Shown here: positions 1 through 64,000 of the stretch, one piece after another
How the letters are laid out: the number at the start of each line of letters is the position of its first letter
Position numbering within the stretch: position 1 is the stretch's first letter
Source of the DNA: a bacterium
Lineage (GTDB): Bacteria; Vulcanimicrobiota; JABDET01
Direction of reading: 5' to 3'
DNA: 64,000 nt
Assembly (NCBI GenBank): GCA_021800275.1
Contig: JAJYZB010000003.1
Span: 188,680 to 252,679 of the forward strand
Notes under the pieces: generated by a model
Database searches by the model: none
Seen by the model: the letters and a program-made list of their open reading frames with translations, nothing else
Told to the model about the DNA's origin: nothing
Made by a program: the position numbers and the translations under genes

Positions 1-414
1 CAGGCAAAAAAACTGGTGGACAATCATCTGCTGAATTCTAAAGAATTTTGGGGCAGGCATGGAATCCCTTCTCTAGCTTTTGATGAAGAGACTTATAACA
101 ATGCCAAACGAGTTTTGATCCCAGGTTATCATACGGTTTCAAACTGGCAGGGACCTGTCTGGATTGTAGCTAACTACCTGGCCATGATCGGACTTGAAAC
201 CTACCAATATCACAAACAGGCCGTAGAAATTGCGGAAAAAATAGTGAAATTGGTGGCAGATGACATTCGAAAAACGGGAGGAGCCCATGAAAATTACGAC
301 TCAAAAACAGGGGAGCCATTATTTGCTCAAAACTTTGGCAGCTGGGATCTTTTAGCTGATATTCTGCTGGATGAAGCCAGAAAGGGGCACGATTTAACAG
401 CTCTAACACAATGA
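1..414 (+). CDS. GH63-like glycoside hydrolase, C-terminal part
   Basis: The reading frame is open from base 1, so only the last 137 codons are present and the start lies outside the window. The visible part has the run NWQGPVW, then GGAHENYD and TGEP, ending with GSWDLLADILLDEA. This combination is typical of the (alpha/alpha)6-barrel catalytic domain of GH63 and related trehalase or mannosylglycerate-hydrolase-like enzymes, which hydrolyse alpha-glucosides or mannosides. The aromatic Trp residues and the Glu of HENYD belong to the sugar pocket in that fold. Substrate cannot be told from this fragment. A terminator hairpin follows directly. Confidence 0.75.
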   Translation, partial: QAKKLVDNHLLNSKEFWGRHGIPSLAFDEETYNNAKRVLIPGYHTVSNWQGPVWIVANYLAMIGLETYQYHKQAVEIAEKIVKLVADDIRKTGGAHENYDSKTGEPLFAQNFGSWDLLADILLDEARKGHDLTALTQ

Positions 415-434
415 CTGAAATTGAATTTGAGGAA

Positions 435-465
435 AGCCTCCTGTGCTGTCAGAGGCTCACTTTTT
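435..465 (+). terminator. Intrinsic terminator after the glycosidase
   Basis: A stem AGCCTC (435-440) pairs with GAGGCT (452-457), extended by a TG/CA pair around a one-base bulge, and is followed by five T at 461-465. It lies 20 nt after the glycosidase stop and overlaps the stop codon of the convergent small gene. Confidence 0.6.
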
Positions 466-747
466 GTCAAACTTTTCAAGGATAGACACAAACTTTTCAA
501 GCTTTTGACGATATTCGGGGTTTGTCATGATTTTCTTTTGGATAGCCGCTTTCATCTTGTTGAACGCTTCAGGCTCTTTAGCGATTCCTGAACCCAGGGC
601 AAGAGTTAATCCCGCTTGAACCAGATGATCTGCAACAGGAGGAAGGGTATCTGCTCCTTCTTGCTTAAGGAGAGATATATGTTGACTTGCCATGTCAACA
701 AACTTTTTCTCTTTTTTGTTCATTGGCTGCGGTCCTGTTGTTCCCAT
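457..747 (-). CDS. Small hypothetical protein (96 aa)
   Basis: This is a charged, mostly helical protein of 96 residues with no recognised domain, signal peptide or membrane segment. The ATG at 747 is preceded at about 11 nt by AGAGGA, which supports this start over the internal Met9. The C-terminal part is rich in Lys and Glu and may form a helix hairpin. It is convergent with the glycosidase and divergent from the flagellar operon. The composition suggests a soluble cytoplasmic protein. No function is proposed. Confidence 0.55.
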   Translation of the reverse strand: MGTTGPQPMNKKEKKFVDMASQHISLLKQEGADTLPPVADHLVQAGLTLALGSGIAKEPEAFNKMKAAIQKKIMTNPEYRQKLEKFVSILEKFDKK

Positions 748-839
748 AAAACAAATATTCCTCTTATCCTACTATTTTTTTCACGACAATGGCAGCAAAT
801 GTCAAGACTTAGAAAAAAAAATTACAAAAAATTAAAATG

Positions 840-869
840 TTTACAAATCTTTAACAAATTGATTATGAA
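840..869 (+). promoter_or_regulatory. Possible sigma-70-type promoter of the flgB operon
   Basis: The A+T-rich gap between 748 and 929 contains TTTACA (840-845) and TATGAA (864-869) spaced by 18 nt. No sigma-28 or sigma-54 consensus was seen. Other A+T-rich hexamers in the gap are nearly as good, so the exact promoter is uncertain. Confidence 0.25.
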
Positions 870-929
870 AAGTTAACACGCATGTATTATGATTAAAACA
901 GAATAAAAATTCAAAGAGAGGTGCCAAAC

Positions 930-1364
930 ATGAATTATGCCACAAACTTTTTCGGTCCCTGGTTCGGATACTTCGAACATGCCATGGATGGACTTTCTCT
1001 TGAACAGAAAGCTATTGCTAATAATATTGCCAATGCCAATAACCCCAATTATCATCCTGAAAATGTGAATTTTCAAGGACAACTGAAACAGCTTCTGGCT
1101 GAAAGCAGTCTTGCTGGTGGAGGAGGAAACCAACCTTTTGAGATTCGCCTTACTGGATTCTCCCCTGAATTTCAATCGGCCATTCAGGATGCCTCTGACA
1201 GCAGTCCAAAAATAGAGGTGGAAGGCAACAAAAAGGTCAATTTAAATCAGCAGATGGCTGATTTGGCAAAAGTTCAAATTTTGTATGATATCGCTGCCAA
1301 GTCATTCACTCCTAAATGGGAGATGATCCCAATTTCAGGAATGACGGGCGGTCCCGCAGTTTAA
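930..1364 (+). CDS. flgB: Flagellar basal-body rod protein FlgB
   Basis: FlgB is a proximal rod subunit of the flagellar basal body, exported by the flagellar type III system and seated on the MS ring. The 144-residue product has the typical N-terminal rod helix with NNIANANNPNYH and a C-terminal segment that includes AKVQILYDIAAKSF. The ATG at 930 is chosen because AGAGAGG lies 7-8 nt upstream; an in-frame GTG at 921 overlaps this ribosome site and is unlikely to be used. It is the first gene of flgB-flgC-fliE-fliF. Confidence 0.92.
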   Translation: MNYATNFFGPWFGYFEHAMDGLSLEQKAIANNIANANNPNYHPENVNFQGQLKQLLAESSLAGGGGNQPFEIRLTGFSPEFQSAIQDASDSSPKIEVEGNKKVNLNQQMADLAKVQILYDIAAKSFTPKWEMIPISGMTGGPAV

Positions 1365-1385
1365 TAAATTAAGGAGGTAATATCA

Positions 1386-1853
1386 ATGGGAATTTTCAAT
1401 GCTTTTGATATCAGCGCCAGCGGAATGAGCGCGGAAAGAACAGAGATGGATTTAATTGGCCAAAATATTGCCAACATTAATACAACTGCAACCCCTGGGG
1501 GAGGTCCGTATCAAGAAAAAGTAGCGCTTTTCCAGGAAAAAACCCCTTCTTTTGACAGCTTTTTTGTTCCTGCGGCATATGGACTTCCTTTTGGTTTAGG
1601 TGGAAGTGAAAGCTCGGGAATTGGTGATGGAGTCAAAGTGGCTGCAGTGGTCAATGATCCAGCCCCCCCTAAAATGGTTTATGATCCCCATAATCCTCTC
1701 GCTAATTCAAAAGGGTATGTAGCTATGCCGAATGTTGACTTAATTACAGAAATGACCAATATGATTCAGGCAAGCAGAGCTTACCAGGCAAATGTGGCTG
1801 TTTTTGAAGCTGCCAAACACATGAAGCAGCAAGATCTGAGTCTGGTGCCATAA
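1386..1853 (+). CDS. flgC: Flagellar basal-body rod protein FlgC
   Basis: This proximal rod protein (155 aa) pairs with FlgB and FliE. Its N-terminal rod-family signature reads SASGMSAERTEMDLIGQNIAN, and the C-terminal helix contains MIQASRAYQANVAVFEAAK, which is characteristic of FlgC. The middle 60 residues are Gly/Pro rich, as usual for the exposed rod domain. A near-perfect AAGGAGGT ribosome site precedes the ATG. The gene lies 21 nt after flgB and 11 nt before fliE, so the four genes form one operon. Confidence 0.95.
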   Translation: MGIFNAFDISASGMSAERTEMDLIGQNIANINTTATPGGGPYQEKVALFQEKTPSFDSFFVPAAYGLPFGLGGSESSGIGDGVKVAAVVNDPAPPKMVYDPHNPLANSKGYVAMPNVDLITEMTNMIQASRAYQANVAVFEAAKHMKQQDLSLVP

Positions 1854-1864
1854 GGAGGTAAATC

Positions 1865-2185
1865 ATGAATTCTCCCGTTCCTTTTAAACCCATTCAACCC
1901 CTTTCAACTCACCTGGAGGATCAAAATAATTTTTTAGGTTCAGCGAGTTCTCAAGGCACAGGAAATGTTCCTTTTGAAAACTATCTGGGACAATTTTATG
2001 GAGGAGTTAACAATACCATTAACAATACTGGTTCTATGCTGCAGGATGCCATGGTTGGCAAGATAACTAATCTTCACAGTGTGATGGCTTCTGCTGCAGA
2101 AGCTAAAATTCTTCTAGAGCTGGCAACTGCTGTTACTTCTAAAGTCACAACAGCAGCTACGACCTTATTCCAGATGCAGTTTTAA
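1865..2185 (+). CDS. fliE: Flagellar hook-basal body complex protein FliE
   Basis: FliE (106 aa) links the MS ring to the rod and is the first exported rod component. The C-terminal two thirds show the FliE pattern: an amphipathic helix with LHSVMASAAEAKILLELA followed by a helix ending in LFQMQF. The Asn/Pro-rich N-terminus is less conserved, as usual. A TAAGGAGGT ribosome site spans the flgC stop codon, suggesting translational coupling within the operon. Confidence 0.9.
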   Translation: MNSPVPFKPIQPLSTHLEDQNNFLGSASSQGTGNVPFENYLGQFYGGVNNTINNTGSMLQDAMVGKITNLHSVMASAAEAKILLELATAVTSKVTTAATTLFQMQF

Positions 2186-2220
2186 CAAACCAAAGAATTT
2201 CATAAGAGGAGGACAAAGAA

Positions 2221-3885
2221 ATGCCTACAGGAACTCAACCTACAGGGCCAACTAGAACAGGCCAACCAGGAGGAACTGCTGGAAGATTTGGCATGCAGCC
2301 CAAACCCCCGTTTTATTCTAAGGCGCTTGAATCTTGGAAAAAGTTGACCAATAAACAAAAAACTTTTCTAGGGGGAGGAGCAGCAGCAGTTCTACTTTTA
2401 ATCTTTCTAATTGTTCAAATTCAAAAGGCAGGAGCTTATGTCAACCTTTATGAAGTTCCTTTAAGTCCTAATGACATTCAAAACGTAACTCAGGCTCTCT
2501 CTCAAATGGGAGTCCCTTATACAATCTCACAGAATAACAATATTAAAGTTCCTCCTTCTCAAAAAGTTCAAGCTCTTGCAACTCTTACCCAGCACGGACT
2601 TCCTCATCAGCCCTTTATTCAAATGCCAGCTGCATCCACAGGAGAAACTTCTGAGCAGTTTTCAGTGGACAAACGACTTTATCTTGAAAAAGAGTTAACC
2701 GCTGTTCTGCGCCAATTCCATGGAATTGCAGATGCCAATGTCAATTTGGTGATCCCTTCTCAAACCGATAATTTTTTCAGCAATCATAAGCAGCAGGCAA
2801 AGGCCGCCGTTGTTTTAAAATTGATGCCTGGGGAACAATTCCATCTTCACGAAGCAAAAGCGATTCAAAATTTAGTGGCAGCCTCTGTCCCCTATCTCAG
2901 CCCTAAAAACGTTCAAATAACAGATACCCATGGAAGGCTGTTAAGCCATATGCTTAAGAACTATCAAAACGAAAACATGCCGGACAACATGTTGAAAATA
3001 AAAGAAGCTTATGAAAAACAGTACGAATCCCAAATTCGCCAAATTTTAAACCCTGTCCTTGGAAGAGGCAAATATGCTCTTGCTGTCAATGTCCGTCTTA
3101 ACTGGAATCAATCAGAAGCGCGCTCACAAAAAGTCGGAACAGGATTAAATACAAAAGGGAGTCTTCCTTTAGAAGTGGAGAAAACAACCGAAAAATTTAA
3201 CAATAAAAAGAGTGGATCCCAGGGAGGAGTCCAGCAGTTGGGCTTTCAGCCTTATGGGGGTGCAGCGCAGCATGGAACTCGTTATGGAAAATCTATGGTT
3301 CTGCAAAAGAACGCGATTGATCAGACCAATCAAAGAACCATTTACACTCCTGGACAGGTAACTCGAATTACAGCCGCTGTTCTTGCAGACCAGTCATTAA
3401 GCCCTTCCTCTGTTGAAACTTTAACGGCTTCCATAAAGAATGCGATTGGCATGGATGAGGCAAGGGGGGACAGAGTGAGTTTTGGAACCCTTCCCTTCAA
3501 ATCTCATGCGATTGCTCAGATGAGCAGCCAGATGGATCAGGGCGGACTCTTCCGCCAGAATGCTCCTTCTCCCATTTCTGGAGAAGAGGTTATGCGCATC
3601 CTGGCAGGACTGCTGTGTGTGGGTTTAATCCTTGGAATCATGTTTTTCCTCAGGCAGCAGAAAGTCCAAGCTCAAAAAGGGCAGCTGGTTTTGACTCCAG
3701 GTCCTGCTGAAACCGTCTCAGACATCAGTGATCTATTAACAGAGAAAACTGGAAAAATCACCAGCGCCTCCACTTCTTCTAAACCTGCGCAGGCTAATCA
3801 AACAGAAAAGCTGGAACAACTGGCAAAAGAAAAACCCACCAAAGTGGCTGAACTTTTAAAAACCACATGGCTTTCTGAAAAGTAA
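2221..3885 (+). CDS. fliF: Flagellar MS-ring protein FliF
   Basis: FliF forms the inner-membrane MS ring on which rod, export gate and C-ring assemble. The 554-residue product has a Pro/Gly-rich cytoplasmic N-terminus, a first membrane span at about 50-67, the YscJ/FliF ring-building domains (about 70-250 and a second half with RITAAVLADQ), a second membrane span at about 458-478, and a C-terminal tail (LEQLAKEKPTKVAELLKTTW) matching the FliG-binding segment. Length is normal for the family. AGGAGGA precedes the ATG. Unusually, fliG, fliH and fliI do not follow; a strong hairpin closes the operon here. Confidence 0.95.
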   Translation: MPTGTQPTGPTRTGQPGGTAGRFGMQPKPPFYSKALESWKKLTNKQKTFLGGGAAAVLLLIFLIVQIQKAGAYVNLYEVPLSPNDIQNVTQALSQMGVPYTISQNNNIKVPPSQKVQALATLTQHGLPHQPFIQMPAASTGETSEQFSVDKRLYLEKELTAVLRQFHGIADANVNLVIPSQTDNFFSNHKQQAKAAVVLKLMPGEQFHLHEAKAIQNLVAASVPYLSPKNVQITDTHGRLLSHMLKNYQNENMPDNMLKIKEAYEKQYESQIRQILNPVLGRGKYALAVNVRLNWNQSEARSQKVGTGLNTKGSLPLEVEKTTEKFNNKKSGSQGGVQQLGFQPYGGAAQHGTRYGKSMVLQKNAIDQTNQRTIYTPGQVTRITAAVLADQSLSPSSVETLTASIKNAIGMDEARGDRVSFGTLPFKSHAIAQMSSQMDQGGLFRQNAPSPISGEEVMRILAGLLCVGLILGIMFFLRQQKVQAQKGQLVLTPGPAETVSDISDLLTEKTGKITSASTSSKPAQANQTEKLEQLAKEKPTKVAELLKTTWLSEK

Positions 3886-3902
3886 AGAAAACTGATTTCC
3901 AC

Positions 3903-3941
3903 GAGAAGCTCTATTCGAAAACTTTTCGAGCAGAGCTTCTC
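3903..3941. terminator. Bidirectional hairpin between fliF and the retropepsin-like gene
   Basis: GAGAAGCTCT (3903-3912) pairs perfectly with AGAGCTTCTC (3932-3941). The loop itself holds a second palindrome, TCGAAAA-C-TTTTCGA, so nearly the whole 39 nt folds. It sits between convergent stop codons and can end transcription from both sides, although U-runs are only moderate. Confidence 0.7.
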
Positions 3942-3946
3942 TCTTA

Positions 3947-4846
3947 CTACTCCTTTTTCAGTCGAATTGTTCCCTCTGAAAAATTCAAATCTAAAATTAA
4001 ATTTCTCATGAGATCGTATCCGATAATACCCTTGAGACGATACGTTCCTGAATATCTTGAAAAATTTTTAGAAAGCGCCATTGTAACATGTCTAACATGG
4101 ATGCTGCCAATTTTAAGACGATTTGCTTTTGCAACTCCATTAAAAGGAGGATTAGGAATTTGCGAAACAACACGTTTCATTCCTAGAGCATTTACCACTT
4201 TTTCCGAAACCACAGAATGACTGGAACCTGTGTCTAGAAGAAAGGGAAATTGGTTTCCATTCGCTGCTACTTCAACAGTTGGTCTGGAAAAATCAACAAA
4301 AGAAGAAGAAACGTCTGAGGGGTAAAAAACAATCTTCTGTTCGGGATAATTAAGAATCATGTGAAAAGCCTGAAAAAAACCCATTCCCAGAATTCCCTGA
4401 GCTCTAAAATCAGGAAAAGTCAGGGCGCTTGCTCCCCCAGTGAGCATGCGAATATCTCCTGCTGTCACAGCAGACATATCGTGATACTTAAAGCTCGCTA
4501 TTTGAATTTTTGGAATAATCACTCGTGTTGTTTTTTCGCCCTGTCTCTCAATGAAAAACTTTAACCTGGAACTCATCGGAATTTGCTGAAGATGCAGGTT
4601 CTGAGCAAGGGTTTCATCCAGAACCATGAAGTAAGGAGTCCCCGTATCCACGATACAGGTTATAGGCTCTCCCATAACTTTAATTTTTACGAGAATCGTT
4701 CCGCCAGGAGCTGTTATAAAAGGGAGCGACACTCGATTTTGGCTTTGAGCGACTGCTGGATGAAAGTTAAAAAAAATTACAGCCAGTAAATTGGCAAAAA
4801 CGAAAAGAAATAAATTTCGATAATTCCAAAATCCTCTGAATCCCAT
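3947..4846 (-). CDS. Secreted two-lobed retropepsin-like aspartic protease
   Basis: This 299-residue protein has an N-terminal signal sequence (hydrophobic 11-31, AVAQ-S cleavage region) followed by two copies of a retropepsin-like half: the first with VDTGTP near residue 66, the second with LDTGSSHS near residue 205. Each half also has the glycine-rich GxxGxxxF/L segment (GILGMGFF and GIIGYDLM). Most bacterial members have one DTG copy per chain and dimerise; two copies in one chain give a pepsin-like arrangement. It most likely acts in the periplasm or at the cell surface. A paralogue of the same architecture lies at 34272-35204. Substrate is unknown. Confidence 0.8.
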   Translation of the reverse strand: MGFRGFWNYRNLFLFVFANLLAVIFFNFHPAVAQSQNRVSLPFITAPGGTILVKIKVMGEPITCIVDTGTPYFMVLDETLAQNLHLQQIPMSSRLKFFIERQGEKTTRVIIPKIQIASFKYHDMSAVTAGDIRMLTGGASALTFPDFRAQGILGMGFFQAFHMILNYPEQKIVFYPSDVSSSFVDFSRPTVEVAANGNQFPFLLDTGSSHSVVSEKVVNALGMKRVVSQIPNPPFNGVAKANRLKIGSIHVRHVTMALSKNFSRYSGTYRLKGIIGYDLMRNLILDLNFSEGTIRLKKE

Positions 4847-4933
4847 GATTTTATATATTTTCTAGGGTTTAGAATCAACTCCTATCAAAAGGCAAGGAAA
4901 GAGACCAAAACTATCTAACGTAACGTCCGTAGA

Positions 4934-5584
4934 ATGAAATCTTCTGAGCTTAAACAAGTCTCTTTTTTCTCCGAGCTTTCTGAACTAAAGCTGGAAAAGC
5001 TGCTGGTTAAATTTTGCCAGAAACAGTTTCTGAAAAATCAAGTGATTTTTCAGGAGGGGGATCCAGGAAATGAACTTTTTATTGTAACAGAAGGGAAAGT
5101 AAAAATCTTCCGGCTCTACCCTGATGGCCGTGAGATAACCCTGGCTGTTCTCAAACCTTTCAATTATTTTGGAGAATTTTCTCTTTTGGATAGACTGCCT
5201 AGATCCGCAGGTGCAGTTGCTGTTGAAAATACGATTCTTCATGTTCTCGAAAAACACTCGTTCGATGAATTTTTAAAAGAAAATTCCCAAGCGTCTCTGG
5301 AAATTTTAAAAGCCATGAGTATTATGATTCGAAAAACCAATGACCGTATTGAATCACTCTCTTTTCGGGATTCAAAAGGGCGTCTGGCCTCCAAACTTTT
5401 AGAAATGTCCAAAAATGGAACTCATTCGGTGTCAGCAACCCATCAGGAATTGTCTGAAATGATCGGAACAGCCCGAGAAACCGTAACCAGATCTCTCAAT
5501 TTTTTTGAAAAAAATAATATTTTAAAACTGGAGAGAGCAGGCATTTCCATTTTATTACCTTCTGAGCTCGAAAAATATCTCTAG
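4934..5584 (+). CDS. Crp/Fnr-family transcription regulator
   Basis: The 216-residue product has an N-terminal cyclic-nucleotide-binding jelly roll (about 10-125) and a C-terminal winged helix (about 150-210) with HQELSEMIGTARETVTRSL, the DNA-reading helix of the Crp family. The phosphate-binding cassette reads GEFSLLDRLPRSA, keeping the Glu and the Arg-Ser-Ala that bind cAMP in Crp, so a cyclic nucleotide ligand is plausible. No cysteine cluster for an Fnr-type Fe-S centre was seen. It is divergent from the retropepsin-like gene. The CHASE2-cyclase at 31748-33715 could supply the ligand. Confidence 0.9.
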   Translation: MKSSELKQVSFFSELSELKLEKLLVKFCQKQFLKNQVIFQEGDPGNELFIVTEGKVKIFRLYPDGREITLAVLKPFNYFGEFSLLDRLPRSAGAVAVENTILHVLEKHSFDEFLKENSQASLEILKAMSIMIRKTNDRIESLSFRDSKGRLASKLLEMSKNGTHSVSATHQELSEMIGTARETVTRSLNFFEKNNILKLERAGISILLPSELEKYL

Positions 5585-5597
5585 TGCCTTTCAACTT

Positions 5598-6401
5598 ATG
5601 ATGACTCATATCGAAAATGATTCAAAAATACTGCATCAAGCAGCATTAAAAATCTCTGGAATTTTTGGAGCGGCGGCAGGAAAGCCCGAGGGAAAAATCT
5701 TAAAACATCGTCCTCAGGAAATATTTCCAGCAGCCAGTTTAATTAAAATCCCTATTTTGATCGCTCTTCTGGAAGAAGCTCAAAAAGGAAACCTCAGAAT
5801 TTCAGAAGTCATTTTTTTAAAAAAAACCGATAAAGTAGGAGGCTCAGGAATCCTCTTTGAGCTGCATGAAAGGATTCCTTTAACTCTTTTGGATTTAGCT
5901 GCTTTAATGATTGTGATAAGCGACAATACTGCGACCAACCTTTTGATTGAGCGTATTGGAATGACTGTCATTCAAAAAAAAATCTTGAAATATGGCTTAA
6001 AAAACACAATTCTAGGAAGGAAACTCATGGTTGCTCCTGACGATCCCCCTGCAAATTTCACGACTCCCATGGATATGTTTGTTCTTTTTCAAAAACTTGT
6101 TTCAGGAAAGCTGCTTTCAAAAAAATATACCGTTCTTGCTTTAAACATTTTATCTCGTCAACAGTACAATGAAAAAATCCCACTTCTGCTTCCCAAAAAA
6201 GTTAAGGTTGCTCACAAAACCGGAGAAATTTCTGGGGTTCGCCATGACTGCGGCATTATGCTGGATGGAAGAAGAAAATTGATTGTTTGTTTTTTGACGA
6301 AAAACCTGAAAGACGAACTGGGAACAGATCGCCTGCTGGCTGAGCTTTCTCTTGAATTATATCAATTTTTTTTCAAATTGCCCTATCCTGGGAACCTGTG
6401 A
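5598..6401 (+). CDS. Class A beta-lactamase-like serine hydrolase
   Basis: All three penicillin-recognising motifs are present in the 267 residues: SLIK (Ser47, Lys50), SDN (108-110) and KTG (207-209). The omega-loop ExxLN that carries the deacylating Glu of true class A beta-lactamases is not visible; the region reads VAPDDPPANFTTP instead. There is also no signal peptide, so the product should stay in the cytoplasm unless the start is wrong. A cytoplasmic esterase or amidase of this fold is therefore more likely than drug resistance. The gene begins 13 nt after the crp-like gene and is probably co-transcribed with it. Confidence 0.8.
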   Translation: MMTHIENDSKILHQAALKISGIFGAAAGKPEGKILKHRPQEIFPAASLIKIPILIALLEEAQKGNLRISEVIFLKKTDKVGGSGILFELHERIPLTLLDLAALMIVISDNTATNLLIERIGMTVIQKKILKYGLKNTILGRKLMVAPDDPPANFTTPMDMFVLFQKLVSGKLLSKKYTVLALNILSRQQYNEKIPLLLPKKVKVAHKTGEISGVRHDCGIMLDGRRKLIVCFLTKNLKDELGTDRLLAELSLELYQFFFKLPYPGNL

Positions 6402-6441
6402 GATGACAGAGGAAATACTTCTCAAGGAGAGTGACTTTTAA

Positions 6442-6765
6442 ATGAAAAGCTCGAACATTCTGCTTGTTTTTATAACTGTCCCCAGCCTTAAAAAAGGAAA
6501 TGAACTGGCAAAAAAACTACTTGCCAAGAAACTGGCAGCCTGTGTGAATTTAATTCCAAAGGTGGAATCCTTTTACTGGTGGAAAGGGGAAATTGAAATG
6601 AGCGAAGAAGTCCTTTTAATAGTCAAAACAATGAAACAGAAATGGAAAAAACTGGAATCTTTTATCAGAGCTAACCATCCTTACAATGTCCCGGAAATTC
6701 TTGGGATAGAAAGTTTAAACAGTTCAATCCCTTATGCACAATGGATCCGTGAGAGTCTATCATGA
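6442..6765 (+). CDS. cutA: Divalent-cation tolerance protein CutA
   Basis: CutA is a small, very stable trimeric protein related in fold to PII and linked to copper tolerance, though its true role is unsettled. The 107-residue product has the family pattern LAKKLLAKKLAACVNLIPKV, SFYWWKGEIE and the C-terminal NVPEILG. AAGGAG lies about 12 nt before the ATG. Its stop overlaps the start of the cvpA-like gene by ATGA, so the two are translationally coupled. Confidence 0.93.
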   Translation: MKSSNILLVFITVPSLKKGNELAKKLLAKKLAACVNLIPKVESFYWWKGEIEMSEEVLLIVKTMKQKWKKLESFIRANHPYNVPEILGIESLNSSIPYAQWIRESLS

Positions 6766-7349
6766 CAGGAGCAGACTTTTTTATTATTTTCATTGTCCTT
6801 TTTTTCCTGTGGTCAGGTTCCCACAGGGGTATTATTAAAGAGTTTTTTGAATTTTTTATTTTAACCGCGAATATCCTGATCTGTTCCTGGATTTATGGGC
6901 CAATCAGCGATCTTCTTGTAAAATTTGCCCATTTTCCTGCAATGACTGCCAGTGTTTTAGTTTTTATTGTTCTTTTTCTTGTCGCCGCTTTTGTCGTCTG
7001 GGTCATCTCTGGAAAAGTAGAAGTGGCCGCCAATATACCTCCTTCTAATGGCCCATATCGTTTTGGGGGAGCAGTCATAGGCTTTGCAAAAGGGATTTTA
7101 ATTACTTGGTATCTACTTTTAGTTTTAAGCTTTATTCCTTACACCCTGAATGGGATAAGACTTTTCTCGGACTCTGAAGGAGTACAGATAGTTCAAAGTC
7201 TAAATCCCATAATGGACAGCATTCTGCAGGCAGGCGGTTCAGCAAGAGCTTACCGCTTCTTTCATCCTTTGATCAAGGATTCAAATTTTTTAATCATCAA
7301 ACAGAATCTTCTGAAGCTGGAGAAAGAGAAAAAGAAAAACAGGATGTGA
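6762..7349 (+). CDS. CvpA-family membrane protein
   Basis: This 195-residue protein has four predicted membrane spans (about 3-22, 28-46, 58-80 and 103-127) followed by a polar C-terminus with an amphipathic segment, the layout of the CvpA/colicin V production family. Conserved features include the N-terminal DFFIIFIVLFFLWSG and the Gly-rich GGAVIGFAKGILIT before the last span. The biochemical role of CvpA is not established; it has been linked to envelope stress and septation. It overlaps cutA by 4 nt and the rluB-like gene by GTGA. Confidence 0.82.
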   Translation: MTGADFFIIFIVLFFLWSGSHRGIIKEFFEFFILTANILICSWIYGPISDLLVKFAHFPAMTASVLVFIVLFLVAAFVVWVISGKVEVAANIPPSNGPYRFGGAVIGFAKGILITWYLLLVLSFIPYTLNGIRLFSDSEGVQIVQSLNPIMDSILQAGGSARAYRFFHPLIKDSNFLIIKQNLLKLEKEKKKNRM

Positions 7350-8131
7350 GACTGCAGCAATTTCTTGCACAAGCGGGCTTTGGAAGCAGAAGAAAATGTG
7401 AAGATTTAATTTTCTCAAAAAAAGTTGAAGTCAATGGCGCAGCAGCCTTTCTCGGACAAAAGGTCAACCCCGACAGCGACCAGATTGAAGTGTATGGGGT
7501 CTTGGTAAAACAGCGGGCAGAGCAGTACTGGCTGCTTTATAAACCCAAAGGAATTCTTTCCACTGTATCAGATCCACATGGAGGCAGAACGATTTTAGAT
7601 CTGATCAAGATCAAAGATAGAGTTTTTCCTGTAGGAAGGCTGGATAAAGATTCAGAAGGATTGATGTTTTTAACCAACAATGGAGATTTAGCTTATCATC
7701 TGACCCATCCCAAATTTCAAATAGAAAAAATTTATGAAGTTTTAGTGGACGGAATACCATCAGAAAAAATTCTTAAAAAAATCAGTGGAGGGATGGTTCT
7801 AGAAGATGGGTTGACAGCCCCCTGCAAAATAAAAATCATCAAAAAATTGCCCGGTAAAACGATCCTGGAAATAAAATTGCATGAGGGCAAGAAACGAGAA
7901 ATAAGGAGAATGATGAAAGCGGCGGGATACTGCGTGCTGAATCTGAAAAGAACAGCTATTGGTCCGCTCAATCTTTTAACCCTTAAACCAGGAAAATCTC
8001 GTTCTTTGACAAAAGAAGAGATTCAAGATCTAAAAAATTATGTCCACAATAATTCTAGAAAACCGTTTAAAGCGAGTTCAGGAAAGACTGGCAAAAGAAA
8101 ATCTAGATGGCTTTCTGGTTACCCGATTTGA
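7346..8131 (+). CDS. rluB: RsuA/RluB-family ribosomal RNA pseudouridine synthase
   Basis: The protein (261 aa) has an N-terminal S4 RNA-binding domain (about 1-60, RLQQFLAQAGFGSRRKCEDL) and a catalytic domain with VGRLDKDSEGLMFLTNNG, whose Asp is the catalytic nucleophile, and GKKREIRRMM near the end. This is the RsuA/RluB/RluE/RluF group, which isomerises a uridine in rRNA; the 23S position cannot be set by sequence alone. GTG start overlaps the previous stop (GTGA). The basic tail (KASSGKTGKRKSR) is encoded inside the next gene, an overlap of 92 nt. Confidence 0.9.
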   Translation: MRLQQFLAQAGFGSRRKCEDLIFSKKVEVNGAAAFLGQKVNPDSDQIEVYGVLVKQRAEQYWLLYKPKGILSTVSDPHGGRTILDLIKIKDRVFPVGRLDKDSEGLMFLTNNGDLAYHLTHPKFQIEKIYEVLVDGIPSEKILKKISGGMVLEDGLTAPCKIKIIKKLPGKTILEIKLHEGKKREIRRMMKAAGYCVLNLKRTAIGPLNLLTLKPGKSRSLTKEEIQDLKNYVHNNSRKPFKASSGKTGKRKSRWLSGYPI

Positions 8132-9128
8132 AAACAAAAGATATCTGACAAATTTCTCGGGGAGCACCAGTTGGGTCATTGTGACTCAAAATAAATGCTT
8201 GATTTTAGTGGATGGACGTTATACTGTTCAAGCTGAAGAGGAATGTTCCGCTTTTGTAGAAAGAGTTCAAATCACCGATTATTTAGGAGGTTTCCCAAAA
8301 GAACTCCCCTCTGTTCTGCATCAATTAAAAATCAAGAGATTAGGGATTGAGGCGCATCACATGACTCTCCTGGAGTCCAGACGAATTGGAGAAGAGGCTG
8401 CAGGAGTGATTCTGGTTTCTACAACAGGATTAATTGAGGAACTCAGAATCATAAAAATGAGCGATGAAGTAAAAAAACTTCAAGATGCAATTTCTATGGC
8501 TGAAAAAGCCTGCCGGAAAGGAATCGAGTCGCTTCATCCAGGCATTGAAGAAATTGAAGTTGCCCATCAAATTTCCACTTATCTCAGTGAGAGAGGATTG
8601 AAAACGGCATTTGACACTATTGCTGCTTCTGGGGAAAGGTCTGCTATGCCCCATGGTCAACCAACTCATAGAAAAATTGGGGAGGGAGACGTGATTGTCA
8701 TAGACATGGGAGCGATTTGGGAAGGATATCATTCAGATATCACGCACACCGTCTGCTTAGGAAACCCTTCTGAAGAAGCTCAGAAAATTTTTTCTCTGCT
8801 TCAAAAAGCCCAGGAAGCTGCTTATAAAGCAATACGACCTGGAGCAGTTGCCAAAGAAGTGGATGGAGCTGCTCGAAAAATCATTCAAGAGGCAGGATAC
8901 GGGGACTATTTCAGCCATGGACTTGGACATGGAATCGGACTTGAAGTTCATGAGAGCCCCACACTGCGAAAAACCAGCGACCAGATCTTAGAAGCAGGGA
9001 TGGTAGTAACTGTTGAACCCGGGGTCTATATCCCTGGAAAATTCGGAATGAGACTTGAAGATGATGTATTAGTGACAGAGTCAGGCTGCCAAATTTTAAC
9101 GACTTTACCTCATATCCTGAAAATTTAA
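8040..9128 (+). CDS. M24B Xaa-Pro aminopeptidase / dipeptidase
   Basis: This cytosolic metallopeptidase (362 aa) cleaves bonds next to proline. The N-terminal creatinase-like domain (about 1-130) begins with NRLKRVQERLAKENLDGFLV, typical of the family, which supports a start inside rluB. The catalytic pita-bread domain holds the dinuclear metal ligands: the two Asp of VIDMGAIWEGYHSDITH, the His of HGLGHGIGLEVHE, and the Glu of VTVEPGVY and RLEDDV. Whether it prefers longer peptides (PepP) or dipeptides (PepQ) is not decidable. It shares 92 nt with rluB in another frame. Confidence 0.92.
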   Translation: MSTIILENRLKRVQERLAKENLDGFLVTRFENKRYLTNFSGSTSWVIVTQNKCLILVDGRYTVQAEEECSAFVERVQITDYLGGFPKELPSVLHQLKIKRLGIEAHHMTLLESRRIGEEAAGVILVSTTGLIEELRIIKMSDEVKKLQDAISMAEKACRKGIESLHPGIEEIEVAHQISTYLSERGLKTAFDTIAASGERSAMPHGQPTHRKIGEGDVIVIDMGAIWEGYHSDITHTVCLGNPSEEAQKIFSLLQKAQEAAYKAIRPGAVAKEVDGAARKIIQEAGYGDYFSHGLGHGIGLEVHESPTLRKTSDQILEAGMVVTVEPGVYIPGKFGMRLEDDVLVTESGCQILTTLPHILKI

Positions 9129-9176
9129 CAGTTTATTCATAGACTCATCCCCCTATTTTTTATATACTTAATCTAT

Positions 9177-10073
9177 ATGTTAACAGCGCCCGTTCATTCA
9201 ATAAAAAATGCTTTTAAGAATCAAACTCCTAAGCAGGCAGCAGATAAACTGAAAGCCAAGTCTTCAATGGCAGGACTCCTGCCTCTGGCAGTTGGAATGG
9301 TCAGTGGATTTTCTCTGGATCACACCGCATTTTTAAGCTCCTTGGATACTATTGGGCATGGCTTCACAGGGTTAAATATAGGAGAAATATCCAGCGGAGC
9401 CGCAAAAATGTCCCATGTCTGGTTTCATGCCTCAGGAGCAGCAGGAACTCTGGTTAACTGCAGTATTGGGATAACGACTGTTCTAGGGGCTTCAGTGGGT
9501 ATTTCTGAGATATGGGCAGGAACAAAAACCCACAGTTATTCTATGGTTGGCATGGGACTTCTTGATCTAGCGGCTAGCTCTGCTTTCCCTTTAGTTGTGG
9601 CAGGTCTTGGGGTCCCTGCAATTGGGATAGCGATTGGTGTTGGAGCTGCTGAATGTATCCTGGCTTTTTCAAGAAAAATGTCTTCTGTTCAAAAAGCTAA
9701 CTCTACTTTTAAATTGTTAAACAGTTGGACTGGAGTCGCCATGTTGACAGGGGTTGCAGTAGCTCCAGCTGCTTTTGTCGCAGGTTTAACAAAAGCAGTT
9801 AAAATGTTTTATTTAAACAACTCAAGCTTTCGAAAAAGATTGAGCAAATTTTTCAATCATTTCAGACACCATGAAAATTCTAAATCTCTTTCTTTAGATT
9901 CAACTAAACCAATTGGTCCAGTTTCTGAAACAAAGGCTCTGGTTTCCCAATCCGGTGTCCGTAAACAAGTTTTCCAGGTTGAAACTCGGAATAAACCTGA
10001 TGATGCACGTCCCCTTCAAGATTCAGTTGGCTCCAGATCCGGGCAGCAGTTCCTGGCAGAAATGGAGAAATAG
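9177..10073 (+). CDS. Hypothetical membrane protein overlapping metG antisense
   Basis: The 298-residue product is rich in Gly, Ala and Ser with hydrophobic stretches at about 31-47, 86-110, 126-165 and 182-206, suggesting four to six membrane segments. I recognise no family. The last 57 codons (after about residue 240) run through the antisense strand of the metG 3' end and have the composition of shadow coding, so the C-terminal tail may be a read-through extension after loss of an earlier stop. No ribosome site stands out before the ATG at 9177. An alternative is that only the N-terminal 240 residues are meaningful. Confidence 0.5.
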   Translation: MLTAPVHSIKNAFKNQTPKQAADKLKAKSSMAGLLPLAVGMVSGFSLDHTAFLSSLDTIGHGFTGLNIGEISSGAAKMSHVWFHASGAAGTLVNCSIGITTVLGASVGISEIWAGTKTHSYSMVGMGLLDLAASSAFPLVVAGLGVPAIGIAIGVGAAECILAFSRKMSSVQKANSTFKLLNSWTGVAMLTGVAVAPAAFVAGLTKAVKMFYLNNSSFRKRLSKFFNHFRHHENSKSLSLDSTKPIGPVSETKALVSQSGVRKQVFQVETRNKPDDARPLQDSVGSRSGQQFLAEMEK

Positions 10074-11454
10074 CTAAAGCAAGGATTCGGCAGAGATCTG
10101 CCAGGTAGTATAAAACAGAAGCCAGTCTTCTTTCTTTTCCGTCTTTTTTCAATTTCCATGGGGCTGATTCATCTACATATCTGTTCCCAAGAGCAGACAA
10201 TTCTAAAATTGACATCAAGGCATCCCTGAACTGCAATAAAGGTAAAAATCTTTCAAGCTTTTCAGAGAGACTTGAAATCTCTGCTTGTAATCTCAAGTCT
10301 GCTTCTCCAGGCTCTGATGGCTCAGGAACTTCTCCATTAAAATAGCGGTGAACCATGCTTAAGACACGGTGAAGCAGATTCCCCAGATCATTGGCAAGAT
10401 CGGTATTCAACCTCCGAACAATTCCCTCCTCAGAAAAATCCAGGTCCTGCCCAAAAGGGGTTTCTCTCATTAAAAAATAGCGGAGAGGATCGGGTCCATA
10501 AATTTCCAGCAGCTCCATCAAATCCCGATATCCTCCTCTGCTTTTTGAAATTTTAGATCCGCTCATGGTCAGCCACCCGTGAACATAAAGAGTTTTAGGC
10601 AGCGGCAGATCGAGCGCTATTAGCAGAGCGGGCCAGATGACAGCATGGAATCTTAAAATATCTTTCCCGACCAGGTGAACATCAGCCGGCCAGAGGTCTT
10701 TAAAAAGCAGAGCGGGAGTCTTCTTCTCAGGATCATATCCTAGTGCTGAAATATAATTTGTGAGCGCATCAATCCAGACATAGATTGACCTCTCAGGATC
10801 TCCTGGCACAGGAATTCCCCATTTTAACCCTTTTCGGGAAACACAGATATCTAAAAGTCCTCTAGTGACTAAACTTTTTACTTCATTAAATCGAACTTCA
10901 GGTTGAACAAAATCCGGGTGAGAGTCATAATATTCCAGCAGTCTTTTTTGATAGGCTGACAGTTTGAAAAAATACTCTTCTGCTTTAACCCATTCCACCA
11001 TTTTTCCACATTCTTGATTAGGGCATTTTTTTTCAACAAGCTGGCTCTCAATCCAAAAAGTCTCACAGGATATGCAGTACCAGCCCTCATATTCACCCTT
11101 GTAAATTTCACCCTTATCCAACAGCGCCTTAAAAATTTTGAGCGCTGTGCGAGTATGTCTGTCTTCTGTTGTTCGAATAAAATCATCATACTGGATATCA
11201 AGTCTCTCCCATGCTTTTTTAAAGCTTTGGACCATTTCATCCACATGAACCTGAGCTGTCAGATTTCTAGCGTCTGCCGCTTTCTCAACTTTCTGGCCAT
11301 GTTCATCAGTGCCTGTCAGAAGATAAGCTTTCCCATATCGAAATCGGTGCCACCGCGCCAGGATATCGGCAGCAATCGTGGTGTACGCTGTTCCAATATG
11401 CGGAATTCCATTAGGATAATAGATTGGAGTGGTTACATAAAAGGTTTTAGCCAT
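9904..11454 (-). CDS. metG: Methionyl-tRNA synthetase
   Basis: MetG charges tRNA-Met. The catalytic Rossmann fold shows the HIGH motif as PHIGTAY, the KMSKS motif as KISKS, and an inserted zinc knuckle with CISC and CPNQEC. The anticodon-binding helical domain fills the C-terminal third. At about 516 residues it is the short form without the C-terminal tRNA-binding (Trbp111-like) domain. The ATG at 11454 gives the usual MAKTFYVTTPIYY start; an in-frame TTG at 11481 with AGAGGA only 4 nt upstream is the alternative. The 3' end overlaps the convergent hypothetical membrane gene by 170 nt. Confidence 0.95.
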   Translation of the reverse strand: MAKTFYVTTPIYYPNGIPHIGTAYTTIAADILARWHRFRYGKAYLLTGTDEHGQKVEKAADARNLTAQVHVDEMVQSFKKAWERLDIQYDDFIRTTEDRHTRTALKIFKALLDKGEIYKGEYEGWYCISCETFWIESQLVEKKCPNQECGKMVEWVKAEEYFFKLSAYQKRLLEYYDSHPDFVQPEVRFNEVKSLVTRGLLDICVSRKGLKWGIPVPGDPERSIYVWIDALTNYISALGYDPEKKTPALLFKDLWPADVHLVGKDILRFHAVIWPALLIALDLPLPKTLYVHGWLTMSGSKISKSRGGYRDLMELLEIYGPDPLRYFLMRETPFGQDLDFSEEGIVRRLNTDLANDLGNLLHRVLSMVHRYFNGEVPEPSEPGEADLRLQAEISSLSEKLERFLPLLQFRDALMSILELSALGNRYVDESAPWKLKKDGKERRLASVLYYLADLCRILALAISPFLPGTAARIWSQLNLEGDVHHQVYSEFQPGKLVYGHRIGKPEPLFQKLDQLV

Positions 11455-11559
11455 CAAAACTTTTTTTCTTGATGAAATCAAACAATCCTCTGCAGACTTT
11501 TTTACCTTTCAAAGGATTTAGAATTGTCTAAATTGAATTCTCAACCCTAAGAGGCTTAA

Positions 11560-12894
11560 ATGCGGAAACCATTTTCAACGGGCAGATGGATACTTTTAGC
11601 TCTTTTTTTATTTGTGACGGCGTTTGCCAAACCTCTGCTGCATTCATCTCCACATCCTTTGAAAACAAACAAACCGCTGATTCTGGTTATGAAACTGGAT
11701 GGAGCAATTTCTGCCGCTTCAAAATCATATATAGAACGAGGGGTTAAAGAAGGAGAAAAAAAGCACGCCGAGCTGGTTGTGCTGGAATTAAATACTCCTG
11801 GCGGGGCAGCGCAAGCCATGCTGGATATTATACAAACCTTTGACAACTCAACGGTTCCGATCTGTGTTTTTGTCTATCCCAGAGGAGCCATGGCTGCATC
11901 AGCGGGGATGTACATTACAGAAGCCGCTCAAATCGCTGCAATGGCTCCTGAAACCACCATTGGAGCTGCTCATCCTGTCAACGCCAATGGGGGAAACATC
12001 CAGGGAGATTTAAGAAAAAAAATTACCAATACTTTTGCCGCTGTTGCTGCAACCCACGCCCGCCGTTATGGGAGAAATGTAAAATGGGTTGAAGAAGCGG
12101 TTCGAAAATCTGTCTCAGCAACAGTAGGAAAAGCGGTTAAATTGAAGATTGTGGATTTAGAAGCTGGCAGCCTGAAAGTTTTACTCAAAAAAATCAATGG
12201 AAGAAAGGTAAAGGTTTTGAGTCATACTATTGTTTTGAACACAAAACACCCTCGCATCCAAAAAGTTCCAATGAGTTCTGTGGAACACTTTTTAATGACG
12301 ATTACTGACCCAGAGGTTGTTCTCATTTTATTTATGCTGGGATCTTATGGCTTATTATTTGAGCTTTTATCTCCTGGAGGGGTTCTTCCCGGCGTCGTTG
12401 GAGCAATCTGCATAATCCTGGCTTTTTATGCGATGGGCACACTATCTGTAAATTATACAGGAGTCTTTTTAATTGTGTTAAGCTTTGTTTTGTTTCTCCT
12501 GGATTTAAAACTGCAGGCTCATGGGTCTTTAACCATTGGAGGAATCGTCTCTTTAATCGTAGGCTCCATGCTGCTGTTCGAATCGAATATCACTTATACA
12601 ATAAACTATCTTTCAGTGGTGGCAGCCAGTGTTCTTTTAACTCTGGCTTTTGTGTTTATTGCTTTAAGAAAAGTTTGGCAGGCTGCAAGGATCAGACCCT
12701 CTACAGGAAGAGAAGGGATTGTGGGGAAATTAGGAATCGTTAAAACCGAGCTAAACCCTCAGGGTTACGTGGCTCTGGATGGGACATATTGGAAAGCCTC
12801 AGCAGAGGATGGACCCATCAGTGAAGGAGAAAAGGTATCTGTTATAAGAGTAGAAAATCTTGTGCTTTACGTTAAAAAAGTGAGCGCAAATTAA
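11560..12894 (+). CDS. nfeD: NfeD-type membrane serine protease (ClpP class)
   Basis: The product (444 aa) has a signal or anchor helix (about 9-25), a ClpP-like protease domain (about 40-230) with NTPGGAAQAM and the nucleophile region AMAASAGMYI, a block of membrane helices (about 245-375), and a C-terminal OB-fold domain (about 385-444). This is the long NfeD architecture, in which the protease cuts hydrophobic stretches of membrane proteins, including partner stomatins. The slipin gene follows after 23 nt, the conserved STOPP pair. The start has AGAGG about 7 nt upstream. It is divergent from metG. Confidence 0.9.
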   Translation: MRKPFSTGRWILLALFLFVTAFAKPLLHSSPHPLKTNKPLILVMKLDGAISAASKSYIERGVKEGEKKHAELVVLELNTPGGAAQAMLDIIQTFDNSTVPICVFVYPRGAMAASAGMYITEAAQIAAMAPETTIGAAHPVNANGGNIQGDLRKKITNTFAAVAATHARRYGRNVKWVEEAVRKSVSATVGKAVKLKIVDLEAGSLKVLLKKINGRKVKVLSHTIVLNTKHPRIQKVPMSSVEHFLMTITDPEVVLILFMLGSYGLLFELLSPGGVLPGVVGAICIILAFYAMGTLSVNYTGVFLIVLSFVLFLLDLKLQAHGSLTIGGIVSLIVGSMLLFESNITYTINYLSVVAASVLLTLAFVFIALRKVWQAARIRPSTGREGIVGKLGIVKTELNPQGYVALDGTYWKASAEDGPISEGEKVSVIRVENLVLYVKKVSAN

Positions 12895-12917
12895 AAATTT
12901 AAAGTGAAGGGGGATTT

Positions 12918-13679
12918 ATGTCAGGCACAGTGCTCATTCTTTACATTGTGACAGCTATTCTTGTATACGTGGGTTCTGGTATTCGGAGAGCCAATCCTTA
13001 TCAAAGAGGGGTTGTATTTTCCCTTGGCTGGCTGGCTCCTCCTGAAAGAGGACCCGGAATATTTTGGATTGCTCCAGGGGTTCAAAAGGTCCACATTGTA
13101 GATCTTCGGGTTAAAACCGTTGAAATTCCGCCTCAAGAGGTTATCACAAAAGACAATGTGGCTATTAAAGTTACGGCTGTTGTTTATTTTCAAGTAGTCA
13201 ATCCGATTGACGTCATCGTCAAAGTGGAAAATTTTTATGCTTACACATTCCAGAGGGCGCAGACCACTCTTCGAAGTGTTTTAGGGCAGCATGAACTGGA
13301 TGAAATCCTTGCCCAGAGGGATAAGATCAATTTAGATCTGCAGAAAGTGATTGATGAATCCACTGAATCTTATGGAGTTAAAGTGAATACCGTTGAAATT
13401 AAAGATGTTGAACTTCCTCAAAACATGCTGCGAGCAATTGCCAAGCAGGCTGAAGCTGAAAGAGACAGGAGAGCAAAAATTATCAATGCTGATGGAGAGT
13501 TTCAGTCTGCCGAAAAACTAACTCAGGCTGCTCAAACTCTGGCGAGTCAGCCTATCAGTGTGGAGCTGCGGTATCTGCAAATGCTGGCTGAAATCTCTTC
13601 AGATAAAACCAATACCATTATTTTCCCTGTTCCAGTGGATATTTTAAAAGAATTCATGGGGGCTCTCAGAAAACAATAA
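12918..13679 (+). CDS. Slipin (stomatin/prohibitin SPFH-domain protein)
   Basis: The protein (253 aa) starts with a short membrane hairpin (about 3-20), then an SPFH/Band 7 domain with GLAPP-like RGPGIFWIAPGVQKV, VITKDNVAIKVTAVVYFQV, and the coiled-coil segment AIAKQAEAERDRRAKIINADGE that drives oligomerisation. The C-terminus resembles archaeal and bacterial slipins, which are substrates of NfeD. It probably builds membrane microdomains for quality control. A strong AAGGGGG ribosome site lies before the ATG. Same operon as nfeD. Confidence 0.93.
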   Translation: MSGTVLILYIVTAILVYVGSGIRRANPYQRGVVFSLGWLAPPERGPGIFWIAPGVQKVHIVDLRVKTVEIPPQEVITKDNVAIKVTAVVYFQVVNPIDVIVKVENFYAYTFQRAQTTLRSVLGQHELDEILAQRDKINLDLQKVIDESTESYGVKVNTVEIKDVELPQNMLRAIAKQAEAERDRRAKIINADGEFQSAEKLTQAAQTLASQPISVELRYLQMLAEISSDKTNTIIFPVPVDILKEFMGALRKQ

Positions 13680-13747
13680 TTTATTCTCTGCAGCAATATC
13701 AACGAGAAACATATTGGCAAAAATGAAGAAAAGTTGGAGGTAAAATA

Positions 13748-14692
13748 ATGAACAAAGTATCATCCCATACATCGGCTTTAAATAAAGATTTAACTCTTCA
13801 GGTTTATGTCAATGGGAAGTGGGTTCCTAAAGAAGAGGCTAAAGTTTCTATCTGGGATCATGGTTTTCTTTATGGGGATGGGATTTTCGAAGGAATTCGA
13901 GTTTATCAGGGAATAGTCTTTAAACTAAAAGAACATCTTAAGCGCCTTTATGCCAGCGCCTCTGCGATTGATTTAACGATTCCTTATACGCCTGCAGAAA
14001 TGCAGAATCTGGTTGTTGAGACGGTTAGAAAAAACAATCTCCAGGAATCTTATATCAGACTGGTTGTTTCAAGAGGAGCTGGAGATTTAGGAATTGATCC
14101 AAGGAAATGCAAAGAGCCGACAGTGATGATCCTTGCCGACCGAATCAATCTTTATCCCGAAGCTCTTTACGCGACCGGAATTAGAGTGATGATTGCTTCG
14201 ACTCGTAGAAATCCTCCTGATTCTTTAAATGGAAGAATAAAAAGCTTAAATTATTTAAATAATATTTTAGCCAAACTTGAACATATCAAATCCGGACTCG
14301 ATGAAGCGATTATGCTGAATCATGCAGGATATGTTGTAGAAGGGACAGCAGAAAATGTTTTTATTGTAAAAGACAGAAAACTCTTGACCCCTCCATGCTA
14401 TCTAGGAGCATTAGAAGGAATTACCCGTCAGCTTGTTATAGAACTGGCTCCTAAACTCGGGCTGCAAGCAGAGGAATCTTTGTTAAATGCTTATGATTTA
14501 TACGCTTCAGATGAAATATTTTTGACCGGAACAGGGGCTGAGATCGTTCCTGTGGTAGAAGTGGACGGCAGAAAAATCGGAAATGGAAAACCTGGCTCAA
14601 TCTCTCTTCAGGTTCTAAAAACTTACAGAGAATATGTCGCGCATTATCAAGGCGTACACGTCTATCCCGAGAAAAAAGTAGGGGTAAGTTAA
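13748..14692 (+). CDS. ilvE: Branched-chain amino-acid aminotransferase
   Basis: This fold-type IV PLP enzyme (314 aa) interconverts Leu, Ile and Val with their 2-oxo acids, the last step of synthesis and the first of degradation. Key segments are YGDGIFEGIRVYQG near the N-terminus, the PLP lysine in IKSLNYLNN (about Lys167), and EGTAENVFIV plus FLTGTGAEIVPV around the cofactor phosphate. A D-amino-acid transaminase is the main alternative, but the ERxx pattern and length fit IlvE better. GGAGG precedes the ATG. It could feed leucine into the catabolic operon at 46.7-52.1 kb. Confidence 0.88.
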   Translation: MNKVSSHTSALNKDLTLQVYVNGKWVPKEEAKVSIWDHGFLYGDGIFEGIRVYQGIVFKLKEHLKRLYASASAIDLTIPYTPAEMQNLVVETVRKNNLQESYIRLVVSRGAGDLGIDPRKCKEPTVMILADRINLYPEALYATGIRVMIASTRRNPPDSLNGRIKSLNYLNNILAKLEHIKSGLDEAIMLNHAGYVVEGTAENVFIVKDRKLLTPPCYLGALEGITRQLVIELAPKLGLQAEESLLNAYDLYASDEIFLTGTGAEIVPVVEVDGRKIGNGKPGSISLQVLKTYREYVAHYQGVHVYPEKKVGVS

Positions 14693-14712
14693 ACAGAAAT
14701 CTCCGCGATCGT

Positions 14713-15636
14713 TTACGACATAAAACTCAAATATCGTTCACAATCCAGAGCCGCCATACATCCCATTCCTGCTGCAGTAACTGCCTGACGATACACTCTA
14801 TCCACACAGTCTCCTGCAGCAAAGACTCCGTCAATATTGGTCCTAAACCCATTCTGAACTTTGATGTACCCTTCTTCATCTAAATCCAGCCATTTCTTGA
14901 AAACTTCAGTGCCTGGAATATGTCCAATGGCAACAAAGACTCCATCACATTTTTTTTCTATGCTTTCCCCACTGCCTATTTGTTTTAAAAGCGCTCCTCT
15001 CAGCTTTCCCTCAGGAGTTAATAAAATCTTCTCTACAGCAGCGTTCCAAACTGGAGTAACATTTGGGAGGCTCAAAACCCGGTCCTGCATAATTTTAGAA
15101 GCTCTAAACTTTTCTCTTCGATGAACCAGAGTAACCGTATTTACAATTTTAGAAAGATAGGATGCCTCTTCAAGAGCTGAATCCCCGCCCCCAACAACAA
15201 TGACATCTTTGCCTTTGTAAAAAAAACCATCGCAAACAGCGCAGGTTGAAATTCCTTTTCCTATCATCTCTTTTTCTCCTGGCAGTCCTAACATCCGAGA
15301 GCTTGCTCCTGTGCAGATAATAACGGTTTGAGATTCGAACGTTTCATCCCCATCAGTCCAAATTTTAAAAGGAGGTTTTGAAAAGTCCACTTCAGTCACC
15401 TGGGAGTAGTTATATCTGGCTCCTGCTCGCTCAGACTGCTGCCTCATGGCTTCCATTAATTCTGGTCCAGGAATTGGATCAATAAATCCAGGAAAGTTTT
15501 CAATATCGCTGGTCAGCATCAATTGTCCGCCTGGCAGAGGTCCTGCAATAACCAGAGGGTTTAAATTAGCCCTTGCAGCATAAATGGCGGCTGTATATCC
15601 TGCAGGTCCTGCGCCAATAATTAAAACTTTCTCCAT
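14713..15636 (-). CDS. trxB: Thioredoxin reductase
   Basis: TrxB passes electrons from NADPH through FAD to thioredoxin. The 307-residue protein has the FAD dinucleotide fold at the N-terminus (IIGAGPAGYTAAIYAARANL), the redox pair CAVC followed by DGFFYKGKD, the NADPH fold VVGGGDSALEEASYLSK, and the C-terminal FAD segment GVFAAGDCVD. Length and spacing are standard. GGAGGAAATCG lies before the ATG. It is convergent with ilvE, separated by only 20 nt, and no thioredoxin gene is adjacent. Confidence 0.96.
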   Translation of the reverse strand: MEKVLIIGAGPAGYTAAIYAARANLNPLVIAGPLPGGQLMLTSDIENFPGFIDPIPGPELMEAMRQQSERAGARYNYSQVTEVDFSKPPFKIWTDGDETFESQTVIICTGASSRMLGLPGEKEMIGKGISTCAVCDGFFYKGKDVIVVGGGDSALEEASYLSKIVNTVTLVHRREKFRASKIMQDRVLSLPNVTPVWNAAVEKILLTPEGKLRGALLKQIGSGESIEKKCDGVFVAIGHIPGTEVFKKWLDLDEEGYIKVQNGFRTNIDGVFAAGDCVDRVYRQAVTAAGMGCMAALDCERYLSFMS

Positions 15637-15945
15637 TCGATTTCCTCCAAAGCTCCTGAATGATTACTTTTACTAATACTTTTCCGCATTAAAAAAATCC
15701 TTTTTAAAACCCATTCTTTAAGCACCTTTCCCTAACAATCTGATGTTTTTCCCCACTTCCGCAGGCAGCCAGAATTGCCCCAGTGGCAAGTCGTGGTCCT
15801 GCTTCAGGATCCGCTGCCTCAGTCATGGTAAACTTTCATGAATAATTCGGACCAAAATGAAGCAAACTTAGAGAGGTTTACACTCTATTAAGGCGAACCA
15901 TCTCGATTAAGAGACGCTTTCCATCAAAAAAATGAGAGATTTTTA
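15637..15945. other. 309-nt intergenic region with no confident gene
   Basis: This gap between divergent trxB and the herA-like gene holds the promoters of both, but none is clear. A patch at 15765-15830 is visibly richer in G+C than its surroundings; it contains a 40-codon minus-strand ORF (15704-15826) lacking a ribosome site, and may be a relic of a lost gene. AAAAAT-GAGAG-ATTTTT just before the HerA start can form a small hairpin over the ribosome-binding position. Confidence 0.4.
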
Positions 15946-17604
15946 ATGTCAGTTGGTCTTGTACTTGGAACCAGGGAATCTTCCCCACTTGAATTCTGGG
16001 TTGGAGTGGAAGAAGGGGAATACCTGCAGCTCGACGATTTAGTTGCTGTCGAAACCGAAGTTCCTGGAAAAAATGAAACCATCACTTTTTACGGGGCTGT
16101 GGATTTTGTCGCTAAAAAATTTGAAGGAGCTCAATTTGATTCTGATACAGCATTGGCTGTTGGTGGAATTCTGCCTGTAACTCTTTCCCATGCTGCTCAT
16201 GTGGTCGTCACTCGTATTGAACCAGAACGGTACATTCCCCCTCATCCGGGAAATAAAGTTTACCGCTGCTCGGGAGAAAAGGTCGGCAGAAGCCTTTATT
16301 TTGACCGAATGGAAAAAAAGATTCCCGTTGGACTCAGCAAAACAGGGGACCCCATTTATTTGAACTGGGAGTTTTTAAATGGAGAAAAAGGAGCTCACGT
16401 CAGTATTTCAGGAATCTCTGGAATTGCGACTAAAACCACATTTGCCACTTTTCTTCTCTACAGTTTATTCAATTCAGGAGTTTTAGGAAGCGAATCTGCA
16501 AACACCCATGCCATTATCTTTAATGTGAAAGGAGAGGATCTTCTTTTTCTAGATCGGAAAAACAAAAAGTTTTCAGAAGAAGAAAAGAAAAAATATGAAC
16601 GATTAAATTTACCCCTTTCTCCTTTTCAGTCCGTTGGATTTCATGCCCCTTCAAAACCGAGTGAATCTCTTTTGATCCCTGTTACTACAACTCGAACACA
16701 GGATGTAAAACCCTTTCTCTGGACGCTGAGACAGGTCGCCCGTGAAAGACTGCTGGGATATTTTTTTGAAGAAAGCAGTGAAGATATGGGAATGATGGAA
16801 CACGCGATCTCAGTTTTATCAGAAAAACTGTTCCAATTAACACAAGATGAGAAACCAGATGAAGCTCCTGTGATTTCTCATGCGGGTTCTGTGATGAATA
16901 CTCTGGATGACCTCTTAAATGACCTGAGAGATCACCCAGAGGACTGGTATGGTTCAACACAAGTTGCCACTCAAACTCAAAGAGGAATTTTTAGAAGGCT
17001 GAGCCAGGCTCTGCAGCATGGGGGTGCACTGGTGCGCCCTCTCCCCTCTGGCAGCAAATTGTCAGATTATCAAATTTCCTGGAAAGAAAAACAGTTGACT
17101 GTGATTGATCTCCACACCCTGCAGTCAGGAGCGAAGATGTTTGTGGTGGGTTCAATTTTAAAAAAAGTCTTTACAGAAAAAGAAAAAACAGGAACTGCCC
17201 TCCCCCGTGTTTTTATTGTTGTAGATGAGTTGAATAAATATGCTCCTAGAGAAGGATGGAGCCCGATTAAAAATAGACTTCTGGATATTGCTGAAAGAGG
17301 GAGAAGCCTTGGGATTATTTTAATTGGAGCTCAGCAGACTGCCAGTGAAGTGGAAAGAAGAATTTTCGGAAATGCGGCGATTAAAGTGGCAGGGCGGTTA
17401 GATGCAGCAGAAGCTGACCATCCAGAATATGATTTTTTAACGGGAACATTCAGAAAAAGATCCGTTATGCTGAACCCAGGGAACATGATTTTGACCCAGC
17501 CTGATGTTCCAACTCCTATTTTGATCCAGACCCCTTTCCCAATCTGGGCAACCCGCCCTCAAGAAGCAGAAGTTCCTGAGGATTTGTTCGAAAAAATTTT
17601 TTGA
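15946..17604 (+). CDS. herA: HerA-like DUF87 ATPase
   Basis: HerA-type ATPases are hexameric DNA translocases that work with NurA nuclease and Mre11-Rad50 in DNA end resection in archaea and some bacteria. The 552-residue protein has an N-terminal beta-barrel HAS domain (about 1-100) and a P-loop domain. The P-loop position reads SGISGIATKT (about 154-163), without the Gly before Lys of a normal Walker A, while Walker B is clear as VFIVVDELNKYAP. The C-terminal part has the sensor-like ILIGAQQTASEV. No nurA is in the window, but sbcD-sbcC lie 3.3 kb downstream on the same strand. Confidence 0.82.
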   Translation: MSVGLVLGTRESSPLEFWVGVEEGEYLQLDDLVAVETEVPGKNETITFYGAVDFVAKKFEGAQFDSDTALAVGGILPVTLSHAAHVVVTRIEPERYIPPHPGNKVYRCSGEKVGRSLYFDRMEKKIPVGLSKTGDPIYLNWEFLNGEKGAHVSISGISGIATKTTFATFLLYSLFNSGVLGSESANTHAIIFNVKGEDLLFLDRKNKKFSEEEKKKYERLNLPLSPFQSVGFHAPSKPSESLLIPVTTTRTQDVKPFLWTLRQVARERLLGYFFEESSEDMGMMEHAISVLSEKLFQLTQDEKPDEAPVISHAGSVMNTLDDLLNDLRDHPEDWYGSTQVATQTQRGIFRRLSQALQHGGALVRPLPSGSKLSDYQISWKEKQLTVIDLHTLQSGAKMFVVGSILKKVFTEKEKTGTALPRVFIVVDELNKYAPREGWSPIKNRLLDIAERGRSLGIILIGAQQTASEVERRIFGNAAIKVAGRLDAAEADHPEYDFLTGTFRKRSVMLNPGNMILTQPDVPTPILIQTPFPIWATRPQEAEVPEDLFEKIF

Positions 17605-17707
17605 AAAGGGATATTCATCCATAAATAATGAAAAAGACCGCCGAATAACGACCTGCATCTATTCGCCATAATAGGATATGTTGTGGGACAAAATATAGGA
17701 AATAATG

Positions 17708-17746
17708 TTGACTTTTAAATCTAAATATTGTATGATCACATTGTGA
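17708..17746 (+). promoter_or_regulatory. Promoter and palindromic operator of the Phd-PIN pair
   Basis: TTGACT (17708-17713) and TATGAT (17731-17736) are separated by exactly 17 nt, a near-consensus sigma-70 promoter. An 11-bp palindrome TCACA-T-TGTGA (17736-17746) covers the expected start of transcription, a fitting site for autorepression by the antitoxin. Confidence 0.72.
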
Positions 17747-17782
17747 GCAGATCTTTAAAAAAACTGCGGGATGGTGGTTAGT

Positions 17783-18070
17783 ATGAGATTTATGACGAGC
17801 AGAGAATTAAGAAACAATCCATCAAGATTATGGCAGTCCAAGACGAGCGAGGAAACCATTATAACTGTCAATGGGAAGCCTAAAGCAATCGTCATTGAAG
17901 TTGAGAATGAGGACATAGAAGAACAGTTAAGGGTTATCAGGAGGGCAAAAGCTCAATCATCTCTTGATAAATTAAGGATGTATTCCGTAGATCAGGGGTT
18001 CAATAAACTGACTGACGAAGAAATTTTAGCGGAGATAAAGAGAGCAAGAAAACAGAACAATCCCGCATGA
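17783..18070 (+). CDS. Phd/YefM-type antitoxin
   Basis: The protein (96 aa from ATG 17783; an in-frame ATG at 17771 would add four residues) begins with MRFMTSRELRNNPSRLWQ and continues with IITVNGKPKAIVIEVE, the DNA-binding and dimer fold of Phd/YefM antitoxins. The C-terminal third is charged and probably wraps the toxin. GGTGG precedes the chosen start. Its stop overlaps the PIN toxin start by ATGA. The pair has its own promoter and so is independent of herA. Confidence 0.88.
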   Translation: MRFMTSRELRNNPSRLWQSKTSEETIITVNGKPKAIVIEVENEDIEEQLRVIRRAKAQSSLDKLRMYSVDQGFNKLTDEEILAEIKRARKQNNPA

Positions 18071-18471
18071 ACGTCGTGATTGACACAAACGTTATTGTTT
18101 CAGGCGTGATTAATCCAGATGGTTACCCTGCCAAGTTATTAAATTGGGTTATCAATGGAACGCTAAAAATTAATGTTGATTCTAGAATTCTGTCCGAATA
18201 CAGCAGGGTTTTAAATAGCCATAAATTTTCTTTTCCAGGGGCTCTTGTGACGCATTTACTGGATTATTTATCATTGGAATCAAAATTGATTCTGCCTGAT
18301 CCGTTTTTGTCCTCTGTCAAAGATAGCTCCGACCTGCCTTTTATTGAAATAGCCCTGCATGAAAATATTCCCTTGATAACAGGCAATAAAAAGCACTTTA
18401 TAAATATCAAAAATTTGAAGCTTTATTCCCCTAAAGAATTTTTAACGGGTTTTTCTTCCCGAGAAGAATAG
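18067..18471 (+). CDS. PIN-domain toxin of a type II toxin-antitoxin pair
   Basis: This 134-residue protein starts with VVIDTNVIVSGVI, carrying the first catalytic Asp of PIN ribonucleases. Further acidic residues appear at SEYSRVL, in DSSDLPFIEIAL and near the LITGNKKHF segment, matching the PIN_3 subgroup of putative toxins. It would cleave RNA when free of its antitoxin. It is coupled to the upstream antitoxin by a 4-nt overlap. The gene ends two nucleotides before a decayed copy of the sbcD start, indicating that it once stood directly upstream of an sbcD gene. Confidence 0.87.
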   Translation: MNVVIDTNVIVSGVINPDGYPAKLLNWVINGTLKINVDSRILSEYSRVLNSHKFSFPGALVTHLLDYLSLESKLILPDPFLSSVKDSSDLPFIEIALHENIPLITGNKKHFINIKNLKLYSPKEFLTGFSSREE

Positions 18472-18472
18472 G

Positions 18473-18516
18473 TTGATTCATGCGATTTCTACATACTTCT
18501 GACTAGCATGTAGAAG
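18473..18516 (+). pseudogene. Remnant of the 5' end of sbcD
   Basis: These 44 nt match 20871-20914, the start of the intact sbcD, at 39 positions. The frame reads MRFLHTSD, then a TAG stop where SbcD has Trp9, then HVE and soon a further stop. Homology begins at the same TTGATTC before the ATG in both copies and ends after codon 11-12. The two copies flank a 2.4-kb segment. Confidence 0.82.
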
Positions 18517-18569
18517 TTTGACACAATATTTAAGAGGAGCTTTGAGTTTTGCGCTGAAGCAGAAAGAAA

Positions 18570-19466
18570 ATGAAGCCTGCCCTCATCTACTCAAAAGATT
18601 ATTATATGGATCTAGGAACCCATGTCTTTCCAGGGGAAAAATACCGACTTATCTATGACCTTCTTAAAAAAAGAAAAAAACTGGACGATTTAGACATTCT
18701 CTCGCCTCGACCCGCTTCTATTTCAGATCTGGGACTGGCGCACAGCTCTTCTTACCGGGATTCCCTTTTTTCTCTAAAACAGAATTCAATGACTGCTTAT
18801 TCAGAGATCCCCTTGACAAAACCCATTGTAGAGGCTTTTGTCCTTGCTGCAGGAGGCACTATCCTTGCTGCAGAGGAAGCCTTAAAACGTGGAGCAGCAG
18901 TAAATTTAAGCGGAGGATTTCATCATGCTTTTTCTGAACACGCAGAAGGGTTTTGCCTTATCAATGATCTAGCCGTAGGGATCAGAAGTCTCCAGTCCAG
19001 AAAAATCATTCAGAAAGCAGCAGTGATAGACTGTGATCTTCATCAAGGAAATGGAACCGCTCGGATCTTTTCAGAAGACAGCAGCGTTTTTACATTTTCC
19101 ATCCATCAGGAAAACAACTACCCTCCAAAAGAAAAATCGAACCTGGACATCGGACTCCCTGATTTTACTGAGGATGAAGTGTACTTGGCTCATCTTGAAA
19201 AAGCGGTTCCCCAGATTCTTGACACCTTTAAACCCGAACTGGTCCTGTATCAAGCAGGAGCTGATCCATACAAAGAAGATAAACTGGGAGGACTCTTGAT
19301 CTCAAAACAAGGGTTGAAAAAAAGAGATTGTCTTGTTTTTACTCAATGCTTATCCCGAAAGATCCCAATAGCAGCAACCCTTGGAGGGGGATATGCGGAA
19401 AAACTGGAAGACACTGTTGAAATCCATGCGGGAACAGTGGAAGCCATGCTCGAAGTTTTCAAGTAA
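18570..19466 (+). CDS. Histone-deacetylase-family hydrolase
   Basis: The 298-residue enzyme belongs to the arginase-deacetylase fold. The zinc site is visible as Asp and His of IDCDLHQGNGT (near residue 153) and the second Asp in AGADPYKEDKLGG; the general-base pair is in GGFHHAFSEHAEGFCLIND. Size and motifs fit the HDAC11-like/class IV branch common in bacteria, which acts on acetyl-lysine, acyl-lysine or acetylpolyamines. The ATG lacks a strong ribosome site. A TTGACA at 18518-18523 lies upstream but without a good -10. It sits inside the segment bounded by the two sbcD starts. Confidence 0.87.
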   Translation: MKPALIYSKDYYMDLGTHVFPGEKYRLIYDLLKKRKKLDDLDILSPRPASISDLGLAHSSSYRDSLFSLKQNSMTAYSEIPLTKPIVEAFVLAAGGTILAAEEALKRGAAVNLSGGFHHAFSEHAEGFCLINDLAVGIRSLQSRKIIQKAAVIDCDLHQGNGTARIFSEDSSVFTFSIHQENNYPPKEKSNLDIGLPDFTEDEVYLAHLEKAVPQILDTFKPELVLYQAGADPYKEDKLGGLLISKQGLKKRDCLVFTQCLSRKIPIAATLGGGYAEKLEDTVEIHAGTVEAMLEVFK

Positions 19467-19496
19467 CTCAGCCGTGGCGCGGAAAGTGCTGTAAAT

Positions 19497-19892
19497 TCAA
19501 AGCCACAAAATTTTAATTTTATTTTGAACTTGTTTGAATTCTTTATCACCAGTAACCAGAGCAGCCATTTTTTGCAAGGCAAGAGCAGCTGCAAAGCAGT
19601 CTGCATACGACATTTTTTTCTCAGCTTTTAACTCTGCTGCCTCTAGAGTCAGGGGGAGATCAATAGAAACGATCTCTATCGGCAGACTTTCTAAAGTGCG
19701 GAGCGCTTTTACGGCAGAGCTTTTTCCTGCAGAACGATAAATAATATAGTACACTTCTCCCCAATTGACAATAGATAAATAGAGGGAACTCTCTCGGTTT
19801 TTTCCTTTTCTGATTAAATCTGCAACCCTGTCTGCTCCCGGTTCATTTTCTAGAAAGGAAATGATACTGTAAGAGTCCAGGACAAAGTTCAA
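19497..19892 (-). CDS. VapC-type PIN ribonuclease toxin
   Basis: The protein (131 aa) begins with MNFVLDSYSIISFLENEPGA, whose Asp6 is the first PIN acidic residue. NWGEVYYII provides the conserved Glu, and MSYADCFAAALA with LVTGDKEF provide the last Asp residues. This is the VapC subgroup, which cuts tRNA or rRNA. It follows its antitoxin by 2 nt on the minus strand and is convergent with the deacetylase gene, 30 nt away. Confidence 0.88.
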   Translation of the reverse strand: MNFVLDSYSIISFLENEPGADRVADLIRKGKNRESSLYLSIVNWGEVYYIIYRSAGKSSAVKALRTLESLPIEIVSIDLPLTLEAAELKAEKKMSYADCFAAALALQKMAALVTGDKEFKQVQNKIKILWL

Positions 19893-19894
19893 GG

Positions 19895-20125
19895 TTATAA
19901 TTCTCGCTCTGTTTTCTTTTCTCGAAGAAGTGTTTTAAGCACTTTCCCTTTTGTTTTAAGGATACCCTTGGCTTTTTCGATGGAATCATCTGTCAAGGGC
20001 TTTAACAAGATGCCATCTTCTTGCTCGAAGAAATAAACAGGAGTTCCCTTTTTTATTTTATACTGCTTTCTTATTCTGGATGGTATGACAACCTGTCCTT
20101 TAGCAGTAACAACAGATCCTTCCAA
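19895..20125 (-). CDS. SpoVT/AbrB-fold antitoxin (VapB type)
   Basis: The 76-residue protein opens with the swapped-hairpin DNA-binding motif VTAKGQVVIPSRIRKQYKIKKG, typical of AbrB/MazE/VapB antitoxins, and has a Lys-rich C-terminus for toxin contact. The start is TTG at 20125, supported by AGGAGGT five nt upstream; no ATG is available before the motif. It precedes vapC by 2 nt. A consensus-like promoter lies just upstream. Confidence 0.88.
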   Translation of the reverse strand: MEGSVVTAKGQVVIPSRIRKQYKIKKGTPVYFFEQEDGILLKPLTDDSIEKAKGILKTKGKVLKTLLREKKTEREL

Positions 20126-20147
20126 AATTTACCTCCTCTGCTTAACA

Positions 20148-20176
20148 AGTATAACATATTTAGAAAAGTAAGTCAA
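20148..20176 (-). promoter_or_regulatory. Promoter of the AbrB-VapC pair
   Basis: Read on the minus strand, TTGACT (20176-20171) and TATACT (20153-20148) are spaced by 17 nt, close to consensus. The TTG start of the antitoxin with its AGGAGGT site follows about 22 nt after the -10. Confidence 0.75.
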
Positions 20177-20326
20177 TTAAAAAATGGATATACAAAAAGA
20201 TATTCTATGGATAACAACCAAGCAGTCATAGCAGGGTAATAGATAGAATAAATGGAATATTTCAAGCTATCCATGCCAGTTGTAAACCGTGAAAACCTCA
20301 GGGTTGGTGATCGCATTCTGGTGCGC

Positions 20327-20368
20327 GATCCCGACATAATCGCGACAGATCCCGACATAATCGCGACA
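20327..20368. repeat. Perfect 21-nt tandem duplication
   Basis: The 21-nt unit starting GATCCCGACATAATCGCGAC occurs twice without a mismatch (20327-20347 and 20348-20368). A partial third unit (TGTCGCAAGAT) follows. The unit is itself a near-palindrome core (TCGCGA). It lies at the 5' edge of the broken regulator fragment. Confidence 0.85.
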
Positions 20369-20874
20369 TGTCGCAAGATATTCTTGATAATTGCCAGGAA
20401 CATCTCCATGCTTTTGACAGGATTCGCGAGAGAATGAATTTTCTGGAGAGAACCTTTCCGCTTATTGCTGAGGCGTTCCACCGCACTGGAGCCATCGAGA
20501 TTTGGGGTAGGGGCACAAATCGTGTCATTGAAGAATGCAGCCGCAGCGGCTTGCGGGAACCCAGTTTCAGGGAAGAAAATGGTGCAGTTGTGGTTACTTT
20601 CTGGGCTGAGATTGGAGTTACCCCGCAAGTTACCCCGCAAGTTACGGCGGTATTGGAGGCAGCTGGAAAGCCTGTGTCACGAGAAACACTTCAACAGGCG
20701 GCTGGTATTGCAGATCGGGAACATTTTCGCAAAGCTTACCTTAAACCTTTGCTTGAAGCAGGTTGGCTGGAAATGACGATTCCCGATAAACCGCAGAGTA
20801 GTTTGCAGCAGTATCGCATTACAAATGCTGGGTTGGAAGCGCTGCAAAAATGCGCGCCATTCAAGAGGACTTGA
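20368..20874 (+). pseudogene. 5'-truncated RecG-like/AlbA_2 transcription regulator
   Basis: The frame (168 codons from ATG 20368) begins in the middle of a known architecture: LIAEAFHRTGAIEIWGRGTNR is the end of the HATPase_c_4-like domain of the large RecG-like regulators that carry an N-terminal AlbA_2 domain. It is followed by the typical VTPQVTPQVT linker (encoded by a 12-nt repeat) and a winged-helix region (residues about 95-165). The N-terminal two thirds are missing and the upstream frame meets stop codons at 20290 and 20308. It could still make a small winged-helix protein, but a broken gene is more likely. It ends 3 nt before sbcD and supplies the sbcD ribosome site. Confidence 0.72.
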
Positions 20875-20877
20875 TTC

Positions 20878-22053
20878 ATGCGATTTCTACACACTTCAGA
20901 TTGGCATGTAGGAGGGCTGCTGAGTAATAGGGACAGAACCCAGGAACATGCTGCTTTTTTAGAAGAGCTTTCAGGGATTGTGTCAGAGGAAAAAATTGAG
21001 GCGGTTTTAATTTCTGGAGATTTGTTTGACACCATCAATCCACCGGCTGAGGCTGAAAAGTTAGTCTTCGATTTTTTTAGAGTGATGGCAGAGAGGAGAG
21101 TTCCCGTAGTCATTATTGCTGGCAATCATGACAGCGCTGCTCGAATTGAAGGGAAAGCAAACCTCCTGCAGTTGGTGAATGTGCATGCGTTTGGAAAACC
21201 GCAGAGATCCTCCTGTATTGAAATTAAAAATGAAAAAGGGGAATCTCTTTTAGTCGCTGCCCTTCCTTTTACAGGAGAGTTTAAACTTTTAGATTGGGAT
21301 GAATCACTTCATCAGGATCAAAGTCAGCAGAAATCCTCGTTTGCTGAGAAGATGAAGAATCTATTAAATATTTTAGCAGAGAAAAATTTTAAACCTGGAG
21401 CCATCAATGTTTTAATGGCGCATTTAACGGTAGAAGGGGCTCTCCTCTCAGGATCTGAGAAATCCCTTCGCATGAGTGATACCTGGGCTCTCCCTGTGGG
21501 CATGCTGCCAGAAACAGGGGAATATGTGGCATTAGGTCATATTCACCGCTATCAAATTTTAAAGAACAGCCCTCTGACCTGTTATTCAGGTTCTCCTCTT
21601 AAAATTGATTTTGGAGAAGAAAAGGATGAAAAAGGAGTTTGTATTTTAGACGCTAAAGCTGGGACTCCGATTCCGCAGCCTTTTTTTCGCAGATTGGAGA
21701 GAATAACGCCTTTAAAAACGCTGCGAATTTATCAGAGTGAACTTCAAAAAATTGGAGATGAGTATCGAGACTTTAAAGGCTACTTAAAAGTTGTTGTTAA
21801 AAGGTCTCCTGAAGATACAAAGATTCGGGCGGCTGAAGAAATTAGAAAGCTGCTTCCACAAACTCTGATTGTGATTTCTGAAACAGAAAAATCGGATTCA
21901 AAAATTCTGCCGGATTTAAAAAATGTGACTCATGATCCGGTTCAAGTATATAAAGATTATTTGGTTTCTCGAGAACGGATCCCGACACCTGAGCTGTTGA
22001 GTGTGTTTCAGGAACTTATGGAAGAAGCTTCTCTGAAAGAAGAAAATCAGTGA
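20878..22053 (+). CDS. sbcD: DNA double-strand break nuclease SbcD (Mre11 family)
   Basis: The 391-residue protein carries the five Mre11 phosphoesterase motifs: TSDWHVGG (1-15), SGDLFD, GNHDS, MAHLTVEG and LGHIHR, which bind two Mn ions. The C-terminal capping domain and a tail that should bind the SbcC coiled-coil base follow. With SbcC it opens and trims hairpins and blocked DNA ends. AGAGGAC lies before the ATG. It overlaps sbcC by GTGA. A dead copy of its first 11 codons lies 2.4 kb upstream. Confidence 0.96.
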   Translation: MRFLHTSDWHVGGLLSNRDRTQEHAAFLEELSGIVSEEKIEAVLISGDLFDTINPPAEAEKLVFDFFRVMAERRVPVVIIAGNHDSAARIEGKANLLQLVNVHAFGKPQRSSCIEIKNEKGESLLVAALPFTGEFKLLDWDESLHQDQSQQKSSFAEKMKNLLNILAEKNFKPGAINVLMAHLTVEGALLSGSEKSLRMSDTWALPVGMLPETGEYVALGHIHRYQILKNSPLTCYSGSPLKIDFGEEKDEKGVCILDAKAGTPIPQPFFRRLERITPLKTLRIYQSELQKIGDEYRDFKGYLKVVVKRSPEDTKIRAAEEIRKLLPQTLIVISETEKSDSKILPDLKNVTHDPVQVYKDYLVSRERIPTPELLSVFQELMEEASLKEENQ

Positions 22054-25000
22054 GACCGATTAAACTTCAAATCGAAGGATTTACAGCTTACAAATCCTCT
22101 AATTTTATTGACTTCAGCGAAGCCCAGTTTCTAGTTCTTTCAGGTCCTAATGGAGCAGGAAAATCCTCAATTTTAGATGCCATCATCTTTGCTCTTTTTG
22201 GGAACATCCCCAGAATGAAAGGGAAGCAGATTAAAGAGTTTATTTCTCAAGGAAAAGATAAATTTCAAATTATATTTCAATTTTTGTTAAATGATAAAAT
22301 GTATCGCGTTGAGCGCGCTTATCCTTTAAAAGGAACACCCTCTGTTCGGCTCCAGGCGCAGGAAAATGGATCCTGGAAAACCATCACAGACAAAGTCAGT
22401 GAAACGAATGAAAGAATTGAGGGGCTCCTGAGGCTAGGATATGACGCCTTTATTAAATCCGTTATTCTTCCCCAAAATTTGTTCGACCAGTTTTTAAAAG
22501 GGGACAAAGAAAAAAGGAGAGAGGTTTTAACAGAAATTTTAAATTTAGACCTTTTTGAGAAAATATCAAAGCTCGCAGGAGAAAAAGTCTCTTCTTTTAA
22601 AATTCAGATTCAGCAGAAAGAAGAGGCTCTTTTAGAGATGAATCAGCAAGTCTCTCCTGAAAGCGCAGGAGCTCTTCAGCAAAAATTAGAGGGGGATCAA
22701 AAAGAGAAGCAGGAGGTTTCTTCAAACCGGGCAGTTCTAGAGGCAAAAAAACAAGAGCTTTTACGATTAGGGGAGCTGATCCAGGAAAAGGAAAAATTAA
22801 AAAAGGAAGAATCATCTCTGCTGCTCGAAAAAGAGAAATGGGCAGAACAAGAAAAAAAGCTTTCGGTTTTAAAAAGTCTGCTTCCTTTTGCTACGGATTT
22901 AACCCTTTTAAAAGAGAAAAAAGAGCAGAATTCCCGCTTAAGAATAGATTTAGATCGTCATGAAGCCTCCAGAAAAGAGCTAGAACAAACCTTTCTAACC
23001 ACAGGAAAAGAATTAAAAATCATAGAGCAAGAAGAGCAGTTCAAGGTTCTTCCATTAAAAGAAAGATTGAATCTTCTGCAGGGTTTTAAAGAATTAGCTA
23101 CTGTATTAGACAAAAACCAGAAAGAGAAAAAAGAGCTGAAAATAGAATTTGAGAGAATTTCTTCCGCTCTTGACTCTTTTGAACTAGAACAGAAAAAAGT
23201 TTTGAATCAAAAGGAAGAACTGGAGCAGCAGATTTCAAAACAGCAGGAAATAGAGAAACCGCTTGAAAAAAGTCAAGCTCGATTTTCCATTTATACCGAG
23301 ATTCTGGAATCTTTAAAAGAAATGGGAACTCTGGAGCAGGACACGCCGAAAATCGAAAAAGAGAAAGAAGATTCAGCAAAAGAGCTTGCTGAAGTTGTGA
23401 AAGAACGATCCATTCTTGAATCTCAGAAAAATGCTTTTGAACAAAAACTGCTGCTGCTTGAGGCAGAGGTTGAAGAGATTAAGATTCATAATCTTTCGAC
23501 TCAGCTGCAAGGATCTTTAAAAATAGGGGAGCCCTGTCCTGTTTGTCTCCAGACTGTCAATCAGCTTCCCTCACCTGGTCAATTGTCTCCGACGTCAGCA
23601 GAGCATGAATTAAAAAAAATAGAATTAAAAACATTAAAAAATCAAAGAGAAAAGCTGCTGCAGAAAAAGGCAGGACTAGAGGAGGCAGAATCCCGATTAA
23701 AAAAGGAAATCGAGAAAAAAAATCACGATTTGACTGAAAGAAAAGAAAAAAAGCTTTTTCTTGAAAAAGAACTTTCAAATCGTCTGGAACTTCCTCAGGA
23801 AAACCTTTTAACGAAAGCGCGGGAAGAATATAAAACCCTTAAAGATAAGGATAAAGACCATAAAAATGTCCAGCAGGAATTAAAAAGATTAACCTCTGGG
23901 CTTCAAGCCTTGACTGCGGAAATTCAAACACAGGAACAAAATACGTCTCAATCCAGACAGAGAAAAGCGGTTATTTTTGATCGAATAACTAAATTAGAAA
24001 GCGACATCCATCATCAGGAAGAAAAAATGATAGCTGCTGGGTTAAGGGATTTCTCTTTGAAAGGGGTCGAGGAATCTGCTTCTCGTTTAGAAGAAGAAAT
24101 AAAACTTTTTCAAAAGAAGAAAGAACAGAAATCCCATCTTTTAGAGGAAACAAAAGGACGATTAAAAACTGTTCTGCAGCAGGAAGAACATTTAAAAAAC
24201 AAAGCTGCAGAAGAAAGCACAACTCTTGAAAATCTTGAGAAAACTCTCCAAAATAAACTTCTAGACCTGGGCTTTCAGTCTATCGAGAATCTTCCCGAGA
24301 TTGATCTGCCAAAGATTGCGAAAATAGAAGAAGGATTGAAACAGTATCAACTTAATCTGCGCTTAAATTCCGAAAAATTGAAAGAGACCACAGCCCGAAT
24401 TGCAGATCGCCCTTACTCCTCTGATGAAGTCGTCCAAATAGAAAATGAAATTCAAAAATGTAGAACTCAAGAGGAATTTCTTCTGGCGGAAATCGGAAAA
24501 ACACTGCATCAAATTCAAGAGCTGGATAAGATAAAAGAGAGGATCGGACTGCTGGTGGAAGAGATTCGTTCCCTTAAATCGAAAGAGACTCTTTATGCCA
24601 CAATTCATCAGGATTTACGGAAGGATAAACTTCCTGATTATTTATTCAGTTCTGTTCTGGATACGATTTTAAAAGAAGCAGGCGAGAAGTTTTTTGAACT
24701 GTCAGGGAAAAGATATCGTTTAGCTCTTGAAGGAAACGGAGAGATTCAGGCTCTAGATGGATGGAACCAGGATGAAGCCCGTTCTGTCACCAGTTTAAGC
24801 GGCGGGGAATCTTTTGCTGCTTCTTTATCTGCAGCTTTAGCCTTAAGCGAATATCTGCAGGGGCGTCAGAGGATTCAATCTCTATTTATTGATGAAGGAT
24901 TCGGAAATTTAGATCGAGAGACCAGAGATAAAGTAGCAGAAATTTTGTCTTCGCTGCAGACAGGAGACAGAATGGTTGGAATCGTCACCCATATTGAAGA

Positions 25001-25076
25001 ATTAGCCGAACTCTTCCCGCATCGGATTGTGGTGGAAAAATACCCTGAAGGCTCCAGGATTCTGCAAAACTTTTAA
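22050..25076 (+). CDS. sbcC: SbcC (Rad50-family) SMC-like ATPase
   Basis: The 1008-residue protein has the N-terminal half-ATPase with Walker A GPNGAGKSS (32-40), a long coiled coil (about 180-850) rich in Glu and Lys, a zinc hook CPVC near residues 496-499, and the C-terminal half-ATPase with signature SLSGGESFAASL and Walker B LFIDEGFGNLD. It clamps DNA and powers the SbcD nuclease. The GTG start overlaps the sbcD stop by 4 nt, ensuring paired production. Length is typical. No other nuclease gene follows. Confidence 0.96.
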   Translation: MRPIKLQIEGFTAYKSSNFIDFSEAQFLVLSGPNGAGKSSILDAIIFALFGNIPRMKGKQIKEFISQGKDKFQIIFQFLLNDKMYRVERAYPLKGTPSVRLQAQENGSWKTITDKVSETNERIEGLLRLGYDAFIKSVILPQNLFDQFLKGDKEKRREVLTEILNLDLFEKISKLAGEKVSSFKIQIQQKEEALLEMNQQVSPESAGALQQKLEGDQKEKQEVSSNRAVLEAKKQELLRLGELIQEKEKLKKEESSLLLEKEKWAEQEKKLSVLKSLLPFATDLTLLKEKKEQNSRLRIDLDRHEASRKELEQTFLTTGKELKIIEQEEQFKVLPLKERLNLLQGFKELATVLDKNQKEKKELKIEFERISSALDSFELEQKKVLNQKEELEQQISKQQEIEKPLEKSQARFSIYTEILESLKEMGTLEQDTPKIEKEKEDSAKELAEVVKERSILESQKNAFEQKLLLLEAEVEEIKIHNLSTQLQGSLKIGEPCPVCLQTVNQLPSPGQLSPTSAEHELKKIELKTLKNQREKLLQKKAGLEEAESRLKKEIEKKNHDLTERKEKKLFLEKELSNRLELPQENLLTKAREEYKTLKDKDKDHKNVQQELKRLTSGLQALTAEIQTQEQNTSQSRQRKAVIFDRITKLESDIHHQEEKMIAAGLRDFSLKGVEESASRLEEEIKLFQKKKEQKSHLLEETKGRLKTVLQQEEHLKNKAAEESTTLENLEKTLQNKLLDLGFQSIENLPEIDLPKIAKIEEGLKQYQLNLRLNSEKLKETTARIADRPYSSDEVVQIENEIQKCRTQEEFLLAEIGKTLHQIQELDKIKERIGLLVEEIRSLKSKETLYATIHQDLRKDKLPDYLFSSVLDTILKEAGEKFFELSGKRYRLALEGNGEIQALDGWNQDEARSVTSLSGGESFAASLSAALALSEYLQGRQRIQSLFIDEGFGNLDRETRDKVAEILSSLQTGDRMVGIVTHIEELAELFPHRIVVEKYPEGSRILQNF

Positions 25077-25268
25077 CATTAGAAAAGAATGACTTGGAGC
25101 AGGACAGCACCCTGACAGAACCAGAGATAGGCTTAATATTTTGAGAGCTGCCTCGCTAAAATACACTCATTGAGAAGGAAAAATCTGGACAGTCATCAAA
25201 TTTACTTCTGAAAGTGATGTCTTTAATGCGGCAATACAATCACAATTCTGATGCAGCGAGGTGGACCA

Positions 25269-25556
25269 ATGCCAATTTATGAATATGAATGTCAAAATTG
25301 TCATGAGGTGTTTGAACTTTTTCAAGGATTCAACTCTCCGACTACATCTGTGTGCACTCATTGTTCAGGACCTGCGATTCGTATCATTTCTCGACCTGCT
25401 GTTTTATTTAAAGGAACAGGGTTCCATGTTACGGACTATTCAAAGTCCGGAAAAAACCCTGCGAGCGCTCCTCAGAAACGTGAAGGAAATGGAAAATCAG
25501 AAGAACCCAAAAAAACGTCTGAACCTTCTAAAAAAGAAGAAAAACCCTCATTGTAA
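25269..25556 (+). CDS. FmdB-family zinc-ribbon protein
   Basis: The N-terminal MPIYEYECQNCHEVFELF and the second pair VCTHCSG form a four-cysteine zinc ribbon seen in the FmdB/CxxC_CXXC_SSSS family. The segment ILFKGTGFH-like VLFKGTGFHVTDYSK after the ribbon is also family-typical, and the rest is a disordered Lys/Glu/Pro/Ser tail. The chosen ATG at 25269 has GAGGTGG 6 nt upstream. The role of this widespread family is unclear; regulatory or ribosome-associated functions have been suggested. Confidence 0.87.
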   Translation: MPIYEYECQNCHEVFELFQGFNSPTTSVCTHCSGPAIRIISRPAVLFKGTGFHVTDYSKSGKNPASAPQKREGNGKSEEPKKTSEPSKKEEKPSL

Positions 25557-25565
25557 TTGTCGATT

Positions 25566-25592
25566 TTAATTTTTCATTTTTTCAAAAATTAA
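25566..25592. terminator. A/T-only hairpin after the FmdB-like gene
   Basis: TTAATTTTT (25566-25574) pairs with AAAAATTAA (25584-25592) around a 9-nt loop, 10 nt after the stop codon. The stem has no G-C pair, so it is a weak terminator at best. Confidence 0.35.
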
Positions 25593-25652
25593 AAAAACTT
25601 TCCATTCAAAAAAAATAATTTGAAAATTTTTGAAAAAATTTATTAAAATTGC

Positions 25653-25681
25653 TTGATTTTTTTTTAAAAAAATGTTATGAT
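25653..25681 (+). promoter_or_regulatory. Promoter of the lysine-rich micro-gene
   Basis: TTGATT (25653-25658) and TATGAT (25676-25681) are spaced by 17 nt within a very A/T-rich tract that resembles an UP element. Transcription would begin near 25688, 35 nt before the micro-gene ATG. Confidence 0.65.
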
Positions 25682-25722
25682 ACAATTACAATCGAAGAAT
25701 GAAATTGAAAGGTGGTGACAGG

Positions 25723-25767
25723 ATGGCAGCCAAGAAGGCTAAAGCAAAATCCAAGAAGAAGAAGTAA
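25723..25767 (+). CDS. 14-residue lysine/alanine-rich micro-protein
   Basis: The ORF reads MAAKKAKAKSKKKK and stop. Despite its size it has every signal of a gene: a -35/-10 pair with 17-nt spacing, AAAGGTGG about 8 nt before the ATG, and a strong intrinsic terminator 24 nt after the stop, making a transcript of roughly 130 nt. The peptide is almost purely Lys and Ala, like the tails of bacterial histone H1-like proteins or the smallest basic ribosomal proteins, so nucleic-acid binding is the natural guess. A small RNA with a fortuitous ORF is the alternative. Confidence 0.6.
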   Translation: MAAKKAKAKSKKKK

Positions 25768-25790
25768 GTTATCGCAAGTTTTAGTTTTCA

Positions 25791-25818
25791 CCGAGGCTTC
25801 AAGCCTCGGTTTTTTTTT
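25791..25818 (+). terminator. Strong intrinsic terminator of the micro-gene
   Basis: CCGAGGC-TTCAA-GCCTCGG (25791-25809) forms a 7-bp G+C-rich stem, extendable by T-A pairs, followed by nine T (25810-25818). It is the best rho-independent terminator in the window. Confidence 0.92.
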
Positions 25819-25863
25819 GAAGGAATTTGTTTCATCAGAGCATAACATGGGAAATAATAAACT

Positions 25864-26262
25864 ATGGAAACGATTTATTTGAAAATCCCTAAAGACCCTC
25901 AATTTATGTTGGCTGTTCGTCTCCTCGCCGCCGGAATCGGCAATGTTTATTCCTTCAATTCAGAAGATATTGAAGACTTAAAAGTTGCTGTCTCTGAAGC
26001 CTGTTTTTGCAGTCCTGAGGAAGGAACTCCTTCTATCGAGTTGACCTTCTTTCTGGAGGATGGACAAATGACTGTTGAGGTAAAAGGTTCCGCTTCGGGA
26101 AGAAAACCTGTTTTAACTCTTGGCAAGCCTTCTCAAGAAAGCATAGGATTTCTATTAATGCAAAACTTAATGAACTCTCTAGAATTCAAGAAAGACGAAA
26201 CATGCAGCTTGATTCGAATGACGAAAAAAGCTAAAACTCCTATGCAGTCAGGAAAACCATGA
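25864..26262 (+). CDS. RsbW-like anti-sigma/ATPase-fold protein, degenerate N box
   Basis: The 132-residue protein fits the HATPase_c_2 fold of RsbW/SpoIIAB: DIEDLKVAVSEAC in the N-box helix and SIGFLLMQNLMNSLEF in place of the G boxes. The catalytic Asn that holds Mg-ATP in this helix is absent (the sequence is SEACFCSP), so kinase activity is doubtful and it may act as a binding module only. No STAS-domain antagonist or sigma factor is adjacent. It overlaps the lipoprotein gene by ATGA. Confidence 0.72.
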   Translation: METIYLKIPKDPQFMLAVRLLAAGIGNVYSFNSEDIEDLKVAVSEACFCSPEEGTPSIELTFFLEDGQMTVEVKGSASGRKPVLTLGKPSQESIGFLLMQNLMNSLEFKKDETCSLIRMTKKAKTPMQSGKP

Positions 26263-26696
26263 AGAAATTTTCTTGTCTGGTTGGGCTTCTTTTTCTGATC
26301 GGGTGCCATTCTGTCCATAAAAAGGCTCTTCTCCCTAGGAGCCATAAGCCTGTGGTTATGTCTAAAACAGGTCCTATCACTGAACCAGATTTAGGAGTTC
26401 CTATTTATCCTGGAGCAGTAGTCAGCCAAAAGAAGAGTTTTATTTCTCATGCTTCCAATGGCGCTGTCCAAATGGCTTCAACAACTCTCAAGAGCACTGA
26501 CCCAGTAAATTTAGTAGAAGGTTATTATCGCAAAAAGTTAGGAGCTTCTGCCAAAATTACAAACCAGATGACTGCTGGAGGCGAACTGGTTGACATGATC
26601 GTTACCCGTCAAAACAAGCAGATTCGAGTCGAAATAGCTCCCCGAGCTCACAGCGCGGGTTCAATCATCATTATTTTAACACAATCCAAGTTTTAA
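26259..26696 (+). CDS. Lipoprotein with YPGA motif
   Basis: The N-terminus is a lipoprotein signal: basic MKKF, hydrophobic core, lipobox LIGC with Cys16. After a linker comes DLGVPIYPGAVV, a motif seen in several small secreted proteins of unknown function, and a C-terminal alpha/beta segment with VEGYYRKKLG. The 145-residue product is expected to be anchored to a membrane. It is translationally coupled to the RsbW-like gene and precedes the membrane protein and DUF5693 genes. Confidence 0.7.
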   Translation: MKKFSCLVGLLFLIGCHSVHKKALLPRSHKPVVMSKTGPITEPDLGVPIYPGAVVSQKKSFISHASNGAVQMASTTLKSTDPVNLVEGYYRKKLGASAKITNQMTAGGELVDMIVTRQNKQIRVEIAPRAHSAGSIIIILTQSKF

Positions 26697-26785
26697 CTAA
26701 CTCGTTCAACTGGCATCAAAGGATGAAAATGAATGCTGGCGTATCTATTCCCATGGAGTCCAAAGCGATTAAAGGAGGGAGTATT

Positions 26786-27193
26786 GTGTTAAATAGGATT
26801 CAATCTAAACGAATTAATTTTTTAGTTATTCTAGCCGCTGCTGCTGTTTGTGTTTTTCTCCTGGCAAAAGTTTTTGCTGACCAGCCTGGCAGCGCTTCTG
26901 ACCCCATTGTCACTCAATCTTTCCTGTCACAGAATTATTCCTGGCAGTTAACTTATCTTTCTCGCGGAGAATCCATTTCACTTCACCTGGGAACAGAGGT
27001 TGTTCTCCGTTCAGGAGAAGCTGTTTTCTTTGGAAAAAACTCTCATGGGATCGCCGATTTAACAATTGGACGTAATCTCCAATCAGGAACCCTCATTCCT
27101 CCTAATCATTTGTTAATTTGTCCATTTTCTAAAGGGAATCGTATCCAAGCAGAAACAGATACTCTTCTTTTAAGCAAAGGAGAATTACAGTAG
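26786..27193 (+). CDS. Membrane-anchored hypothetical protein
   Basis: The start is taken as GTG 26786 because AGGAGGG lies 5 nt upstream; the frame is open further back to an ATG at 26723 that has no ribosome site. The 135-residue product has one N-terminal membrane span (about 11-30) and an extracytoplasmic beta-rich domain with VVLRSGEAVFF and LIPPNHLLICPF. I recognise no family. It lies 2 nt before the DUF5693 gene and is very likely co-expressed with it. Confidence 0.6.
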   Translation: MLNRIQSKRINFLVILAAAAVCVFLLAKVFADQPGSASDPIVTQSFLSQNYSWQLTYLSRGESISLHLGTEVVLRSGEAVFFGKNSHGIADLTIGRNLQSGTLIPPNHLLICPFSKGNRIQAETDTLLLSKGELQ

Positions 27194-27195
27194 GG

Positions 27196-29187
27196 ATGAT
27201 GAAAAAAATCCTTTATGGCATTCTAATCATTTCTGTTTTTTTCAGTTTCTCTGCTGCCTGGGCTCGTCATAAAATTGAGTTCAGCAATGATACTGTTGAA
27301 ATCGTTCTTGACTATCATGACTTTCTAGAACTCTGTCAGAAAAATGGGCTGCCTGAAGAATCCACTTTGGAAAAATTCAAAAAACATGGGGTGGTGAGTG
27401 TCGCTCTTCAGGAGATGACCCCTGGAGAACTTTACCATGAAGGGAAAATTATTCGGATTAGAGGAGCTGATCTGGGACTGAGCAAAATGGCAAACCTGCG
27501 AAAACTGATTTTCCCATCGGTTAAATCTGCTGGGCTGCAGGAACCGTGGAGACAAATTAGCTATCCCTCAACCTTGATTCTAGTGAAAAGTAAAAAGATT
27601 AAACATTGGCTTTTCAAAGCTTTCTCGGCTCTCCTCAAAAAAAATCAATTCAAAATCGTAACAGGAGGTTTTTTAGTGAATATGAAGTGGGCAGATCTCT
27701 CGCAGCTGGAATTAGGATTTTTCCCATGGCAAGCTGAAAAAATTGCGAAAGAAGGCTTTTCGGTTGATCCTAGAATTTCGAACCCCGGTAATCTAACGCA
27801 AAAAAAATTGACCTATTTACTGAACACTATTCCTGTGCAGGATCATCCCACTGTCGTTTTTTCAGGACTTAGAAATGAAGTTCTTGGATATAATCGCTAT
27901 ATTCCTGAAGTCGCTCAATTCTTTAAGAGACATCATATACTTTATGGTTATTTAGAGGTCTATTCCCCTTCCAATGTTCAGAAAGGGGGGCTAGAGCTGG
28001 CAAAATTGATTCCCAATCAAATTGTTAAAGTTCAGACTCTGATGTATCCCCCTTTCTATCGGATGAGCCCTCAAATGGCAGTGGATATTTTTACTCTTGG
28101 AATCCATGAAAGAAATGTGAGAGTGGTCTATTTCCATCCTTTTTTTAATCGCTTTGGCAAACTCAGCTTAATCCAGACAAATTTAAATTTTTTAAATGGC
28201 TTGAAAACAAGGATTGGGGTTAACCATTTTCGATTTGGAAAAGCTGTCCCCTTCCCTTTTTTTTATCCGCATAAATTTCAAATTATCGTTTCTTCTTTAG
28301 GCATATTTGCCTGTGTGTTTCTGTTCATTCTGCTTTTTGTCGATCTCTCTATTTACTGGACCGCAGGAGGAATGGTTTTAGCCGCGATTCTCGCCGCTGT
28401 CAGCAGCATGAGTTTGAGGTTTCAAAATCCCTGGTGCTTTGGGACTGCTTTTCTCGCGGGGATTACTTTTCCAACCTATTCCCTTATTTTGTTTTCCACG
28501 AAAAAACCCGTTAGTTATTGGAATGCTGTTTTAAAACTGGTGCTGGCATCTTGTGTTACTGTGTGTGGAGGTTTTTTGGTTTCCAGTTTGCTTGCCAATA
28601 ATTTGACCATGCTGGCAATTGAAATGTTCAGGGGAGTGAAAGGGGTTCTTGTTTTTCCTATCCTTTTTGCTCCCTGGTTAGCTTGGATTTACCGGAATGT
28701 GAAAGAAAAAGCAAAAACAATAAAAGAATTAATGATTAATCTTAAGAAGCCTTTTGATAATCCCGTGAAATTCATACACCTGGCAGGACTCGTGCTTTTA
28801 GGTGTGGCAGGGCTTATCATGATTATCCGCAGCGGCAACACGACCATGGCAGGTTTAATCCCATCTTTTGAAAAAAAATTGAGGATCTTGCTGGAATTTT
28901 ATTTGATCGCCAGGCCCAGGTTCAAAGAATTCCTGATTGGACACCCACTTTTTATTCTGGCCGCCTGCTTTGGACTGGATTCTGAATGGGGCTTTTTCTT
29001 TTTTATTTTTGGATGCATTGGGCAAGGGGATATTTTAGACAGCTTTGCCCATCTCCATACTCCCTTATACTATACTCTTCTCAGAACTTTCCACGGGATT
29101 TGGATTGGAGCTATTTTGGGAGGAATTCTGCTTTTTCTCAGCAGAAAAATTCTGCCTGAGCCTAAAATAGCTGCTGAATCAAAATAA
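27196..29187 (+). CDS. DUF5693-family polytopic membrane protein
   Basis: The 663-residue protein has a signal-like N-terminus (about 5-23), a large extracytoplasmic domain (about 25-350) and about eight membrane spans between 360 and 655. The overall layout and segments such as ISYPSTLILV and the Gly-rich C-terminal GAILGGILLFL match DUF5693 proteins known from Firmicutes, Cyanobacteria and related lineages. In other genomes such proteins often sit near CsaB-type cell-surface polysaccharide pyruvyl transferase genes; none is present here. Function is unknown. AAGGAG lies before the start; ATG 27199 is an alternative. Confidence 0.72.
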   Translation: MMKKILYGILIISVFFSFSAAWARHKIEFSNDTVEIVLDYHDFLELCQKNGLPEESTLEKFKKHGVVSVALQEMTPGELYHEGKIIRIRGADLGLSKMANLRKLIFPSVKSAGLQEPWRQISYPSTLILVKSKKIKHWLFKAFSALLKKNQFKIVTGGFLVNMKWADLSQLELGFFPWQAEKIAKEGFSVDPRISNPGNLTQKKLTYLLNTIPVQDHPTVVFSGLRNEVLGYNRYIPEVAQFFKRHHILYGYLEVYSPSNVQKGGLELAKLIPNQIVKVQTLMYPPFYRMSPQMAVDIFTLGIHERNVRVVYFHPFFNRFGKLSLIQTNLNFLNGLKTRIGVNHFRFGKAVPFPFFYPHKFQIIVSSLGIFACVFLFILLFVDLSIYWTAGGMVLAAILAAVSSMSLRFQNPWCFGTAFLAGITFPTYSLILFSTKKPVSYWNAVLKLVLASCVTVCGGFLVSSLLANNLTMLAIEMFRGVKGVLVFPILFAPWLAWIYRNVKEKAKTIKELMINLKKPFDNPVKFIHLAGLVLLGVAGLIMIIRSGNTTMAGLIPSFEKKLRILLEFYLIARPRFKEFLIGHPLFILAACFGLDSEWGFFFFIFGCIGQGDILDSFAHLHTPLYYTLLRTFHGIWIGAILGGILLFLSRKILPEPKIAAESK

Positions 29188-29213
29188 GGCTGCTGTAAAT
29201 CCAGTCGCTAGCT

Positions 29214-30305
29214 TCAAAGTAAATTCTGCTGTTCAGGCTTCAAAACTTTTTGATAATAAATCCATGCTCCTCCCCAGGTTAAAAGCATGAGAAAAACAAT
29301 GATCCCTCCTAATGCTCCAAAATTTAACTTCTGGAGAAAATTCCAGAAAGTTCCTCCCCATTTCAGCTGCATGGAAAGCAGTTGAAGCCATTCGATCCCT
29401 CCGACAACAAGAGCGATCAAAACACTTAATCCTGTTATTATAGTATTAAAAAAGAGTTTCCTGACCCCATCAATCATTGCCCAATCGTAAATTTTCATCA
29501 TGGCAATTCCATCCGCAGTATCCATGAAGCTCATCCCTGCAGTAAACAGAAGAGGAAAAACCATGACTCCCCAGAGAGGCAGTCCATTGTTTTGAGCCAT
29601 AACTGCAGAAATTCCTAAAATCGCGACTTCACTGGCAGTATCAAAACCCAAGCCGAACAAAAAACCCACAAAATACATCTGCCAGCTCCTTTTGATCTTT
29701 TTGTAAGCAAATCCAAAAATGCGGGTCAGAAATCCTCTCTGCTCCAGTAAATTTTGAATATCCCCTTGTGTTGAGATGCCCTTATTTCCTTTCCTGCTGC
29801 GAACAAAAGCATCCCAGAGCTGCAGGAAAATAAAAAAATTGACGACCCCAATTAAGGTTAAGAATCCTGCGGAAATCGCTGTGCCAAAAATATTCCCAAA
29901 ATGCTCCAGAAACTTCAGGTGTGTCTCTGTTTTTCTGACCCCTATAACAATCGCTAAAGATAGTAAAATCACAATTGTGGAGTGGCCTAGAGAAAAGAAA
30001 AGGCCTACTCCTGTTGGCCTCTGTCCATCCTGCCTGAGTTTTCGTGTGACATTATCAATGGCTGCAATGTGGTCTGCGTCAAAAGCATGTCTTAATCCAA
30101 AAAAATAAGCGAGAATGCCGATTCCTAAAACAGCGGCATCAATCGTTTTCAAATCATAAAGAGTTCCCCAGGCGGCAATGTTTAAGGCTGTAACAAACAG
30201 TAAAACAAGCAGAAAGCGCCTCTTGGGAATCATGACCAATGTTCCCGCATCTTTGTCATGGTTCACGATATTCAACTTTTCATTTTGCTGTGATAAACTA
30301 GGCAT
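29214..30305 (-). CDS. NiCoT-family nickel/cobalt permease
   Basis: This 363-residue transporter has about eight membrane helices. The family signature HAFDADHIAAIDN at residues 73-85 and FSLGHSTIVI in the next helix identify NiCoT (HoxN/NixA), which imports Ni2+ or Co2+ for metalloenzymes or cobalamin. The metal preference cannot be read off. The N-terminal 25 residues are polar. It is the last gene of the minus-strand series cyclase-aroA-NiCoT, after a 104-nt gap in which no riboswitch was recognised. Confidence 0.92.
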   Translation of the reverse strand: MPSLSQQNEKLNIVNHDKDAGTLVMIPKRRFLLVLLFVTALNIAAWGTLYDLKTIDAAVLGIGILAYFFGLRHAFDADHIAAIDNVTRKLRQDGQRPTGVGLFFSLGHSTIVILLSLAIVIGVRKTETHLKFLEHFGNIFGTAISAGFLTLIGVVNFFIFLQLWDAFVRSRKGNKGISTQGDIQNLLEQRGFLTRIFGFAYKKIKRSWQMYFVGFLFGLGFDTASEVAILGISAVMAQNNGLPLWGVMVFPLLFTAGMSFMDTADGIAMMKIYDWAMIDGVRKLFFNTIITGLSVLIALVVGGIEWLQLLSMQLKWGGTFWNFLQKLNFGALGGIIVFLMLLTWGGAWIYYQKVLKPEQQNLL

Positions 30306-30409
30306 TTTCTAATGGCTTGTTAAATCTTTTAATCATAAGCTACTTATACTCTGCAGCAAGCTCTGTAACCTGCTTAAATAACAGCTTAAACAAAAAAATG
30401 ACATCTCTC

Positions 30410-31720
30410 TCACTTCGTATTAGACTTGCCCAAAAGTTGGTCAAGAAGATTCCAAAAACCTGGGAAAGAAATGTCTGCGGCTTCAGCTCCATCCAGGGTT
30501 GTTTCTCCATCAGCAAATAGTCCTGCAGTAGTTAAAGCCATGGCAAGTCTGTGATCTCCATGGCTAGATACCTCTGCTCCTTTTAATTGACAGGGGCCTT
30601 CAATAATGAACCCATCCGTAAGTTCTCGAATTTTAACCCCCATTTTCCGCAGTTCCAAGCAGAGATCTCGAATCCGATCTGTTTCCTTCACTCTCAACTC
30701 TTCAGCATGAGTGACTTTTGAGACCCCTTCAGCCTGACTGGCAGCGACTGCAAAAACAGGCAGCTCATCAATCAAATTAGGCACTTCTTCAGGAAGAATT
30801 TCAGTCGCCTTCAACGAGCTGCTGGTAATAATTAAATCTCCTTCAGGTTCCCCTAAGGTTTCCAAATTGAGATCTTTAAATGGAACAACTCCAATTTCCC
30901 CACCCATTCTCTGCAGGACATTTAGGAACGCGGTTCTGGTTGGATTTAACCCAACTCTTTTGATCCTGATCTTTGAGTTCGGAGTACACAAACCTGCTGC
31001 GATGAGAAAAGCCGCTGATGAGAAATCTCCAGGAATATGAAAGTCAATTCCTTTTAAAGAAGAGCGAGTGATTGAAATTTTACCATTTACAATTTCAATT
31101 TCACCTCCCATGCACTTTACCAATTTTTCAGTATGATCTCTGGTCTGCATCAATTCTTCTAAAACAGTTTGCCCTTCTGTCTGAAGAGCCGCCAGAATTA
31201 ATGCCGTTTTGACCTGGGCGCTGGCAACAGGGATAAGATAGTTGATTCTATTGAGTTTTCTTCCATAAATACACAAAGGAGCCAGGTTTCCATTCTGCCT
31301 TCCTGAAATCGAAGCTCCCATTTTTAAAAGCGGATCAACCACCCTTTTCATAGGGCGCCTTCGAAGGGATTCGTCTCCAGTTAAGACCGCAAAAAAACTC
31401 TGGCCTGCCAGAAGTCCCAGGAGAAATCTCAGGGTTGTCCCAGAATTTTTTGCATCTAAAACATCCGCAGGTTCTTTTAACCCATCCCAACCATTTCCTA
31501 AGATCACTCGAGACATTGGAGTTGGTGCTTGAATATCAACTCCTAGTGACCGAAGACATGATTCTGTGGCAAAGGTGTCTCCTGATGGAAGAAAATTTTC
31601 AAGATGAGTTTTGCCCCGCGCAATTCCACCTAAAAATAGTCCGCGGTGACTGATGGATTTATCTCCAGGGATTTGAATCTCACCTGACAGGAATTGGGCA
31701 GGGACAATTTTCCGCTTCAA
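30410..31720 (-). CDS. aroA: 3-phosphoshikimate 1-carboxyvinyltransferase (EPSP synthase)
   Basis: AroA joins shikimate-3-phosphate and phosphoenolpyruvate in the pathway to aromatic amino acids. The 436-residue protein has PGDKSISHRGLFLGGIARG near the N-terminus, NSGTTLRFLLGLLAGQ, the SAQVKTALILA segment, and the C-terminal LRVKETDRI and DHRLAMAL motifs, all catalytic signatures. The start is TTG at 31720, read from the N-terminal MKRKIVPAQFLSGEIQIPGD-like context. It lies 27 nt after the cyclase gene on the same strand. Confidence 0.95.
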   Translation of the reverse strand: MKRKIVPAQFLSGEIQIPGDKSISHRGLFLGGIARGKTHLENFLPSGDTFATESCLRSLGVDIQAPTPMSRVILGNGWDGLKEPADVLDAKNSGTTLRFLLGLLAGQSFFAVLTGDESLRRRPMKRVVDPLLKMGASISGRQNGNLAPLCIYGRKLNRINYLIPVASAQVKTALILAALQTEGQTVLEELMQTRDHTEKLVKCMGGEIEIVNGKISITRSSLKGIDFHIPGDFSSAAFLIAAGLCTPNSKIRIKRVGLNPTRTAFLNVLQRMGGEIGVVPFKDLNLETLGEPEGDLIITSSSLKATEILPEEVPNLIDELPVFAVAASQAEGVSKVTHAEELRVKETDRIRDLCLELRKMGVKIRELTDGFIIEGPCQLKGAEVSSHGDHRLAMALTTAGLFADGETTLDGAEAADISFPGFWNLLDQLLGKSNTK

Positions 31721-31747
31721 GGGGTTTTCACTCTATCGCTCTCTACT

Positions 31748-33715
31748 TCAGACTCTTACACCTGGGGAGTTTGAAACACTCCAAATGACAATTTTTTCTT
31801 TTTTTCCTCTCACATCAGCTTCTCCTAAATTCGAAAATAAATAGGCTTCTTTTGTTCTATTCATGGCCTGATACGTGCTGTCAGACAGAATGAGAGGAAC
31901 TTGATAAACTTTTGTCAATTCCTGCAGGCGAGAAGCCACATTGACAGCATCTCCAATAACAGTCAATTCTTCTTTTTTCTGAAATCCGAGTTCCCCCCAA
32001 ACCACTTTTCCTGTATTCAATCCTACTCCCACTTTCCACTTCCCTTCCACTGTTTTCAAAATCTCCAGAGCCGCTTCTACAGCTCTATCCGAGTCATCTG
32101 GCCGTGGATAAGGTTCCGAGAAAATTCCCATAATTTCGTCCCCGACGAACTTTGCTAAAAACCCACCTTTTTCTATAATAATATGCCCAACAGTATTATA
32201 GTAATCTTTAATATACTGCAGCACCTGTGCAGGGGAAGAGGATTCGGCAATACTGGTAAATCCTCGAATATCGCAGAACAAAATGGTAACTTCATCAGTC
32301 CTTCCATTTAATCCCAAATCAATAGGATTTTTTCGATACCCCTCAGCCAGTTCAGGGCTCAAGTAGCGAGACAAGAGTTCAACGGTTCGGGAAACCTCCT
32401 TTTCTGAAGTGAATGAGCGGTAAACTTCAATTCCTGTAAAACTAAAAAGAGAGGCAGAAACTGGAAAAACGAGAGCTAAATTATACCCCAAGTCATACCT
32501 TATCAGAAAAAAGTCGAACAAAACAAAAATAATTAGAAACAAAAAATACCCACTGTAGAAATATACCTCCCTTGGAGTCGCTCCAAGACTGCGGGTACCC
32601 TCCTTGCCGACAGATGCATACGGCGCCCTTTTCTTCAGTCGTTCTCTCCAATAGGAAAATCCCAATGGAACAAAAGCAAGGAACATAATAGCAGAAATTT
32701 GAACTAACTCTGGAATCGAGCGAACAAACTGATGATGCAGCAAATCCCACAGCACAGTCGCATCCACCAAAATAGAAGGAGCAACTCCAGCGGGAGTTGC
32801 TATCTGCTGCTGCCTAATTGTTCGAGCATCTCCAATGAAAACAAATTGCGCTTTTTTTAAACCTTCATCAGGAGGAAGCTCAAGTCTGCTTTGATCTGGC
32901 GTCAGGTGATTGGTTAAAATTTCAGTTACGGTGTAAGTCTGGAAAAAATCTCCTAGATACCCATGCGATCTGTCAATAAATGGGTATCTTAAACTAATCC
33001 CCCTGGCGCCATTTTTTTTAGTGGCTTCTCCTTTAGGGATAACTTTATCAGGATCAATTGCTCCGTATTTGTGAATGCTCAGCAGATAGGGAAGGACTCC
33101 TAGAGGAGCCCAGTGGATCTTATATTTTGGTGGTTGACCAGGAGACGAAATTTTTTCTATAAAAGCAGGAGTTCCAATCAGGTTAGCAATCCGAGAAACA
33201 GTCTGGCGATAATCCCAATGGACATATTCAGCTTTTCCATCTCTGGCCAGTGGAATATTAGCCACCCCAACAGGGTGTTTCTCTGCGAAAAAAAGGCTCG
33301 GGGAAACCAGTGTGTTTTTTTCACGTTTTTCACCTGATGACCATGCCAGCGCAGAAAAAACAATAGTGCCGTGGAACTTTTGAATCGCTTTTTTAAAAGA
33401 ATTTGCCCCTTTCCACTTTTTTATGCCGAAAGGATAAAAATAGTCAAAGACTAAAACCTTGTGGTTAGTTTTCATGTCTAGACTCAATTTTTTGACTAGT
33501 TTTCCCCAGATTGGAGATAAAACTGACTGGTTTTTGTTTAAATCCGAGTTTTTCAGAAGGATGACTGCTATCCTGGAGCTGCTTTTATCCTTTTGAATAG
33601 TTCTTGTGCTAAAATCATACAAAGGCCCCTCCACAATCCTAAATATGGGAAAAAGCCACAAAATGCTGACCAGAAGACCAGTCCCTAAAGCGATGTAAAA
33701 AGTAACCCTGCCCAT
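31748..33715 (-). CDS. CHASE2-domain class III adenylate/guanylate cyclase
   Basis: The 655-residue protein has an N-terminal membrane span (5-25), a CHASE2 extracytoplasmic sensor (about 30-330), three membrane spans (about 337-356, 387-405, 411-431) and a C-terminal cyclase domain (about 470-650). The two metal-binding Asp are in ILFCDIRGF (Asp482) and KFVGDEIM (Asp526); the nucleotide base region reads KKEELTVIGDAVNVASRL. CHASE2 senses unknown outside signals. The product is probably cAMP, which could act on the Crp-like protein at 4934-5584. Confidence 0.92.
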   Translation of the reverse strand: MGRVTFYIALGTGLLVSILWLFPIFRIVEGPLYDFSTRTIQKDKSSSRIAVILLKNSDLNKNQSVLSPIWGKLVKKLSLDMKTNHKVLVFDYFYPFGIKKWKGANSFKKAIQKFHGTIVFSALAWSSGEKREKNTLVSPSLFFAEKHPVGVANIPLARDGKAEYVHWDYRQTVSRIANLIGTPAFIEKISSPGQPPKYKIHWAPLGVLPYLLSIHKYGAIDPDKVIPKGEATKKNGARGISLRYPFIDRSHGYLGDFFQTYTVTEILTNHLTPDQSRLELPPDEGLKKAQFVFIGDARTIRQQQIATPAGVAPSILVDATVLWDLLHHQFVRSIPELVQISAIMFLAFVPLGFSYWRERLKKRAPYASVGKEGTRSLGATPREVYFYSGYFLFLIIFVLFDFFLIRYDLGYNLALVFPVSASLFSFTGIEVYRSFTSEKEVSRTVELLSRYLSPELAEGYRKNPIDLGLNGRTDEVTILFCDIRGFTSIAESSSPAQVLQYIKDYYNTVGHIIIEKGGFLAKFVGDEIMGIFSEPYPRPDDSDRAVEAALEILKTVEGKWKVGVGLNTGKVVWGELGFQKKEELTVIGDAVNVASRLQELTKVYQVPLILSDSTYQAMNRTKEAYLFSNLGEADVRGKKEKIVIWSVSNSPGVRV

Positions 33716-33823
33716 TTGTGATCCATTTCGCGTTCAAAAGAAGGATCCTCTTATCCTTAAAATCGTTCTTTTTGAGAATTGCTTTTCAAGCTGACTTGTA
33801 TTATCCTATAAATGGAGGACATC

Positions 33824-34189
33824 ATGACCACATTTTACTCTAGAAAACTCACCAACACCTTAGAAACACGCATTTGCACAGCAGAGGGGCAGTCTCTAGG
33901 GACTTTTCCATGCCAGACTCTTTGTGATGATGGAATCTTGATTGAAGGGCAGGTTGATTCCATTTTTGACAGCTTAAAGCTTCTAGACAGCTCTCTTTTG
34001 ATCCTGGAAATCTCTGTTCCTCATCACCGCTCCATTCGGGCTTCCGCCCGAGTCAGTTTACATGCTCTTTCAAGACAGCAGCAAAACTCCAAAGCCTTTC
34101 TCAGATTCATTCGCATGAATTTCGACTGCAAACAGAGATACACAGAGCTTTTGTATTCTTCAACAGCCGCTGAATTATCTCTTGCTTAA
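33824..34189 (+). CDS. Small PilZ-like protein
   Basis: The start is ATG 33824, placed 5-6 nt after GGAGGAC; an in-frame ATG at 33812 overlaps that ribosome site. The 121-residue product has a beta-rich pattern ending with ASARVSLHALSRQ..FLRFIRMN, similar to the C-terminal strands of PilZ domains that bind cyclic di-GMP. The RxxxR and D/NxSxxG motifs of typical PilZ are not clearly present, so the assignment is tentative and ligand binding is doubtful. Confidence 0.5.
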   Translation: MTTFYSRKLTNTLETRICTAEGQSLGTFPCQTLCDDGILIEGQVDSIFDSLKLLDSSLLILEISVPHHRSIRASARVSLHALSRQQQNSKAFLRFIRMNFDCKQRYTELLYSSTAAELSLA

Positions 34190-34236
34190 TCCTGTTTTAA
34201 CATTTTCCGATCGCAAATAAAATTCTCTGGTTCTTG

Positions 34237-34265
34237 TTCAAATGTTTGAAAAGATGTGATATAAT
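34237..34265 (+). promoter_or_regulatory. Promoter ending just before the second retropepsin-like gene
   Basis: A perfect TATAAT lies at 34260-34265, with a poor -35 (TTCAAA, 34237-34242) at 17-nt spacing. Transcription would start near 34272, the first base of the proposed GTG start codon. Confidence 0.45.
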
Positions 34266-34271
34266 AGATGC

Positions 34272-35204
34272 GTGAGTTCCATCAAAGCGCCCTTATGGAA
34301 GTTGGCTGTGGCATCCCTAACGGTTTTTCTCGTTATAGGAGGAAAGGGATATGCGGATCCCCACGTCATCCCTCCTGATCATTTTCAAAAAATCATTCTC
34401 CCATTTTCCTTCAAAAACAAAAGGAACATGGTTGTACAAGGCAAAATACGCGGCAAGACGGTCCAATTCATAGTTGACACAGGCATGGATGCTTCCGTGG
34501 TTCTCAGCAGCAGATTTTACTCAACAATAGGGCTTTCACTTAAGAAAGCTGGCACACCTGATCAAAATTACAGCGCGTCTTTTCATCTTTTCGGCAGAAG
34601 ACAAATAGAAGTTGGTCATATCTTGAAAAAATTCTCTCTGAATTTAAATGGAACAAACTTCGAAGTAACCAGAGGGCTAGAGACCTCCAATTTTATTTAT
34701 TTTACCAGTCACCCCAACCAGTATCAAGGAATTATAGGCTGGGGGATTTTTCGTCACTTTACTACGGTGATTGATTTTCCTGATCGAAAAATTATTCTAA
34801 CTGACGCAAACTCCGGTCTTCCTATTTACCCAAAGGGAGTATATATCCAAAACCGTTTTGTTCCCCTTGTTTCTGTTCGCCTTCTAAACCACAAAATTCC
34901 TTTTTTGGTTGACACCGGGTCTCTTCAATCCTGGATTTCTTATACAGCTCTGAACAATATGGTTCAAATCCCTTTTTTCGCCAGTGTTCATAAGAGTATA
35001 AAAGGCAGGATACAAGTTCATTCTTTACAGGTGGGCAGCATCCCAATGAAAGACCTCTCATTTATTGTTGCCGCAGGTTTTTTCAGCCGAGCTCAAAACA
35101 GAAAATTTCAAGGAATCTTGGGATTAAATGCGCTAAAATCATTGACTGTTATTCTGGATTCATCTCGCAAAATTGCTTTGATTCGCAAAAATTCAATAAA
35201 ATAA
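34272..35204 (+). CDS. Secreted two-lobed retropepsin-like aspartic protease (paralogue)
   Basis: The product (310 aa) has a signal peptide (about 10-28, ending GKGYA) and two retropepsin-like halves: FIVDTGMDAS near residue 67 and FLVDTGSLQS near residue 216, each followed by a Gly-rich segment (GIIGWGIF and GILGLNAL). Architecture and spacing match the protein at 3947-4846, so they are paralogues of ancient origin; identity looks low. It probably acts outside the cytoplasm. No ribosome site precedes the GTG, and the -10 box lies only 6 nt upstream, which suggests a leaderless message. Confidence 0.78.
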   Translation: MSSIKAPLWKLAVASLTVFLVIGGKGYADPHVIPPDHFQKIILPFSFKNKRNMVVQGKIRGKTVQFIVDTGMDASVVLSSRFYSTIGLSLKKAGTPDQNYSASFHLFGRRQIEVGHILKKFSLNLNGTNFEVTRGLETSNFIYFTSHPNQYQGIIGWGIFRHFTTVIDFPDRKIILTDANSGLPIYPKGVYIQNRFVPLVSVRLLNHKIPFLVDTGSLQSWISYTALNNMVQIPFFASVHKSIKGRIQVHSLQVGSIPMKDLSFIVAAGFFSRAQNRKFQGILGLNALKSLTVILDSSRKIALIRKNSIK

Positions 35205-35216
35205 ACGGAGGTTTTC

Positions 35217-36143
35217 ATGCAAGACACCAGGGTGCAGCGTCCCATCAAAAAAATTTGGAAAAGTCAACGGACAACAGAAGGAGCTGGAGTTCATTTAAGC
35301 CGAGCTTTTGGATTTCATCAAGTTCCCCAGCTTGATCCCTTTCTACTCTTAGATGATTTCCGTTCTGAAAACCCTGAAGATTATAAAGCTGGATTCCCAT
35401 GGCATCCCCACCGAGGAATTGAAACAATTACCTACGTTTTAGACGGCGATGTTGAACACAAAGACAGCCTGGGAAACTCAGGTGTCATTTCATCAGGGGA
35501 TATTCAATGGATGACTGCTGGCAGCGGCATCATTCATCAGGAAATGCCTGAAGGAAACAGAAAGGGGCAAATGTTTGGATTCCAGTTGTGGGCAAATCTC
35601 CCCGCAAAATCTAAAATGATGAACCCTCGATACCGCGATGTCAAACAAAAAGATGTGCCTGTTTTAAAAACTAAAGATGGAGCTGAAGTGCGCATTATTG
35701 CTGGAGAAGTTGAAGGAAAACAGGGGCCCGTGAAAGAGGTTGTCATTGAGCCAGAATATCTGGATGTTTCGATCCCTGCAGGAAAAACATTCACCCATCT
35801 AGTGCAAGAAGGACACACGGTTTTTGCGTTCGTCATTGAAGGAGAAGGGGATTTTTATTCCCGACAGAATTTCGAAAAAATGGACAATGCAGAACAAAAA
35901 AACAAAAAAGACTCTCCTGATGCAAGCCCCTTATATGGAAATGGAACGTTAATCCTTTATGGCGATGGGAACACTGTAATCGCTTCTGCAGACAGAAAAT
36001 CTGTTCGATTCCTGCTGGTATCAGGAAAACCCATACGGGAACCGATTGCCTGGTATGGACCAATTGTCATGAATACTCAGGAAGAGCTCCACAGAGCATT
36101 TCAAGAGTATCATGATGGGACTTTTACGCGGCAGACCCCTTGA
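35217..36143 (+). CDS. Pirin-family bicupin protein
   Basis: The protein (308 aa) is a double cupin. The N-terminal cupin has the metal ligands in FPWHPHRGIET (His63, His65) and GSGIIHQEMPE (His107, Glu109). The C-terminal cupin is degenerate, with an inserted polar stretch (about 219-240, rich in Lys, Asn and Asp). Pirins include quercetin dioxygenases and redox-linked regulators; the exact role is open. ACGGAGG lies before the ATG. The convergent OsmC gene follows. Confidence 0.92.
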   Translation: MQDTRVQRPIKKIWKSQRTTEGAGVHLSRAFGFHQVPQLDPFLLLDDFRSENPEDYKAGFPWHPHRGIETITYVLDGDVEHKDSLGNSGVISSGDIQWMTAGSGIIHQEMPEGNRKGQMFGFQLWANLPAKSKMMNPRYRDVKQKDVPVLKTKDGAEVRIIAGEVEGKQGPVKEVVIEPEYLDVSIPAGKTFTHLVQEGHTVFAFVIEGEGDFYSRQNFEKMDNAEQKNKKDSPDASPLYGNGTLILYGDGNTVIASADRKSVRFLLVSGKPIREPIAWYGPIVMNTQEELHRAFQEYHDGTFTRQTP

Positions 36144-36166
36144 TAGGCGCCCTTATTACGCTGCTC

Positions 36167-36604
36167 CTACTCATACGCAAATTCAATCGGTATTTTTACG
36201 TCCGGATGCAAGGTTTTATGCACAGGACAGGTTTCAGCAACTCGTTCTAATGTTTTCCGCATCTCTCCTCTGACTCTTTCTCCAGGCAGCATGACTTTTG
36301 TTTTTAAGCTCCCGATCCGCCTCATTGGATCTGAGATCATTTCTTTTTGAATTTCTACCCTCGATCCGGATAAATCAATGCCATGACGTTCTGCAAACAT
36401 TCCCATGGTTGTCAGGATACAGGAAGCTAAAGCAGCGGCAACTAAATCGGTCGGACTGAAAGCAGAAGCATCTCCTCCAATATCTTTAGGGGCATCTGTT
36501 TGCAGCTTAACTCCTTCCTGGTGTGTCGCAGTGCATTTCTTAGAACCACTATAAACAACTTCTATCATAACCATAATTTTTTTTTCGCTTCTGGCAGAAG
36601 GCAT
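36167..36604 (-). CDS. OsmC/Ohr-family peroxiredoxin-like protein
   Basis: OsmC-type proteins reduce organic hydroperoxides with two cysteines. Both are visible in the 145 residues: ALASCILTTMGMFAER and VAETCPVHKTLHPD. The sequence FSPTDLVAAAL before the first Cys is also characteristic. The ATG at 36604 has GGAG 4 nt upstream; Met11 and Met13 are later alternatives and closer to the usual family start. It is near superoxide dismutase and pirin, consistent with an oxidative-stress neighbourhood. Confidence 0.9.
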   Translation of the reverse strand: MPSARSEKKIMVMIEVVYSGSKKCTATHQEGVKLQTDAPKDIGGDASAFSPTDLVAAALASCILTTMGMFAERHGIDLSGSRVEIQKEMISDPMRRIGSLKTKVMLPGERVRGEMRKTLERVAETCPVHKTLHPDVKIPIEFAYE

Positions 36605-36642
36605 CCTTCTCCAATTTTTTCAAAACAGAATGGTTGTTCGTG

Positions 36643-38010
36643 TTATTTTGCATTCCTTAAAAGACTTTCGTAAATTTTTCCCAAATAATTCAGGTGTTCT
36701 GGTTTCATGAATACACTCCTGACAACAGTGACTTGAGGTTCATCCAATTGCAACCGTGGAAACTTCCTTTTAAGCCATTCGCTTTCAACCTGAAGTTTGC
36801 TCAAATAGACAGGAAATTTTTTGTCTTTTTCCGCTTTTCTGAAAATGCTGTGGGTGGATTCAGAAATGCGGGACATTTGATTTTTTCGAGAATGAAAATA
36901 CGCCACAATATCCAACTCGGGCTGAACCACAGGATAAAATGTCCCTTCTTTTTGGATCAACTCTGTAAAATGGATAGCGGCAGAACGGCACCTGGATAGA
37001 ACTGCACCCATTCCACAACTGCGTTCAAGAGGAAAACAATTCAAAGTTGTCCATAATGCAGCAGCAGCAGCACCAGGTCTTGAACACTCAAAACTTATTT
37101 CTCCAAGGTGAAGTTTATTGGAAGTGAAATACGTGTAGGGGGAGTCATGCTTGTAGATTTTCCCGACTGATGGATCTCCAAAAATGACACACCCACACCC
37201 ATAAGGCTGAAGCCCATGTTTGTGCGGATCAATGACAATGCTGTCGCATCTGGAGATGTTTTTAAATGGGGAAGGCTCCACCAGAGGAGATTTCCCTTGT
37301 GAAAGAAGTTTAAAAAATCCGCCATAAGCGGCATCCACATGAACTCTAAACCGATATCTCTCTTTTAATTTTAAAATTTCGTCCAATGGATCCAGAGCTC
37401 CTAAAGCAGTTGTTCCTAGAGTCGCCACAACAGTTCCTATTTTATGCTTTTTCAGAAGGCTCTCAAGATGATTTAAATCCATTCGCCCCTGCAAATCCTG
37501 CCGAACAACAAAATAAGGAAGTTTTAAAATCTTGCAAACTCTTGGATGAGTGTAATGCGCTTGACTTCCTAATGCGACAGAGCTGCGCGGGTGAATCTCT
37601 CTTGCAGTCCACAAGGCTTCCATATTGGCAACTGTTCCGCCTCCTGTCAGATGTCCGATGTATTTTTTAAAACCGAACATCTCTGCCAGTTTCGATACAG
37701 CTTCAATCTCCATCTCTGATGTGGCAGGTCCACCATCTAAAGCATGGTTGTTTGAATTAATGTGCAGAGCTGCAAAATAGGCAAAAATAGCGATCTGATG
37801 AGGAGGTTTGAGCATCTGTCCCGCATAACCAGGATAGTGGAAAGGATAGCTTTTTTTCAGCCTCTGAAAAAGGGATTGGAAAACACGCGAAACATGAGCA
37901 GAAGACACTTCAAGAGAGGGATCAGAAAAAAACTCTGGCCACTGATTTTTCCACTCTTTCACAAACTCAGTGCATTGGTTTAAAATATTCTTCGGCACAA
38001 ATTCCCGCAT
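36643..38010 (-). CDS. PLP-dependent group II amino-acid decarboxylase
   Basis: The product (455 aa) has the fold-type I decarboxylase pattern: LTGGGTVANMEALWTARE, HVDAAYGGFFKL, and the PLP lysine in IDPHKHGLQPYGCG. These match the group II decarboxylases (aromatic-L-amino-acid, tyrosine, glutamate). The substrate cannot be predicted. Two starts are possible: ATG 38010, chosen here, and GTG 38049, giving 13 more residues; neither has an ideal ribosome site. The last residues end 38 nt before the OsmC gene on the same strand. Confidence 0.88.
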   Translation of the reverse strand: MREFVPKNILNQCTEFVKEWKNQWPEFFSDPSLEVSSAHVSRVFQSLFQRLKKSYPFHYPGYAGQMLKPPHQIAIFAYFAALHINSNNHALDGGPATSEMEIEAVSKLAEMFGFKKYIGHLTGGGTVANMEALWTAREIHPRSSVALGSQAHYTHPRVCKILKLPYFVVRQDLQGRMDLNHLESLLKKHKIGTVVATLGTTALGALDPLDEILKLKERYRFRVHVDAAYGGFFKLLSQGKSPLVEPSPFKNISRCDSIVIDPHKHGLQPYGCGCVIFGDPSVGKIYKHDSPYTYFTSNKLHLGEISFECSRPGAAAAALWTTLNCFPLERSCGMGAVLSRCRSAAIHFTELIQKEGTFYPVVQPELDIVAYFHSRKNQMSRISESTHSIFRKAEKDKKFPVYLSKLQVESEWLKRKFPRLQLDEPQVTVVRSVFMKPEHLNYLGKIYESLLRNAK

Positions 38011-38200
38011 CCTTCGCAATCCCGTCAGCAACAGGAGATTAATCACCACAACATCAAGAAAATGAAATGGCTGAAACTTTCACGCTTTATGAGCATGATT
38101 CCTTTCCGCGAACAAAAAATGCTTCTTTGACTCAGGAAGAGAGCGGCAGAATTTCTGTAAAGAAAGGATAAAATTTAAACAGAAAGAAACTAACCATAAT

Positions 38201-38221
38201 GCAGATCATGTATCTGCATAA
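38201..38221. promoter_or_regulatory. 21-bp perfect palindrome upstream of superoxide dismutase
   Basis: ATGCAGAT-CATGT-ATCTGCAT is a perfect 8-bp inverted repeat with a 5-nt centre, 33 nt before the sod start. A TATTAT (38227-38232) follows directly, so the palindrome takes the -35 position of a likely promoter and is a good candidate operator. Confidence 0.55.
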
Positions 38222-38253
38222 CACTATTATAAAATACTATGGAGGGAAAAATC

Positions 38254-38868
38254 ATGAAATACGAACCAAAAGATTACACTCGACTTCTTGGAACTCAAGG
38301 GTTCAGCGACACACTTTTAAATAACCACTTCACTCTTTACAAGGGTTACGTGGATAATACGAACAAACTGATGGAAGAAATGAAACAGATGGAATCATCA
38401 GGAAAAATGCAGACCCCTCAGTATTCTGAACTTCATCGGAGATTTGGGTGGGAATTCAATGGAATGCGGCTGCATGAATATTATTTCGACAATATGACCA
38501 AAATCAAAACCGAACTTTCTAAAAACTTGGACCTGTATAAAAAGATGGAAATGGAATTCGGAGGATTTGAAAACTGGAAAAAAGAGTTCTCAGCAGTAGG
38601 AGCCATGAGAGGAATCGGCTGGGCAATTCTATACCTTGACTCTAAGAGTGGAAACCTGTTCAATGTCTGGGTGAATGAGCATGATGCAGGACACCTGTCT
38701 GGCGGAACTCCCCTGCTTGTCCTGGACGTCTTCGAACATGCCTTTGTTCTGGATTACGGATTAAAACGAGCCGATTATATCCAGGCTTTCTTCAATGCAG
38801 TACACTGGGAAGAAGTGGCTAACCGCTTTGAAACTGCTCATGCACGGACGCACTCACTGAAAAGCTGA
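38254..38868 (+). CDS. Fe/Mn superoxide dismutase
   Basis: SodA/SodB-type enzymes dismute superoxide. The 204-residue protein has the four metal ligands in their usual contexts: His in NNHFTLYKGYV, His in MRLHEYYF, and Asp and His in LDVFEHAFVLDYG. The central region WAILYLDSKSGNLFNVWVNEHD replaces the usual WGWLV segment, and the His/Tyr gateway is slightly divergent. The ATG at 38254 is placed 7 nt after GGAGGG; an upstream ATG at 38239 overlaps that site. Metal preference (Fe or Mn) is not decidable. Confidence 0.9.
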   Translation: MKYEPKDYTRLLGTQGFSDTLLNNHFTLYKGYVDNTNKLMEEMKQMESSGKMQTPQYSELHRRFGWEFNGMRLHEYYFDNMTKIKTELSKNLDLYKKMEMEFGGFENWKKEFSAVGAMRGIGWAILYLDSKSGNLFNVWVNEHDAGHLSGGTPLLVLDVFEHAFVLDYGLKRADYIQAFFNAVHWEEVANRFETAHARTHSLKS

Positions 38869-38900
38869 GTTCGATTTTTGCCCGCTTCTGCCTGTCAAAT

Positions 38901-38926
38901 CTTTAGCTCTACAATTTGAGCTAAAG
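38901..38926 (+). terminator. Hairpin between sod and atpD
   Basis: CTTTAGCTC (38901-38909) pairs perfectly with GAGCTAAAG (38918-38926) across an 8-nt loop, 32 nt after the sod stop. Only a short mixed T tract (TAGTTTTATT) follows, so termination may be partial. Confidence 0.5.
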
Positions 38927-38979
38927 GAACTAGTTTTATTCTGTCTAATCTAAAAATAAGCTTTAAGAAGCTGCAATAG

Positions 38980-40442
<1,463 letters not shown>

Positions 40443-40443
<1 letters not shown>

Positions 40444-40724
40444 TGTCAGATGGGAAAATTCTTGAACTAGAGGTCATCAGCCCTCAGAAACTGGTTTATT
40501 CTGACAAACAAGTTTCTTATGTTTCAGCCCCTTCCACTTCGGGAGTTATTGGAATCCTCCCTGGACATACATCGCTTATTTCTTCTTTGGCTCAGGGAGA
40601 TTTGAAATGCTTAGAGAAAGAAGGCAGCGAAATTCATATCAGGATTGACTCTGGCTTTATTCAAGTTAGAAACAACAAGGTTCTAGTTCTTGCTGAAGAG
40701 GCGAGATTAAGAGACGAACCCTAA
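40443..40724 (+). CDS. atpC: F1 ATP synthase subunit epsilon, short form
   Basis: The 93-residue protein matches the N-terminal beta-sandwich of epsilon (LELEVISPQKLVYSDKQVSYVSAPSTSGVIGILPGH and following strands) and ends at EEARLRDEP, where the C-terminal two-helix arm of the usual 130-140-residue subunit should begin. The arm that inhibits rotation is therefore missing, as in some other lineages. The start overlaps the atpD stop (TAATG) and the stop abuts the murA ATG. Confidence 0.92.
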
Positions 40725-41975
40725 ATGTCTTATCTGGCGGTTAAGGGTGGAGTGAAGTTGCAAGGCTCTCTTGCCGCCATTGGCGCCAAAAACGCTGCCC
40801 TGCCTCTTATGGCCGCAAGCATCCTTATCGAAAAACCTGTTGCCCTCGAAGGAGTTCCTGACATAACTGACGTGGATGTAATGGTAGAAATTCTGGAAGC
40901 TCTCGGTGGAAAAATTTTGTATAACCATAAAGGATCCATGCAAATTGACATGTCAGGAGTTCATACTTTCCAGGCGCCTTATGATCTGGTAAAAAAAATC
41001 CATGCTTCATTTGATATTACTGGTCCTCTGCTTTCCCGATTTCATCAAGCTCAAGTTCCTCTCCCTGGAGGATGTGTTCTCGGATATCGTGGGGTCAATT
41101 TTCACATCGAAGGATTTCAAGCTCTAGGAGCCAATGTCTCGATTGAACATGGATATCTAATCGCAAAAGCAGAAAAACTTCTGGGAAACAGAGTTTTGAT
41201 TGGAAGATCCAGTGTTGGCGCAACTAAAAACATTCTTATGGCCGCCTGTAAAGCGCAGGGAACGACAATTCTTGAAAATGCAGCCAGAGAGCCTGAGGTT
41301 GTGGATCTAGCCCGATTTTTAAATGCCTGCGGAGCTAAAATAGAAGGAGCAGGAACTTCAGAAATCCGAATAGAGGGCGTTCAAAAACTCAATGGAACAA
41401 CCCATCACATTATTCCCGACAGACTGGAAGCAGGCACCTGGCTTTTATCAGCGGCCATGACAAAAGGAGATGTTGCCATATCAGGGATTTCTCCTCAATT
41501 TTTAGGCGCTTTTCTGGATAAACTTGAAGTAGCGGGAGCCAGTGTGCAGAGAAAAGAGAACTCCATCAGAGTTATCTCTGGTAAAACGATTCAATCTGTT
41601 GAAATTTTAACGTCTCCTTTTCCTGGCTTTCCAACAGATTTGCAGCCGCAGTTCGTGGCATATCTCTCACTTGCCAACGGGACCAGTCTTGTGACAGAGA
41701 CGATTTTTGACGGGAGATTTATGTACGTGGCTGAATTATTAAGAATGGGAGCTGACATTCGAGTGATGGAAAGAACATGTATTGTAAAAGGAATTCAAGA
41801 ACTAACAGGAGCCCCTGTTGAGGCATCAGACATTAGAGCAGGAGGAGCTCTCATTTTAGCCAGTCTGGCGGCCCAGGGAGAAAGCCGCATTGGCGGGGTA
41901 GAATATATTGATCGCGGATATGAAAAACCAGAGATACGTTTACAGGCTCTTGGAGCAAATATCAAGAGGTTTTAA
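40725..41975 (+). CDS. murA: UDP-N-acetylglucosamine 1-carboxyvinyltransferase
   Basis: MurA makes the first committed step of peptidoglycan synthesis, transferring enolpyruvate to UDP-GlcNAc. The 416-residue protein has GAKNAALPLMAASIL at the N-terminus and the catalytic Cys in PGGCVLGYRG (about Cys116), so it should be sensitive to fosfomycin by family rule. The C-terminal part has ASDIRAGGALILASLAA. The arginine-proline after GxR is replaced by Gly-Val. It directly abuts atpC and is followed by mreB after 21 nt. Confidence 0.95.
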   Translation: MSYLAVKGGVKLQGSLAAIGAKNAALPLMAASILIEKPVALEGVPDITDVDVMVEILEALGGKILYNHKGSMQIDMSGVHTFQAPYDLVKKIHASFDITGPLLSRFHQAQVPLPGGCVLGYRGVNFHIEGFQALGANVSIEHGYLIAKAEKLLGNRVLIGRSSVGATKNILMAACKAQGTTILENAAREPEVVDLARFLNACGAKIEGAGTSEIRIEGVQKLNGTTHHIIPDRLEAGTWLLSAAMTKGDVAISGISPQFLGAFLDKLEVAGASVQRKENSIRVISGKTIQSVEILTSPFPGFPTDLQPQFVAYLSLANGTSLVTETIFDGRFMYVAELLRMGADIRVMERTCIVKGIQELTGAPVEASDIRAGGALILASLAAQGESRIGGVEYIDRGYEKPEIRLQALGANIKRF

Positions 41976-41996
41976 AGTTTAACAGGGAGGATAAAA

Positions 41997-42980
41997 GTGC
42001 ATATCGGAATTGATTTGGGCACCGCCAGCGTGATTGTTTTCGTCAAGGGAAAAGGAATTGTTCTGCGTGAGCCTTCAGTGGTTGCCATTGATAAAAGCGG
42101 AGCGCAAAAAAAAGTGGTGGCTGTTGGAGATCAAGCCCGACTGATGCTCGGGAGGACACCTGGACACATCACTGCTATCCGTCCTATGAGAGACGGAGTT
42201 ATTGCGGATTATGAAGTGACGGAAACCATGCTGAGATACTTTATTGACAAAGTCTGCGGGGGAAAAAACTGGAGAAGATTTTTCAAGCCTGTTGCTGCAA
42301 TCGGTGTTCCCGCAGAAGTGACAAGCGTTGAGCATAGAGCAGTGAGAGAAGCAGCTGAAGCAGCAGGAGCAAAAAAAGTCTATATCATTGAAGAGCCCAT
42401 GGCAGCGGCAATTGGAGCAGGACTTCCTGTTGATGGTCCTGGAGGAAACATGGTGGTAGATATTGGTGGAGGAACAACCGATGTCGCTGTCATATCTCTT
42501 GGGGGCATTGTTGTCAGCGATTCGATTCGCATTGCTGGAAACAAACTGGATGAGGCAATTGTAAAGTACGCCCGAAAAAACTTTAATCTCATGATCGGAG
42601 AAAGAACAGCAGAAGAGATAAAAATTCAAATAGGGTCGGTTTACCCTATAGATGGAGAATTAACCATGGAAATTAGAGGCAGGGATCTCATCAATGGACT
42701 GCCTAAAACAGTTATGATCACCAGTGAAGAAATTCGAGAAGCGGTTGAAGATCCTGTTTCAGGCATCATTGAGTCCGTAAAATCAGTCCTGGAAAAAACC
42801 CCACCAGAATTATCTTCTGATATCATTGATCGAGGAATTTATTTAACAGGAGGAGGGGCACTGCTCAAAGGGCTTGATAAGCTTTTATCAAAAGTTACGG
42901 GCATTACTGTTCATGTGGCAGATGACCCTATCTCATGCGTGGCTCTAGGCACAGGAAAATACATCGAAACGATTAAATAA
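41997..42980 (+). CDS. mreB: Rod-shape-determining protein MreB
   Basis: MreB is the bacterial actin that directs lateral wall growth. The 327-residue protein has the actin-fold phosphate loops [18 protein letters not shown] and [19 protein letters not shown], the adenosine segment [13 protein letters not shown], and the typical [13 protein letters not shown]. The start is GTG with GGGAGGA upstream. mreC and mreD do not follow. The pairing with murA in one transcription unit links wall precursor synthesis and cell shape. Confidence 0.95.
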
Positions 42981-43000
42981 AACGAACAGGCTGAAGATTT

Positions 43001-44242
43001 TTAGATTTTTTTCAATTTTTCCGCTGCCTGTGTCAAAAGCTCCATCTTCCTCCCGAAAGAAAAACGAATCTGGGTTCTCCCCTGTTCTGGAATATGGTAA
43101 AAACTGCTTCCAGGAACACCTGCCACCCCAATCTCTTTCACCAACCAAAACGCAAATTCCATATCATTCTGGATGTGAGCAGGTTTCTTTACTCTAGAAA
43201 AATCAGTCATAATATAATAGGCACCAAAAGGTTTTGAACAGTTAAACCCTGCTTCTGTTAAAACTTGAAAAAGAAAATCTCGACGTTTTAAATAATCCAG
43301 CGCCATATCTTCATAATAAGAATTAGGCAGATCCAGAGCAACAGCTCCTGCTTCCTGAAACGGGTGAGGAGCGCCGACCGTGAGAAAATCATGAACTTTT
43401 CGAATCCCCCTGGTGAGTTCTGGAGGTGCAGTCGCCCAGCCCACTCTCCAACCCGTAGCAGAATATGTTTTACTGAGTCCTGAGATCGTGATCGTTCTTT
43501 CTCTCATGCCAGGGAGAGAAGCCATGCAGACATGCTGAACCCCTTCGTACGTTATATGTTCATAAATCTCATCTGTTATAGCGATGACATTCCATTTCTG
43601 GCAGAGCTGCGCAATAAATTCCATCTCTTTTTTCGTAAATACTTTTCCTGTTGGATTATTCGGGGTATTGATAATCACTGCTTTAGTTTTAGGGTTGAAC
43701 GCTTTTTCCAATTCGCCAAAATCAAAAGTCCAATGCTCATCGGATTGACTTGAATGCCCTTTTTCAAGATGAGCCTGAGATTTCCCATCAGGATGACTGC
43801 TGAATCTTTTCGGAGGAATCAAACTCACATAATAGGGAACAGCATTGGATAAAATAGTGTCAGGTCCATAGTTTTCGTAAAATGGTTCAAATACAATCAC
43901 TTCATCCCCTGGATTCACAATCCCAAGAAGTGAAGAGATCATGGCTTCTGTAGAACCACAGGTAACCGTTACTTCTGTTTCAGGATTAATCTCGATTCCG
44001 TAAAACCTCTTAAATTTACGAGCTACTGCTTCCCTTAAATTTTTCGTCCCCCAAGTAATCGCATACTGATTTTTACCGTCTTGAATCGCGCGAAGAGCGG
44101 CTTGGAGCATGGCTGCAGGGGGATCATAATCGGGGAACCCTTGAGACAAATTTACAGCATTATAAGTAGCCGCCAATCTTGTCATGTCTCTGATGACAGA
44201 CTCTGTAAACTGCTGGCTGCGGAGCGATGTCTCTAATACCAT
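43001..44242 (-). CDS. Class I/II PLP aminotransferase
   Basis: The 413-residue enzyme belongs to the aspartate aminotransferase fold: NLSQGFPDYDPP, VTCGSTEAMISSLLG, NTPNNPTGKVF, the PLP lysine in SGLSKTYSATGWRVGW, and the substrate-carboxylate Arg in QIRFSFGRK. It is closest in pattern to kynurenine/methionine aminotransferases. A polar, low-complexity insertion of about 25 residues (146-170; Ser, His, Gln and Lys rich) sits before WTFDFGELE and is unusual. It starts 3 nt after the amidohydrolase gene and both are likely one operon. Confidence 0.9.
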   Translation of the reverse strand: MVLETSLRSQQFTESVIRDMTRLAATYNAVNLSQGFPDYDPPAAMLQAALRAIQDGKNQYAITWGTKNLREAVARKFKRFYGIEINPETEVTVTCGSTEAMISSLLGIVNPGDEVIVFEPFYENYGPDTILSNAVPYYVSLIPPKRFSSHPDGKSQAHLEKGHSSQSDEHWTFDFGELEKAFNPKTKAVIINTPNNPTGKVFTKKEMEFIAQLCQKWNVIAITDEIYEHITYEGVQHVCMASLPGMRERTITISGLSKTYSATGWRVGWATAPPELTRGIRKVHDFLTVGAPHPFQEAGAVALDLPNSYYEDMALDYLKRRDFLFQVLTEAGFNCSKPFGAYYIMTDFSRVKKPAHIQNDMEFAFWLVKEIGVAGVPGSSFYHIPEQGRTQIRFSFGRKMELLTQAAEKLKKI

Positions 44243-44245
44243 GAT

Positions 44246-45613
44246 CTATTGTACACCAGACATCCACAAAGTAGAAATAATATGATCCGCTGCTTCCACA
44301 ATCTTTTCTTCTGAAGCCTGGGTCAGCTTCCCTTTCTCAACTACGATTTTCCCATTCACAACACTGGTGTCAACAATAAAATTATCTCCGCACAAAACTA
44401 AAGCAGCGACTGGATCATACGAAGCCCCTGCATAGGCGATTTTTCGAGTATCAATCAGGATCAAATCTGCCGCTTTCCCGGGTTCAAGACTTCCGATTTC
44501 ACGCCAGTCTAAAAGCTCTGCTCCATTTCTAGTCGCGCATTTTAAGGCTTCGTACGGGGTCATAATCTCAGAACCCCATGCTCCTCTGTGCGCCAGCAGA
44601 AACTGCCTCACTTCCCCCCACATATTAGAACTGTCATTACTGGCGCTTCCATCTACTCCTAATCCAAAGATGACTTTTTTCTCTTTCCATTTGGGGTAAG
44701 GGGCAACTCCAGATCCCAGTCTAGAGTTGCTGGAAGGACAGTGGGCTATTTTTGTTTTACTTCGCGCCAGTTTCTCCAGTTCTTCATCATTAAAATGAAT
44801 TCCATGGGCAAACCAGATATCTTCACCAATCCATTCCAAATCTTCCAGGTACTGAAGGGGTCTTCTGTTAAATTTTTCCAAACAGTACACTTCTTCATCT
44901 TTAGTTTCAGCCAGATGGGTGTGACACATCACTTTTGCTTCTCGCGCCAATCTGACAGTATTTTTCATGAGACTCGCGGTTGCGGAAAAAGGGGCATTGG
45001 GAGAGAGCCCGATTCGGCACATAGAAAATGCAGATGAATCATGATAGTTTTCAATCACTCTCCTGGAGTCCTGCAAAATTTCTTCTTCGGTCTGAGTCAG
45101 ATCATCGGGGGGAAGTCCTCCTTGAGACTGTCCCAGGGAAATGCTTCCCCTTGTAGGATAAAAACGTATCCCTAATTCTCGCGCGGCTTTAATGGTTTCA
45201 TCCAGCAGATTTCCTGGAAGTCCTTTTGGATAAACATAAAAATGGTCCGTTGTTGTCGTGCATCCGGTCAAAAGAAGTTCCCCAATTCCAACCATAGCTC
45301 CCACGTAAACTGCTTCTGGAGTTAACTGCCTCCACATTTGGTAGAGATGGATAAGCCACGGAAAAAGAGACTTGTTCTGAATATCAGGAACAGCTCGAAA
45401 AAGGGTTTGAAATAAATGGTGGTGGGTGTTAATAAAACCAGGCAGGACAATTTTTCCTGCAGCATCCAGAATTCGATCCGCTCTCTCCCCTACGTTGAAG
45501 CCAATATTAAAAATTTTATTCCCTTCAATCAGCAGATCGGCATTTTCTAAAATCAAATCTCGATTGTTCATGGTGACAATTCGACGCGCATTTTTAACGA
45601 GAATGGTTTCCAT
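44246..45613 (-). CDS. 8-oxoguanine deaminase-like TRZ/ATZ amidohydrolase
   Basis: The protein (455 aa) is a zinc amidohydrolase of the TRZ/ATZ group. Metal ligands appear as NTHHHLFQ near residue 62, HTHLAETKDE, the His of FAHGIHFNDEE and the Asp of GLGVDGSASNDSS. The long runs TRGSISLGQSQGGLPPDDL and HCPSSNSRLGSGVAP are typical of 8-oxoguanine deaminases and hydroxydechloroatrazine ethylaminohydrolases. It probably deaminates an oxidised or modified purine. Substrate is inferred only from pattern. Confidence 0.83.
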   Translation of the reverse strand: METILVKNARRIVTMNNRDLILENADLLIEGNKIFNIGFNVGERADRILDAAGKIVLPGFINTHHHLFQTLFRAVPDIQNKSLFPWLIHLYQMWRQLTPEAVYVGAMVGIGELLLTGCTTTTDHFYVYPKGLPGNLLDETIKAARELGIRFYPTRGSISLGQSQGGLPPDDLTQTEEEILQDSRRVIENYHDSSAFSMCRIGLSPNAPFSATASLMKNTVRLAREAKVMCHTHLAETKDEEVYCLEKFNRRPLQYLEDLEWIGEDIWFAHGIHFNDEELEKLARSKTKIAHCPSSNSRLGSGVAPYPKWKEKKVIFGLGVDGSASNDSSNMWGEVRQFLLAHRGAWGSEIMTPYEALKCATRNGAELLDWREIGSLEPGKAADLILIDTRKIAYAGASYDPVAALVLCGDNFIVDTSVVNGKIVVEKGKLTQASEEKIVEAADHIISTLWMSGVQ

Positions 45614-45734
45614 AGCTGCTCACAAACGGTTGCATATTCGCTGCATGAAAAAAATTATCCTGTCTTCTGCGGTCGCCAAAACTGTTTTTTGTCAAAACAG
45701 GAGGTCCCTGCTTCAGGAAGAATCTGAAACGGTA

Positions 45735-46634
45735 ATGGACAAAAAAACGAACTTCCAATCATTCTTATTCTTCAGCTCTGTGCTGCTCGGAATTTTAGGA
45801 GTTATTTTTTTAGGTGGATGCGGATTCAGACACGTTTTGAAGCCTTCAGGAAAAACAGAAACGGTAAACCGAAGCGTGAAAATTTTTCATGCTATTTCTT
45901 TCCATGGCTATGGGAATTTAACCCTGAACCAGGGGAATAAAGAGAAGCTCTCCATTACTACAGACACTGCTATTCTTCCCTTCATCAAAACCAACGTTCA
46001 GAACGGCGTCCTTGTCATTGGCTTCAAGCACAAAATGGGTTTAATGCTGATCGGCAACCCAAAAATTCAGTTCAATTTAACCGTAAAAAAACTGAATAAA
46101 TTGACAATCTCAGGAGCCGCCAGGGCTGAAGCGCCATCCTTAAAACTTAAAAATTTTGAAATTGAATCCACTGGTTCAAGTGAAGTGAAAATTGGAGATC
46201 TTTCTTGCGACCACTTAAAAGTAAATCTTCCTGGAATGGGAAGTATTGAACTTGCCGGAAGGGTATCCAGGGCAGTTTTTACCGTCTCTGGGGCGGGAAA
46301 CATTCAGGCCGACAATCTTCAAACAAAGACTATGACAGTAAATATTTCAGGGGCGGGAGCAGTTTCGCTTTCAGGCAGAACAGATAACGAAATCCTGGAT
46401 CTGTCTGGAATGGGAAGCATTCACGCTGAAAAATTCAAAACGCAAAATGCTGAAATTAAAATCTCGGGAGTGGGAAAAGCGACTCTATGGGCGATGCGCT
46501 CTCTGGATGTTAAAATCACTGGCACAGGAGAAGTGGATTACTACGGCCCAGCAAAAGTCGAGAAATCCATCTCAGGAGCAGGAGAGATTAAACGCTTAGG
46601 ACTCTCTCCCTCTCAGGGAAAAACAACACCATAA
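45735..46634 (+). CDS. GIN-domain (DUF2807) lipoprotein
   Basis: The frame is open from 45426, but the ATG at 45735 gives a clean lipoprotein signal: basic start, hydrophobic core, lipobox LGGC (about Cys27 of the 299-residue product). The mature part repeats beta-helix turns such as ISGAGAVSLSG, DLSGMGSIHAE and ISGVGKATL, diagnostic of the putative auto-transporter adhesin head GIN domain (DUF2807). It should sit on the periplasmic side or cell surface. No ribosome site is strong. The upstream extension is antisense to the amidohydrolase and is rejected. Confidence 0.83.
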   Translation: MDKKTNFQSFLFFSSVLLGILGVIFLGGCGFRHVLKPSGKTETVNRSVKIFHAISFHGYGNLTLNQGNKEKLSITTDTAILPFIKTNVQNGVLVIGFKHKMGLMLIGNPKIQFNLTVKKLNKLTISGAARAEAPSLKLKNFEIESTGSSEVKIGDLSCDHLKVNLPGMGSIELAGRVSRAVFTVSGAGNIQADNLQTKTMTVNISGAGAVSLSGRTDNEILDLSGMGSIHAEKFKTQNAEIKISGVGKATLWAMRSLDVKITGTGEVDYYGPAKVEKSISGAGEIKRLGLSPSQGKTTP

Positions 46635-46744
46635 TCTAAACCATCTGAAAATTTGAGAATCGCTAAAATATAACAGTCCTGGGTAATAGCAAATATAAAT
46701 CTTTTCAAAGGATTGAAATCTTTCAAGCAGAAAATTCAAATGTT

Positions 46745-48352
46745 ATGGAAGTCATTAAAACAAAAATCTCCCTTTCAAACCCCGCTTTTCAAAAAAATTA
46801 TAAAGCCATGGAAACCCTTGTATCCGAACTCCATCAACGCCTTGAAGAAGTGAAAAAAGGGGGAGGAGTGGATCTGATCGAGAAGCATCGCAAAAGAGGA
46901 AAACTTTTTGTGCGGGATCGCATCGAACACTTATTGGATTCAGGCGCACCTTTCCTGGAATTCAGTCCATTAGCAGCTAACGGACTGTACAACAATGAAG
47001 CCCCTTGCGGTGGAATTATTACAGGCATAGGCTGCATTCAAGGAAGGCAGTGTGTGGTTGCGGCCAATGACGCCACAGTAAAAGGTGGAACCTATTTCCC
47101 GATAACCGTAAAAAAACATCTGCGGGCGCAGAAAATTGCTTTAGAAAACCACCTGCCATGCTTTTACCTCGTAGATTCCGGAGGAGCTTATCTTCCACTG
47201 CAAGCCGAAGTCTTCCCTGACAAAGAACATTTTGGCAGAATTTTCTACAATCAAGCCGTGATGTCAGCCACTGGTATTCCTCAAATTGCGGTAGTCATGG
47301 GTTCCTGCACTGCAGGGGGAGCCTACGTTCCAGCCATGAGTGATGAAACAGTGATAGTGCGCAGACAGGGGACTATTTTTTTAGGCGGTCCCCCTTTAGT
47401 AAAAGCAGCCACAGGGGAGGAAGTTAATGCAGAGGAACTGGGAGGGGCGGATGTCCATGCCCGCAAATCAGGAGTTGTAGATCATTATGCCATGGATGAT
47501 GAGGATGCCTTGCGAATTGCACGAGATATTGCTGCAAACTTAAACACCCATCCAAAGACTTTCCTTGAAACCTTTGAACCTCAGGATCCTATGTATGATC
47601 CAAAAGAAATTTATGGAATTGTGCCGCAAGATTTGCGGACCCCTTATGATGTGCGAGAGGTCATTGCACGTATTGTGGATGGCAGCCTGTTCCATGAGTT
47701 TAAAGCCTTATATGGCACAACCCTGGTGACAGGTTTTGCCCGTATTTGGGGATATCCTGTAGGAATTTTAGCTAACAATGGAGTTCTTTTTTCGGAAAGC
47801 GCCTTAAAAGCCGCTCATTTTATCGAACTTTGCAGCCACCGCCGCATTCCGCTCGTTTTTCTGCAGAACATCACGGGCTTTATGGTTGGAAAAAAATTTG
47901 AAGAAGATGGAATTGCCAAAAATGGGGCAAAAATGGTGGCGGCTGTGGCAAATGCCTCAGTGCCTAAGTTTACTGTGATTATCGGCGGCTCATTTGGGGC
48001 GGGAAACTATGGGATGTGCGGAAGGGCTTACGGACCTCGCCAGCTCTGGATGTGGCCGAATGCCCGCATTTCAGTCATGGGAGGGGAGCAGGCCGCCAAT
48101 GTCATCCTAACAGTGAAGCAAGAACAAAACGCGCAAAGCGGAAAAACTTTGCCCCCTGAAGCAGAAGAAAAAATTAAAAATCCAATTCTAGAAAAATATG
48201 AGAGAGAGGGAAGTGCGTATTACAGCACAGCCCACTTGTGGGACGATGGAGTGATTGATCCGGTTGACACCAGAACCGTTTTAGGTCTTGGAATCTCTGC
48301 CTCACTAAATTCCCCTTTCCCGCCAGAGCGCCAGTCTGTTTATCGAATGTAG
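46745..48352 (+). CDS. mccB: Methylcrotonyl-CoA carboxylase, beta (carboxyltransferase) subunit
   Basis: The 535-residue protein carries the acyl-CoA carboxyltransferase fold in two halves. The segments [45 protein letters not shown] and [20 protein letters not shown] are characteristic of MCC beta rather than propionyl-CoA carboxylase. It transfers carboxyl from biotin to 3-methylcrotonyl-CoA in leucine breakdown. It opens the operon and lacks a clear ribosome site. The neighbours liuC, mccA and liuE confirm the pathway. Confidence 0.93.
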
Positions 48353-48360
48353 GTGTGATT

Positions 48361-49149
48361 ATGGAAAAATTTGTGGAAGTTGTCTTTCAAAAAAAAATAG
48401 CCTTCATCCGTCTGTGCCGCCCTGAACTGCATAATGCTTTTAACGAGTCGCTCATTTTGGAACTCACGCGCGCCTTTCGCGCACAAGGAGAAAATCCAGA
48501 GACGCGTGCCATCGTTCTATGCGCAGAGGGAAAATCTTTCTGTGCAGGTGCGGATTTGAACTGGATGAGGAAAATGGTGGATTACTCATTCGAGGAAAAT
48601 CTGCAGGATGCGCGCCGACTTGGAGAGATGTTCTGCGCAGTTGCAGAGTGTCCAAAACCAGTAGTGGCTCAGGTGCAAGGGCCAGCCTATGGTGGCGGTG
48701 CTGGTCTTGTGGCTGCCTGTGATGCTGCAGTAGGGTTAGCATCAGCTTCATTTGCCTTCAGCGAGGTGAAGCTCGGCATTCTTCCTGCCACCATTATGCC
48801 CTACCTTTTGCAAAAAATTGCTCCAGGCGCTCTGAGGCGCTATGCTTTGACTGCAGAGCCATTCAGTGCTGAAGAAGCGCTACGCATCGGACTTTTAAGC
48901 GAGGTGGTGCAGAGCGAAGCAGAGCTGGAAGAAAAGGTTTCATCATTATGTTCGGCTTTAGAAAAAAACAGTCCTGCTGCAATTACGGCTTGCAAAAAAC
49001 TTTTACGCGAAATGGCAGGTAAAACACCTGAAGAGGCGCGGGATTTAGCAAGTCAATCCATTGCGCAGATCCGAGTTTCAGTTGAAGGACAGGAGGGATT
49101 AAAAGCCTTCCTTGAAAAGCGCAAACCCGGTTGGCAGTATAATGTTTAA
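48361..49149 (+). CDS. liuC: Methylglutaconyl-CoA hydratase (enoyl-CoA hydratase family)
   Basis: The 262-residue crotonase-fold protein has EGKSFCAGADLNWMRKM, the oxyanion-hole loop that binds the acyl-CoA carbonyl, and GPAYGGGAGLVAACDAAVG. The DLNWM pattern is common in methylglutaconyl-CoA hydratases. The reaction hydrates 3-methylglutaconyl-CoA to HMG-CoA. ATG 48361 is used here; a GTG at 48355 would add two residues. The 3' end overlaps the mccA start by 8 nt. Confidence 0.9.
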   Translation: MEKFVEVVFQKKIAFIRLCRPELHNAFNESLILELTRAFRAQGENPETRAIVLCAEGKSFCAGADLNWMRKMVDYSFEENLQDARRLGEMFCAVAECPKPVVAQVQGPAYGGGAGLVAACDAAVGLASASFAFSEVKLGILPATIMPYLLQKIAPGALRRYALTAEPFSAEEALRIGLLSEVVQSEAELEEKVSSLCSALEKNSPAAITACKKLLREMAGKTPEEARDLASQSIAQIRVSVEGQEGLKAFLEKRKPGWQYNV

Positions 49150-50620
49150 GAAGGTTTTAATTGCCAATCGCGGCGAAATTGCTGTCCGCACTGCCAAAAC
49201 TCTGCGAGAAATGGGAATAAAAGCTGCTGCTGTTTACTCCAAGCCTGATCAAGATTCACGCCACCTCTATTTTGCGGATGAAGCCTATCCTCTGGATGGA
49301 ACAGCGCCATCTGAAACCTATTTAAAAATAGACAAAATTTTGACCATTGCCAAGAAAGCCAAAGTGGATGCCATCCACCCGGGATATGGCTTTTTATCGG
49401 AAAATCCAATTTTTGCTAAAGCCTGCCAGGATGAGAGGATTGTTTTTATCGGTCCTTCTGCGAAAGCCATTCAAGCCTTAGGGAACAAGCTTTCCGCTAA
49501 AACACTGGCAGAAAAAGCTGGCGTACCCGTAGTGCCTGAAATGGTTTGGGATGAAAAAACTCCTCTTAAACTCCTGCGGGAAAAGATTGGCTACCCGCTT
49601 CTTATCAAAGCGGCTGCAGGTGGGGGTGGGAAGGGAATGCGACTCGTGCAAAAAGAGGAAGAATTCCTCTCTGCAGCACAGGCTGCGCGCCATGAAGCAG
49701 AATCTGCCTTTGGAGATGGCAAAATATTTATCGAAAAATTTTTATTAAAACCGCGCCATGTAGAGTTTCAAATTTTTGGAGACCTTCATGGAAACATGGT
49801 GCATCTTTTTGAAAGAGAGTGCTCGATTCAAAGACGGTATCAAAAAATTGTGGAAGAGTCCCCTTGTGTCCCCCTTTCTCCCGAGCTTCGCAGCAGGATG
49901 GGAAATTCAGCGGTAAAAGTAGCAAAATCGGCTGATTACGGGAATGCTGGCACTGTGGAGTTTTTAGTGGATCAAAGTGGAAACTTTTACTTCCTGGAAA
50001 TGAATACCCGCCTCCAGGTGGAGCACCCAGTAACTGAAATGGTGGTGCGCCGCGATTTGGTAAGACTGCAGATTCAGGTGGCTGGGGGAGAAAAGCTCCC
50101 CTTCCAGCAGGAGGATCTGAATCAAGATGGACATGCCTTTGAGTGCCGCATTTATGCCGAAGATCCTTTCCATGGTTTTCTCCCTTCCACTGGAACCCTT
50201 GAGCTTTTTGAGCCGCCAGAAGGGCCCAATATCCGCGTGGATACAGGTGTTGCTAAAGACTCTAAAATTACAGTGGACTATGATCCCATGCTGGCAAAAT
50301 TAATTGTTTGGGGGAATAATCGAAGTGAATCACTGCAAAAAATGTTGTGCGCGCTGCGCCATTTTGCAATTTTAGGGGTTTCCACCAACATTGAGTTTTT
50401 ACAGACTCTTTTTGAACATCCCTCCTTTCAAAAAGGGAATTTGCACACCCAGTTTTTAAGCGAGCACCCCATTCATGCAAAGGAAAAAACAGTTCCTGAG
50501 GAAGCCTGGATCTCTGCTGTCTTAAGCCTTTCTGCGGCAAAAAAATCCCCTTCTGCCAAAGAAACCTCCCTAAAAAAATTAAGCCCCTGGGATTCGATAG
50601 GCTCCTGGAGGATGGTTTAA
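49142..50620 (+). CDS. mccA: Methylcrotonyl-CoA carboxylase alpha, biotin carboxylase part
   Basis: The 492-residue protein is the ATP-grasp biotin carboxylase: FKKVLIANRGEIAVRTAKTL, the Gly-rich AAAGGGGKGMRLV, the catalytic EMNTRLQVEHPVTEM. It ends SPWDSIGSWRMV, exactly where fused MCC alpha chains pass into the BT and biotin-carrier domains. Those domains are encoded by the next gene, joined by a TAATG overlap, so the alpha subunit is split in two. ATG 49142 gives the conserved start; the open frame reaches further upstream inside liuC. Confidence 0.93.
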   Translation: MFKKVLIANRGEIAVRTAKTLREMGIKAAAVYSKPDQDSRHLYFADEAYPLDGTAPSETYLKIDKILTIAKKAKVDAIHPGYGFLSENPIFAKACQDERIVFIGPSAKAIQALGNKLSAKTLAEKAGVPVVPEMVWDEKTPLKLLREKIGYPLLIKAAAGGGGKGMRLVQKEEEFLSAAQAARHEAESAFGDGKIFIEKFLLKPRHVEFQIFGDLHGNMVHLFERECSIQRRYQKIVEESPCVPLSPELRSRMGNSAVKVAKSADYGNAGTVEFLVDQSGNFYFLEMNTRLQVEHPVTEMVVRRDLVRLQIQVAGGEKLPFQQEDLNQDGHAFECRIYAEDPFHGFLPSTGTLELFEPPEGPNIRVDTGVAKDSKITVDYDPMLAKLIVWGNNRSESLQKMLCALRHFAILGVSTNIEFLQTLFEHPSFQKGNLHTQFLSEHPIHAKEKTVPEEAWISAVLSLSAAKKSPSAKETSLKKLSPWDSIGSWRMV

Positions 50621-51126
50621 TGCCGGCGTTTTTTTTAAAATCAGGGGAAGCTCAGCTAAGGGTTGAGATTCAGACACTGGAGGGCATTCCCACTTTTAAA
50701 ATAGGAGAGAAAAGCTTTGCCCCCTCTTTTAAAACTAATCCTGAAAGGTCTGGAGGCATTTTTAAAGTTGAAGAGAGGCTTGTCTCGTTTTTTTTTGTAT
50801 TAAGTAAAAATAAAATTAACGTTTGGGTGGATGGGAAAATTTACAATTTTGAAATTTTGGAAAGAAAATCAGAACAGAAAAACAAAGTCGTCCCTTTGTC
50901 ATCTCGGCAAATTGAAGCCCCAATGCCGGGGAGAATCCTGAAATTCCTGACAAAAGAAGGCGCCTCTTTTAAAGAGGGTGATCCTCTTGTTGTCATAGAA
51001 TCAATGAAAATGGAAATGAACCTTTCGGCTCCATGCGCAGGAAAGGTAAAAAAAATAGCCTGCTCAGAAAACAGTTTAGTGGAAATGGGAGAAGTTTTAA
51101 TGGAGTTTGAACAAGAGGATATCTAA
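50620..51126 (+). CDS. Methylcrotonyl-CoA carboxylase alpha, biotin carrier part
   Basis: The 168-residue protein has an N-terminal region (about 1-85) corresponding to the BT domain that links subunits in MCC, then a biotinyl domain (about 93-168) with IEAPMPGRILKF and the biotinylation site ESMKMEM (Lys130). The preceding residue is Ser rather than the common Ala of AMKM. TAATG overlaps join it to the biotin carboxylase gene upstream and to the lyase gene downstream. Together the two genes equal one fused MCC alpha chain. Confidence 0.9.
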   Translation: MPAFFLKSGEAQLRVEIQTLEGIPTFKIGEKSFAPSFKTNPERSGGIFKVEERLVSFFFVLSKNKINVWVDGKIYNFEILERKSEQKNKVVPLSSRQIEAPMPGRILKFLTKEGASFKEGDPLVVIESMKMEMNLSAPCAGKVKKIACSENSLVEMGEVLMEFEQEDI

Positions 51127-52085
51127 TGTCATCGCTTTCACGCCGTGTGAAAATTGTGGAGGTTGGACCTCGAGATGGTTTGCAGAATGAGACAGAGCCC
51201 ATTTCAACCAAAGCTAAATTTGCCTTTATTCAAGCCCTGGCAGAAAGCGGCCTGCAGGAAATTGAAGCCACCTCTTTTGTGCACCCAAAAGCTATCCCCC
51301 AGTTGGCAGATGCAGACACTCTGGCTTCAAGGCTTGAAAAAATTCCAGGTGTAATTTTTTCAGCACTTGTTCCCAATCAAAAAGGATTGGAGCGTGCCCT
51401 GCAGGCAGGGATAAAGAAAATTGCAGTTTTTACAGCGGCTTCGGAAACGTTCAATCAAAAAAATATCAGAATGAGCATTGAGACGTCACTGAAAGAATTT
51501 GAAAAAGTCGTGACTCAAGCTTTGAAAGCAAAATTGACTGTTCGAGGATATATTTCTACTGCTTTTGTCTGCCCTTACGAAGGAGATATTCCCAGGGAAA
51601 AAGTCCTGGATGTGGCAGAAGCCCTTTTGCAGATTGGAGTGGAAGAGGTTTCCCTGGGAGACACGATTGGAGCTGCTTCACCTCGGGATGTACAGGAAAC
51701 GGTTGGATTTATTTTAAAAAAAATTCCAGCGCACAAGCTGGCTCTCCATTTTCACGACACCTATGGCACCGCTTTAGCCAATACTTACGCGGCCATGGAG
51801 CTTGGAATTTCTACTTTCGACACCTCTGCAGGAGGATTGGGTGGGTGTCCTTATGCGTTGGGCGCTGCTGGCAATCTGGGCACAGAGGATTTAGTGTACA
51901 TGCTGAACCGCATGAGGGTTGAAACCGGCGTGAACTTGCACAAAATTTTTCAAGCTTCCAGCCTTGTTTCCGCCGAACTCAAGCGCGACCTTCAGAGCAG
52001 GCAGTGGCAGCGATTAAAGGCACAGTCTGCTGATGACAACCCCTCAGCAGTCAACAGGAAATCCCTATTCAAAGAAGAACCGTAA
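51126..52085 (+). CDS. liuE: Hydroxymethylglutaryl-CoA lyase
   Basis: This TIM-barrel lyase (319 aa) splits HMG-CoA into acetoacetate and acetyl-CoA, ending leucine degradation. Diagnostic segments are VEVGPRDGLQNE at the N-terminus, LALHFHDTYGTALAN with two metal-ligand His, and the catalytic Cys in GGLGGCPYALGAAGN. The C-terminal tail is polar. It starts on the stop of the carrier gene (TAATG) and closes the operon. The isovaleryl-CoA dehydrogenase gene (liuA) is not in the cluster. Confidence 0.95.
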   Translation: MSSLSRRVKIVEVGPRDGLQNETEPISTKAKFAFIQALAESGLQEIEATSFVHPKAIPQLADADTLASRLEKIPGVIFSALVPNQKGLERALQAGIKKIAVFTAASETFNQKNIRMSIETSLKEFEKVVTQALKAKLTVRGYISTAFVCPYEGDIPREKVLDVAEALLQIGVEEVSLGDTIGAASPRDVQETVGFILKKIPAHKLALHFHDTYGTALANTYAAMELGISTFDTSAGGLGGCPYALGAAGNLGTEDLVYMLNRMRVETGVNLHKIFQASSLVSAELKRDLQSRQWQRLKAQSADDNPSAVNRKSLFKEEP

Positions 52086-52090
52086 AAGAG

Positions 52091-53578
52091 ATGAATATTA
52101 AAACAAAACTCTTATTCTTTTTTCTTTTTACAACTTTTCTGCCTGTTCTAACCTCAGCAAACATCATTCGAATTCCAAAAGGATGGACGGTAAAACATTA
52201 CGCTCCACAGCAGGAGTATATTTTCAAAAATCCAAAACTCCCCGAATACATCACTCTTAAAAAATTCCACGGAAGCGGAAATGCTTTAGCCGTGCTTCAT
52301 GGTTGGTCCAGTCAGGTGGCTAGAATCTATCCCGATTTCAGATACCTCTCTGTTAAAACGAATCCTTCTAAAACCATGGCAGAATGTGAAATGATATACT
52401 TTGATCCTAAATTCAACTATCAGGAACATGCCGTATGGTTCATTGAAACAAATGGAAGAGAGGGGTTTTTTCTGGCATTGAGCGTAAAAAACACACTTTT
52501 TCCCTATGCAGAGGGATGGTTCAATGAAATTGTCTCAAACCTTTTTCACGCTGAAATCCCTGGTCGCAGATCTCGCATCATGCAGGCTTCTTCCTATTTA
52601 AGCCGCCAGACCTGGGAGCGGCCCATAAATTTAAGTCATGTCCAATTCAACCCAGTAAATGCGGGATTTTTCTGGATTCGTGTTCCCTCTTTCTGGAAAG
52701 TTTTAGAAAACACGCCAAACGATTTTCAAGCCATTGGCAGCGCTGGAGAAAACTTCTCAGTCAACTCTCTCTCTATATCGGGAGATCCCGAAAGTCTGCG
52801 CTATCGTCTAATCGGACTCCAAACCATGCGGTTGTCTCCGAGTGTCATTGAATTCACCTCCCGGTTAGAAGATCCTTATTTATCTCCAGTTCAAGTGGTG
52901 CAGTATTTATATCCTAAAATCGCAGAAGGAATGGTTAAGAACGTAAAAATTTTAGGGGTTTCCAACTTTCATGCTGTTCAACAATCCAATGGGAGCGCTG
53001 AAGAAGCAGTTGTTACTTATGAATACCAAAAAACCATGAGGGGAGAAATTTCCCCGATAGAAGGAGCATCCGATATTATCACCCTTCGCCCCTCTTTTAT
53101 TTCTCCTACGACTTACTCCTGGACACTGATCAGCATTAACGCAGTAGCTCCCCCATGGGTTTTCCAAAAAGAAATTCCTCTTTTCATGACCATTGCTCAT
53201 TCCATAAAACTAAACTATCAGGCAATTTTGCAAGCTTCACAAAATAATCAAGAGATGGCAAATGAGATTACGAATTTTGGAGAGGAAAGCATTCAAGGGT
53301 TTCAAAATTCAGACAACCTGATTGCCAGCACCGGGCAAAAAGTGCTGGAATCCCAGTACCATACCTGGAAAAATGGTTACAGCGGCATGATGCACAACAC
53401 TTATGGATGGATGGAGGCCTATACTGGACAACAGCCTTACATTGATACCAATACAGGACAGAAAGTAGTGCTGCAGGGATATGGACTCCCAGGGGGAAAT
53501 CTGCAGTTTAAAGGTGGAGGGGGAAATGGTGTCAGCGCAGGAGATGTTCTGCACCCTGTTCCACTGGGTTCATTTTAA
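52091..53578 (+). CDS. Secreted hypothetical protein (495 aa)
   Basis: The N-terminus is a clear signal peptide (about 5-23, ending LTSA-N). The rest is a soluble, beta-rich extracytoplasmic protein with many aromatic residues; residues 45-165 and 205-380 look like two related halves built around PKGWTV and VPSFWKV, each typical of a substrate- or surface-contact repeat. The last 100 residues are Gln/Asn/Gly rich (TGQQPYIDTNTGQKV). I recognise no family. It begins 5 nt after liuE, but its composition is more like the surrounding genes than the leucine operon. Confidence 0.6.
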   Translation: MNIKTKLLFFFLFTTFLPVLTSANIIRIPKGWTVKHYAPQQEYIFKNPKLPEYITLKKFHGSGNALAVLHGWSSQVARIYPDFRYLSVKTNPSKTMAECEMIYFDPKFNYQEHAVWFIETNGREGFFLALSVKNTLFPYAEGWFNEIVSNLFHAEIPGRRSRIMQASSYLSRQTWERPINLSHVQFNPVNAGFFWIRVPSFWKVLENTPNDFQAIGSAGENFSVNSLSISGDPESLRYRLIGLQTMRLSPSVIEFTSRLEDPYLSPVQVVQYLYPKIAEGMVKNVKILGVSNFHAVQQSNGSAEEAVVTYEYQKTMRGEISPIEGASDIITLRPSFISPTTYSWTLISINAVAPPWVFQKEIPLFMTIAHSIKLNYQAILQASQNNQEMANEITNFGEESIQGFQNSDNLIASTGQKVLESQYHTWKNGYSGMMHNTYGWMEAYTGQQPYIDTNTGQKVVLQGYGLPGGNLQFKGGGGNGVSAGDVLHPVPLGSF

Positions 53579-53605
53579 ACTCAACAGCGGATTGGAACCT
53601 GAAAA

Positions 53606-54994
53606 ATGATCGTTATGAAGTTTGGGGGAACCTCTCTTGGAACTGCTGAAAGATTCACTCATACAGCAGCCATCGTTAAACAAGAGCTTGAGAGAAAACC
53701 TGTTGTTGTGGTTTCTGCTGTTGGAGGAATGACCGATCTCCTGCTTTTAGCAGGAGAAGAAGCCCTTCAGAAAGATCTCGCTCCCACTCAGGAAGAACCT
53801 CAATACACTAGAACTCTAAAAAAAATATATCAGGTTCACGAGAAAATTTTAACTGACCTTCACCTCCCTATTGAGCTGTTTTTAATTTTTTACGAAGAGC
53901 TCTCCGAAATTTACAGAGGGATTTACCTTCTGAAAGAGTTAACTGCCAGAACAAAAGATTTGACTGCTTCTTTTGGGGAAAGAATCTCGGCTCGAATTCT
54001 AGCTGCTTGCCTTTGCAGAATAGGAATAAACGCCAGGGCAATAGACTCCTGGGACTGCGGATTCATTACAAGCAATGAATTTGGCGCGGCGCGTCTTCTT
54101 TCAGATTCTCCCGAAAAAATAAAAAAAATCGTCAGCTCATTAGATTTTCTACCCGTGACTACGGGATTCATCGGGAAGAGTAGAGAAGGGAATATCACAA
54201 CTCTTGGACGAGGGGGGTCTGATTTATCGGCGAGTTTGATTGGAGCGGCTGTTCAAGCAGAAGTCATCGAGATCTGGACCGACGTTTCAGGAATTATGAC
54301 TTCGGATCCCCGTCTTGTTCCAAATGCCAAAACACTGGCAAGCATGAGTTTCCAAGAAGCGGCAGAGCTCAGTTTTTTTGGGGCAAAAATTTTGCATCCG
54401 AAAACTATTGAGCCCGCTGTGAAAAGCAAGATTCCTGTCTTAGTAAAAAATAGTTTCAAACCCGAGGATCCAGGAACACTTATCTTATCTGAAAACATGA
54501 AAACACAAGGATTAATAGCGGTTACTTTAAAAAAAGAAGTTGTGTGCGTCAATCTCTACTCCACAGGCATGTTAGAGGCTCCTGGATTCTTGTCCAGAGT
54601 TTTTGAAATTTTTAAAAAACACGGCATCAGTATAGATGTTGTCGCCACATCAGAAGTCAATATTTCTTTAACTCTTGACCATCCGGATGGACTTGAAAAA
54701 GCTGAGGCTGAACTTTCTGAGTTCGCAGAAGTGCATGTGGAAAAAGATCGCGCTATTATCTGCCTGGTTGGAGAAGATTTAAAACGTACTCCTGGAATTG
54801 CTGGAAAAGTTTTTAAAATATTAGGAGACGCCAATATCAATATTGAAATGATCTCCCAGGGCGCCTCCCAAATAAATTTAACCTTTGTGGTCAAATCTTC
54901 AGATGGAGAAAAAGCAGTAAGAGCCCTCCACCGCAAATTCTTTGAAAAAGTTGATTTCAGCGAAGATTATGAATTTAAAGAAAGCGTCTTTTAA
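53606..54994 (+). CDS. lysC: Aspartokinase
   Basis: Aspartokinase starts the aspartate family of amino acids (Lys, Thr, Met). The 462-residue protein has the kinase motif MKFGGTSLG, GRGGSDLSASLIG and WTDVSGIMTSDPRLV, followed by two ACT domains (about 310-460) that bind the feedback inhibitor. It resembles the monofunctional LysC/ThrA type with a helical insertion after residue 70. Start ATG 53606 lacks a strong ribosome site. It overlaps tilS by 26 nt. Confidence 0.95.
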   Translation: MIVMKFGGTSLGTAERFTHTAAIVKQELERKPVVVVSAVGGMTDLLLLAGEEALQKDLAPTQEEPQYTRTLKKIYQVHEKILTDLHLPIELFLIFYEELSEIYRGIYLLKELTARTKDLTASFGERISARILAACLCRIGINARAIDSWDCGFITSNEFGAARLLSDSPEKIKKIVSSLDFLPVTTGFIGKSREGNITTLGRGGSDLSASLIGAAVQAEVIEIWTDVSGIMTSDPRLVPNAKTLASMSFQEAAELSFFGAKILHPKTIEPAVKSKIPVLVKNSFKPEDPGTLILSENMKTQGLIAVTLKKEVVCVNLYSTGMLEAPGFLSRVFEIFKKHGISIDVVATSEVNISLTLDHPDGLEKAEAELSEFAEVHVEKDRAIICLVGEDLKRTPGIAGKVFKILGDANINIEMISQGASQINLTFVVKSSDGEKAVRALHRKFFEKVDFSEDYEFKESVF

Positions 54995-56345
54995 AACTCA
55001 ATTTGCAAGCAATCTTTCTCTCTGCGGCGTTCAGCCAGGATCAAGGATATTGATGGCTGTTTCAGGGGGTCCTGATTCCATGGCTATGCTTTATCTTTTT
55101 GCTGAGCTGAGGAAATCTTTAGGTCTTTATCTTGAAACCGTTCATCTCAATCATCATATTCGAGAGGAAGAAGCCGATCTGGATGCCCAATTTGTGGAGC
55201 ATCACTGCAGTCTCCTGAATGTCTCCTTCAAACTTTTCCATTTTCGCATCCCAGATTTTGCGAAAAAAAATAAAATTTCTATTGAAACCGCCGGACACAG
55301 GATTCGACATCATCTTTTCGGACGATATGCCGCCGCTAAAAAATTCGATTATTCCGCTTTCGCTCATACAGCGAACGATCAGGCTGAAACAGTTTTTATG
55401 AATTTAATGCGAGGAGCAGGGCTAAAGGGTTTAAGCGGAATTCCTTTTAAAAGAGGTTCAATCATCAGGCCCTTGCTCTCTTTTTACAGAAAAGAAATCA
55501 TGAAATACTTAAACGAAACCGAACTTCCTTACCGCATTGATTCTTCTAACTTTGACTCAAAATATCAGAGGAACTTAATTCGCAGTGAGCTTTTTCCACT
55601 GCTTGAAGAAAAAATGAATCGCAGATTCCAGGCCAATCTTGTTCGGACGGCATTGATTTTCCAGGATGAAGAAAAATGGTTTGAAGAACTAATTTCTCCT
55701 CATTTTATAAAAAGATTTCATTATCTTGGATACGGAGTTTACGAACTGGAAATTAAGTCGGGAGAATTTGCGCCCCTTCTGGAAAGAAGGATGCTTAGAA
55801 AATTTATCCTGGCAGCAGAAAAGAATCTTGAAGGAGTAGGTCTAGAACATATTGAAAAAATGAGAGAAATACTTGATAAAAAAACAGGGAAGCAATTTCT
55901 GTTTTCCAGGATCGTAATTGAGAAAACAAACAAGGGCGTCGCGTTGTCCAGAACTTTTAAAAAAATAGCCGTCAGCACCCCTGTCAGTATTCCAGGAGAA
56001 GTATTTGTGAAAAATCTGAGATTCATTTTTAAAACAGAGCTTATCCCGATCCCGAATTCAGGATTTGTCCGTAAAAACTTCCTGGATTTTGAACGGCTCC
56101 TTCCCCCTTTTTATTTGCGTTTTCGACAGGAGGGAGACTGGTTTCATCAGCCAGGAACACCAGGCAGAAAAAAACTGCAGGACTACTTTGTGGACCAAAA
56201 AATTCCTCGAGCGCTCAGAGACCGAATACCTCTTTTCACGGCAAATAATTCTATCGTATGGATTGGCGGATTTGCTGTTTCCGAAAAGGCTCTGATAAAC
56301 CAACAGACGAAAAAACTGGTGAGGATTTCCCTTTCCCATGCTTGA
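54969..56345 (+). CDS. tilS: tRNA(Ile)-lysidine synthase
   Basis: TilS converts C34 of the AUA-reading tRNA-Ile to lysidine. The 458-residue protein has the N-type ATP-pyrophosphatase loop SGGPDS (32-37), LNHHIREEEADLD, and the C-terminal TilS-C domain with FRQEGDWFHQPG and KIPRALRDRIPLF. The start is placed at ATG 54969, 26 nt inside lysC; the frame is open from 54942. It overlaps hpt by 8 nt, part of the widely conserved tilS-hpt-ftsH gene order. Confidence 0.94.
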   Translation: MNLKKASFKTQFASNLSLCGVQPGSRILMAVSGGPDSMAMLYLFAELRKSLGLYLETVHLNHHIREEEADLDAQFVEHHCSLLNVSFKLFHFRIPDFAKKNKISIETAGHRIRHHLFGRYAAAKKFDYSAFAHTANDQAETVFMNLMRGAGLKGLSGIPFKRGSIIRPLLSFYRKEIMKYLNETELPYRIDSSNFDSKYQRNLIRSELFPLLEEKMNRRFQANLVRTALIFQDEEKWFEELISPHFIKRFHYLGYGVYELEIKSGEFAPLLERRMLRKFILAAEKNLEGVGLEHIEKMREILDKKTGKQFLFSRIVIEKTNKGVALSRTFKKIAVSTPVSIPGEVFVKNLRFIFKTELIPIPNSGFVRKNFLDFERLLPPFYLRFRQEGDWFHQPGTPGRKKLQDYFVDQKIPRALRDRIPLFTANNSIVWIGGFAVSEKALINQQTKKLVRISLSHA

Positions 56346-56907
56346 GCAAAATCTGTTTGAACAGAATAAACCGGCAGAAATTGAAGAGATTCTACTGCCA
56401 GAGGCAGTGATCCAAAAAAGAGTCAAAGAGTTAGGATCTCAAATCTCAAGCGATTATCAAGGAAAAGATCTGCACCTGGTCGCTCTTCTGAAAGGAGCGA
56501 TGGTGTTTCTGGCTGATTTTTCCAGAACTTTAAAAATGCAAACAACTATTGATTTCATGGTTGTGTCAAGTTATGTCTCAGCCAGAAGTTCGGGAGAGGC
56601 TAGAATTTTGAAGGATTTAGAGATACCAATTAAAGGACGAGACATCCTGGTTGTGGAAGATATAATAGACAATGGAATTACTCTTCAAGCGATTATGGAA
56701 ACTTTGAGACTGAGAAAACCGGCAAGCATGAAAATCTGCACGCTTTTGGATAAATCCGAAGCCCGAACAATTCCTATAAAACCTGATTACAATGGATTTA
56801 CTGTTCCAAACAAGTTCCTTGTTGGATATGGACTTGATTTTGAAGAAAGGTATAGAAACCTGCCTTACGTTGGGGTTCTAAAAAAGGAGGTTTACGAAAG
56901 AGCTTGA
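56338..56907 (+). CDS. hpt: Hypoxanthine phosphoribosyltransferase (first copy)
   Basis: The 189-residue protein salvages hypoxanthine or guanine using PRPP. The PRPP loop reads VVEDIIDNGITL, with Asn instead of the usual Thr of the DTG core, and ARSSGEARILKDLE and VPNKFLVGYGLD are family-typical. A polar extension of about 15 residues precedes the conserved start. The gene is in the classical tilS-hpt-ftsH order. A second, more canonical copy is at 59172-59711. Confidence 0.9.
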   Translation: MLEQNLFEQNKPAEIEEILLPEAVIQKRVKELGSQISSDYQGKDLHLVALLKGAMVFLADFSRTLKMQTTIDFMVVSSYVSARSSGEARILKDLEIPIKGRDILVVEDIIDNGITLQAIMETLRLRKPASMKICTLLDKSEARTIPIKPDYNGFTVPNKFLVGYGLDFEERYRNLPYVGVLKKEVYERA

Positions 56908-58835
56908 GCAAAGGGACGCGAGGCTTTATTATAGCCATTTTCGTATTGATGTCTATCATGTTGATGGCTCATTATTTGCAGAGTTGGAACAAACCGCCAA
57001 AGCAAATCTCTTTCAGCCAATTTTTGTCCGATGTTCGATCGGAAAAAATTAAACTCGTAAAAATTGCCCATCATCATCGAAGCGGCATTTCCGACATTAG
57101 CGGTGTTTTTAATGCGCCAGGAAAAAAGATGTTCAAAACCCGCGCTCCAAATTATCCCAATCTGGTCGCCCTTTTAATTAAGCATCATGTTGAGGTAAAA
57201 GCAGAAAAAGCAAGCAACCCGCTGGCATGGCTTTACTTCATCGCTGAATTTTCTCCAATCCTCCTTTTTGTTGTCCTTATCGTCTGGTTCATGAGGCAGG
57301 CGCATGTGGGTGGAAACACAGCCTTTTCTTTTGGAAAAAGCAAACATAGAATGCTGAACGAAAGTCGAACAAAAGTTACTTTTGATGATGTTGCAGGAGT
57401 TGAAGAGGCAAAAGAAGAGCTCCAAGAAATTGTAGAATTTTTGAAGAACCCCAAACGATTTCAAGCTTTAGGAGCACGAATACCCAAAGGAGTCCTGTTA
57501 GTAGGACCCCCTGGCTCAGGTAAAACTCTTTTAGCCAAAGCCGTTGCTGGCGAAGCAGGAGTCCCTTTTTTCTCTCTCAGCGGCTCAGAATTTGTAGAAA
57601 TGTTTGTTGGAGTGGGGGCAGCCCGGGTCAGGGATTTGTTTGAGCAGGCTAAAAGAAGCGCTCCATGCATTGTTTTTGTGGATGAGATTGACGCGGTTGG
57701 AAGGCAGAGAGGGGCAGGACTTGGAGGAGGACACGATGAAAGAGAACAAACCCTGAATCAACTACTAGTAGAAATGGATGGCTTTGAGCCCAACAACGGC
57801 GTCATTATTCTAGCGGCCACAAATCGCCCCGATGTTCTCGACCCTGCACTTCTAAGACCAGGGCGTTTTGACAGACAGGTTGTCCTGGATAAACCCGATA
57901 TCGTTGGAAGATCTGCTGTTTTAAAAATCCACTCCAAAAAAAAAGTGCTCCATCCCGAAGTAAATTTAGAACATTTAGCCAAGAGAACTCCTGGATTTTC
58001 CGGAGCCGATCTAGAGAATCTTTTAAATGAAGCTGCGCTTTTAGCCGCCAGAGCGGGGAAAAAATTCATTGAGATGGTTGACTGTGAAGAGGCGATTGAT
58101 CGAGTTTTAATGGGGCCGGCTAAAAAAAGCAGAGTCATGAGCGATAAGGAAAAAACAAGAACCGCTTATCATGAAGCAGGACACGCCCTTATCGGAAAGC
58201 TGCTCCCTCATGCAGATCCTGTTCGAAAAGTAACTGTTCTGCCCAGAGGAATGGCTCTTGGAGTAACCTGGTCTCATCCCGAAGAAGACAAATACAACCG
58301 AACAAAAGAGGAGTTGATTGCTCAAATTACTGTTGCCATGGGAGGTAGAGCGGCGGAAGAACTCGCTTTTGGCGAAATCTCAACTGGAGCTTCCAATGAC
58401 ATCGAAAAGGCGACTGAGCTTGCCCGCGCTATGATTACTGAATTTGGCATGAGCGAAAAATTAGGGCCTCGATCTTTTGGAAGAAAAAACCACGCTGTTT
58501 TTCTCGGAAGAGATTTAATGGAGGACAGAAACTATTCTGAAGCCGTTGCTTCCCAAATAGATAGTGAAGTAAATGGAATTATTGATCAATGCTACCAAAA
58601 CGCATCCAAACTTTTAGCCGAAAATCGCAGCACCCTGGATCGAATCGCAAAAGAACTTCAAGAAAACGAAGTTTTAGAGGGACCTGATCTGGACAAGATT
58701 CTACGAGGAGAACCTCTTGAAAAGGCTAAAGTTTCCAATCAACCCGAGCCCGCGCAGACAGAGCCTAATTCTCCAGAAAACATTGCTGCACAAGTTAAAA
58801 TTCCGCAGGGAAAGGTGGTGCCTCAACAAGGTTGA
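56904..58835 (+). CDS. ftsH: ATP-dependent zinc metalloprotease FtsH
   Basis: FtsH degrades misfolded and regulatory proteins at the membrane. The 643-residue protein has two membrane helices (about 6-25 and 111-132) around a small periplasmic domain, the AAA domain with Walker [17 protein letters not shown] near residue 202, and the protease domain with zinc motif HEAGH near residue 422. The start is TTG overlapping the hpt stop (TTGA), with GGAGG 13 nt upstream. The C-terminal tail is Pro/Gln rich. Length is normal. Confidence 0.97.
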
Positions 58836-59182
58836 AAAAAAAATTCGCCCATAAAAGCGAAGAAGAATTTTCTAAAATTTTAGATTATTACCAGATCCGA
58901 TGGGAATATGAACCTCACGCTTTCCCAATCGCATGGGATAGAGAAGGAAATGTTATCCAAAGATTTACTCCTGACTTCTACCTTCCCGATTTAAACCTCT
59001 ACATTGAATTAACCACCTTGAAGCAGAGATTGGTCACGAAAAAGAATCGAAAAATTCGCCTTTTAAAAGAATTTTATCCTAATGTCAATCTAAAAGTGTT
59101 TTATGGAAAGGATTATCGTTCACTTCTTGTGAAATATGGATTGGGGGAATACGAAGGGGAGGGGATAAAGGATGTTCAATGA
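58832..59182 (+). CDS. Small PD-(D/E)XK-like nuclease-fold protein
   Basis: The 116-residue protein contains FTPDFYLPDLNLYIELTTLKQ followed by KKNRKIRLLKEFYP, a D-x(n)-E-x-T core with conserved lysines like that of PD-(D/E)XK nucleases, and an N-terminal HKSEEEFSKILDYY. Similar proteins are, from memory, found next to hpt or ftsH in Actinobacteria and others, so it is conserved though uncharacterised. A nucleic-acid cutting or binding role is inferred from the motif only. TTG start overlaps the ftsH stop (TTGA); its end overlaps the second hpt by 11 nt. Confidence 0.7.
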   Translation: MKKKFAHKSEEEFSKILDYYQIRWEYEPHAFPIAWDREGNVIQRFTPDFYLPDLNLYIELTTLKQRLVTKKNRKIRLLKEFYPNVNLKVFYGKDYRSLLVKYGLGEYEGEGIKDVQ

Positions 59183-59711
59183 TGTGGAAGAAGTGGTTTT
59201 CAGCGAGACGCAAATACAGGAACGAATCAAAAATTTGTGCGAGGAAATAGCGGCTGCCTATGAAAAGAAATCTCTTCTACTGGTAGGAATTCTGAAAGGC
59301 TGCCTTTTCTTCATGGCGGATTTAATGAGAAGCTTGAATATTCCTCTGGCAATTGATTTTATTTCCATTTCCTCCTACGGTTCTTCAACTGAAAAGACCG
59401 GAGCCGTAAAAATATTGAAAGACCTGGATACACCTATTCAGGACAAGCATGTTCTTATCGTTGAAGACATCGTTGACACTGGTTTAACCCTCGGCTACCT
59501 GCTGCGAAACTTAAGAGAGAGAGCCCCTGCGTCCTTACAAGTCTGCTCTCTCCTTGACAAACCTGACTGCCGAATCGTCCAGGTGCCTGTAAATTTTAAA
59601 GGCTTTGAACTGGGCAAAAAATTTGTGGTGGGATATGGATTAGATTATCAAGGAAAATATCGTCATCTTCCTTTTATCGCCTCCTTAAAAAAAGAAATCT
59701 GCCCATTTTAA
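59172..59711 (+). CDS. hpt: Hypoxanthine phosphoribosyltransferase (second copy)
   Basis: This 179-residue paralogue has the canonical PRPP motif LIVEDIVDTGLTLGYLL and the substrate loop SSYGSSTEKTGAVKILKD, with GKKFVVGYGLDYQ near the end. It is likely the main hypoxanthine/guanine salvage enzyme, while the first copy has a changed PRPP loop. It begins inside the 116-residue gene and ends on the start of the zinc-ribbon gene (TAATG). Whether the two copies differ in base preference is unknown. Confidence 0.92.
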   Translation: MFNDVEEVVFSETQIQERIKNLCEEIAAAYEKKSLLLVGILKGCLFFMADLMRSLNIPLAIDFISISSYGSSTEKTGAVKILKDLDTPIQDKHVLIVEDIVDTGLTLGYLLRNLRERAPASLQVCSLLDKPDCRIVQVPVNFKGFELGKKFVVGYGLDYQGKYRHLPFIASLKKEICPF

Positions 59712-60403
59712 TGATCTCTCTCTCGCTCTATCATCTGCAGCAAATTGATTCCCGACTCCAGGAGCTTGAAAAAGAGTTGGTGCTGCTGCAGGAACCTCTC
59801 CTGGAAGAACTAAGGGTTCAAGAATTTTCCCGTTCTCTTGAGGAAAGCGAAAAAAAGTGGAAAGAATTGGAACGCCTCCAAAAAGCAGCTGAGCTGGAAC
59901 TGGCAAGTCTTGAAACAGAAAAAAAAGACGCAGAAAAAAAACTATACAGTGGGAAGGTGACGAATTCTAAAGAGCTTTTACAGTTAGAAAAAGAGATTCA
60001 GCAAATCCACAAAAAACGAGAAAACATGGATGAAAAAATTTTAGACAAAATGGAAGTTCTTCAAGAATATAAAAATAAAATTTCTCTGCTGAAGAACGAA
60101 CTAGAAACCTCAAAAACCCACCTGGAAGCCGCTCAAAAAAACCGTGAAAAGGAAAAAATAGATTTATCTAATCAAATGACTGGCCTGAAGCAAAAAAGGG
60201 AAGATCAATTAAACCAGATCAGCCCTGAACTGATAGCTTTATATCTTTCACTGATAGAAAAAAAAGACGGAACTGCAGTCGCAAAAGTGGAAAATCGGGT
60301 TTGCGGAGGCTGCTTTATAGAAATTCCTGAAAGCCTGATTCAAAAGGCGCGATCCCTGCAACTCACAACGTGCAGCTCTTGCGGAAGGATACTAATAGTC
60401 TAA
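59711..60403 (+). CDS. Coiled-coil C4 zinc-ribbon protein
   Basis: The 230-residue protein is a long coiled coil (about 10-175, rich in Glu, Lys and Leu) ending in a zinc ribbon CGGCFIEIP and CSSCGRIL. This is the zf-RING_7/DUF-type architecture found in Helicobacter HP0958 (FlgZ), Chlamydia CdsZ and many uncharacterised bacterial proteins. In Helicobacter the relative affects sigma-54 stability and flagellar mRNA, which is suggestive here because the window also holds flagellar genes. It is coupled to hpt2 by a 1-nt TAATG overlap. Confidence 0.85.
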   Translation: MISLSLYHLQQIDSRLQELEKELVLLQEPLLEELRVQEFSRSLEESEKKWKELERLQKAAELELASLETEKKDAEKKLYSGKVTNSKELLQLEKEIQQIHKKRENMDEKILDKMEVLQEYKNKISLLKNELETSKTHLEAAQKNREKEKIDLSNQMTGLKQKREDQLNQISPELIALYLSLIEKKDGTAVAKVENRVCGGCFIEIPESLIQKARSLQLTTCSSCGRILIV

Positions 60404-60435
60404 AAAGAATTCTAGCCAACAGAGAGAATTAAATC

Positions 60436-60726
60436 ATGCCTTACAGACCTTGTGTTTTCCGATCCTCACAGTTAGGGATTTTTCAATGCGAAAAACATTT
60501 TTTCCAGCACAGCGATCCTGAACAATATGAACAATTATACCAGTTCTGCCTTGAAAATGTGCCTGATCGATTCTGTCCACACATTGACTTTGGATTTAAC
60601 ATGCAGGAAAAGAATCCTAAAATTTATATCAACTGCACCCACACTTACTACGCAAGACCTTTAAAAAGTTTCGCGGAATGCGCCCAGTGCGATTTTCCCG
60701 ATAAAGAAGGGTTTTCTTTAGGATAA
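60436..60726 (+). CDS. Small cysteine-rich hypothetical protein
   Basis: The 96-residue protein has seven cysteines, with CAQCDF near the C-terminus as a CxxC pair and others spread as CVF, FQCEKH, FCPHI, INCTH. Together with several His this suggests a metal-binding or Fe-S module. I do not recognise a family. It sits 3 nt before purA and 33 nt after the zinc-ribbon gene, so it is part of the same transcription unit. Confidence 0.6.
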   Translation: MPYRPCVFRSSQLGIFQCEKHFFQHSDPEQYEQLYQFCLENVPDRFCPHIDFGFNMQEKNPKIYINCTHTYYARPLKSFAECAQCDFPDKEGFSLG

Positions 60727-61995
<1,269 letters not shown>

Positions 61996-62003
61996 AAGAG
62001 CAA

Positions 62004-63032
62004 ATGGAAACTGACATTGAACGATCCAGAAATTTTTACCAGAAAGATTTTTTAACCTACCTTTCTGTTGAAAGGAATCTTTCCCCTCGGACTGTAAAAG
62101 AATATAGAGACGATTTAAATCACTTTCTCCATTCCAGAACCATTAACATTGAGAAAAATTTCGATTTTTCACTTTCTAATGTGGATGAACGAACTCTCAG
62201 GGAATATCTGGCTGAATTGAAGCAGGAACGTCATTACACTCCTCGCTCGATGAATCGAAAAATCGCCTGCTTAAAATCCTACTTTGCTTTTTTAGAAAAA
62301 GATGATTTTATCCCAAAATCCCCTGTCTCTACTTTAAAAAGCGTAAAAGACATTAGACCTCTACCCAAAGTTCTATCTGTCGGAGATGTGGAACAATTGC
62401 TAAACTCTGTGCCAGTACCCGAATTTCCAAAGCAATTATCTCCCGAATGGATTAAAAAAAACTTTGCCATTCTTCGGGACAGAAGCATTCTAGAACTTTT
62501 ATACGCGTCAGGAATCAGAGTCAGCGAACTGGTGGGCTTAAATTTAGAAGCCATTGATTGGGAAAAAAGAATGATTAAAGTTCTGGGAAAGGGCAGAAAA
62601 GAAAGATATGTTTTATTTAATGAAACCTCGGCTGAAGTTCTCTCCTTGTACTGCAAAATCAGGACGCAGCAGAAGAACCAGGCTGTTTTTTTGAGCCAAA
62701 AAGGGAATCGAATTTCCGCCCGAGCTGTTCAACTCTTATTGAAAAAACACTTAAAACGTGCTGGCATCCAGAAACTGGCATCTCCTCACACCCTTCGCCA
62801 TTCTTTCGCCACCCATCTTTTAGAAGGAGGAGCTGATTTAGTGGCAATAAAAGAGCTGCTGGGTCATGCGAATCTGTCAACCACCCAAATTTACACTAAT
62901 ATTTCCCTTTCTCACATGAAACAGATGTATGAACAGGCTCATCCACGAGGTTTACGCTCATTTCAGAAAAAAAAACATTCTACTGATACTTTTAAGAATG
63001 AAAACCCTACCCATAAGCCATGGCAAAAATGA
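62004..63032 (+). CDS. Tyrosine recombinase XerC/XerD family
   Basis: The 342-residue recombinase has an N-terminal SAM-like domain (about 10-110, LSVERNLSPRTVKEY) and the catalytic domain with ASGIRVSELVGL (first Arg), the Lys in GKGRKERYV, HTLRHSFATHLLEGG (His and second Arg), and LLGHANLSTTQIYTN with the nucleophilic Tyr. It most likely resolves chromosome dimers at a dif site. It is about 40 residues longer than usual owing to a linker insertion (about 140-155) and a polar C-terminal tail. XerC versus XerD is not decidable. Confidence 0.9.
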   Translation: METDIERSRNFYQKDFLTYLSVERNLSPRTVKEYRDDLNHFLHSRTINIEKNFDFSLSNVDERTLREYLAELKQERHYTPRSMNRKIACLKSYFAFLEKDDFIPKSPVSTLKSVKDIRPLPKVLSVGDVEQLLNSVPVPEFPKQLSPEWIKKNFAILRDRSILELLYASGIRVSELVGLNLEAIDWEKRMIKVLGKGRKERYVLFNETSAEVLSLYCKIRTQQKNQAVFLSQKGNRISARAVQLLLKKHLKRAGIQKLASPHTLRHSFATHLLEGGADLVAIKELLGHANLSTTQIYTNISLSHMKQMYEQAHPRGLRSFQKKKHSTDTFKNENPTHKPWQK

Positions 63033-63073
63033 AAACCACGCAGAATGAGCAAAGGAAGTGGGTATAATAAGAT

Positions 63074-63691
63074 ATGCTGATTAAAATTGACTCAGAATCT
63101 CCCAATACCCACCACATTGAACGAGTCGTTGAGTTTTTAAAATCAGAAAAAGTGATTGCCTATCCAACGGACACAGTCTATGGAATAGGATGCATTCTGT
63201 CAAACAAAAAAGGAATCGAGAGAATCTATCAGATGAAGCACCTCTCTCGCCACAAACCTTTAAGTTTAATCTGCAAAGACATAAAAGAAATTGGTCAATA
63301 TGCCGTAGTTTCAAATCAAGCCCATAAATTGATGAAAAGACTTCTTCCTGGCCCCTATACTTTTATCTTAAAGGCAAGCCGAGAAGTTCCGAAACTGGTT
63401 CTAACGAACCAGAGAACTGTCGGGATTCGAATCCCAGACAATAAAATCTGCCTTTCAGTCGTCCAACTGCTTGACTATCCTTTAATCAACACCAGCGCCT
63501 TCACTTCAGATAATGAATTTTTAAGCGATCCCGTTGAAATTGATAAAAAATTTGGATTCTCCCTGGACATGGTCGTAGATGGGGGACTGCTGATTTCAGA
63601 CCCTTCCACAATCCTGGATTTAACCCAGGATACAGTTCAAGTGGTCCGTGAAGGAAAAGGTTCACTCGATTTCCTGATGGCAAAATCCTGA
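63074..63691 (+). CDS. Sua5/YciO/YrdC-family threonylcarbamoyl-AMP synthase
   Basis: This 205-residue protein makes threonylcarbamoyl-AMP, the first step to t6A37 in tRNAs. It has VIAYPTDTVYGIGC, KPLSLICKD and TVGIRIPDN, with INTSAFTSDNEF near the nucleotide site. It is the short YrdC/TsaC-type form without the C-terminal Sua5 domain. A more general YciO-type role cannot be excluded. It starts 41 nt after the recombinase with no clear ribosome site. Confidence 0.88.
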   Translation: MLIKIDSESPNTHHIERVVEFLKSEKVIAYPTDTVYGIGCILSNKKGIERIYQMKHLSRHKPLSLICKDIKEIGQYAVVSNQAHKLMKRLLPGPYTFILKASREVPKLVLTNQRTVGIRIPDNKICLSVVQLLDYPLINTSAFTSDNEFLSDPVEIDKKFGFSLDMVVDGGLLISDPSTILDLTQDTVQVVREGKGSLDFLMAKS

Positions 63692-63699
63692 TGAATCAA

Positions 63700-64000
63700 T
63701 TATCCGCCAACAGAGCACATAAGTCTGGAGCTGGGGGAATGCAGTTCTTCTTTTGCCCTTTCGACCATAAAATGATGTTCAGGTTTGTTTTCAATGGTTC
63801 TCAAAATTTCACGCTTAATTTCTTTTCTGTCTGCGCCTTTTCGAAGCATTTCACCTAATGGAACTCCCATCCATCCATCCAAACAAGGCACAAGCACCCC
63901 TTTTGATGAAAGCCTCACTCTATTGCAATTTCCGCAAAAATTACAGGACAGAGCACTGATAAATCCAATCGTTCCTTGAGCTCCGGGCCTTTTAAAATAG
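63700..64000 (-). CDS. moaA: GTP 3',8-cyclase MoaA, C-terminal part
   Basis: The minus-strand frame runs off the window end, so only about the last 100 codons are seen. The visible sequence GAQGTIGFISALSCNFCGNCNR and the later VPCLDGWMG provide the three cysteines (CxxC...C) of the second 4Fe-4S cluster of MoaA, which binds the GTP substrate, and the C-terminus ends CSVGG, equivalent to the functional double-glycine tail. MoaA starts molybdenum cofactor synthesis. It is convergent with the Sua5-like gene. Confidence 0.92.
   Translation of the reverse strand, partial: YFKRPGAQGTIGFISALSCNFCGNCNRVRLSSKGVLVPCLDGWMGVPLGEMLRKGADRKEIKREILRTIENKPEHHFMVERAKEELHSPSSRLMCSVGG

Follow-up and report, generated by a model that had tools for sequence, protein, structure and literature searches.

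The closest described counterparts of the locus analyzed here are proteins with lysine- and alanine-rich sequences that resemble histone H1. AlgP has an H1-like KPAA C-terminal tail, binds DNA, and organizes and spaces polyphosphate granules (PMC9239181). Chlamydial Hc2 varies in length by the number of in-frame lysine-rich repeats (PMC2848022). The HC2/HctB proteins (PF07382) share with the class of small genes considered below their Lys/Ala/Thr/Pro repeats and a lack of acidic residues, and with the Nitrospirota members of that class also length variation by repeat number.

The window, a 64-kb stretch of DNA from a 2.46-Mb genome that is 98% complete, holds a far smaller gene of similar composition. 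A preliminary description had proposed that 166 nt of this DNA (25653-25818, forward strand) contain a promoter, a ribosome site, an open reading frame (ORF) encoding only Met, Ala, Lys and Ser, and a terminator, and that the product resembles a histone H1-type tail. All of these elements are present, in the case of the promoter as a promoter-like site, and the composition bears out the comparison: the 14-residue peptide, MAAKKAKAKSKKKK, consists of 8 Lys, 4 Ala, 1 Ser and 1 Met, with no acidic or aromatic residues, and is thus Lys/Ala-rich, of low complexity and acid-free, as the HC2-type proteins are. Hc2 measures 165-237 aa, whereas the window peptide, at 14 aa, lies under the 20-residue minimum of our profile search, and its likeness to these proteins is one of composition. 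It also resembles the disordered, Lys/Ala-rich H1-like C-terminal domains of AlgP (AlgR3) and PhaF, but these are joined to a domain at the N-terminal side, whereas the product of the window gene would be a free micro-peptide.

Anatomy and conservation of the window cassette

Table 1. Features of the micro-gene cassette and of the gene that follows it, in window coordinates
Feature	Position	Strand	Basis
Promoter-like site TTGATT-17-TATGAT, TG directly 5' of the -10	25653-25681	+	9/12 matches; conservation
Ribosome site AAAGGTGGTGA	25708-25718	+	Duplex energy with 16S rRNA 3' end
14-codon ORF plus TAA, MAAKKAKAKSKKKK	25723-25767	+	Frame kept in relatives; AAG excess
Intrinsic terminator (9-pair stem, 3-nt loop, T run)	25790-25818 (stem 25790-25810)	+	Conserved in G001
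Tentative long-range pairing, by prediction, between the leader/ribosome site and the 3' untranslated region, around the ORF	25700-25789	+	z-scores
RsbW-like HATPase_c_2 kinase gene (neighbor, outside the cassette)	25864-26262	+	Downstream in all three family members

We compared the cassette among three genomes of one family: the window genome (G000), a member of the same genus (G001) and a member of another genus (G002). Both relatives carry the cassette at the corresponding position, which makes only three genomes in all that have it there. In G001 it is 88% identical over 178 bases; none of the 45 nt of the ORF differ (100% identity), whereas the flanks are 64-90% identical. The more distant G002 keeps the layout, the ribosome site and the 14-codon length, encodes the peptide MAAKKAKKSKKKKK, and has a terminator at the same place that differs in sequence. 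The most parsimonious alignment of the MAAKKAKAKSKKKK and MAAKKAKKSKKKKK ORFs, made by eye, can be explained by two indels of one whole codon each together with five synonymous changes, all at third positions; an ungapped MAFFT alignment calls for more changes, and the frame is still open. The ORF length is thus 14 codons in all three genomes, and codon-sized indels appear only in the most parsimonious alignment. The RsbW-like gene is the downstream neighbor throughout, whereas the upstream neighbor is FmdB in G000 and G001 and another zinc-ribbon protein in G002. In the next relative, G003, the end of a zinc-ribbon protein gene directly adjoins the RsbW-like gene, and the micro-gene is absent from this junction.

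The preliminary description had proposed to look in relatives for the same ORF with its promoter and terminator, and the frame is conserved in both of them. The outcome that it had named as refuting, an RNA kept while the frame is lost, was not seen: the G002 frame is open over 14 codons of the same composition. Its view that this is a gene which ORF callers miss is likewise supported.

The 401-base region around the cassette contains seven promoter-like sites, and because this DNA is AT-rich and offers other such matches nearby, the promoter hexamers alone are weak evidence. The putative promoter is assigned mainly by its conservation: G001 matches the block 25646-25685 at 90% identity, compared with 76% for the upstream flank, and a block of similar kind is present in G002. 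The ribosome site forms a predicted duplex of -13.2 kcal/mol with the canonical 16S rRNA 3' end, is equally strong in G001 and G002, and is equalled or exceeded by only 2 of the 52 window ORFs of at least 150 aa. The signals predict strong translation, in support of the high expression that the preliminary description had anticipated from them.

An ORF of this kind is not expected by chance. We scanned both strands for ORFs of 8-40 codons with at least 50% Lys and otherwise composed only of M, A, K, S, T, P, G, V and R, and the window ORF was the sole match in the 64 kb. First-order Markov sequences yielded 0.02 such ORFs per 64 kb, and K-rich ORFs with a ribosome site numbered 0.00 in 100 first-order Markov runs with the same dinucleotide make-up. 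By the patterns used, the window genome contains no further copies, and the gene is the only one of its kind there.

The codons themselves also appear to be constrained. After ATG, the ORF reads GCA GCC, AAG AAG, GCT, AAA, GCA, AAA and TCC, and closes with four AAG codons and TAA. AAG thus accounts for 6 of 8 Lys codons, compared with 17% across the window ORFs (p=5e-4). Between G000 and G001, none of the 13 non-start codons is synonymously changed; in the RsbW-like gene of the same two genomes, 19 of 38 conserved K/A/S/E/Q codons are, and at that rate the absence of change in the micro-gene has a chance of about 1e-4. The synonymous freeze and the AAG excess together suggest that codon choice or a feature of the RNA is under constraint, in addition to the amino acids that are encoded.

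Lysine-rich micro-genes in other lineages

To describe a wider class, we used a pattern consisting of a ribosome-site core, MA(A/T)KK, and KK before a stop within about 20 codons. It matched nine places in eight of 149 genomes of the Eremiobacterota phylum, and the reversed pattern matched none in the same 149 genomes. With the stop left out, it matched in another two Eremiobacterota families, where the K-rich micro-ORFs have 13-30 codons and several of them are followed by a clear hairpin. Their neighbors, named by eye from the sequences, are an ABC-transporter gene in one family; in the other they are an XdhC-like gene and, in convergent orientation, a gene for an RsbU-type phosphatase.

Over 84,980 species, each represented by one genome, the pattern matched 104 stretches; among the 80 of these that were listed, most hold a free-standing micro-ORF that is in frame and has 9-20 codons. 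Bacterial sources among the matches listed include Nitrospirota, Methylomirabilota, Rokubacteria, Eremiobacterota, deltaproteobacterial lineages, Acidobacteria, Verrucomicrobia, Eisenbacteria, Chloroflexi, Elusimicrobia and Levyibacteriota. Judged from the record titles, the pattern scan thus places the class in about ten bacterial phyla and in DPANN archaea. Free-standing micro-genes similar to the window gene encode 9-30 aa, and tandem copies occur at eight loci (L074, L081, L082, L085, L096, L106, L118 and L124). No family for the short peptides was found in Pfam and NCBIfam, and a search of the open-access literature for the peptide motif or for lysine-rich microproteins returned nothing; within that literature, the class is apparently undescribed so far. 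Sequence evidence supports well that the window gene is translated and that it is a member of the micro-gene class.

Several individual matches deserve mention. DPANN archaeal ORFs (L075, L076, L083, L095, L109, L122, L129 and L135) have 9-12 codons, for example MAAKKKKKK, and a GGTGA ribosome-site core; the archaeal ORFs are shorter than the bacterial ones and are putative members of the class, assigned to it by pattern match. On the minus strand of locus L273 (genome G035) there are three tandem micro-ORFs, one of which alternates His and Lys (MAAKRKHKHKHKHKSRGKHKGK). In a viral collection, only three contigs (L284-L286) match the micro-gene pattern. At three loci of another Eremiobacterota family (L253, L255 and L258), the micro-gene faces an apparent RsbU-type phosphatase gene, and the window micro-gene precedes an RsbW-like kinase gene. 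RsbW-like kinases and RsbU-type phosphatases both belong to partner-switching stress pathways; the recurrence may be a coincidence.

An anchored locus in Nitrospirota

In Nitrospirota, the micro-gene is almost always preceded (L178-L242) by a gene for a winged-helix (wHTH) nucleotidyltransferase-like protein, as it also is at two Methylomirabilota loci (L074 and L081). We used this upstream gene as an anchor, choosing loci by it alone and making no use of the micro-gene pattern. The anchor protein search matched 68 of 198 Nitrospirota genomes; we read the DNA downstream of 70 anchor hits and parsed the anchor gene in 67. An ATG-started K-rich ORF follows in 59 of the 67. Of the remaining eight loci, six show a K-rich ORF with an apparent TTG or GTG start and L244 shows a long H1-like stretch, whereas the last shows neither, such that 66 of the 67 anchored loci carry a K-rich ORF. 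The distance from anchor to ORF is either 32-140 nt or about 490-560 nt, and the ORF is often present in two or three copies. At L081, a HEPN gene stands between the anchor and the micro-gene; pairs of HEPN and nucleotidyltransferase genes are typical of toxin-antitoxin modules. The wHTH-nucleotidyltransferase is a possible regulator of H1-like AK-peptide genes.

The Nitrospirota ORFs at this locus range from 13 aa (MAAKKKAAKKKKK) to 116 aa, with clear changes of length by whole repeat units and with composition kept; the micro-genes thus grade into H1-like proteins of 50-116 aa. We compared 17 pairs of Nitrospirota ORFs, paired through the similarity of the DNA upstream. Differences within the ORF fall 23/4/82 on codon positions 1/2/3, a third-position share of 82/109 (binomial p=4e-19). 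The underlying nucleotide alignments are of repetitive DNA, and 11 of their 28 ORF gaps have a length divisible by three, so that the gap evidence is weak; the substitution evidence is strong.

The statistics cover 80 anchored genes, for whose selection no ribosome site was required. Their median 16S pairing energy is -16.9 kcal/mol, compared with -5.0 for other ORFs at the same loci, and AAG makes up 0.73 of their Lys codons, compared with 0.51. Their A-runs are shorter than in 1000 of 1000 within-gene shuffles of Lys codons, which fits selection against poly-A slippage. The pooled composition of the class is 51% K, 29% A, 8% T and 3% P, with acidic and aromatic residues absent. Against the Pfam HC2 profile (cut-off 40), a 108-aa Nitrospirota member scores 46.7 bits; members of 116 and 68 aa score below the cut-off (35.8 and 18.2), and those of 27, 54 and 74 aa give no hit, nor does a 20-aa Eremiobacterota counterpart. 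These results establish coding constraint, a range of lengths and an affiliation with H1-like proteins for the Nitrospirota counterparts.

The window gene shares one trait of these loci, being a free-standing MA(A/T)KK.. ORF with an extended ribosome site, but not the other: it adjoins FmdB and the RsbW-like gene rather than a wHTH-nucleotidyltransferase gene, for which no match was found in G000, G001 or G002. Given the low complexity of the sequences and the different neighborhood, the window gene and the Nitrospirota genes could be of convergent origin, and it is quite possible that lysine-rich micro-genes arose convergently in several lineages. For the window gene, the class-wide statistics would therefore be support by analogy only; the evidence from the gene itself consists of its anatomy, the chance estimate, its conservation in three genomes and its codon choice.

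Possible roles of the window peptide

Together, these observations lead us to favor, as the probable explanation, a real coding micro-gene, independently transcribed and terminated, that would supply a free and probably abundant 14-residue polycation for the neutralization or condensation of DNA, RNA or polyphosphate. The disordered peptide would bind nucleic acid or polyphosphate by charge neutralization and, once bound, would help to compact or organize the nucleoid or polyphosphate; its dose would be set by the very strong ribosome site and not by length. Among polyanion partners, we would place DNA first, followed by polyphosphate or RNA. The abundance, partner and physiological role of the peptide are what we infer here, and a 14-mer of charge +8 should have a much lower affinity than a tail of 100 residues. 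We also think it probable that the window peptide is the smallest version of a type of protein whose longer representatives are the Lys/Ala-rich H1-like proteins of the HC2 type and H1-like tails.

Very short, highly basic and strongly expressed peptides of fixed length and with defined binding sites are also found on the ribosome, as in bTHX and eL41. The window peptide is similarly tiny and basic, and the very strong ribosome sites would fit production on a ribosomal scale. It could be a micro-peptide that associates with the ribosome or binds RNA, and not a factor of the nucleoid or of polyphosphate. We regard this as unlikely: the related Nitrospirota ORFs vary from 13 to 116 aa at a single locus, occur as tandem copies and have no conserved positions other than Lys and Ala, whereas bTHX and eL41 are fixed in length and binding site, and both the likeness to H1 in composition and the match to HC2 speak for another role. 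The longer H1-like versions at the Nitrospirota locus would be in keeping with an origin of the window gene by decay from such a gene, but this explanation, like that of a chance ORF, is left with a negligible probability by the retention of promoter, ribosome site, ORF and terminator across two genera, by 100 random windows that yielded no such ORF behind a ribosome site, and by the recurrence of similar lengths across lineages.

Two further readings place the function in the RNA. With its own promoter-like site and terminator, the transcript would be about 130 nt long, as for a small regulatory RNA with an incidental ORF, and the lack of synonymous change between G000 and G001 would suit such an RNA. 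So would the predicted long-range pairing of the leader with the 3' stretch, which coexists with the terminator and has z-scores of -2.2 (G000), -2.8 (G001) and -2.8 (G002, with other pairs). However, across the class the mean z for the ORF region is about 0 (69 and 111 class members against shuffles), and we reject RNA structure as the property conserved across the class; longer flanks do give negative z, as expected from terminators. The weak Rfam match to alphaproteobacterial ar9 (RF02343; E=0.005) scores 28.5, far under the gathering score of 45, with the terminator as its well-matched part; a match to ncS16, also below its gathering score, is likewise driven by the terminator. As the frame is, moreover, open and K/A-rich in another genus, and codon-position periodicity is strong in the Nitrospirota counterparts, a non-coding RNA seems very improbable, although the window gene may be a dual-function RNA. 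Even less credible is a leader peptide for the RsbW-like gene, in which the behavior of ribosomes on the Lys codons would set read-through of the terminator. A short ORF rich in one residue is indeed followed by a terminator and then by a gene that is kept downstream in all three family genomes, but 22 nt separate the stop codon from the terminator stem and none of the predicted pairings would displace that stem, and we reject attenuation on this unfit geometry. The downstream gene is, besides, an RsbW-like kinase rather than a lysine gene, and in other lineages the next gene is different or convergent and the micro-genes stand in tandem.

The free polycation that we favor for the window may have a wider counterpart. 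We propose tentatively, at somewhat less than even odds, that H1-tail-like micro-genes of 9-30 codons, with near-maximal ribosome sites, signals of their own and often tandem copies, form a widespread, unannotated class of prokaryotic polycations across many bacterial phyla and DPANN archaea, whose peptides would serve DNA, RNA or polyphosphate as counter-ions or as condensing agents, at a dose governed by initiation rate and copy number and not by length. The usual minimum gene length in annotation is near 30 codons, and micro-genes are therefore left out of most catalogues. If the class is real, gene catalogues would lack peptides that are among the most heavily translated in these cells, and the Nitrospirota locus, with its 13-116 aa, would offer a natural length series for the shortest working H1-like polycation.
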